In this document: piece by piece, positions 1-33,122 of the stretch
How positions within the stretch are numbered: position 1 is the stretch's first letter
Layout of the letters: every line of letters starts with the position of its first letter
Program-made: the position numbers and the translations under genes
The notes under the pieces: generated by a model
Told to the model about the DNA's origin: nothing
The model's database searches: none
What the model saw: only the letters and a program-made list of their open reading frames with translations
Source of the DNA: Bacilli bacterium
Lineage (GTDB): Bacteria; Bacillota_I; Bacilli_A; RFN20; CAG-826
DNA: 33,122 nucleotides
Assembly (NCBI GenBank): GCA_024408295.1
Contig: JAKSVE010000010.1
Coordinates: 1-33,122 of the forward strand
Direction of reading: 5' to 3'

Positions 1-3000
1 TTGTTGGATCAAGATAATCCACACTATCAGGACTTATGAATCTTCCTATCTCTGGGTCATAGTAACGTGAGGATAACCAGTAGAGAGATGTCTCAACATC
101 ATAATAATAGCTTCCATAACGTATCGGGTTAATATTGCCGACAAAAGAAGAAGATGTATTTGTTGTTCCATCCGGGTTAAGAACCTTACAATTTCCCCAA
201 GCGTCGTACGAGTATCTTGCCACTATTTCGTTTTCTGTTGCTATCGCGATGACATCGCCTCTCCAGTTTTTGATGTACCAGTAATGGCGCAATCGAGTGT
301 CGATAAAGCCGCATAACCCCTCTCCATCGTAAACGAAGTGTATGAATCCCGTTTCGCTTTCCTGAATTAATAATTTGCCCAAGGATGAATAATAAAACTT
401 CGTATTACCCTTCTTTGTCCTACGCCCGTTGCAATCGTATTTAAATTCGATGTTGTCAAACATGGTTAACAACCTACGGGACCATGAAGCTGATTTTGTA
501 ATTCCGTCTTTCGTAACGGAGATAAGATTGCCCATATTGTCGTAATTATATGTATTCACCGCTACTGGAGTATTGTTTAGTTTGTATACCAGTGACGTTA
601 ATTTCCCCTGTGAATCATACGAAAAACTTTTCTTTGTGATGCCGCTTTCGATGTGTGAAAGTCTATCGCCTTCATAGCGATATGATATTGAGAGGCCGTT
701 GGTTGACTCTTCGCATAGTCTCCCAAGACCGTCGTATGTGTAAGAAGTGGAATTTCCATCGATTGTGACGTTGGTAGCCCTTGATTCGTTGTCATATTGA
801 ATGCTTTGTGTGGATGAGGTTCCTCCGCCGAAACGAGTAATCCTTGAAGGCGAAGGCGATGTACCAACATATTCCGCGGTGAATCCGGCAACACCAGTTT
901 TAGTAGTCACTCTTCCCATCCAATCGTATGAATAAAGGATTACATCCACCGGTCCGTTCAAGTCTCGAATCTCTACTCTGATTATTCTGCCATCGTTCTC
1001 GTCAATGGTTGTTTTTATTCCGCCGAATAGATTGTAAGATTCCTCCCATCTTTCGTAATCGTGAGTTATGGACAGATTTTCGTAATTTTCGCCGCTCATC
1101 CGTTCCTCGACCATCATATCGTAGGAATCATACGTAAAATCCCAGTCCACGCCTATGTATTTGTCTTCAATTTTCCCAATCTTGGATATGGCGTTAGAAT
1201 AATTGTTCTCGTTATTGTGCCATATTTTGGTTTTTCTTTCCCCACCCTTCATTTCATTTAGCATTTTCCCGTAAATGTCAAATGACCTTTCAAACGACTC
1301 AAAATATTCCGCTCCATACCAATATGTTGTGTATATTACAGAATGACTTTCGCTAACTGACATATAAGGCGCGCTATTTTCTTCGTATCCGAATGATGAT
1401 ATCATAGACGATTCGTCTCTGTTTATGGATATAACATGGTTGCAATGGCTTGAATGGAAGGAGGTTATACCGTTGTTGCCGTGTGTAATTGAATTGCTGA
1501 AGGCTTGAACCCCATTCTGTTCAAAGGCGACGTTCCTGATTCTTTCAAGCGTATCATATTCAAATCTTGTGGACGTCCCTGATGGTATGAAATCGCCGTT
1601 AATCATCTCGGCTTTTCGAATCTCTATTAAGAGACCTCTAGAATACTGAAAAACATTAGATCCTTTGCCAAGGGTGAAAGCCGCAATTATGTTCTCTCCG
1701 TGTTCGTCCGTCTCTACTTGCGTAGTCACCCATTGATCGCCATTATGTCTTATTGTGGTGCTTATAAGAATGCCAAATGGAGAATATGTGTACACTTTAG
1801 AGTAGTCTTGCGTTCCGTCTTCAACAACGATTCCCCTCTCATCAAAAATATCATATTCTTTATTGAGTTCATCAACTATATTCCCGGAGACGTTTAAGGA
1901 ATATCTCGTATTGTCGATTATGGTGGAGAAGTTAGGAGTTTGCGTTGGCCTAATGTTTTCCCTCCTTAGGTTTCCGTTCCTTAATTTCCTCCCTCTAATT
2001 TCTACAAATACTGAGGTTAATCCCCAATCTTCACTTAGCAAGTTGTTGCTTGTGTTGATGTTGCTTGTAGCAAAAAGTCCAGAGACATTAGAGACCCTAG
2101 TTCTACAGTTTTCGGTTACCAATCCCCTTCTAGGAATGTCTCTTCTATGCATGATTGCATATAAAATGTCTTGTTCCGACATTCTTGGTGACGATGAACC
2201 TCCGTTAGTATGGGTCGCCCTGATTCCGTTGTTAAAAATGTAGAGATTTTTTGATTCGACAATTCTCTCACTATTTACTTCGATGCATAGATTTCCGATA
2301 TCGCTAAATGCCATAAATGGTACTCCAAAGCGGAAGCGGTGACATGTGCCGTTATCTGACATCAGCCTCAGAGTAATACTATTCGCCGGCAATTTCTGAT
2401 TTCCCGTTGCGAAACTGAGAGGAATCTGAACCATCTGCCATACGTTTGAGGCTTGCCCGTTGATTCCGATCCTCGATACTTGTTGCCCATAAATTGCCTC
2501 TATGTATGGGAATGTGCCGCATGGTTCATCTATCATGATATACATGCTCATAAGAAAATCTTGTGCATAGCTTGGCGGAAAATCGACAAATGAAAATGGT
2601 ATCTCGATGCCTAGACTTTGGCTTTGATAAACAAGCTCCCCGTTTAACGAATCGCTTGTTACGCTTATTCCGCTTTCCGGAGAATGCGGAACGGTCATCT
2701 TTTCCCCTTGCGGCTTGTTGAAGGCTCGGAGCATCCCGGATGTGTCAATCTCGAAGGTTGAGGACAGTCTTTCCTCTGCGTCGAATTGATACTCCGTTAT
2801 GAGGCCTCTTATGTTTGTTGTCCTCGTCTTCATGTCCGTTATGTAGTTGTAATCGACCGAAATTCTTTCATCGGCATGGATTTCATCTTGTTCTTCAAGC
2901 AAAAAACCAGTCGAAAATCTTACTGCTTTGTCGTTTTGATATTCGAATTCGATAGCTTCCTTTGTGATGGTACTATACATTTTTGTGAGCAGAGGTCCTT

Positions 3001-4450
3001 CGAAGATGGATACAATCGTTTGTGCCTGTTCTAATACGCCATTTACATTGGAGAAGAAGTGTTCGCTTATGAGGTTCCCGTTAGAATCATAGTTTAGTTG
3101 CACGCTTCTAATGGTCTCGCTACCGTTCATTTCCGCTCTGACATTAATTAGCATTCCTGATGGGTCATAATCGAGAATAACACACTCTCTTTTCACTCTT
3201 CCATTGTCGCATCTCTCGTCGTATATGACGGAGGCTTGCCCATGCTGGTTCCTTAACACGCGTTTTCTTATCAATGGGTTAATATTCGATATGAAAACTT
3301 CTGAGCGTCCTTCTCCGTCGAATATAATCGAATTCCCTTCTCCATCAACGAATTCGTATCCGTTTTGAGTAATCTGTATGGTGTTACGGGCATCCTCATA
3401 ATCGTAGTACATGTCATTTATGGTGTCGTACTTTATGTAGTCGTGGGCATAGCCAATCTCATCTATCAAAGTTAGCGTGTTATTGCCGGTATTAATAATT
3501 CTTAGATCAATGGAGAGCTTCACGCCGTTTCCATACCCCCAAAACAATGATTTTTGGATTGGCTGCATATTCGAATCGTAAACAAATTGCAGATTTATAG
3601 AGTAGCTGTTTGCCCCAATGCTGACGAGATCATTTATGATGAGGACTCTACCTGTTAAGAGATTCACCTTTGCTGCTTGGCCGATATCCGAAAAAGGTTT
3701 GCCAGAATTACTTACACTTGAGGCTGAGTGGATTTCAATCGGTACAACGCAGGAATGAGGACCGATGCTAGCTATGACCGACGACGAGGATGTTAATGGT
3801 GTATTGCATGTTATTGTAAAATCGTTTACTTCCTCTGAAGTCCCGTCGGTATATGAAGCTTGGAGGAGAAGTCCGAGTCGGTTGAATGCCTCTCCTTCCA
3901 AATAATGGGTCTTTGTAGGCTTTTTTAATATCGATAGGCTCGTCAATGAGTGATCAACAATGATTTCGAATTGTGATGAGTTGATGGATAATGTCGTGGA
4001 TTGGCTGGCCGACCCTGATGTAAAAATCATCACATCAATACATCCGGTTTGTTCATAGATATCTTTTATTGGTAATGCAATCTTTCCGTTTACGCAGGAT
4101 GCTTCATCGCAGACGAACATTCCAGATGACGTGTATACGTAGAAAGGCGTTATGGATCCTGCTACGTCGAAGGATAAAACAATGTCTATTATGCTGTTTT
4201 CGTTTCTTTCTATTTCTTCGATTAGCTGGTTGTGGTCGACGACGATTTCTATTTGTCCTTCGTTACCATCTTGATATCCATAATACCCCTCGATGCACTC
4301 GGTTGTGTTCGAAAAAGACAGCCACTGATACATTTCTACTTGTTCAGGGAGGCTTATGTCCATCTCTATTTGATTGTTGGAGATAGGCATAGACCTTCTT
4401 ATAGATAGGCGTGCACTTTGAGTTTTGTTGAAAAACTTGTTATTGTTCAT
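1..4450 (-). CDS. RHS/YD-repeat protein, 3' end outside window (partial)
   Basis: The frame is open from the ATG at 4450-4448 to base 1, giving 1483 complete codons. The segments I translated by hand, including both ends, share one frame. An SD (GGAGGTGG, 4466-4459) lies 8 nt upstream. I see no N-terminal signal peptide. Around residues 170-250 there is a bacterial Ig-like segment (GEAFNRLGLLLQASYTDGT). YD-type repeats occur sparsely after residue 420 and densely after about 1170 (YSYDWMGRV, TYDGLGRL, YNYDNMGNLISV, YDAWGN). The last visible residues hold the RHS core hallmark RYYDPEIGRFISPDS, so the variable tip lies just outside the window. Residues ~560-720 read like a beta-sandwich insert without YD repeats; this is a guess. 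RHS proteins are large cell-surface or secreted beta-cage proteins, often delivering a C-terminal toxin. Whether this one does cannot be seen here. Confidence 0.93.
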   Translation of the reverse strand, partial: MNNNKFFNKTQSARLSIRRSMPISNNQIEMDISLPEQVEMYQWLSFSNTTECIEGYYGYQDGNEGQIEIVVDHNQLIEEIERNENSIIDIVLSFDVAGSITPFYVYTSSGMFVCDEASCVNGKIALPIKDIYEQTGCIDVMIFTSGSASQSTTLSINSSQFEIIVDHSLTSLSILKKPTKTHYLEGEAFNRLGLLLQASYTDGTSEEVNDFTITCNTPLTSSSSVIASIGPHSCVVPIEIHSASSVSNSGKPFSDIGQAAKVNLLTGRVLIINDLVSIGANSYSINLQFVYDSNMQPIQKSLFWGYGNGVKLSIDLRIINTGNNTLTLIDEIGYAHDYIKYDTINDMYYDYEDARNTIQITQNGYEFVDGEGNSIIFDGEGRSEVFISNINPLIRKRVLRNQHGQASVIYDERCDNGRVKRECVILDYDPSGMLINVRAEMNGSETIRSVQLNYDSNGNLISEHFFSNVNGVLEQAQTIVSIFEGPLLTKMYSTITKEAIEFEYQNDKAVRFSTGFLLEEQDEIHADERISVDYNYITDMKTRTTNIRGLITEYQFDAEERLSSTFEIDTSGMLRAFNKPQGEKMTVPHSPESGISVTSDSLNGELVYQSQSLGIEIPFSFVDFPPSYAQDFLMSMYIMIDEPCGTFPYIEAIYGQQVSRIGINGQASNVWQMVQIPLSFATGNQKLPANSITLRLMSDNGTCHRFRFGVPFMAFSDIGNLCIEVNSERIVESKNLYIFNNGIRATHTNGGSSSPRMSEQDILYAIMHRRDIPRRGLVTENCRTRVSNVSGLFATSNINTSNNLLSEDWGLTSVFVEIRGRKLRNGNLRRENIRPTQTPNFSTIIDNTRYSLNVSGNIVDELNKEYDIFDERGIVVEDGTQDYSKVYTYSPFGILISTTIRHNGDQWVTTQVETDEHGENIIAAFTLGKGSNVFQYSRGLLIEIRKAEMINGDFIPSGTSTRFEYDTLERIRNVAFEQNGVQAFSNSITHGNNGITSFHSSHCNHVISINRDESSMISSFGYEENSAPYMSVSESHSVIYTTYWYGAEYFESFERSFDIYGKMLNEMKGGERKTKIWHNNENNYSNAISKIGKIEDKYIGVDWDFTYDSYDMMVEERMSGENYENLSITHDYERWEESYNLFGGIKTTIDENDGRIIRVEIRDLNGPVDVILYSYDWMGRVTTKTGVAGFTAEYVGTSPSPSRITRFGGGTSSTQSIQYDNESRATNVTIDGNSTSYTYDGLGRLCEESTNGLSISYRYEGDRLSHIESGITKKSFSYDSQGKLTSLVYKLNNTPVAVNTYNYDNMGNLISVTKDGITKSASWSRRLLTMFDNIEFKYDCNGRRTKKGNTKFYYSSLGKLLIQESETGFIHFVYDGEGLCGFIDTRLRHYWYIKNWRGDVIAIATENEIVARYSYDAWGNCKVLNPDGTTNTSSSFVGNINPIRYGSYYYDVETSLYWLSSRYYDPEIGRFISPDSVDYLDPT

Positions 4451-4567
4451 TGTGTTAACCACCTCCTACAGCCAGTAATAATTGTCATCCAAAGTTTATC
4501 TTAGATCTTAGAAACCCGCTACAGATAAGTTGTTATGATAATTTACACAATTAGTCAATTTATGTAG

Positions 4568-4597
4568 TATGATTTACTCATCATAGATGGAGAAAAT
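4568..4597 (+). promoter_or_regulatory. -10 element and RBS of the SDR gene
   Basis: TATGAT at 4568-4573 could be a -10 box. The best upstream match, TTACAC at 4543-4548, gives a long 19-nt spacer, so the -35 is weak. GGAG at 4589-4592, 5 nt before the ATG, fixes the start at 4598. The 147-bp gap before this gene is shared with the divergent RHS gene, for which I see no convincing promoter. Confidence 0.4.
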
Positions 4598-5407
4598 ATG
4601 AAAACAGTCGTAATTACAGGATCCGCTAGAGGATTGGGCTATGAGATGGCCAAGAACTTCAGAGCAGCAAATTTCAATGTTGTTCTAAGTGATATCAATG
4701 AGGAAAATCTCAGCAAATCGGTTGAGGATTTAAAATCTTTGCCAGGTGAAGGTGAGGTAATCGGAGTGAAGTGCAATGTCACAGTATTAGATGATGTTGA
4801 GAATCTTGCCAAGGTCACAAAGGATACATTTGGCACACTTGATATGTGGATTAACAATGCTGGAGTCAACCAGCCTTCCAAATACATCTGGGAGTTAAGC
4901 GAGAAAGAAATCGACTTCCTCATGCAGGTGGACCTCAAAGGCACAATCAACGGCTCAAATGTTGCGATGAGAGTAATGAAGGAACAGGGTAGCGGTGCTA
5001 TCTATAACGTTGAAGGTTTCGGCTCAAACGATGCCTACCAGCCATATCTAGTAATGTATGGCACGACTAAGCGTGCAGTAACTTATTTCACATCAGCCTT
5101 AGCAAATGAAATTGAAGTGGCGGGATTGCCGGTTATCGTCGGTAAGTTATCTCCTGGCATCATGATCACAGGTTTCTTGACCTCATCAAACGGAAAAGAC
5201 GGAACAGTCCAGTTATCAGACAAGGTCAAGAAGGTCTATAACATCTTAGGTGACTATCCAGATGTAATCGCCAAGTTCCTGGTCAAAGAGATGATCAAGA
5301 ACAAGAAGAACGACAAGAGAATCAACTGGCTCACAAATGGAAAGGCATTCTGCCGTTTCATGGGCGCAGGATTTAATAAGCGTGACTTCTTTAAAGAAGA
5401 AAAATAA
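4598..5407 (+). CDS. Short-chain dehydrogenase/reductase (SDR family)
   Basis: This 269-residue protein has the classical SDR layout. The N-terminal nucleotide-binding motif TGSARGLG (residues 7-14) carries the TGxxxGxG glycines. NNAG follows at about 86-89, and the catalytic YxxxK is Y154-K158 (YGTTK), with Ser residues just upstream. It is expected to be a soluble NAD(P)-dependent oxidoreductase; the substrate cannot be read from the sequence. The last ~50 residues are lysine-rich and end in FNKRDFFKEEK. It stands alone, between the divergent RHS gene and the convergent GNAT-Hsp33 gene. Confidence 0.9.
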   Translation: MKTVVITGSARGLGYEMAKNFRAANFNVVLSDINEENLSKSVEDLKSLPGEGEVIGVKCNVTVLDDVENLAKVTKDTFGTLDMWINNAGVNQPSKYIWELSEKEIDFLMQVDLKGTINGSNVAMRVMKEQGSGAIYNVEGFGSNDAYQPYLVMYGTTKRAVTYFTSALANEIEVAGLPVIVGKLSPGIMITGFLTSSNGKDGTVQLSDKVKKVYNILGDYPDVIAKFLVKEMIKNKKNDKRINWLTNGKAFCRFMGAGFNKRDFFKEEK

Positions 5408-5426
5408 CCCGTTTTGCAGGGTTATT
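5403..5426 (-). terminator. Intrinsic terminator between convergent genes
   Basis: The perfect 8-bp stem AATAACCC/GGGTTATT has an 8-nt loop. Read on the minus strand it is followed by TTTTTCTTCTTT, so it is best suited to ending the GNAT-Hsp33 transcript, whose stop codon it overlaps. On the plus strand it lacks a T-tract, so it would be weaker for the SDR gene. Confidence 0.75.
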
Positions 5427-6954
5427 AATCGATTTGGTTGATTAATTCATCAATATCCTTCTCGTCGAAGTGATAAGCTGAACCACAGAACTGACAATTA
5501 AGGGTGATCTCATGATCTTCATCTCTTAACTTGGTCAGTTCTTTTTTTCCGATGGAAATGAGAACTTGCTCGCTTCTTTCTCTTCCGCAGTTACACTGGA
5601 ATTTAACTGGTTTCTTTTCTGTGATATTCACATCGAATCCTTCGAGTATGAACTGAAGCATATCTTCAGGGGTCATGCCTTCTTCTAGTAAGTCGGTCAA
5701 GGCATAGAGCTTCCTTAGGTTTCTCTCAAGTCTAGCAATGCTTGCTTCAGGGCAATATGGCATAAGCTGGACGATAATGCCACCCGCTCTTCTGACCGTG
5801 ACATCTTTATTCATCAAAACTCCTAGAGCAACAACCGATGGGGTTTGTTCGCTTGAAGCGAAATAGTACGTTAAGTCTTCGGCGATTTCTCCTGTCTGGA
5901 GTTGTGTTGTAGACACATAAGGGTCCTTTAATCCGTAGTCTCTAATGACCGTTAATGTTCCTTCTCCGATTGCGCCTCCAACATTCAAGTGCTGGGCTGC
6001 ATTTGGAGGGAGAATGATATCAGTTTCTTTTGTGTAGCCTTTAACTTCACCTTTGTTGTTGGCGGATACGACTAATCCTCTCATAGGACCATTGCCGTTG
6101 AATTGGAGGGTGAGAACATCTTGCTCATTCTTTAAATTATTGCCCATCATAAGGGCGGCAGACATGCTTCTTCCTAACGCTGCAGTGCAGATTGGGGAGA
6201 GGTTATGTATTTGTCTAGCGTGCTCAACAAGGTTCTTGCTTGTTATTGCCCATGCGATGATTTCTTCATTCGCGTTTGCTCTAACAAGGTAGTCTTCTTC
6301 GTGTTTCTCATTCTTGTAGAACAAAGTTCTAGAATAGACATATGTGGTAAGAGTCTTAGTCATTACCTCTGTTTCAAGCTCAACATCGCCCTGGACCACC
6401 AATTCAAAGTGATTCTTCTCATAGAATGCGAAATTGCAATCTGAATCGGTCATGACCATGTATCGTTCATGGTTATGTTTAGATGATAGGTGTCTTAATA
6501 GTTCGGTGCCGATTCCTTGTCTTTGGAATGATTTCTCCACTCCAAAGAGGGTAATCTGTCCTTTTTGAGGCTCGGTTATGTATTTTTCTAATGCCTCAAG
6601 GTGAGCGTGGTATTTCTTAACATATGGCATCTCATCAACCGATTTGAACTTCTCTTCATGAGATTTCATGAGGTCTTTGAGTGTGTTTTCATCAAACATC
6701 GGCTTGTCTCCGAAGTGGTTTGCAAAGATAAAACCTCTGCAAACACCATCTATTTCATAGGTGTGAGCCTCGGTTGACTCCATCAAGTTGCTATAGACAT
6801 AGAAGAAGCAGAACGCATTCATTCTCTCCTCGTCTTTTATATAAGTGTCGAAGTGCATCGACTCTTTGATCATATTGGCCGCATAAGCGACATCTTCTAA
6901 TTTAAAATCACGAACAATCTTTTCCATAGCCATAAGTATAATGAGACTTTCCAT
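5425..6954 (-). CDS. hslO: GNAT acetyltransferase-Hsp33 chaperone fusion protein
   Basis: One continuous 509-residue frame carries two domains. Residues ~10-215 resemble a GNAT N-acetyltransferase, with the acetyl-CoA loop QRQGIGT at 144-150 and a following segment ending NFAFYEKNHFELV, typical of the GNAT C-terminal beta strand. Residues ~219-509 are a full-length Hsp33 (about 290 residues, the usual size). It has the redox switch zinc cysteines C453, C455 (CNC) and C486, C489 (CQFC). Hsp33 is a cytosolic holdase activated by oxidative unfolding. The acetyltransferase substrate is unknown. The start is uncertain: Met1, Met8 and Met10 are all possible and none has a good SD. I know of no standard GNAT-Hsp33 protein, so the fusion deserves confirmation. 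The symbol applies to the Hsp33 part only. Confidence 0.9.
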   Translation of the reverse strand: MESLIILMAMEKIVRDFKLEDVAYAANMIKESMHFDTYIKDEERMNAFCFFYVYSNLMESTEAHTYEIDGVCRGFIFANHFGDKPMFDENTLKDLMKSHEEKFKSVDEMPYVKKYHAHLEALEKYITEPQKGQITLFGVEKSFQRQGIGTELLRHLSSKHNHERYMVMTDSDCNFAFYEKNHFELVVQGDVELETEVMTKTLTTYVYSRTLFYKNEKHEEDYLVRANANEEIIAWAITSKNLVEHARQIHNLSPICTAALGRSMSAALMMGNNLKNEQDVLTLQFNGNGPMRGLVVSANNKGEVKGYTKETDIILPPNAAQHLNVGGAIGEGTLTVIRDYGLKDPYVSTTQLQTGEIAEDLTYYFASSEQTPSVVALGVLMNKDVTVRRAGGIIVQLMPYCPEASIARLERNLRKLYALTDLLEEGMTPEDMLQFILEGFDVNITEKKPVKFQCNCGRERSEQVLISIGKKELTKLRDEDHEITLNCQFCGSAYHFDEKDIDELINQID

Positions 6955-6976
6955 TTCATGAAAGAGAGCTATCTAA

Positions 6977-6994
6977 TATAATTAGGCTGAAGGA
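6977..6994 (+). promoter_or_regulatory. -10 box and RBS of luxS
   Basis: A perfect TATAAT lies at 6977-6982 with a poor -35 (TTTCAT-like) upstream. AAGGA at 6990-6994 is 7 nt before the ATG. Transcription would start about 12 nt before luxS, within the 47-bp gap shared with the divergent GNAT-Hsp33 gene. Confidence 0.5.
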
Positions 6995-7001
6995 ACAATT
7001 T

Positions 7002-7532
7002 ATGCAAAGCAACGTCATCTCATTCAAAATCGATCATTCAAAACTACAGCCAGGATTATATCTTCACGAAGTTAAGGACTACGGCACAAATTATGTGACA
7101 ACCTACGATTTCAGATTCAAAAGGCCAAATCAGGGTGACTACCTAACACCATGCCAGTCACACACAATAGAACATGTCATGGCAACATTCTTCACCGCAA
7201 AGCTAAAAGACAAAGTCTATTGGGGACCAATGGGATGTCTAACCGGATTCTATCTTGTTCTAAACGGCAAGCATGATGTTGAAGAGGTGATGTCTACTCT
7301 CGACGAGTGCGAAGCCTTCTGGCAAGAGCTCCTTGCCTCAGAGACGGTTCCTGCAAAGAATCCATATAGATGCGGTAACTATAAACTTCTTGATATTAAA
7401 GAAGGTTATAAAGCGTGGAATGCATTCTATTCTTCGAGAAACGAATGGGGAAAAGAATATCCAATCATCGATGAGTGTCCAAGTGATGAAGGATATGAAA
7501 AAGACATCGATTACAACATTAATTTAAAATAA
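7002..7532 (+). CDS. luxS: S-ribosylhomocysteine lyase (LuxS)
   Basis: This 176-residue protein matches LuxS in length and motifs. The metal-binding HTIEH gives H54, E57 and H58, and NPYRCGNY supplies the third ligand, C124. GPMGCLTGFYL contains C79, corresponding to the catalytic cysteine of the family. LuxS cleaves S-ribosylhomocysteine to homocysteine and DPD, the precursor of the AI-2 signal, within the activated methyl cycle. It is cytosolic and homodimeric. No methyl-cycle partner gene (pfs, metK) is adjacent; it forms a single-gene unit with its own promoter and terminator. Confidence 0.97.
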   Translation: MQSNVISFKIDHSKLQPGLYLHEVKDYGTNYVTTYDFRFKRPNQGDYLTPCQSHTIEHVMATFFTAKLKDKVYWGPMGCLTGFYLVLNGKHDVEEVMSTLDECEAFWQELLASETVPAKNPYRCGNYKLLDIKEGYKAWNAFYSSRNEWGKEYPIIDECPSDEGYEKDIDYNINLK

Positions 7533-7538
7533 TTTGAT

Positions 7539-7561
7539 GGGCGAGGAAACTCGTCCTTTTT
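7539..7561 (+). terminator. Intrinsic terminator of luxS
   Basis: The stem GGGCGAG/CTCGTCC (7 bp with one G-U) is capped by a GAAA loop and followed by five Ts, 6 nt after the luxS stop. Confidence 0.9.
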
Positions 7562-7634
7562 ATACGCGTACGTAATATAAAGGAATCGTGTGCATAGGCA
7601 AAAAACAAAAATAAAAAAATTTTTCAAAAAGTTG

Positions 7635-7662
7635 TTGACGGGTAAAAAATTAAGCGTATAGT
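7635..7662 (+). promoter_or_regulatory. Promoter of the large ncRNA
   Basis: TTGACG (7635-7640), a 16-nt spacer and TATAGT (7657-7662) form a good sigma-70-type promoter, preceded by an A/T-rich upstream stretch with A- and T-runs. Transcription would begin near 7669, where the sequence switches abruptly from A/T-rich to purine- and G-rich. Confidence 0.75.
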
Positions 7663-7668
7663 TATGTA

Positions 7669-8753
7669 TCTGCCGGGCGGCAAGAACCAAGAAATTGGGG
7701 AAACATTAATCCAAAGGATTAATGGAAGGCGTCACGGCGAAGCATCATTACCTGAAAATCCGAAAGCTGAGGATCCGTGAGGACACCGGGCGTAAGGAGT
7801 ATCAGGAAAACCGTCTGACCGATGGCCTAGGATGAGAGTTCTAGGTGGGCCAAGGACCGATAGCGGGAAGCCGCCGTAGCAGGAAATTGGTTGACAACGG
7901 GGAACGATGAGAAACGGGTCGCAGGTCCTAACAAGGGCTGAGCGGAAAAGCCTCAGAGTGAACGACGACACCGAATAAGCCATCCGAAAGGAAGGGCTGA
8001 AGGGGAGTGCCGGAACCCATCGGAAAGCAATCAGGTGAGAATCCGAGAGGAACTGACCTGATGCTGAAGAGAATCCTGGAGATCGCGAAAGCGAAGAGAG
8101 GAATCATTCAGCCGAGCAGGATTGCAGCAGGACTCATTCATCGGACGAAAGGAAGATGAAGCAAGGCGCTTGCAAGACCTGACCATTGACCAGCTAGCGA
8201 GAACCGAGAAATCGGGGAAACCGCTCAAGCCTCTGGTTGTTCCCGGGAAACTGAGAACAATCCACTTGAGAAGGAAGCGAGGAACGCCAAAGAAACGGGG
8301 AAGGAAAGAGAACCGAAGAAAGGGCGGGAGCAAAGCTAGTTGAAGGTTGGAAGGCAGATGGAAGTCTGCTAAGCCTCAGCAAGAAGGAAGGGCCCGTAAG
8401 GGGACGGACGAAGGCTGGGAACGAAGCGATGAAGGCAAATGTTTGATCGTAAGGTCAAAAGAGTGGCTGGAGCTAATCCGACTAGACAATGGGAAAGCGG
8501 GGGAGGAAAAATAACCCGCAGGAGAATCAAACCACTGAAATCCGGAAGGAAGTAGGGAGGAGATTCCTGGATCGACCCAGAATAAAGGCGAGGCCCGAAA
8601 GGACAGCGAGACAAAGACTGGGTGATTGCTAAGGAGATGGCAAGAGATGGAGTACCCTCCATCGCCAGCGCTAGACCGTGCACTTCGTGAGGAGTGAGAG
8701 CGGTGCAGGAAGCGTATGATGCAAGGGGGAGGCAGCGAAAGCTGTCTTTTTTT
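7669..8753 (+). ncRNA. Large structured non-coding RNA (~1.08 kb), class unassigned
   Basis: The stretch has its own promoter and terminator and no credible gene in any frame. Its base make-up is unlike the flanks: rich in G and A, with many GAAA and GGAA runs. Readable hairpins include CCAA-GAAA-TTGG (7687-7698), a 9-bp stem CATTAATCC/GGATTAATG (7704-7724), ATCAGGT/ACCTGAT (8030-8062), CCGA-GAAA-TCGG (8204-8215), TTGTTC/GAACAA (8237-8260), TTTGATC-GTAA-GGTCAAA (8442-8459) and the terminator. Repeated GNRA loops on short stems are typical of ornate large RNAs such as ROOL, GOLLD and OLE. It is longer than the usual size of those classes as I remember them, and I could not match it to a consensus. 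I see no group II intron domain V, intron-encoded protein, RNase P or tmRNA signature. Function unknown. The exact 5' end is inferred. Confidence 0.8.
8731..8753 (+). terminator. Intrinsic terminator of the large ncRNA
   Basis: GGCAGC-GAAA-GCTGTC forms a 6-bp stem (one G-U) with a GNRA loop, followed by seven Ts. Confidence 0.9.
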
Positions 8754-8795
8754 CTGCTTTTTTCACTAATTTTTAGTTCATTTTGAAAACAATCA

Positions 8796-8823
8796 TTGAC
8801 ATATTTGCCCACAATGACATCAT
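8796..8823 (+). promoter_or_regulatory. Promoter of the aromatic amino-acid operon
   Basis: A perfect TTGACA -35 (8796-8801), 16-nt spacer and CATCAT (8818-8823, 4 of 6 matches) would start transcription near 8830, just ahead of the leader-peptide RBS. It lies on two imperfect copies of a TGACAT(C)ATTTGCCCA unit. Confidence 0.6.
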
Positions 8824-8830
8824 TTGCCCA
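8797..8830 (+). repeat. Tandem 15/16-bp repeat over the aro promoter
   Basis: TGACATATTTGCCCA (8797-8811) is repeated as TGACATCATTTGCCCA (8815-8830), with the shared ATTTGCCCA cores 19 bp apart. The copies cover the -35 to -10 region and the likely start site, the usual place for a repressor operator. No matching regulator gene is visible, so the role is inferred. Confidence 0.5.
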
Positions 8831-8842
8831 TAGGAGACAGCA

Positions 8843-8947
8843 ATGGCAAAAGAAATCAGAAGCAAAAACTTAGATGTCAACGCTACTTTTAGCTTTTACT
8901 TTAGCGGCTACTTTTACTTTAGCCACTTTTCGCCAGCGATGACTTAA
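8843..8947 (+). CDS. Phe/Tyr-rich leader peptide of the aro operon attenuator (34 aa)
   Basis: An AGGAG (8832-8836) precedes the ATG. The peptide has a plain N-terminal half, then the control stretch TFSFYFSGYFYFSHF: six Phe and three Tyr within residues 16-29. The codon block TTT TAC TTT AGC occurs twice (8894-8905 and 8912-8923). The last codons (SPA) are the 5' arm of the antiterminator. The downstream operon makes exactly Phe and Tyr, so ribosome stalling when charged tRNA-Phe or tRNA-Tyr is scarce should favour read-through. This is the classical attenuation logic of pheA and trp leaders. The reading is direct; the regulatory role is inferred from the structure. Confidence 0.88.
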   Translation: MAKEIRSKNLDVNATFSFYFSGYFYFSHFSPAMT

Positions 8948-8998
8948 TTTAGAGAATAAATGAGTTATGAACGCTGGCGAAAGTCAGCGTTTTGTTTT
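8928..8998 (+). promoter_or_regulatory. Transcription attenuator: mutually exclusive antiterminator and terminator
   Basis: TTTCGCCAGCG (8928-8938) pairs perfectly over 11 bp with CGCTGGCGAAA (8972-8982). The second segment is also the 5' arm and loop of an intrinsic terminator: ACGCTGGC-GAAA-GTCAGCGT (8971-8990), then TTTTGTTTT. The first segment lies in the last codons of the leader peptide. A ribosome reaching the stop at 8945-8947 masks it and the terminator forms. A ribosome stalled earlier at Phe/Tyr codons frees it and the antiterminator forms. Confidence 0.88.
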
Positions 8999-9071
8999 CT
9001 ACCATCTAAAAAGATGGAAGAAATTAGCAAGAAAGGGGATAATTTCCAATATCGGAAAGAAGAACACTATT

Positions 9072-10169
9072 ATGGATGAATTAAAACAGGCAAGATTGAC
9101 GATAGACGCGGTCGATAAGGAAATGGCTTCATTATTCGAGAAGAGAATGAAGGCAGTTCAGGCAGTCGCAGAATATAAGAAGGCAAATGGACTCCCAATC
9201 ACGGATAGCAAGCGTGAGGCTGAAATCATCGAAAGAAACAAAACATTGGTCCAGGATCCAATCCTTCAGGATTATTATGTCCAGTATCTCCAGGCCACTA
9301 TGGATGTGTCCAAGAAATATCAGACCAGATTAAACAGTGGTTCAAAAGTAGCTTACTGTGGGGTTGAAGGTGCTTATGCATATTTAGCAGCAAAGAAGAT
9401 TCCTGGATACTCAGATCTTGTTGCATATTCAAGCTTTGAGAAGGCGTATGCATCTGTTGTTGATGGCACTTGCGATGGCGCAATACTTCCAATCGAGAAT
9501 TCATATGCAGGAGATGTCGGAGCGGTTTTAGACCTCTCATTCTCTGGAAATCTCAGCATTTCTCAGGTCGTTGAATTGGAAGTTTGCCATGCGTTGTTAG
9601 TTAAAAAAGGCACAAAAATTGAGGATGTTAAGACTGTTTGGAGTCATCCACAGGCCTTGTCACAGTGTGATGAATACATCAAGCATCACGGATTTGTGAC
9701 AATCGAATACCCAAATACCGCAATCGCATCAAAAGCACTTGCTGAATCTGAGGCTAAGGATGTTGCAGTCATCGCTTCTCCAGAAAACGCTGAACTATAC
9801 GGACTTGAGGTTCTTGAATATAAGATCAATTCAGCATCAAACAACACAACAAGGTTCGCTCTTTTCACCAGATCATACAATAAACCTGATTCATCATCCA
9901 AGATGGGCGAACACTTCGTCCTTGTCTTCACAGTCTTGAACGAAGCAGGCGCTCTAGCAAAAGCGTTGAACATCATCGGAGCTCACTCATTCAATATGCG
10001 TAATCTCCGTTCTAGACCAATGAAGTCATTGATGTGGAACTACTATTTCTTCGTAGAACTTGAAGGCAACGTCAATACCGCAGACGGTAGAGAAATGCTT
10101 CAGGAACTCAAGACAATCTGCGATAAGGTCAAGTTGCTTGGCACTTATCAGATGAGCAAAGGAGAATAA
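9072..10169 (+). CDS. pheA: Bifunctional chorismate mutase/prephenate dehydratase
   Basis: The 365-residue P-protein converts chorismate to prephenate and then phenylpyruvate. Residues 1-~85 are an AroQ-type mutase (ARLTIDAVDKEMASLFEKRM). The dehydratase follows from about residue 90 (KVAYCGVEGAYAYLAA) with the catalytic NNTTRF motif. A C-terminal ACT domain carries AGALAKAL and RSRPMK in place of the usual GALV and ESRP Phe-binding motifs, so Phe feedback is likely but not certain. I chose ATG 9072 because the frame's upstream ATG at 8967 lies inside the attenuator; the mutase domain begins right at MDELKQ, and GGAAAG (9054-9059) is upstream at a rather long spacing. It is the first structural gene of the attenuated operon. 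Confidence 0.95.
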   Translation: MDELKQARLTIDAVDKEMASLFEKRMKAVQAVAEYKKANGLPITDSKREAEIIERNKTLVQDPILQDYYVQYLQATMDVSKKYQTRLNSGSKVAYCGVEGAYAYLAAKKIPGYSDLVAYSSFEKAYASVVDGTCDGAILPIENSYAGDVGAVLDLSFSGNLSISQVVELEVCHALLVKKGTKIEDVKTVWSHPQALSQCDEYIKHHGFVTIEYPNTAIASKALAESEAKDVAVIASPENAELYGLEVLEYKINSASNNTTRFALFTRSYNKPDSSSKMGEHFVLVFTVLNEAGALAKALNIIGAHSFNMRNLRSRPMKSLMWNYYFFVELEGNVNTADGREMLQELKTICDKVKLLGTYQMSKGE

Positions 10170-10171
10170 GC

Positions 10172-11179
10172 ATGATTATCAGAGTCGAAACAAGTCCTGC
10201 CTACGATGTTGTCATTCAAAGAGGCTCACTAAGCGATGTCGGCTCTATTTTCAATCTGGACAGAAAAGTCCTGGTCCTCACCGATAGTGGTGTCCCAGCT
10301 CAATATGCTCAATATGTCTCTTCTAAGGCTAAAGAAGGGCATATTTTCATTGTTCCACAGGGTGAAGCAAGTAAGAATCTTGATTCATTCCAGAGCGTTA
10401 TCTCCTACATGTTAGACCATGAATTCTCTAGAAAAGATTGCGTTGTTGCAGTCGGCGGAGGAGTATGCGGAGACCTCGGAGGATTCATCGCTGCATGCTA
10501 CATGAGAGGCATTGAATTCTACAATATCCCAACCACATTACTTTCGATGGTAGATTCATCAATCGGCGGCAAGACTGCAGTGGATTTAGGCGGATATAAG
10601 AACGTAGTTGGAGCATTTTACCAGCCAAAATGCGTGCTAATTGATCCAAATACCCTGCAAACCCTTGATAAAAGACAAATTCATGCCGGATTGGTTGAAG
10701 CCTTCAAGATGGGCGCAACATGTGATAAATCACTCTTTGAGCTCATCGAAAAATCAACAAGCTTAGATGATGATATCGAGGATATTATCGTTGGTGCATT
10801 GAACATCAAAAAGAATGTTGTTGAGCAAGACACGAAAGAAGCAGGGCTAAGAAAAGTTCTTAATTTCGGTCATACAGTTGGCCATGCAATAGAGAGTGGA
10901 TCCAATCTCTCCTTGTTACATGGTGAATGTGTTGGTATTGGAATGCTATATGTTTCAAAGGGTGAGGCAAAAAAGAGAATCCACGCCTTACTTAAGAAAT
11001 ACGATTTGCCAGAATCACATGAATGCGATGAAGATGCATTGATGGAACTTATGGCAAGAGACAAAAAGACATCGAATAGAAACGTGGATGTCGTATTGGT
11101 TGAAGAAATCGGTAAGTTTGAGATAAGAAACGTACCATTAGAAGATATGAGAAAACTATTGAAAGGAGAATGGCTATGA
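10172..11179 (+). CDS. aroB: 3-dehydroquinate synthase
   Basis: This 335-residue protein is a typical AroB. It has the NAD-binding GGGVCGDLGGFIAACYMRG and the stretch IPTTLLSMVDSSIGGKTAVD. The metal ligands are the Glu in GLVEAFK and the His residues in FGHTVGHAIES and LLHGECVGIGM. It converts DAHP to 3-dehydroquinate, step 2 of the shikimate pathway. It starts 2 nt after pheA with GGAG just upstream, and its TGA stop overlaps the aroC start as ATGA, indicating translational coupling. Confidence 0.97.
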   Translation: MIIRVETSPAYDVVIQRGSLSDVGSIFNLDRKVLVLTDSGVPAQYAQYVSSKAKEGHIFIVPQGEASKNLDSFQSVISYMLDHEFSRKDCVVAVGGGVCGDLGGFIAACYMRGIEFYNIPTTLLSMVDSSIGGKTAVDLGGYKNVVGAFYQPKCVLIDPNTLQTLDKRQIHAGLVEAFKMGATCDKSLFELIEKSTSLDDDIEDIIVGALNIKKNVVEQDTKEAGLRKVLNFGHTVGHAIESGSNLSLLHGECVGIGMLYVSKGEAKKRIHALLKKYDLPESHECDEDALMELMARDKKTSNRNVDVVLVEEIGKFEIRNVPLEDMRKLLKGEWL

Positions 11180-12258
11180 GAAACACATTAGGACACAACA
11201 TCACATTAACCCTATTTGGCGAATCGCATGGTCCATATGTTGGAGCAACAGTGGACGGACTTCCTGGCGGAGTCAAAGTCGATGAAGACAACATCCGCGC
11301 GCTCTTAGCTAAGCGTCGCCCTCACGGCGATGGTGAAACCCCACGAGTTGAGAAGGACGAGTTTCAGATCATCTCCGGAGTTTTCAATGGCTACACAAAC
11401 GGTGAGGCAGTAACAATCATCATCCCAAATACAAATACTCATTCAAGCGACTATCAGTCAAACCTCGCTAGACCTGGCCACGCTGATTACGTTGCTAACG
11501 AGAAATACCATGGTTTCCAGGACTATCGCGGAGGTGGTCATTTCTCAGGAAGAATAACCGCTGCAATAGTGGCAGCCGGCGCTATCGTCTTAGATATGCT
11601 CGCTGCTAAACAGATTGCAATCGGAGCACATATCGAACAGCTTGGAACAATAAAAGACGCAAGATTTGACCCGATTTTCCCTGAAATTGAGCAGGTAAAT
11701 GCTAAAGACTATCCAACAATCCAGGATCTAGCAGCAACCATGCAAGCCGAAGCTGAATATGCTGGAACAGAGCACGATTCAATCGGGGGTATCGTTGAAG
11801 CCGCAATCAAAGGACTGCCAATTGGAATTGGTGAGACTTGGTTCTCTTCATTGGATGGAGAACTCGCTAACGCAATGCTCTCATTAGGAGCCGTTAAAGG
11901 CATCGAATTCGGTGCTGGTTTTGAACTTGCAAGCATGAAGGGTTCAGAGGCCAACGATCCATTGTGGATGGAAGCCGATAAAGCAATCACAACATCCAAC
12001 AATGCCGGAGGAGTTAATGGAGGCATGTCCAATGGAATGCCAGTTATCTATAGAATGGTCATTAAGCCAACCCCATCTATCGGAATTGAGCAGAACACAG
12101 TGGACATGAAGGCTAAAGAGAATGCCACAATCGCTGTAAAGGGAAGACATGACCCTGCAATTGTTAGACGCATTGTCCCAGTCGTCAGGGCATTATCGGC
12201 TTTCGTAGTCGCAGACCTATTATCTCTCCAGTACGGAAGAGAATATTTCGCTAAATAG
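11176..12258 (+). CDS. aroC: Chorismate synthase
   Basis: It makes chorismate from EPSP, using reduced FMN. Family motifs are GESHGPYVGATVDGLPGG near the N-terminus, ARPGHADY and DYRGGGHFSGRITA. I take the start at 11176 (MRNTLGH) rather than 11170. The SD AAAGGAG (11162-11168) is 7 nt from 11176 but only 1 nt from 11170, and 11176 gives the typical ATGA overlap with the aroB stop. The product is 360 residues, normal for the family. Confidence 0.97.
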   Translation: MRNTLGHNITLTLFGESHGPYVGATVDGLPGGVKVDEDNIRALLAKRRPHGDGETPRVEKDEFQIISGVFNGYTNGEAVTIIIPNTNTHSSDYQSNLARPGHADYVANEKYHGFQDYRGGGHFSGRITAAIVAAGAIVLDMLAAKQIAIGAHIEQLGTIKDARFDPIFPEIEQVNAKDYPTIQDLAATMQAEAEYAGTEHDSIGGIVEAAIKGLPIGIGETWFSSLDGELANAMLSLGAVKGIEFGAGFELASMKGSEANDPLWMEADKAITTSNNAGGVNGGMSNGMPVIYRMVIKPTPSIGIEQNTVDMKAKENATIAVKGRHDPAIVRRIVPVVRALSAFVVADLLSLQYGREYFAK

Positions 12259-12267
12259 GAGTCAAAT

Positions 12268-13497
12268 ATGGAATACGGACTAATCGGAGCAAAATTAGGT
12301 CATTCTTATTCGCCAGAAATCTATAAGGAGATGGTCGGTTTTAACTATACTCTTAATGAAATTAAGGAAGAGGATATCAAAGCCTTCTTGGATAAGAGGG
12401 ACTTCAAGGGAATCAATGTCACGATTCCATATAAACAGACCGTCCTCCCATACGTTGATTATATCGACGATGCGGTTAAGGCAATCGGTGCATGCAATAC
12501 GATTGTTAATAGAGACGGCAAACTTTGTGTATACAACACAGACGCTCCAGGTTTTGAGGCATTAGTCTTAAGAAGTGGCATTCAAATCAAAGATAAGAAA
12601 GTGGCGATTCTTGGAGCTGGAGGCGCATCAAAGCCTGCACAGTATATTCTCAAGAAATTAGGCGCTAAGGAAATCTTGGTTACAGATATGAGAGATGTTC
12701 CTGGTTGTATCAAGAACGAAGAACTGCCAGAGGATATCGATGTCTTGGTAAATACAACACCATGTGGTATGTATCCAAAAAATGACACCATCGCTATTGA
12801 TATTGACAGATTCCCTAATTTAGAAGGAGTCATAGATATTGTCTATAACCCACTCAAGACACCTTTAGTGCTAGAGGCTGAGAAGCGTGGAATCAAAGCA
12901 GAAGCAGGCCTCTACATGTTAGTTGCTCAAGCGTATCACGCTGCCCAGATTTATCTTGGTAAGGAACTTGATTATTCTTTGATTGAGAAAACATATCAGC
13001 ACCTCCGTAACGACAAGAAAAACATCGTCTTAATCGGCATGCCAACCTCTGGCAAGACCAGTGTTGGCAAAGAACTTGCAAAATCATTTAACAAGCAATT
13101 TGTGGACATTGATGAGGAAATTGTTAAGAAAATCGGCATGGAAATCTCTGAATTCTTCAAACTTAACGGAGAAAAGGCCTTCAGAGATATCGAAGAAGAG
13201 GTCGTATCAGAAGTTGCTAAGCATCCATCCCAGATTATCGCAACTGGCGGCGGTTCAATACTAAGAGAAAAGAATGTTGATCACCTTAGGCAAAACGGCA
13301 CGCTTTATTTCCTTGATAGACCGTTAGAAAAACTAATAACTACATCATCAAGACCTCTCAGCTCAGATAGAGAAGCCTTGAAGAAAAGATATGAAGAGAG
13401 ATATGGAATCTACTCTAGTGTCGCAGACATCAAGATTGATGCTTCAGGCACAATAGAAGATTCGGTTAAAGCAATTCTAGAGAAGGAGGGCAAATAA
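12268..13497 (+). CDS. aroE/aroK: Shikimate dehydrogenase-shikimate kinase fusion
   Basis: This 409-residue protein joins two consecutive enzymes. Residues 1-~248 are AroE: GLIGAKLGHSYSPEIY binds shikimate, K56 (NVTIPYKQT) and D92 (YNTDAPGF) are the catalytic pair, and GAGGASKPAQYIL is the NADP loop. Residues ~250-409 are AroK: the P-loop GMPTSGKTS at 257-265, the substrate-binding FVDIDEE, the ATGGGSI loop and the SSRPLSS lid. It would turn 3-dehydroshikimate into shikimate 3-phosphate in one polypeptide. The usual arrangement is separate genes. GGAG precedes the start, and its TAA overlaps aroQ as TAATG. Confidence 0.95.
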   Translation: MEYGLIGAKLGHSYSPEIYKEMVGFNYTLNEIKEEDIKAFLDKRDFKGINVTIPYKQTVLPYVDYIDDAVKAIGACNTIVNRDGKLCVYNTDAPGFEALVLRSGIQIKDKKVAILGAGGASKPAQYILKKLGAKEILVTDMRDVPGCIKNEELPEDIDVLVNTTPCGMYPKNDTIAIDIDRFPNLEGVIDIVYNPLKTPLVLEAEKRGIKAEAGLYMLVAQAYHAAQIYLGKELDYSLIEKTYQHLRNDKKNIVLIGMPTSGKTSVGKELAKSFNKQFVDIDEEIVKKIGMEISEFFKLNGEKAFRDIEEEVVSEVAKHPSQIIATGGGSILREKNVDHLRQNGTLYFLDRPLEKLITTSSRPLSSDREALKKRYEERYGIYSSVADIKIDASGTIEDSVKAILEKEGK

Positions 13498-13931
13498 TGA
13501 AGATCTTGGTATTAAATGGACCAAACTTAAATATGCTTGGTATTAGAGAGCCTGATATCTATGGCAAGAACACCTATAAGGACCTCCTTGCTTACATCAA
13601 AGAGCACTGCGACTCAAAAGGAGTGGAAGTCAGCTTCTATCAGTCCAATCATGAAGGCGATTTAGTCGATGCAATCCAGAATGCTTATTTCAATAAAATC
13701 GATGGCATCGTCATCAATCCTGGAGCTTACACCCACACCAGCGTTGCTCTTTTAGACGCAGTTAAGGCGGTCTCTATCCCAACTGTTGAGGTACACATCT
13801 CCGCAGTTGATGAAAGAGAGGAATTCAGAAAAATCAGCTATATCCGCAAAGCCTGTGTTGCAACGGTCTCAGGCGAAGGATTTGCTTCATACACACACGG
13901 AGTAGACATCCTTATTGAAGGAAAGAAATGA
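13497..13931 (+). CDS. aroQ: 3-dehydroquinate dehydratase, type II
   Basis: A 144-residue type II enzyme, with NGPNLNMLG at residues 7-15, the catalytic Tyr22 (REPDIYGKN), SNHEGDLVDAIQ, the NPGAYTHTSVAL substrate loop and VEVHISAVDERE containing the catalytic His. It dehydrates 3-dehydroquinate and normally forms a dodecamer. It overlaps the upstream gene by one base and the downstream aroA as ATGA. Confidence 0.97.
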   Translation: MKILVLNGPNLNMLGIREPDIYGKNTYKDLLAYIKEHCDSKGVEVSFYQSNHEGDLVDAIQNAYFNKIDGIVINPGAYTHTSVALLDAVKAVSIPTVEVHISAVDEREEFRKISYIRKACVATVSGEGFASYTHGVDILIEGKK

Positions 13932-15130
13932 TGAAGGTAACAATCGCTAAAGGAAAACCTAATGGAACTTTGATGGCACCTCCATCCAAGAGCTTTGCAC
14001 ACCGCTATTTGATTGCGGCTGCTTTATCTTGCGGAGAGGTCTCAAATCTTTCTTATAGCGATGATGTTATTGCGTCACTAAACTGTTTAGAAAAACTAGG
14101 CGCAAAGTACATTAGAGAAGGAAACGCAGTGAAATTTGACGGTTTTGCTGCAGTTTCTTCTATCCCTACACTTGATTGCAATGAATCAGGCAGCACCCTT
14201 AGATTCTTTATTCCTATTGCGATGACCATGTTTGACGAGGTCGTTTTCAAAGGAACAGAAAAACTGATTTCTAGAGGTATTGAGGCATATGAAGATTCTC
14301 TTGCAGGAGTGGTCAGTTTCGAAAAGAGCAATGATTCAATCCTCGCAAAAGGAAGACTAGTTCCGGGAGATTACGCAATAGATGCCTCTAAGAGCAGCCA
14401 ATATGTATCGGGCTTATTAATTGCTTTATCTTTGCTCAAAGAAGACTCAACCTTAACAATCAAAGGGGAGTTAACTAGCAAGCCTTATGTTGACATCACA
14501 TTAGATGTCCTTTCAAAGTTCGGAATCGTAATCGAAGAAGATGGTGGCAAATACACCATCAAAGGCGGACAGGCATTTAATCAAATCAGCATCGCAAACG
14601 AAGGCGATCATTCTAATGCGGCTTTCCTAGATGCATTCAACCATCTTGGAGGATGTGTTGAAGTATTAGGATTAAACCCTCAATCGTTACAGGGAGATAA
14701 AGTCTACAAAGAGCATTTCGATGCCTTATCCAAAGGATACGCTACAATCGATATTGAAAATTGTATCGATCTAGCACCAGTACTATTCTCTTTGGCATCC
14801 CTTAAACATGGCGGGCATTTCATCAACACCAGAAGACTTGCCGTTAAGGAGAGCAATAGAGCGTTGGCTATGAAAGAAGAACTAGAAAAAGCAGGGGCAA
14901 TCCTCAGGGTGGAACAAAACGAAGTCATCGTTATTCCAAGGTTCGTTCTTTCTAGTAATTTAGAGTTCAATTCACACAATGACCATAGAATAGCGATGGC
15001 ATTGTCGTTATACTCTTCGGAGTCCGACATTGCGATTAACGATGCTGGATGTATCGATAAGAGCTACCCGGATTATTTTAAAGACTTAGAGAAGCTAGGA
15101 ATGGAGGCCCAATATGAAGTTACCGAATAA
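13928..15130 (+). CDS. aroA: 3-phosphoshikimate 1-carboxyvinyltransferase (EPSP synthase)
   Basis: The 400-residue protein has the EPSP synthase signatures: PPSKSFAHRYLIAAAL near the N-terminus, CNESGSTLRFFIPIAM around residue 85, the central SKSSQYVSGLLIAL, and NSHNDHRIAMALSL near the C-terminus. It transfers enolpyruvyl from PEP to shikimate 3-phosphate. Two adjacent ATGs exist (13928 and 13931); the first overlaps the aroQ stop as ATGA. Its 3' end overlaps tyrA by 17 bp. Confidence 0.96.
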   Translation: MMKVTIAKGKPNGTLMAPPSKSFAHRYLIAAALSCGEVSNLSYSDDVIASLNCLEKLGAKYIREGNAVKFDGFAAVSSIPTLDCNESGSTLRFFIPIAMTMFDEVVFKGTEKLISRGIEAYEDSLAGVVSFEKSNDSILAKGRLVPGDYAIDASKSSQYVSGLLIALSLLKEDSTLTIKGELTSKPYVDITLDVLSKFGIVIEEDGGKYTIKGGQAFNQISIANEGDHSNAAFLDAFNHLGGCVEVLGLNPQSLQGDKVYKEHFDALSKGYATIDIENCIDLAPVLFSLASLKHGGHFINTRRLAVKESNRALAMKEELEKAGAILRVEQNEVIVIPRFVLSSNLEFNSHNDHRIAMALSLYSSESDIAINDAGCIDKSYPDYFKDLEKLGMEAQYEVTE

Positions 15131-15965
15131 GATATTGATTGTTGGCCTTGGCCTTATGGGCGGTTCCTATGCTGATGCATTATCAAAGAAAGGCTATGAG
15201 GTTTACGCCTTAGCCCATAGACAAGAATCGCTGGATTTCGCCGTTAAAAACGGCCTTATCAAGGGAGGAAGCACCTCTGTTGATGAAGAATTCGTCTCCC
15301 AGTTTGATTTGGTTGTATTCGCCCTATATCCTCACACATTGATTCAATGGCTTGAACAATATCACTCATTCCTTAAGCCGGGAGCGATACTCACGGATGT
15401 CACAGGCGTTAAGTCATCGATTATTCCCGGAGTAAGCGAAATCATTAAGGATGATGATGTGGAATTCGTGTTTGCTCACCCGATGGCGGGCAAAGAAGTC
15501 TATGGAGTCGAGAATGCAGACGCTGATATATTTAAGAAAGCGAACTTCATCGTAACCCCGACAAATAGCAACAAAGAAGAATCTGTTCAGCTTATAGAAG
15601 AACTTGGAAGAGAAATTGGTTCTTACCATGTGACAAGGTTAACGCCTGAATTGCACGACGAGATGATTGCGTATGTCTCTCAGCTAGCACACGTAATTGC
15701 AGTCTCGCTCATGACAGCAAAGGATTGTGATTCATTGTATGAATATACAGGTAACTCATTCAGAGACTTAACCAGAATTGCTGACATCAATGAAGATATG
15801 TGGTCAGAATTGTTCTTGGATAATAAAGAAACATTATTATCTCAGATAGACCTCTTCATGGATGAGATGAAGAAGATGAGAGAAGCGCTTGATAAGGGAG
15901 ATGTCGAGACCATGAAGTCGATGATGAAACTATCAAGTATTAGACGTAGAAAGTTCAGGAGCTAA
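15114..15965 (+). CDS. tyrA: Prephenate dehydrogenase
   Basis: This 283-residue protein starts with the Rossmann fingerprint VGLGLMGGSYA (G11, G13, G16). It continues with TDVTGVKSSI, the catalytic-site FVFAHPMAGKEVYG and, later, a helical region with YVSQLAHVIAV and GNSFRDLTRIAD, all TyrA-like. It oxidatively decarboxylates prephenate to 4-hydroxyphenylpyruvate for tyrosine. No ACT domain is present, so no obvious allosteric module. GGAGG (15103-15107) supports the start despite the 17-bp overlap with aroA. Confidence 0.94.
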   Translation: MKLPNKILIVGLGLMGGSYADALSKKGYEVYALAHRQESLDFAVKNGLIKGGSTSVDEEFVSQFDLVVFALYPHTLIQWLEQYHSFLKPGAILTDVTGVKSSIIPGVSEIIKDDDVEFVFAHPMAGKEVYGVENADADIFKKANFIVTPTNSNKEESVQLIEELGREIGSYHVTRLTPELHDEMIAYVSQLAHVIAVSLMTAKDCDSLYEYTGNSFRDLTRIADINEDMWSELFLDNKETLLSQIDLFMDEMKKMREALDKGDVETMKSMMKLSSIRRRKFRS

Positions 15966-15970
15966 GAATT

Positions 15971-17032
15971 ATGCACATGAAGATGAAAAAACAACTCCCA
16001 ACCCCAGCAGAGTTGAGACGTATGTATCCACTCGATGAAGAGTTGATGGAAATCAAACAGGCAAACGACGAAGAAGTGAGAAAGATCTTTACTGGCGAGT
16101 CAGACAAGTTCCTTCTTATCATTGGACCTTGCTCAGCCGATAGAGAAGACGCTGTCTTGGATTACATCGGACGTTTAAGAAAGATCTATGACAAGATCAA
16201 TGATGTCATTACTATCGTCCCACGTATCTACACAAATAAGCCAAGAACCACAGGCGTTGGCTATAAGGGCATGCTTCACCAGCCAGACCCAAATAGAGAC
16301 CCTGATTTATTGAAGGGCGTTATCGCAATTAGAAAGCTTCACATGAGAGCTATCAAAGAAACCGGATTCTCATGCGCAGACGAAATGCTTTATCCTGAGA
16401 ATCACGCTTACTTAAGCGATTGTTTGTCATATGTTGCAGTAGGTGCTCGCTCAGTTGAAGACCAGCAGCACAGATTAACCGCTTCTGGAATCGATGTCCC
16501 TGTCGGCATGAAGAATCCAACTTCAGGCGACCTTACAGTCATGCTTAACTCCATTTTAGCGGGCCAGCATAACCAATCATTCATCTATAGAGGATGGGAA
16601 GTTGAGACAACAGGCAACCCATTAACTCACGCAATATTGAGAGGATATGTCGATGAGAAGGGTGTCATGGGATCCAATTATCACTACGAAACCCTTGCAA
16701 AACTCACAGAAACCTATAATTCTGAGCATTTCGAGAACCCTGCGATCATCATTGACTGCAATCACTGCAATTCAGGAAAAAAGTATATCGAACAAGTTAG
16801 AATTGCCTCCGAGGTCCTTCACTATATGAAGATCAGCAAGAGCATTAGAAAGATTGTCAAAGGCTTGATGATTGAATCCTATATCGAAGACGGATGCCAG
16901 AAGGCGACTGATGGCGTGTACGGAAAATCCATTACAGATCCATGCTTAGGTTGGGAGAAGACCGAAGAGATGCTCTATTCTATAGCGGAAGAACTAAGAG
17001 AAATCAGAGCATTAACCGCTCAAGGCAAATAA
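15971..17032 (+). CDS. aroF: 3-deoxy-7-phosphoheptulonate synthase (AroF/G/H-type DAHP synthase)
   Basis: The 353-residue class I-alpha DAHP synthase condenses PEP and erythrose 4-phosphate, the committed step. Motifs include LIIGPCSADREDAV, PRIYTNKPRTTGVGYKG with the PEP-binding Lys, GARSVEDQQHR, PVGMKNPTSGD and the metal-site DCNHCNSGKK. It is of the feedback-regulated AroFGH type, but which amino acid inhibits it cannot be read reliably. The entry enzyme is encoded last in the operon. AGGAG at about 15958-15962 supports the ATG at 15971. I use aroF only as a generic symbol. Confidence 0.96.
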   Translation: MHMKMKKQLPTPAELRRMYPLDEELMEIKQANDEEVRKIFTGESDKFLLIIGPCSADREDAVLDYIGRLRKIYDKINDVITIVPRIYTNKPRTTGVGYKGMLHQPDPNRDPDLLKGVIAIRKLHMRAIKETGFSCADEMLYPENHAYLSDCLSYVAVGARSVEDQQHRLTASGIDVPVGMKNPTSGDLTVMLNSILAGQHNQSFIYRGWEVETTGNPLTHAILRGYVDEKGVMGSNYHYETLAKLTETYNSEHFENPAIIIDCNHCNSGKKYIEQVRIASEVLHYMKISKSIRKIVKGLMIESYIEDGCQKATDGVYGKSITDPCLGWEKTEEMLYSIAEELREIRALTAQGK

Positions 17033-17044
17033 ATATAAAGATAC

Positions 17045-17078
17045 AGGCGCACAGCATTGAAGGTGCGTCTTTTCTTTT
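17045..17078 (+). terminator. Intrinsic terminator of the aro operon
   Basis: AGGCGCAC/GTGCGTCT forms an 8-bp stem with one G-U and a 10-nt loop, followed by TTTCTTTT, 12 nt after the DAHP synthase stop. Confidence 0.88.
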
Positions 17079-17087
17079 GATAAAACA

Positions 17088-17131
17088 ATTGCATACAACT
17101 AATTTATCGGTATAATTTGATTGCATACAAT
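17088..17131 (+). promoter_or_regulatory. Promoter with two OhrR/MarR-type boxes
   Basis: TTGCAT (17089-17094), a 16-nt spacer and a perfect TATAAT (17111-17116) form the promoter. ATTGCATACAAC (17088-17099) covers the -35, and ATTGCATACAAT (17120-17131), a palindrome ATTG-N4-CAAT, covers the start site. The centres are 32 bp apart, about three helical turns. The operon's last gene is an OhrR-like repressor, the probable ligand of these boxes. Confidence 0.72.
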
Positions 17132-17146
17132 TAAAAGGAGCGTTTT

Positions 17147-17557
17147 ATGAACATCGCAATTAGGTATTTCTCAAAAGGCGGCAACACCAAGAAGATGGCA
17201 GAGGCGGTTGCAGAAGTCGTTGGAACCCCAGCACTAGAGACAACGGCAAACCTCGAAGAAACAGCGGACATCTTATTCCTGGGTAGCTCGGTCTATGCTG
17301 GAAAGTACAGCAAAGAGGTCGAGGAATTCTTAGAATCTAATAAAGATAGCATTAAGGAAATCGTCTGCTTCGGAAGTTCCGCTAGCGGCAAGTCCACCCA
17401 ACCACAGGTCAAGAAGTGGGGCGAAAAGAATGGTGTTCAGGTCAACGACAAGTTCTATTCATGCCGTGGCCATTTCCTCTTTGCCTTCAAAGATAGGCCA
17501 AACGAAGAAGACCTAAATTCATTGAAGGCTTTCGCAAAAGAAATATTAGGAATGTAA
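17147..17557 (+). CDS. Flavodoxin-like protein
   Basis: This 136-residue protein looks like a short-chain flavodoxin. The FMN phosphate loop is IRYFSKGGNTKKMAEAVAE at the N-terminus, LFLGSSVYAGKYSKEVEEFL follows, and VCFGSSASGKSTQPQVKKW lies in the third flavin loop position. It probably binds FMN and carries electrons, or serves as a small flavin reductase subunit. It is first in a peroxide-defence operon, so donating electrons to a peroxide-reducing system is a reasonable guess. AAAAGGAG lies 6 nt upstream of the start. Confidence 0.85.
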   Translation: MNIAIRYFSKGGNTKKMAEAVAEVVGTPALETTANLEETADILFLGSSVYAGKYSKEVEEFLESNKDSIKEIVCFGSSASGKSTQPQVKKWGEKNGVQVNDKFYSCRGHFLFAFKDRPNEEDLNSLKAFAKEILGM

Positions 17558-17566
17558 GGAGTGTTT

Positions 17567-18088
17567 ATGTCAATCTACGATATCAAAGCAAGATTAAACA
17601 ACGGAGAAGAAATCTCTTTAGAGAATTACAAAGGCAAGGTTCTATTGATTATCAATTCTGCAACTGGCTGTGGATTCACCCCACAGTATGATGACCTTCA
17701 GGATATGTATGACGAATTGAAGGAAAAAGGATTGGAGATTCTTGATTTCCCATGCAATCAGTTCGCAAACCAGGCTCCTGGAAGCGATGAGGAAATCGCA
17801 TCATTCTGCTCTGGAAGATACGGAATCACATTCCCGTTGTTCCAGAAGATCGAAGTCAATGGCGAGAACGCTCACCCATTATTCGTCTACCTTAAGGAAC
17901 AAGAAGTTGAGCAAGACAAATCATTCAAAGTCAAGATGCTATCCAAATTCTCAAAGACATCAAAGACAAATGATATCCACTGGAACTTCACGAAATTCTT
18001 GGTCAATAAGGATGGCAAGGTCATCGCAAGATTTGAGCCAACCAAATCCATGAAGGATTTAAAGAAAGCGGTGGAGGAGATTCTCTAA
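17567..18088 (+). CDS. Glutathione peroxidase-family (thiol) peroxidase
   Basis: The 173-residue protein has the complete GPx layout. The peroxidatic Cys35 lies in NSATGCGFTPQY. FPCNQFANQAPGSDEEI supplies the catalytic Gln69, WNFTKFLV supplies the Trp-Asn pair, and Cys81 (SFCSGRYGITFP) sits at the usual resolving position. Cys replaces Sec, so it is probably thioredoxin-dependent and reduces peroxides in the cytosol. The start is ATG 17567: AAGGAG (17556-17561) is 5 nt away, whereas the in-frame GTG at 17561 overlaps the SD. It ends in TAATG, coupled to the next gene. Confidence 0.95.
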   Translation: MSIYDIKARLNNGEEISLENYKGKVLLIINSATGCGFTPQYDDLQDMYDELKEKGLEILDFPCNQFANQAPGSDEEIASFCSGRYGITFPLFQKIEVNGENAHPLFVYLKEQEVEQDKSFKVKMLSKFSKTSKTNDIHWNFTKFLVNKDGKVIARFEPTKSMKDLKKAVEEIL

Positions 18089-18345
18089 TGCATTTCGATT
18101 ATACCCCAGAGCTTGTCTGTTCTCAGAAGATTTCCTTCGATTTAAACGATAACATTGTTACAAATCTATCATTCTATGGTGGATGCAATGGCAACTTGAA
18201 AGCAATCGGTTTATTATTGGAGGGGAAGGACGCTGACTATATCATCTCCACCCTTAAAGGCAATACCTGTGGCAGAAGACCTACCAGCTGTGCTGACCAA
18301 CTAGTCAGAGCCTTAGAAAAGGCAAAAGAAACAATAAATGGATAA
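18088..18345 (+). CDS. TSCPD domain protein
   Basis: The 85-residue protein carries the small TSCPD fold signature: SFYGGCNGNLKAIGLLLEG in the middle and NTCGRRPTSCADQLVRAL near the C-terminus, with four conserved-looking Cys residues. A related domain occurs at the end of some ribonucleotide reductases and as stand-alone proteins of unknown function, possibly binding metal or nucleotide. It overlaps the GPx stop by one base and the ohrR start by 8 bp. Confidence 0.88.
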   Translation: MHFDYTPELVCSQKISFDLNDNIVTNLSFYGGCNGNLKAIGLLLEGKDADYIISTLKGNTCGRRPTSCADQLVRALEKAKETING

Positions 18346-18772
18346 ATACGACGTTCTAAAAATCGAAAACCAACTCTGCTTCCCCCTCTATGCGTGCGGG
18401 AAAGAGGTAACTAGGCTATATAAGCCAATTTTGGACGAGCTCGATTTAACATACACCCAATACGTTTCCATGATGGTTATCTGGGAGCACAAGTGCATTC
18501 GCCTCAAAGACCTTGGTGATAAACTATATCTCGATAGCGGAACATTAACACCGTTGCTCAAGAAGCTTGAGTCAAAAGGCTATATCTCAAGAATAATCGA
18601 TAAAAACGACAGCAGAAACCTTATGGTAGAAGTCACCGAAAAAGGCATGGAATTGCGTGAAAAAGCATTGGAAATCCCTGGTAAAATCGCTTGCAAAATC
18701 GATTTAGACCCAGAATCTGCGAAGATTTTTTACGACACCCTATACAAGATTCTTAACTCGATATCCAAATAG
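18338..18772 (+). CDS. ohrR: OhrR-like MarR-family organic peroxide-sensing repressor
   Basis: This 144-residue winged-helix regulator begins IENQLCFPLYACGKEVTRLYKP, where Cys14 corresponds to the single reactive Cys of OhrR. The DNA-binding region is RLKDLGDKLYLDSGTLTPLLKKLESKGYISR, with a wing segment containing DKNDSRNLMVEVT. Oxidation of the Cys by organic peroxide releases such repressors from DNA. An extra Cys20 might form a second-thiol switch. It ends the four-gene operon and very likely controls it through the boxes at 17088-17131. Confidence 0.9.
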   Translation: MDKYDVLKIENQLCFPLYACGKEVTRLYKPILDELDLTYTQYVSMMVIWEHKCIRLKDLGDKLYLDSGTLTPLLKKLESKGYISRIIDKNDSRNLMVEVTEKGMELREKALEIPGKIACKIDLDPESAKIFYDTLYKILNSISK

Positions 18773-18790
18773 ATCATCTAGCAATTACAC

Positions 18791-18813
18791 GACAGGCATT
18801 GACCTGTCTTTTT
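18791..18813 (+). terminator. Intrinsic terminator of the peroxide operon
   Basis: The perfect stem GACAGG/CCTGTC with a CATTGA loop is followed by TTTTT, 18 nt after the ohrR stop. Confidence 0.88.
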
Positions 18814-18832
18814 GATGGTTTACAAGCTGAAA

Positions 18833-18972
18833 AGGCCCTTTGGGCTAGTGTCCATGGGCCAGTCGGACGCCCTCTCCCCTTGGGGCTACCACTCCTTGAC
18901 TTCGTCAGGGTCTAGGGGTAGTATATAGATGTGTTTTTTGTCCCCTAGCCTTTCGGTAAGGGACTTTTTATT
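18833..18972 (+). ncRNA. Candidate small structured RNA (plus strand)
   Basis: A clear intrinsic terminator ends at 18972, yet the stretch holds no plus-strand gene. A weak promoter, TTGACC (18799-18804) and TACAAG (18821-18826) with a 16-nt spacer, would start it near 18833; the -35 overlaps the ohrR terminator. Stems: CTACC/GGTAG (18886-18890, 18917-18921) enclosing CCTTGAC/GTCAGGG (18894-18910), and GGCCC/GGGCC near the 5' end. CTAGGGG (18912-18918) can instead pair with CCCCTAG (18942-18948), which would break the terminator. It ends exactly at the stop codon of a hydrophobic peptide on the opposite strand, so an antisense role is possible. Confidence 0.45.
18940..18972 (+). terminator. 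Intrinsic terminator of the candidate small RNA
   Basis: GTCCC/GGGAC with an internal TA-CC/GG-TA continuation and a TTTC loop is followed by TTTTTATT. On the minus strand the hairpin is followed by A residues, so it works only for plus-strand transcription. Confidence 0.75.
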
Positions 18973-19042
18973 ACTTCTTACGAAGCAAGACGATTAGTGC
19001 GATGGCCAAGGCCAAGAGCACGATGATGTCGTCCAAACGCAT
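18971..19042 (-). CDS. Small hydrophobic peptide, type I toxin-like (23 aa)
   Basis: The frame reads MRLDDIIVLLALAIALIVLLRKK: a short acidic start, about 15 hydrophobic residues and a basic tail, the form of single-helix membrane toxins. AAGGAGG (19049-19043) touches the ATG, which is too close, but is 6 nt from an in-frame TTG at 19036, so the true start may be there (21 aa). It lies entirely or largely inside a better-initiated 30-codon ORF in another frame. A possible minus-strand terminator (GGCCC/GGGCC plus TTTT) lies near 18827-18855. No family was recognised with certainty. Confidence 0.45.
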   Translation of the reverse strand: MRLDDIIVLLALAIALIVLLRKK

Positions 19043-19086
19043 CCTCCTTCCGAGGGAGATTGTCCTAGGTTGACTCTCTTTGACAT
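18994..19086 (-). CDS. Possible 30-aa leader ORF overlapping the hydrophobic peptide
   Basis: The ATG at 19086 has an ideal AGGAGG (19099-19094) 7 nt upstream. The ORF begins MSKRVNLGQSPSEGG and then runs out of frame through the hydrophobic peptide's sequence. It could be a translation-coupling leader like mok for hok. Alternatively, a single base error or frameshift near 19045 would join its N-terminus to the hydrophobic helix, giving one ~38-residue membrane protein. I cannot decide between these. Confidence 0.35.
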   Translation of the reverse strand: MSKRVNLGQSPSEGGCVWTTSSCSWPWPSH

Positions 19087-19436
19087 GAAAAGTCCTCCTA
19101 CTAATATGTAGCGGGAAAATCGCGATTTTTTACCAAAAAATTTTGCAAAATGTGCAAAAACTTGGCGAGTTGCCCTGTTCTGTCGACATTTGCTTGCAGA
19201 TATTCTTCCAACCTTCTTAAAATCCTTCCTTAATCGCATTAACTCATGGCACGATTTTGGAGTCACTTTTGGCGTTCAATTGAGTGTATCTTTGTGTAAT
19301 TGTTACTTTTGTAAAAGCGAAAAATATACAGTCGAGAAAGTGATATTAATAACTCAACACAATAATTTCCGTCCTTTTGTAAATTTTCAGATAAGCGGTT
19401 TCATGTATTTATATAAACGAATATGTTTAAAACTAT
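19087..19436. other. Gene-free A/T-rich spacer
   Basis: No convincing gene on either strand. It contains the 14-bp perfect palindrome AAAATCGCGATTTT at 19116-19129, just upstream of the minus-strand small ORFs, and A/T-rich DNA leading to the adhesin promoter. The open frames here are short and without RBS. Confidence 0.5.
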
Positions 19437-19525
19437 TTGACAAACGAACCCTTTGAATATTTATATTCTTACTTGGTTTTTACAAAATGACGCTTATATA
19501 TAAGCATCAATCCCAATAGAGGAGG
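19437..19525 (+). promoter_or_regulatory. Promoter, palindrome and RBS of the secreted solenoid protein
   Basis: A perfect TTGACA (19437-19442) with a 17-nt spacer and TTTATA (19460-19465) would start transcription near 19473. The 5' leader holds the palindrome GCTTATATATAAGC (19492-19505), which could be a hairpin or an operator; it also overlaps an alternative TATATA -10. AGGAGG at about 19519-19524 precedes the ATG by 8 nt. Confidence 0.5.
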
Positions 19526-19532
19526 ATGAATT

Positions 19533-22500
19533 ATGAAGAGTGCAAAATTTATTATCGCAGCAGTGCTAGCAGCCACATCGTCATTGGTTCCACATAGGGC
19601 AAATGAAAGTGCTGCTCCAGTCAGCGTTTATTACATTGATGCTGTTAATGGCAAGAGCACCAACGATGGAAGCGAAGAGCATCCATTTGACAAGATTGAG
19701 ACAGCGTTAAAGAAGAGCGGCGATCTTGAATTACATTTAAAAGGCAGTCACGAATATAAGGTTAAGAGCACTGAAACGGCTATGTTCGCAGATGGTCACA
19801 ACAACGTTTCGATTATCGGAGAAGACGGCATGTTCCCTAAGTTTGGCCTTGGTAATTCAGACACTACCGACGGCAATCAAGGGTTCATCGGCACTAATCT
19901 ATTTTTAGATAAGGTTTCATATACCAATTACGGCAAGGGAAGACACATGCTCTTTGCCTGCGGTAACAATTTGACATTCGGTTCTAATTGCGAAGTGGAC
20001 AATGATTCTTTTCCTACCGCAAATGGCTACGACACCGGAATTGAATTCGGAAGGGATATCCAAATATATGCCGGCTGTAATGGAGCTGGCGGCAAAGGAA
20101 CGCCTCTAACTGGTCAATACGAAAAAGGTCCTGCCATTAAAGGAAAGCTTGAAGGCAATAGCAATACCCTTACTTTCTTGTCCGGCGACTTCGGAAGAAT
20201 AACATTGTCGAATAGACTCGCAGATACAGGAAGCGAGTCAAATCGCTATCAGCCAAAACTCGTTGTTGGCGGAACCGCATATGTATCTTACGTTGGCGCA
20301 TCAAATGACTGGTTTAACTATATCGATAGTACAATCACAGTCCAAGATGATGCTCGTATTCATAGAATTGTTGGCGGAATTTCAGGATATATTTACACAC
20401 CTAGCGTTCTAGAGAAAGTTTATATTCATTCAGGAAAAACAACCATCAACATCAAAGGCGGCTATGTAAAGAACGTCGTCGGTGGATCCATGGGAAGAAG
20501 TTCTGCGTTCGTCAAGCATATCGGCGACACCGAAATCAACGTATCTGGTGGTTATGTAGAATCCCTTCTTGGAGGTTCTGCTGCAGGTAACACATATGGA
20601 AACATCTCTGTTAATGTCACTGGTGGTACATTCGGTGTCATCGAAGACGTTGAGTTTGGCGTTGGTAGCATAGTTGATGATGATAAGGAAAATCATAAAG
20701 ATGCCGGCTTCTATTGTGGCGGAGCTGGAATGTCATCCATGATTCATACAGATGAAGCCAAACTTAGAGATGAGCTCTACGGACCTCTTGGCTGCTGTTA
20801 CAAAGAAAACGATATTCTAGACCCGACCAAAAAAGTCATGGCTATGGGTAATGTTTACGGCAAGATTAACGCTAATATTACGGGCGGTACATTTAACTGC
20901 AATATCTATGGTGGCGGAAAAGGATTCGACCATAACACAATTGCCCCGTCTGACAAGAAGGACCTTCTCTTCAATGTCGCTCAAGTAGCTAAGGGCGTCA
21001 CATTGAGTGTCTCTGGCTGCACGGTCAACGGCAACGTTTATGGAGGCGGAGCAGGAATTGTGGGCGCAACCGAAGATTATTCTAGAATCGCATTGGTTGC
21101 AGGCACGATTGATTTAACCATTGGCGATTCAATAACAGCACCAGAAGGTGCTAATCAGCCTAGCGATTACAACACGGTCATTAACGGAACGGTTTATGGT
21201 GGCGGTGTCTATCCTACGGTCACATCGTTAGGCGCAAAAGACCCTGTCATCGTACTCAAGGTTCAAAATGCTTACATCGACAATCCGGATGGTGACATCG
21301 CTATCCACGGTGGGTCTGAATTCGCATCTGTTGACGGCAACCTAGCTCTAGAAATAAAAGGAAGCTATGTTAATGACAGCATATACCTCGGATCGGGTTC
21401 AGGAAGCATCAACGGCTCAATTGATATCGACATCTTAGATTCTCAGGTCAACGGCGATTTGACTCTCGGCTCAGTTGAAGGAGACATCAACGGAGACGTC
21501 AATGTTCTCGTTGAAGGACTCTCTGTAATCAATGACATCAACGTCGGAAGTGACTCTGGTACAATCAACGGCAAGGTTGACGTTACGATTTCATCCACGT
21601 CGGTCAATAACGACATAAACGTCGGAACCAAAGAAGATACATTCAACAACGACATTGAAGTCACAATCAACAAAGGCACAACAATCGGCGGTACGGTCAA
21701 CGACAATACCCACGATGCAAATTTAGATCTTAATATCTCCGAAAACACAACCATCAAGGGAGAAATGGTTTATGTTAAGAGCTTCATCAGGGCAAAAGGC
21801 AACTATACAAACGCTAGATTAGAAGCTGACTACAGAAATAAACCAGAGGGTGTTGATATCATATATCATTGGTACAAAGTTGATCCAGAAGGAGACATTG
21901 AAGTCTACTCCGGTTCAAATAACTACATCGAAGATCTCACATCTAGTGATGTTGGCTCGTATTATTGCAAAGCGGAATATAAGAAAGGCACAGTTGATAC
22001 GTTTGTCCAATCGAATACCGCAAGATTTGCGGAGAAATCGGAAGTTAAGGGTGCACAAGTCGCATTCGATTCAACTCCAACATTCAACTTCTTTGTCGAG
22101 GTATCATCCGACTTTACAGATAGCAGTAAGGCAACATTCACCATCGGAGAAAGAAGTGTTGAGGCAACCGGTGTTGCAAACACTTCATTAGGATACAAGA
22201 CCTATAAGTTCAGCGTTGCACTCGCTCCATATGAAATGGCATCCGACATTAGAATCTCAATTGCTAGTGAGGGAGTGGACTCCAAGTACTCAGTCAAGCA
22301 GTATTGCAGAGAAGTCTTAGAAGATGAAAACACCTCAGACAAGCTTAGAGCTTTAGTTACATCTCTCTTGAATTATGGCGCTGCATCTCAGGAATACTTC
22401 GATTACGCAAAATACAGCTTAGCTAACTCGTATCTCAGCGAAGCCGACAAAGCCTTGTCAACATCAATCGGTGAGGAATACAACAAACTCCTTATCGAAA

Positions 22501-22877
22501 ATAATTCCGATGACGTCCAGGCCTACAGCGCTACCGTTGAAATCCTTACATCCACAACCATCAGAGTTTACTTCACTGAAAAGACCAAAGGAGCAATCGA
22601 AGGATATAAAGCTTATATCGATGGGGAAGAAATCTCTTCAGATAAGCTTCTTTACAAGAACAACAGATACTACGTTGAGATTGAAGGAGTAAGCGCTAAA
22701 GACATGGATAAAGCATTCACTGTCAAATTGGCAAAGGACGAGACGAATTACGTCTCTGTTACTTACAGTGTGCTTACATATGCATACTCGAAGCAGAACT
22801 CATCAAACAGCGCATTAAGAAACTTCGCGTTATCCCTATACGACTACTACAAAGCCGTTGAGGGTTACAAGAACTAG
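19533..22877 (+). CDS. Large secreted beta-solenoid protein with Ig-like domain
   Basis: This 1114-residue protein has a signal peptide (MKSAKFIIAAVLAATSSLV). Residues ~30-740 look like a right-handed beta-solenoid: DGSEEHPFDKIETAL at the start is typical of parallel beta-helix proteins. Gly-rich turns recur (VYGKINANITGGTF, NIYGGGKG, NVYGGGAG, TVYGGGVY). Five 26-residue repeats cover 596-725. An Ig-like domain lies at about 751-830 (SSDVGSYYCKAEY). The final ~270 residues hold YSVKQYCREVLEDENTSDKLRALVTSLLNYGAASQEYFDYA, a helical segment. I see no LPXTG motif or C-terminal membrane anchor. It is probably an extracellular adhesin or glycan-binding protein; no catalytic function can be assigned. 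Confidence 0.88.
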   Translation: MKSAKFIIAAVLAATSSLVPHRANESAAPVSVYYIDAVNGKSTNDGSEEHPFDKIETALKKSGDLELHLKGSHEYKVKSTETAMFADGHNNVSIIGEDGMFPKFGLGNSDTTDGNQGFIGTNLFLDKVSYTNYGKGRHMLFACGNNLTFGSNCEVDNDSFPTANGYDTGIEFGRDIQIYAGCNGAGGKGTPLTGQYEKGPAIKGKLEGNSNTLTFLSGDFGRITLSNRLADTGSESNRYQPKLVVGGTAYVSYVGASNDWFNYIDSTITVQDDARIHRIVGGISGYIYTPSVLEKVYIHSGKTTINIKGGYVKNVVGGSMGRSSAFVKHIGDTEINVSGGYVESLLGGSAAGNTYGNISVNVTGGTFGVIEDVEFGVGSIVDDDKENHKDAGFYCGGAGMSSMIHTDEAKLRDELYGPLGCCYKENDILDPTKKVMAMGNVYGKINANITGGTFNCNIYGGGKGFDHNTIAPSDKKDLLFNVAQVAKGVTLSVSGCTVNGNVYGGGAGIVGATEDYSRIALVAGTIDLTIGDSITAPEGANQPSDYNTVINGTVYGGGVYPTVTSLGAKDPVIVLKVQNAYIDNPDGDIAIHGGSEFASVDGNLALEIKGSYVNDSIYLGSGSGSINGSIDIDILDSQVNGDLTLGSVEGDINGDVNVLVEGLSVINDINVGSDSGTINGKVDVTISSTSVNNDINVGTKEDTFNNDIEVTINKGTTIGGTVNDNTHDANLDLNISENTTIKGEMVYVKSFIRAKGNYTNARLEADYRNKPEGVDIIYHWYKVDPEGDIEVYSGSNNYIEDLTSSDVGSYYCKAEYKKGTVDTFVQSNTARFAEKSEVKGAQVAFDSTPTFNFFVEVSSDFTDSSKATFTIGERSVEATGVANTSLGYKTYKFSVALAPYEMASDIRISIASEGVDSKYSVKQYCREVLEDENTSDKLRALVTSLLNYGAASQEYFDYAKYSLANSYLSEADKALSTSIGEEYNKLLIENNSDDVQAYSATVEILTSTTIRVYFTEKTKGAIEGYKAYIDGEEISSDKLLYKNNRYYVEIEGVSAKDMDKAFTVKLAKDETNYVSVTYSVLTYAYSKQNSSNSALRNFALSLYDYYKAVEGYKN
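21318..21707 (+). repeat. Five tandem 26-codon repeats in the solenoid protein
   Basis: Units of 78 bp start at 21318, 21396, 21474, 21552 and 21630. Each reads roughly xxGxINGxVxVxIxxxxVNxDIxVGS. Spacing is exactly 26 residues in all five, with the last the most diverged. The period and alternating hydrophobic pattern fit single solenoid turns. Confidence 0.8.
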
Positions 22878-22888
22878 GAGGTAGCGGT

Positions 22889-23017
22889 ATGAAAGAATTC
22901 ATCAATCCAGAAATCGAAATCATCGAAGTTGAAGCTTCTGACGTAATCGCAACATCAGCAGGTCTCTTAGATCGTAACCAAACGGAAGCTGAAGAAGATT
23001 GTTTTGTCCAATGCTAA
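22889..23017 (+). CDS. 42-aa acidic peptide with C-terminal CxxxC
   Basis: The ATG follows an ideal AGGAGG (22876-22881) that overlaps the solenoid gene's stop, so it is translated from the same mRNA. The peptide starts MKEFINPEIEIIEVEASD, continues VIATSAGLLDRNQTEA and ends EEDCFVQC. From memory, short peptides of the form K-x-x-x-x-P-E-x-E-x-x...DVI-x-TS are common in gut Bacillota and have no assigned role. The two Cys (38, 42) and acidic body could suit a modified or exported peptide, but no maturation enzyme is nearby. Its stop overlaps the start of the next gene. Confidence 0.72.
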   Translation: MKEFINPEIEIIEVEASDVIATSAGLLDRNQTEAEEDCFVQC

Positions 23018-23244
23018 AGAAGACATTTGCCTTGGTTGCCTCGATACTCATTCTTGCCTCTTGCGGGAAACCGAAGGAAACCACAACTACACCTGTTGAA
23101 GGGCCTGGTATAGTCGAAGTCGAATCCAAAGAAGAAACACCAATATTATCTTCATCAAGTTCGTCGTCTTCCCTTGATATCAGTTCATCGATTAGCGAAG
23201 AGAGTGGCGATGGCCCAATCGAAGGCCCAATCATCATTATCTAA
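23011..23244 (+). CDS. Small Ser-rich lipoprotein (77 aa)
   Basis: The protein starts MLKKTFALVASILILASC, a lipoprotein signal with lipobox LASC and Cys18 as the lipidation site. It is followed by an acidic, Ser-rich, probably unstructured tail with eight serines in a row and an end rich in Ile. ATG 23011 lies inside the last codons of the 42-aa peptide, so translation is likely coupled. An in-frame TTG at 22999 is less likely because it would add residues before the basic signal-peptide start. Confidence 0.72.
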   Translation: MLKKTFALVASILILASCGKPKETTTTPVEGPGIVEVESKEETPILSSSSSSSSLDISSSISEESGDGPIEGPIIII

Positions 23245-23247
23245 ATA

Positions 23248-23278
23248 AAAAGCGTGCCAATTTGTGTGGTACGCTTTT
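23248..23278. terminator. Bidirectional terminator between convergent genes
   Basis: AAAAGCGTGCCA/TGGTACGCTTTT pairs over 12 bp (one G-U on one strand), with A- and T-runs on both sides. It would end both the solenoid-lipoprotein transcript and the minus-strand ABC gene. Confidence 0.85.
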
Positions 23279-23281
23279 CTC

Positions 23282-25003
23282 TTAGTCTTCCCTGAATTGT
23301 AATTCGTACAAGGATTTATATATTCCTTCGTGTCCAATCAATTCTTCGTGTGAGCCTTGTTCAACTATCTCGCCTCCTGATATAACGAATATCTTTGAGG
23401 CGTTTTTGATGGTGGATAGTCTATGGGCAACAACGATTGTGGTTCTGCCTTTGCAGAGTTCATCAAGAGCCTGCTGGATCAAGTACTCCGTTGAGTTATC
23501 TAAAGCGGAAGTGGCTTCATCTAATATCAATATCGATGGGTTCTTGAGGAACACTCTAGCGATAGAGATTCTTTGTTTTTGTCCACCCGATAGCTTAACT
23601 CCTCTTTCCCCGATCTCTGTATCCACTCCGTTAGGAAGGTTGGATACGAATTCTGCTAGATTCGCCTTCTTTATCGCTTCGTTAATCTCTTCATCGCTAG
23701 CGTCTAGTTTGCCATAGGCAACATTGTTTCTAATCGTCCCGGCAAACAAGAAGACATCTTGCTGGACTATGCCAATATGGCTTCTAAGAGATTTGAGAGT
23801 GGATTCCTGGATGTTATGTCCATCAATTGTTATCTCGCCTTTTTCTAGTTCATAGAACCTAGGAAGCAAATGGCAGATTGTGGTCTTGCCGCCCCCTGTT
23901 GGGCCAACTAATGCGACTTTCTCGCCTGGTTTAATATCGAGTGAGACATCATTAAGGACATCTCCTTTGCTTGCCTCATATTTGAAGGTGACATTCTTGA
24001 AAGAGATATTGCCTTCGATTGAGTCAAACTCATAAGAACCTGAATCGTTTTCTTCTTTTGTTTCTAAAATCTCAACAAATCTTGTAAATCCTGAAGCGCC
24101 TTCACGGTACTGCTCCATGAACTGGATGAGCTGGTTCACCGGCATGATGAAGAGGTTAACGGAGATTATGAAGGCCGAATAGTCCGGGAATGATAATTTA
24201 CCCATTGCGATGAAAATACCGCCTCCAACGAGGATTAAGACATTAAATACGTCAGTTACGAACTGGCTGGTTGACATATAACCCGCCATAGCGTTCAACG
24301 CCCCATTTCTAGCAACCAAGAATTCCTTGTTTGATACTTCGAACTTCTCGAGTTCCTTATCTTCGTTCGTGTAGGCTTTTGTAACTCTTACTCCGGTGAT
24401 GGAGGATTCGACTGAAGCATTGATGGATGCTTGAGCCACTCTAGAGGCTTTGAAGGCTTCCTTCATCTTTCTTCTAAATATAAAGGAAATTCCAAATAGC
24501 ACCGGAATCATGGCAACGCACATGAGGGCAAGAGGCCAGTTGATATAAGAGAGGTATGTTATCGCTCCAATGAGGGTAAACGATGCGATGAATATATTCT
24601 CTGGTCCATGGTGTGCCAATTCGGCTACTTCGAATAAGTCATTTGTCATCCTGGTCATTATCTTTCCGGTTTCATGCTCATCGAAGAATGTATATGGAAG
24701 CTTCTCTATTTTCTTGAAGAGATCGCTTCTCATTTGGGCCTGCATTCTGATGCCCATAATATGCCCATAATACTGGATGAAGTAGCGGAGGCCCCATCTG
24801 AGGAGATAAATTCCAATCAAGATAGCGCCCAATATGGCTGTGAGGATTATCTCTCCACCCGCTTCGATGTTGTTTAACATCCTTCTTGTGATGATTGGAT
24901 AACCTAGACCAATGATGGCGACAAGGAACGCTGCAATCATATCAAGGGTGAACAATAGTTTGTGTGGTTTGTAGTAACTGATGAATCTCTTTAGTGGTGA
25001 CAT
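23282..25003 (-). CDS. ABC exporter, fused membrane and ATPase domains (MsbA/LmrA type)
   Basis: This 573-residue half-transporter has about six membrane helices in residues 1-310 and a C-terminal ATPase. The ATPase has the Walker A motif GPTGGGKTT, Q-loop IVQQDVFLF, signature LSGGQKQR, Walker B ILILDEATSAL and the H-loop in VAHRLST. It should act as a homodimer exporting lipids, drugs or peptides; no peptidase C39 domain is present. No SD is visible. A TATAAT on the minus strand (25015-25010) ends 6 nt before the ATG, so the mRNA may be leaderless. It stands alone, converging on the solenoid-lipoprotein unit. Confidence 0.93.
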   Translation of the reverse strand: MSPLKRFISYYKPHKLLFTLDMIAAFLVAIIGLGYPIITRRMLNNIEAGGEIILTAILGAILIGIYLLRWGLRYFIQYYGHIMGIRMQAQMRSDLFKKIEKLPYTFFDEHETGKIMTRMTNDLFEVAELAHHGPENIFIASFTLIGAITYLSYINWPLALMCVAMIPVLFGISFIFRRKMKEAFKASRVAQASINASVESSITGVRVTKAYTNEDKELEKFEVSNKEFLVARNGALNAMAGYMSTSQFVTDVFNVLILVGGGIFIAMGKLSFPDYSAFIISVNLFIMPVNQLIQFMEQYREGASGFTRFVEILETKEENDSGSYEFDSIEGNISFKNVTFKYEASKGDVLNDVSLDIKPGEKVALVGPTGGGKTTICHLLPRFYELEKGEITIDGHNIQESTLKSLRSHIGIVQQDVFLFAGTIRNNVAYGKLDASDEEINEAIKKANLAEFVSNLPNGVDTEIGERGVKLSGGQKQRISIARVFLKNPSILILDEATSALDNSTEYLIQQALDELCKGRTTIVVAHRLSTIKNASKIFVISGGEIVEQGSHEELIGHEGIYKSLYELQFRED

Positions 25004-25116
25004 ATGGATATTATAAACAATAATAACCGTTTTTAGCCTATTCGAATTGACCTTGGAGAATGAAAACTCGCTTGATTTTCCCTCATCTAACCGTCACTTC
25101 GTGTATTTACACCATA

Positions 25117-25158
25117 TATAATGAGTGATACAGTTAATACAGATAAGGAACTGTATCA
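25117..25158 (+). promoter_or_regulatory. Promoter and inverted-repeat operator of the GntR-ABC operon
   Basis: A perfect TATAAT (25117-25122) lies just before the inverted repeat TGATACAGT (25126-25134) and ACTGTATCA (25150-25158), 9-bp arms separated by 15 bp. The repeat spans the expected start site, the RBS (AAGGA, 25145-25149) and the first base of the start codon. It is the likely binding site of the GntR regulator encoded next. No good -35 is seen. Confidence 0.68.
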
Positions 25159-25499
25159 TGACATTTAACGGAGTTGGCCCAATCTACATCCAGATCCATG
25201 ATTACTTTGAGAGGCTCATCAAGACAGGGGTTCTCAAAGGCGGTTTTGCCATGCCATCGGTAAGAGACTTTGCGATGGCAAACGGAGTGAATCCAAACAC
25301 GGTTGTCAGAGCCTATGACATGCTCCTTAAGGAAGGAATGATATCATCCATCCCAAAGAAAGGTTTCTATGTCGCAACCGCAAATGACAAAGACACCAAT
25401 AAGATAAAAGAAGTATTAGGCGGTCTTCTAAAAGAGGGCTATACGCTTGAAGATATACAGAAATGCTTAGACGAGTTATCGGGGAAGGAGGGCAAATAA
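25158..25499 (+). CDS. GntR-family repressor, YtrA-like
   Basis: The start is MTFNGVGPIYIQIHDYFERLI at 25158, with AAGGA 8 nt upstream; the longer frame from 25125 would begin inside the operator. The 113-residue protein has the GntR winged helix-turn-helix (MPSVRDFAMANGVNPNTVVRAYDMLLKEGMI) and only a short helical C-terminus. This places it in the small YtrA-type group that regulates adjacent ABC transporters. Its stop overlaps the ATPase gene as TAATG. Confidence 0.92.
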   Translation: MTFNGVGPIYIQIHDYFERLIKTGVLKGGFAMPSVRDFAMANGVNPNTVVRAYDMLLKEGMISSIPKKGFYVATANDKDTNKIKEVLGGLLKEGYTLEDIQKCLDELSGKEGK

Positions 25500-26365
25500 T
25501 GATTAGTGGCTTTGGTTTAATAAAGAAATTCGGCGATTTCACCGCGATTGACAAAGTGTCCTTCAAATTCGATGAAGGAATCATCGGCCTTGTCGGTCAG
25601 AATGGCGCGGGTAAATCCACGTTGTTCAGAATGATTTCAGATGTTCTGTCTTTTGATGATGGCACGATCATCATCGATGATATGCGCCACAATGAAGTGG
25701 AGGCCAAAAGAAGCCTATTCTTCTTGCCTGATGACCCATATGTAGACAAGAACGATACGATTGATGACATGCTTCACTTCTATTCGAACTTCATCGATAT
25801 CGACACCGCAAAATTCTATTCGTTCATCGAGAAATTCGAATTGGATAGAAAAAGACGTTTAAATAACTTCTCCAAAGGCATGAGAAGACAAGCATTCATC
25901 GCCTTAGCATTATCAACTAGATGCAAATACTTGTTATTAGATGAAGCGTTTGATGGATTGGACCCGATCACCATCGAATCCCTCAAAAGCGAGCTATTCG
26001 CCGCAAAAGAGGAAGGAAAGACGATCGTCATATCAAGCCACAACATCGCTCAGCTCGAGAGAATGGTGGACCGTTTCGTCATCCTTTCTGCCGGTTCATT
26101 ATCAGAAGGAGAGTCCGATTCTGTTTCGTTTGTGAAATTCCAGGCCTATTTCACCGAAGATGTCACAAAAGAGATGCTTGAGTCAAAAGGAATCAAGGTC
26201 GTCACATTCCAGAAATACGGCTCTATCACCAACTTCGCAGTCATCGAAGAGGACGGCTTAGAAGAGAAACTATCCGCATACAATTCAATCCTCCTAGAGA
26301 GAATCCCAATCTCTGGAGAAGAGTTGATTACATTGAGAATGATCTTCTTGAAAGGAACCAAATAA
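25499..26365 (+). CDS. ABC transporter ATP-binding protein
   Basis: The 288-residue ATPase has Walker A GQNGAGKST, signature FSKGMRRQ (a variant of LSGGQ), Walker B YLLLDEAFDGLDP and H-loop SSHN. ATG 25499 follows GGAGG within the end of the GntR gene; the frame's upstream ATG at 25463 has no reason to be used. The C-terminal ~80 residues are an accessory domain. It powers the permease encoded next. The cassette resembles YtrAB/BcrA-type systems for envelope stress or antibiotic response; the substrate is unknown. Confidence 0.93.
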   Translation: MISGFGLIKKFGDFTAIDKVSFKFDEGIIGLVGQNGAGKSTLFRMISDVLSFDDGTIIIDDMRHNEVEAKRSLFFLPDDPYVDKNDTIDDMLHFYSNFIDIDTAKFYSFIEKFELDRKRRLNNFSKGMRRQAFIALALSTRCKYLLLDEAFDGLDPITIESLKSELFAAKEEGKTIVISSHNIAQLERMVDRFVILSAGSLSEGESDSVSFVKFQAYFTEDVTKEMLESKGIKVVTFQKYGSITNFAVIEEDGLEEKLSAYNSILLERIPISGEELITLRMIFLKGTK

Positions 26366-26366
26366 C

Positions 26367-27479
26367 ATGAATACCAAGAAACTCGTTTTATGGCAGCTCA
26401 AGAAGTGGTTGCCTTTGATTATCGTCACAACCGTTGCTCTAACATCGTTCTTTGCAATATTCTGCCTCTCCACCTCGACTTATCATTCAGAAACAGCCTA
26501 TTATTACGGAGGGACGTCTATCGGTTGGACCAACTCTCCAACCGCCGGAATATTTTACGCCGGATTCGTCTTCACATTCATCTTGCCTTGGGCTGCTTTG
26601 AATTATCATTTCAAGAAGACATCCGCGGATGCCTATAGGCAGTTCCCTGCGGATGATAGGAAGATAAGAAACATCAGGTTCTTGCTTGGATTTGCAGTCC
26701 TTGTTTTTGGCTTTACTATCGCCTATCTATTCGGAATGATGTTGTTTGGCTTAAGATGGCTTTCCACCCAAGAAATAGTTCAAATATCAGAAAACACAAA
26801 CCGTGTCAGAAACAGCTACAACTGGGTGATGTTTATCGTTGAGTATTTCTTCATGCTCATCGCCTACTTCTTGGAATATTCATTCAACGCTTATTTGATT
26901 TCTTTGTGCGGCACTAAGAACGCCGCATTGGTGATGATGCTCACCGGAAATATCGTTCTTACATTCATCACATTTGCCCCATTCTTGACCATAGCGTCTT
27001 CCTCTGAGATCTTTGGCTTGATGGGCGGAATTGCTAACTATGGCATATTGTTCCATGGGACGGTTGATGCAGTGGCTATAGGTAATTCTTTACCTGATAA
27101 CGCAGTGCTTAAAGCGGCTTACGCGATGGGTGTATTTGACCTCATTGTATCAGGAGGCGCCGCATACTTGTTCTTATCTGGACGCGAAGCATCCGGAGAA
27201 TACTTCGGCGCACCTGGCAGCAGATATAAGTGGGCATCCATTATCATCGATGCATCTTTGATCGTCTCACTCATTACGCTTGGATCCGCACTTTCAAAAA
27301 GCGGTGGCAGCTGGACATCATCACCGTATCTATATCTCTTAGCAATACCAGGATTAGCCCTCCATTATGCAGCGATATCCTTGTTCAACAAATCTGGCAA
27401 GTTGACTACAAGAGGCTGGATAGTAATAGCTTCAGGAATCGTTGTATTTCTCCTTGCTAGCGTGATCGCCATGAATTAA
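26367..27479 (+). CDS. ABC transporter permease
   Basis: This 370-residue polytopic membrane protein has roughly eight hydrophobic stretches, the first at WLPLIIVTTVALTSFFAIF and the last at GWIVIASGIVVFLLASVIA. A large Tyr/Thr-rich external loop follows helix 1. It begins just after the ATPase stop with AGGAA upstream. It is the partner membrane subunit, probably two permeases and two ATPases per complex. No family name can be given with certainty. Confidence 0.85.
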   Translation: MNTKKLVLWQLKKWLPLIIVTTVALTSFFAIFCLSTSTYHSETAYYYGGTSIGWTNSPTAGIFYAGFVFTFILPWAALNYHFKKTSADAYRQFPADDRKIRNIRFLLGFAVLVFGFTIAYLFGMMLFGLRWLSTQEIVQISENTNRVRNSYNWVMFIVEYFFMLIAYFLEYSFNAYLISLCGTKNAALVMMLTGNIVLTFITFAPFLTIASSSEIFGLMGGIANYGILFHGTVDAVAIGNSLPDNAVLKAAYAMGVFDLIVSGGAAYLFLSGREASGEYFGAPGSRYKWASIIIDASLIVSLITLGSALSKSGGSWTSSPYLYLLAIPGLALHYAAISLFNKSGKLTTRGWIVIASGIVVFLLASVIAMN

Positions 27480-27485
27480 TCCAAA

Positions 27486-27515
27486 GGTGACTGAAAAGTC
27501 GCCCTTTTCTCTTTT
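27486..27515 (+). terminator. Intrinsic terminator of the GntR-ABC operon
   Basis: GGTGACT-GAAA-AGTCGCC forms a 7-bp stem (one G-U) with a GAAA loop, followed by TTTTCTCTTTT, 6 nt after the permease stop. Confidence 0.88.
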
Positions 27516-27654
27516 CCATCCGCAAAAAAGCTTAGGACACGTGCAATTTTGTAAGCACTTTCCTATTTTCATGTCATATTCATGTTTACACTTCCCTTTC
27601 TACGAAAGGAAAGAAAAAAGAACGAAATAGGTAATTTTTTACTTTATTAATCGG

Positions 27655-27700
27655 TTGAAAATACGCTGTCATTTAATAAAATGAAGGACTCGAAAGGAAC
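27655..27700 (+). promoter_or_regulatory. Promoter and RBS of the first large lipoprotein
   Basis: TTGAAA (27655-27660), a 16-nt spacer and TAAAAT (27677-27682) are a good promoter; AAAGGA lies before the ATG at 27706. The preceding ~140 bp are A/T-rich with no gene. Confidence 0.6.
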
Positions 27701-27705
27701 ATAAT

Positions 27706-30213
27706 ATGAAAAGAAAACCATTATTATTGCTGGTCTCAATGGCGATGGTTACCGCTTGCGGTGCAGTTGCAAACTCATCTAGTAGCGAGAATCCATCATC
27801 CGTTATTGATTCCTCCAGCATTGAATCGAGTCTACCAAGCAGTGACAATTCTTTAATCGACTCATCAGTTATCTATTCTAGCGAAAAGTCTGTCACTTAC
27901 GATCCAACCCCATCCACCAAAGATCACTCAATCGATGAGATCTATGACATGGTGGAGAAGCTCTCACTCACAAATACCTTCAACCAGAAGATCTACGGAA
28001 GTGAGGATATCTTCAACTTCACATACCACGGTGATGATTACATCGCTCAGGAAGGTGGAGAATTCGACTATTCTGCAGTTGCTTTAAAGAACTACAAGAA
28101 AGATTCAACAGGAAACCTCGTCTACCTTTGCCCTTGGGAAAAGAATGACGATGGCTCAAAGTCATATAGAATCGGCGAAGCAATCTATTACTACGATCAA
28201 GCAACATTTGAGCCAGCTGGTCCAGAAACCGAACTTCTCCCATATAGCCCAACCTACCTCTACAAGGAATACAAGACTTTGTATAACGAAATCCTTGAGA
28301 CAAGCGAAAAGGGCGTCTACGAGATGAACTACAAGACGATGTGGTATCTCCAGGGAACAGGCGGAAGAACCTTCTACGCTTACATCTCAAATCTCATCAA
28401 CGGCGCGGAATATTTCGGCGCAGGACGTCTTAGAAAGATCAAGATGTTCTTCAACAGTGAAGATCATCTCGTCATCGTTGGACAGATCAACAGCTTCGAA
28501 GACGATGACTTACACGATATGTTCGTCTCAGAATTCTGGGATGCAGGCACCGCAAAAGATGCTGACATCGAGAATTTCTTGAAGAGCGACGCCGCAAAGA
28601 TCAGCGATGAGGCAATGCCAGAGGCAAAGGGCAACAACATTGTTGGAGAAAGCCTCTCAACAACAACCAGCATCTACGCTTGCTATGACGGCAAGGAGGA
28701 GAAGCTCGGCGAAACTGAATTAGACTACACATCAGAGCGTGCAAGAATGTATGGTCCAAATGGAACATACTACTATCACCAGGAAGACGGAAACATCGTC
28801 GAGGACTATATCGATGGATGGAACATGATCTCACACCGCAACACTGGCGTAAGCTGGAGCGAAATCAACGGACTTAAGGATGAAATCGACTTCGATGACT
28901 TCCGCAAGGTCGGAGAGAACAAGTACCGTTATTATGGTTATAACTTCAACGAAATCTATGGCGATATCGCTGAGACAAACATCCCAGATGGTTTCGGTAT
29001 CACAGACTTATATATCGTCACCAATTCAACAGGCACCGCTCAGGTGATTGCTGAATCAAGAAAGTACGATGTCATCCTCAACGCAACAGGAAAGGAAACA
29101 AGACTCTCATACAAGCTTGTTACCGACATCGTCCCAAATAGAACAATCCCAGAGGTCAAGCCATTCGAGACTTATAAGGAATGTGAGAACTTCAGAGCAG
29201 CATTCGAAGTCCTCAACAACAAGTCAATCGAATTCAAGACACACGGCTATGAATACGATATCGACAGCGGAGATGACAACCCATCAGAAAGATACGTCAC
29301 ATACGCAAAGGATTTCGTCTTTGATGAATTCACATACTTCAAGCCACACGGAGATGCTCACGGCAACTACACGACAATCAAGATCGAAGAAAAGACCGGA
29401 ACATACCTCAAGTCAGAAGGTGGAAACATCACTGGCGGAGTCGACTTCAAGATCAATAGAGAAGGCAAGGTTCAGGCAAAGCGTGCTTTAAATGAATCGG
29501 TCAAATCCCTCTCATCAATGTGGTGGAACTCATCAATGGCACCAGAATGCTTCACATTCGACGCTGCAACAAGAACCTTCACAACAAGACCACAGTTAGG
29601 CTACTACACCGCACTCTACACTCCAAAAGCATTCAAGAATGCAGGCGGAACATTCATCGACTGCGTAAGAGTCACCCTCAACGCTAAGCTCGATAGAGTC
29701 GAGAAGATCGAATACGATAACCACATCCTTATCGATGGAGAAGACTTAGGCACAAGTGTCGGAGTCATCGACTTCACATACGACATCGACACGACAAAGA
29801 TGAGAAGCGATCTCCAGGCCATGGCTCCATTCACCACCCCGACAAAGTGGAGTGATTCAGAAAATGGAGACGACATCATCCTCGAATTCAATGACTACTA
29901 CAAAGGTCTTAAAGATTGCAATGGACAGCCATTTGATATGGATGACATTCCATATATTTACGACACAACCGCTGATTACTACTGGGCACCTCTCCAGTTG
30001 AGCGCATTCGGAGAATTCTGGCTCATCAACGATGCAGGATCAGCAGACCCAAGCTACATGAACAAGATTCTTGCCATGTTTAAAGCAGATCCAGACTTCA
30101 CATTCATCAAGATCGGTGAATATGGAGAATCATATTTCGAAAACGGAGATATGACAGTCCGCGTCTTCCCAAAGACAATAGACGGTATCTGGTTCTCAAA
30201 AACAGAGAAATAA
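27706..30213 (+). CDS. Large surface lipoprotein (835 aa), function unknown
   Basis: The N-terminus MKRKPLLLLVSMAMVTAC is a lipoprotein signal with Cys18 as the anchor, followed by a ~50-residue Ser-rich linker to residue ~65. The rest is an extracellular acidic, Tyr/Trp- and Asp-rich sequence without a recognised catalytic motif, probably all beta. Codon use is strongly biased (ATC, GTC, TTC, TAC, AAC and TCA/ACA/GCA dominate), suggesting high expression. It is followed after 19 bp by a second large lipoprotein, presumably co-transcribed. It could be a substrate- or glycan-binding surface protein; I recognise no family. Confidence 0.85.
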   Translation: MKRKPLLLLVSMAMVTACGAVANSSSSENPSSVIDSSSIESSLPSSDNSLIDSSVIYSSEKSVTYDPTPSTKDHSIDEIYDMVEKLSLTNTFNQKIYGSEDIFNFTYHGDDYIAQEGGEFDYSAVALKNYKKDSTGNLVYLCPWEKNDDGSKSYRIGEAIYYYDQATFEPAGPETELLPYSPTYLYKEYKTLYNEILETSEKGVYEMNYKTMWYLQGTGGRTFYAYISNLINGAEYFGAGRLRKIKMFFNSEDHLVIVGQINSFEDDDLHDMFVSEFWDAGTAKDADIENFLKSDAAKISDEAMPEAKGNNIVGESLSTTTSIYACYDGKEEKLGETELDYTSERARMYGPNGTYYYHQEDGNIVEDYIDGWNMISHRNTGVSWSEINGLKDEIDFDDFRKVGENKYRYYGYNFNEIYGDIAETNIPDGFGITDLYIVTNSTGTAQVIAESRKYDVILNATGKETRLSYKLVTDIVPNRTIPEVKPFETYKECENFRAAFEVLNNKSIEFKTHGYEYDIDSGDDNPSERYVTYAKDFVFDEFTYFKPHGDAHGNYTTIKIEEKTGTYLKSEGGNITGGVDFKINREGKVQAKRALNESVKSLSSMWWNSSMAPECFTFDAATRTFTTRPQLGYYTALYTPKAFKNAGGTFIDCVRVTLNAKLDRVEKIEYDNHILIDGEDLGTSVGVIDFTYDIDTTKMRSDLQAMAPFTTPTKWSDSENGDDIILEFNDYYKGLKDCNGQPFDMDDIPYIYDTTADYYWAPLQLSAFGEFWLINDAGSADPSYMNKILAMFKADPDFTFIKIGEYGESYFENGDMTVRVFPKTIDGIWFSKTEK

Positions 30214-30232
30214 TTGAAAGGAATTACATAAG

Positions 30233-32962
30233 ATGAAAAAGAAAAGCTTATTAGTCTTAGCAGCTTCAGCAGCAATGTTACTCGTCGCTTGCGGTGGAGC
30301 AAAAGAAGACTCAAAACCAGCATCAAACGGCGGAAATAACACCCCAACATCATCAAAAGTCACACCAGCCTCATCATCAACAAGCAAGTCATCAGTCGCA
30401 CCAAGACCATCAATGACAGTTGCAACTATCGATCTTGAAGAGAATGCAGGCAAGGCCTACATCGTCATCACCGGCACCGCTAAGAATTACGCAGCAGGCG
30501 AATTCAAGTGGGCATGGGGCTTAGAGCATGTAACTGAGGTCGACGGCGGAGAAGGATTCGCTTATGGATCAGAGACTCCAGCAGATGCAGACTATAAGGA
30601 AGTCGTCACAGTCGATGCAGAAGGCAAATATGCCGCAAAGCTCTGCATCAGCGACTTAGCAGACCTTGCATCTGGATTATATAAGGTCTACGCAGGCGCA
30701 AAGGGATTCTATGCTGCAATCGACTCAGCTGAAATGGCAGGAACACGTATCAAAGACTCAAAGTTCGCTTATAACTACCGTTCAGATGAACAGACCGATT
30801 CAGTCGTCTCAATCGCAGTAGACGCTCTCCCTCCAATCGCTCTCCAGGAAGCATCAGTCTTCGCAGAAGGCGACCAGACATGGGTCAGAATCGGCGGTGA
30901 ATCAAACATCACATTAGCAGAAGCTGAAACATACACACCATTCGTCCAGTTCCAAAACGTCAACAACTGGAGAAATTCAAAGATGGCCAAGGAAAAGATC
31001 AGATGGAACTTCGCTACAAGTGGCAAAGCATACATCGAAGTCAACGTCACAGGCGTCTTTGCAGTAGGCGGTAACTACAACACACACCTCAACATCAAGG
31101 AAGACAAGCAGCAGGACTGCAAGATGGATGCAGCAATCTCAGAGCACTACGACATCAACGGATTAGATATCGAAGTCTTCTCAGACCCAACAACAACTGC
31201 AGCAGGCAAGGATGGATTCTGGGGCAACCTCGGATTCAGAGTCACAGAAGGCACAAAATACGGACCAGTTGACAATGAAACATTGATTTCAAAGGCTGAT
31301 GCTTACAACAGAGCGGCAATCCGTGCTACAAGCAAGATTGCAACAGGCGAATACAAAATCACAACAATCAACCCATACATGGAAGAACCAGAGACATCAG
31401 TCGGATCATATGAGTTCGATGATGACATGGTCCATCTTCACCAGCAAAACTACTCAATCTTCGTCGATACATATGTATATTATGACGAGACAGGATTGGT
31501 GGCTTATGAAATCGCAGAAGGCGATCCAGCTCGTCCTACAAACGCTAGAGAAGATATGCTTTCCGGCCCTGACTTCAGCTTCAGCGCAGGCTTCAACCCA
31601 CAGTCAACTGATTTATTCGGTGCAGAAGTATACTTGAACAACGCATTCGCATACGCAAAAGAAAACGTAAACGGCGATTTATCAGGCGAAACAATCAAAG
31701 ATGGATACAAACTCTCGTTCTTGAACATCTATGACGGAGGTTGGGGTTTCGTTGAATATAAAAAGGTCACAATCGAAGCAACATTCGATTCAGCATCTAA
31801 CATCTTGAAGACCCTCAGAGTCGAAGTATCAACATATGGCGACGATGCAATCGAAGGTGACGAAGTCAAAGTAGTCAAGGATGATGCAGTGGCTCAGGAA
31901 ACTAAGATTCTCGAAGTCACACAGGCGACTGGTGAAAGAAAGGTTGAACCACCATTTGTAGTCAGCCAGTTCTATATCTTAGGATTCACCCTCAAAGATG
32001 AGAACAACACTAGACTCGAAAGTGGAGCAACATACACAGCCGAACTCGGTGAGTGGGGCGATGTTGAGCTCTATTATGATGAGGTCATCCCAGAAACAGC
32101 ATCATTATCATTCGACCCAATCAAGGTCACTTGTGATGATCCAGCATTCCAGTACGGAAATGCACGCAACGGCACAGTCACTATGAATTTTTCTGCTGCA
32201 GGCACATATGAGGTCACAATCGCATCAAAGAACATCTCATACACAATCACAGTTGTTGCAACAGCTCCAACAGCATCATCAATGGATGTTTGGGAAATGG
32301 CATGGTCATGGGGATACTTCTCTCCAACTTACGAACTCCCAACCACAACAAGAGTCGGAAATGAGCTCTGCTTCCGCGCTGATGTTCAGCCTGGAACCGC
32401 TGATCAGTCATACACAGTCTCAGTTGCTGGCGATCCATCAAGATACACATTGACAACAAAGACATACGAAGATTGGTCAGGCACGACAGCCTACACATCA
32501 ATGGTTTGCAAAGAAGAAGGCGAATACACAATCACTGTCACCTCTGTTGCAAATCCAGAATTATCCACAACATTTACAGTTACAGCAGAAGCTGCCCTTG
32601 ATATGAACTCAATCATCACTGGCAAGTACAGCTTTGGCTGGGACACAAAAGGCTACGCTACTTTCACTCCAAACGCTGAAACAGATGCACTCGATGGCAC
32701 TGTGGTAATCGAAAGAGGCGGCAAGTCTGCAACATACAACTATGTAGCAGTTGAGGGAGAGACAAAGTTGGCTCTCTCATATGTCAGCGGTGAGCAGGAT
32801 CTCAACAACCCTGTTATCTCATGGGATAACAATGGTGCGCTTACAATTTCAGAAACCATCTCATACGACTGGGGAGATTATGACGAATCATACGAAATGT
32901 CTAAAGTTGGCGAAGATTCAAACCCTGGCGAAGGCGGCGGGATCGGCATCTACTCACTCTAA
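30233..32962 (+). CDS. Large surface lipoprotein (909 aa) with Ig-like C-terminal modules
   Basis: MKKKSLLVLAASAAMLLVAC is a lipoprotein signal with Cys20 lipidated, followed by a Ser/Thr/Pro-rich linker to about residue 58. The body is acidic and beta-rich. The last ~300 residues show two Ig-like patterns: AAGTYEVTIASKNISYTITVVA, and EGEYTITVTSVANPELSTTFTV. They are followed by a module starting ITGKYSFGWDTKGYATFTP. The C-terminus is Gly-rich. Codon bias matches the preceding gene. AAAGGA lies upstream of the start. No enzyme motif is visible; a surface binding or structural role is likely. Confidence 0.85.
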   Translation: MKKKSLLVLAASAAMLLVACGGAKEDSKPASNGGNNTPTSSKVTPASSSTSKSSVAPRPSMTVATIDLEENAGKAYIVITGTAKNYAAGEFKWAWGLEHVTEVDGGEGFAYGSETPADADYKEVVTVDAEGKYAAKLCISDLADLASGLYKVYAGAKGFYAAIDSAEMAGTRIKDSKFAYNYRSDEQTDSVVSIAVDALPPIALQEASVFAEGDQTWVRIGGESNITLAEAETYTPFVQFQNVNNWRNSKMAKEKIRWNFATSGKAYIEVNVTGVFAVGGNYNTHLNIKEDKQQDCKMDAAISEHYDINGLDIEVFSDPTTTAAGKDGFWGNLGFRVTEGTKYGPVDNETLISKADAYNRAAIRATSKIATGEYKITTINPYMEEPETSVGSYEFDDDMVHLHQQNYSIFVDTYVYYDETGLVAYEIAEGDPARPTNAREDMLSGPDFSFSAGFNPQSTDLFGAEVYLNNAFAYAKENVNGDLSGETIKDGYKLSFLNIYDGGWGFVEYKKVTIEATFDSASNILKTLRVEVSTYGDDAIEGDEVKVVKDDAVAQETKILEVTQATGERKVEPPFVVSQFYILGFTLKDENNTRLESGATYTAELGEWGDVELYYDEVIPETASLSFDPIKVTCDDPAFQYGNARNGTVTMNFSAAGTYEVTIASKNISYTITVVATAPTASSMDVWEMAWSWGYFSPTYELPTTTRVGNELCFRADVQPGTADQSYTVSVAGDPSRYTLTTKTYEDWSGTTAYTSMVCKEEGEYTITVTSVANPELSTTFTVTAEAALDMNSIITGKYSFGWDTKGYATFTPNAETDALDGTVVIERGGKSATYNYVAVEGETKLALSYVSGEQDLNNPVISWDNNGALTISETISYDWGDYDESYEMSKVGEDSNPGEGGGIGIYSL

Positions 32963-32980
32963 TATCTAAATAAGCAAACT

Positions 32981-33005
32981 AGGATAGGGCAACCTATCCT
33001 TTTTT
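32981..33005 (+). terminator. Intrinsic terminator of the lipoprotein operon
   Basis: AGGATAGG-GCAA-CCTATCCT is a perfect 8-bp stem with a GNRA loop, followed by TTTTT, 18 nt after the second lipoprotein's stop. Confidence 0.92.
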
Positions 33006-33047
33006 GCTTCCTATATAGAAATTAGGAGCGGAAGCACACGCTTATTG

Positions 33048-33122
33048 TAAGTCCCGGTTACCAGTACAATTTAACTTGCAGTTTTTTCCCAATTCACCGA
33101 AATTTAACTTGCAGTTTTTTCC
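33048..33122. mobile_element. Possible end of an insertion sequence (IS66-like?)
   Basis: From 33048 the sequence reads GTAAGTCCCGGTTACCAG, then carries two copies of a 22-bp unit. IS66-family ends begin with GTAA, as far as I recall, and transposase-binding repeats near the ends are common. No transposase is in the window, so this is only a suggestion; a repeat-rich intergenic element is the alternative. Confidence 0.3.
33068..33122 (+). repeat. 22-bp direct repeat, two copies, period 33
   Basis: Identical 22-bp copies occupy 33068-33089 and 33101-33122. Each contains TTAACTTGCAG followed by six Ts and CC. The 11-bp gap gives a 33-bp period, three helical turns, and the second copy runs to the window edge, so more copies may follow. 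Confidence 0.9.

Follow-up and report, generated by a model that had tools for sequence, protein, structure and literature searches.

A putative new class of large, free-standing structured RNA in uncultured gut Bacilli

Few bacterial RNAs are as large and intricate as the one described here, and ROOL, GOLLD and OLE have proved to assemble into homo-oligomers of RNA alone, in part through A-minor contacts and kissing loops (PMC12286853). ROOL and GOLLD are of phage and prophage origin, and ROOL forms an octameric RNA-only cage (PMC12286853). OLE, of about 600 nt, forms a ribonucleoprotein complex. We analysed a window (the whole stretch of DNA under study, 33,122 nucleotides) from an uncultured gut bacterium, in which a free-standing RNA gene of about 1085 nt lies between luxS (7002-7532) and a chorismate mutase-prephenate dehydratase gene assigned by Pfam. 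An earlier note on this DNA had described a promoter, a switch to G/A-rich sequence, strong local hairpins of which several are GNRA-capped, an intrinsic terminator and the absence of a credible protein, and each of these descriptions was borne out. It had placed the RNA at 7635-8753; the end at 8753 and the length of ~1.08 kb stand, while 7635 belongs to the promoter and the transcript is expected to start near 7669.

The RNA stretch consists of 66% purine and 53% G+C, compared with 49-53% purine and 41-42% G+C in the flanks. The single-sequence minimum free energy of the 1085-nt RNA was -376.8 kcal/mol, against -318.3 +/- 9.1 for dinucleotide shuffles (z -6.4). The window copy has nine GNRA-capped hairpins with a stem of at least 4 bp and the shuffles have 1.1 +/- 1.1, an approximately 8-fold enrichment. 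The coordinates of the gene and its elements are collected in Table 1.

Table 1. Signals and predicted structural elements of the RNA gene (window coordinates), with the second copy of the same genome
Feature	Position	Strand	Remarks
A/T-rich A-tract, UP-element-like, 5' of the -35 box	7602-7634	+	seen in the sequence; A-rich tract 5' of -35 in 11/11 copies
Sigma-70-type promoter TTGACG-16-TATAGT	7635-7662	+	10/12 matches; same kind and layout in 11/11 copies
Large structured RNA, subtype A	7669-8753	+	start inferred from promoter, end from terminator
Closing helix GCAUCAU/AUGAUGC	7742-7748/8716-8722	+	96% of cells paired; almost invariant, hence no covariation support of its own; absent in subtype C
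Helix CCUGA/UCAGG	7751-7755/7804-7808	+	columns 89-92 with 147-150; compensatory in 3/4 pairs (CCUG/CAGG, CUCA/UGAG); outside the RNAalifold consensus
Long-range helix CCGUCU/AGAUGG	7811-7816/8635-8640	+	95% paired; one compensatory pair
Long-range helix CCGAUGG/CCAUCGG	7819-7825/8017-8023	+	100% paired; across copies CCGAUGG/CCAUCGG, CCGGUGG/CCACCGG, CCAAUGG/CCAUUGG
Hairpin, GNRA loop 7834-7837	7826-7845	+	compensatory in 7/7 pairs, 99% paired; GNRA in 10/10 copies, letters vary
Hairpin, GNRA loop 8087-8090	8082-8095	+	compensatory in 5/5 pairs; GNRA in 10/10 copies, letters vary
Core domain (helices 8182-8190/8485-8493, 8191-8198/8335-8342, 8224-8229/8265-8270, 8237-8245/8252-8260, 8375-8382/8412-8419)	8182-8493	+	82-91% of cells paired
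Hairpin GCAGAU-GGAA-GUCUGC, most conserved element	8354-8369	+	100% paired; loop GGAA in 10/10 copies
Hairpin AUGGAG-UACC-CUCCAU	8647-8662	+	compensatory in 6/6 pairs, 95% paired
Intrinsic terminator, hairpin then T-run	8724-8753	+	hairpin and T-run end every copy compared
Second copy in the window's genome, shorter, subtype C	L032:3290-4218 (G000 contig 38)	-	between kdgK-side cluster and lipoprotein gene

Homologues were searched by BLAST across the genus, which gave three other genomes, and a divergent copy was then used as a query and gave further copies, including the second copy in the window's own genome (G000) and one in another genus (G125). At least 11 copies of 929-1101 nt are present in five genomes of uncultured Bacilli, of which four belong to one genus and the fifth (G125) to a sister genus, with up to three copies per genome. 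They fall into five subtypes: A in G000 (the window copy), G026, G034 and G036, where it seems to be a single copy divided between two contigs; B and D each in G026 and G034; C in G000 and G036; and E in G125. The identity is about 44-54% between most subtypes, 64-67% between B and C, and 67-94% within subtypes. Among the genomes of the genus, only the four that carry the RNA were found to have luxS; they resemble a subclade with a gene content of its own.

The neighbouring genes of the copies were compared. Subtype A adjoins luxS and pheA in G000 and has pheA on one side in G036, whereas in G026 and G034 it lies beside a starch-synthase-like gene (glgA) and a saccharopine-dehydrogenase-like gene. 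Subtypes B and C adjoin uronate-degradation genes and a lipoprotein gene, and the uronate locus that corresponds to the subtype C site of G000 carries subtype B in G026 and G034. Subtype D is flanked by transporter genes, and subtype E by a gene for a Wzy_C protein. In G036, about 8 kb of large secreted or lipoprotein-like genes lies between luxS and the RNA (contig 134, L012:4668-12804), an indication that other DNA has been inserted at this intergenic site as well. A palindromic ACGCGT-like stretch (TATACGCGTACGTAATAT) is located at 7561-7585 of the window, and a similar form is present upstream of several copies (A and C in G036, A in G026 and G034); it could be a regulator site or a common genomic word.

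Ten full copies from the five metagenome-assembled genomes were aligned with MAFFT by sequence only. The RNAalifold consensus on this alignment contained 126 pairs, 82 of which had undergone compensatory double changes in one or more copies. On a parallel alignment, RNAalifold with RIBOSUM scoring gave -259.7, compared with -81.6 +/- 7.8 for column shuffles (z -22.8); the columns were shuffled within gap and conservation classes, and dinucleotides were not preserved. As a held-out test against circularity, each subtype was removed in turn, the structure was derived from the rest, and pairs were counted in the removed subtype. The results showed that 70.6, 74.0, 81.6, 77.7 and 74.0% of the alignment cells paired, versus 30-43% when the partner was slid by 1-3 columns. 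In the two core stretches, 82% and 91% of cells paired, against 65% and 71% after letter shuffles and 24-42% after sliding, and double changes were found in 16/25 and 20/27 pairs, respectively. Because only 10 full copies from five genomes were aligned, per-pair statistics of R-scape grade are lacking. Covarying stems, which the earlier note had named as the evidence to look for in homologues, are thus present beyond the level of shuffles and slides, and the criterion of compensatory changes beyond chance for a structured non-coding RNA is met.

The window region and related copies were also scanned with cmscan against all 4227 families of Rfam 15. No family was found at gathering thresholds, nor at E-values up to 10 for the window region and up to 5 for eight loci that represent the other subtypes. 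In the permissive scan, PrrB/RsmZ matched the terminator with 20.3 bits, which we regard as noise. We are highly confident that this is a real, functional structured RNA that is not represented in Rfam 15.

At the level of sequence comparison, the copies establish a gene running from promoter to terminator that encodes no protein, keeps its predicted architecture, occurs as paralogues and is not tied to one locus. In this architecture the two ends are predicted to pair with one another (GCAUCAU with AUGAUGC) and to enclose nested long-range helices and numerous hairpins with GNRA loops; besides the closing, long-range and core helices there are about a dozen local hairpins. Subtype C has neither the 5' and 3' end domains nor the closing helix, suggesting that the core is the constant part and that the end domains are not always needed. 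The three loops at 7834, 8087 and 8360 have a GNRA sequence in 10/10 copies, and in the first two the letters vary. Loops that remain GNRA in all copies while their letters vary behave as tertiary docking sites would, although this is inferred.

Taken together, our preferred reading is a large structural RNA of a new class (0.93-1.1 kb), free-standing and acting in trans, that works as a compact particle, to which we give a probability of roughly 60%; the particle step is inferred, without expression or biochemical data. Judging from the strong-looking promoter and the conserved terminator, the RNA would accumulate as a stable folded molecule, for which there are no transcript data. The fixed GNRA loops may then dock into receptors through A-minor contacts and draw the arms together in a compact particle, an inference without structural data. 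Such a particle would serve as a scaffold, formed either by the RNA alone as a homo-oligomer, like ROOL and GOLLD, or together with proteins, like OLE; there is no evidence yet of an oligomer or a partner. A more speculative and rather doubtful extension is that the RNA represents a further architecture of self-assembling RNA particle, chromosomal instead of phage-borne, with two or three paralogues per cell forming separate or mixed particles in a cellular role.

The alternative that survives best is in fact one branch of this reading, namely that the RNA depends on proteins in the manner of OLE and is inert without a dedicated partner. OLE, an RNA comparable in kind, does form a ribonucleoprotein complex, and some unpaired stretches of the RNA described here, for instance GGAACCCA and AAAACGAG, are conserved. 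No conserved neighbouring protein gene was seen across the loci, which speaks against it, but partners encoded elsewhere are not excluded, so we keep it as a tentative possibility.

To describe the distribution, we used two covariance models built on the core domain, R1 (156 positions) and R2. R1 detected the RNA in only five genomes among 279 of the order, and no further copies in draws of 395 genomes of the class and 392 of the phylum. The independent model R2, run over 220 genomes of the family, agreed with R1 (G036 was not in this draw). R1 matches of 20-27 bits in other genomes lay inside protein genes or on the strand opposite to them (atpD, glycogen phosphorylase, phosphoglucomutase and others), and a 39-nt BLAST match in G019 was antisense inside a membrane-protein gene; these were rejected. 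An exact-pattern scan of 84,980 species led back only to the organisms already known to carry the RNA, with the record names Bacillales bacterium UBA1744 (three copies), Bacilli bacterium Horse_feces352 (three), Horse_feces350 and Bacillales bacterium SUG1798. More distant relatives and copies on metagenome contigs, which were outside the search, are possible.

The distribution is patchy, with 5/224 genomes of the family carrying the RNA, as would be expected from a selfish, satellite-like cassette that moves between intergenic sites and whose structure serves its own spread, for example as the substrate of a mobilising enzyme, and not the cell. Subtype A also has reciprocal empty sites: the luxS-pheA gap of G026 and G034 is about 365 bp long and contains no RNA, while its downstream promoter and leader region can be aligned, and no RNA was found within ~1.5 kb downstream of the starch-synthase-like gene of G036. 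Two copies, in addition, sit directly 3' of host terminators. Nevertheless, no integrase, transposase or reverse transcriptase was found by Pfam among the flanking ORFs checked, and terminal repeats or target duplications were not recognised. Subtypes B and C hold one locus, beside the uronate genes, in four genomes, and in each subtype the copies cluster according to the same pairs of genomes. A mobile cassette is thus an unlikely explanation.

This RNA resembles the known large RNA families (ROOL, GOLLD, OLE, HEARO and raiA) in size, ornateness, GNRA loops and gut habitat, and might be a highly diverged member of one of them. However, the Rfam models of these five families gave no match at E-values up to 5-10. 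The RNA is also absent from the phage, IMG/VR and plasmid collections searched, while ROOL and GOLLD were described from phages and prophages (PMC12286853): nothing credible was found in 50,697 phage records, IMG/VR or plasmids, and BLAST of phage and plasmid collections was empty. Twelve motif-only matches to a second IUPAC pattern in IMG/VR scored at most 19.4 bits with R1 and were discarded. A literature search limited to openly licensed papers retrieved no description of this RNA. We consider this origin very improbable; between a long member of ROOL, GOLLD or OLE and a new class, which the earlier note had left undecided, the lack of Rfam matches (group II models included) and the extensive compensatory change favour a new class.

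The position beside the aromatic biosynthesis operon, one of the reasons for which the earlier note had expected an undescribed system, is not a clue to function. A role in cis, as a leader of luxS or the aro operon or as an antisense element, would fit the location of the RNA between them on the same strand, but the RNA runs from a promoter to a terminator of its own, the aro operon is served by a separate promoter and Phe/Tyr leader peptide downstream of the RNA, the orthologous gaps of two related genomes lack the RNA, and the other copies adjoin uronate, glycogen, transporter and Wzy genes, so that this explanation can hardly be maintained. Since subtype A occupies different sites in sister lineages, the RNA appears to be a self-contained unit, and, as far as the genomic positions tell, it most likely acts in trans, with the neighbouring operon being incidental. 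The leader itself, upstream of pheA, is a short Phe/Tyr-rich ORF (MAKEIRSKNLDVNATFSFYFSGYFYFSHFSPAMT*, 8843-8992, forward strand) flanked by a TTGACA promoter (8796) and a terminator hairpin (8969-8992); it looks like a classic attenuation leader peptide of the aro operon, and its region can be aligned in G036, G026 and G034. Elsewhere in the window, a reverse-strand frame of at least 1487 aa (2-4462) continues past the edge of the contig and has an Rhs/YD-repeat-like core at its end (RYYDPEIGRFISPDS...).

A coding gene was sought in the RNA region and none was found. The antisense ORFs had no Pfam match, the longest frame changed strand and phase from copy to copy, and 272/307 alignment gaps between copies (178 + 94 versus 35) were not multiples of three, so the absence of a conserved reading frame, the other criterion for a structured non-coding RNA, is met. 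A degenerate group I or group II intron, an rRNA fragment or a protein gene, at which the GNRA-rich large RNA and some long antisense frames might hint, is practically ruled out by these results together with the lack of any match to the Rfam intron cores or to rRNA and the intergenic position of copies that have their own promoter and terminator.

Returning to the known systems, the RNA shares with ROOL that it is a large, ornate, free-standing non-coding RNA of gut bacteria with many hairpins. It differs in having no match to the ROOL model at E-values up to 10, in its length of ~1.08 kb, and in lying on chromosome-like contigs beside housekeeping genes and not in phages; the phage or prophage context of ROOL, often near tRNA islands, was not found, the flanks being metabolic with one tRNA 1.5 kb from the subtype E copy. 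Like GOLLD, of which many exceed 800 nt, it is very large and has one part that is more variable between lineages. In contrast to GOLLD, it has no match to the Rfam model, which represents the conserved 3' region, no phage or tRNA-island context was seen, and both end domains are optional, being lost in subtype C. With OLE it shares being a large, ornate and presumably trans-acting RNA of Bacillota; it differs in giving no model match, in being nearly twice as long, with two or three paralogues per genome, and in having no conserved partner gene nearby. With the 10 aligned copies, a consensus and covariance models are at hand for use in searches, probing and cryo-EM. An unrelated new class of ~1.1 kb, with several paralogues on apparent chromosomes and conserved GNRA loops, would provide an independent test of whether RNAs of the ROOL, GOLLD and OLE kind usually build particles, and of their role outside phages.
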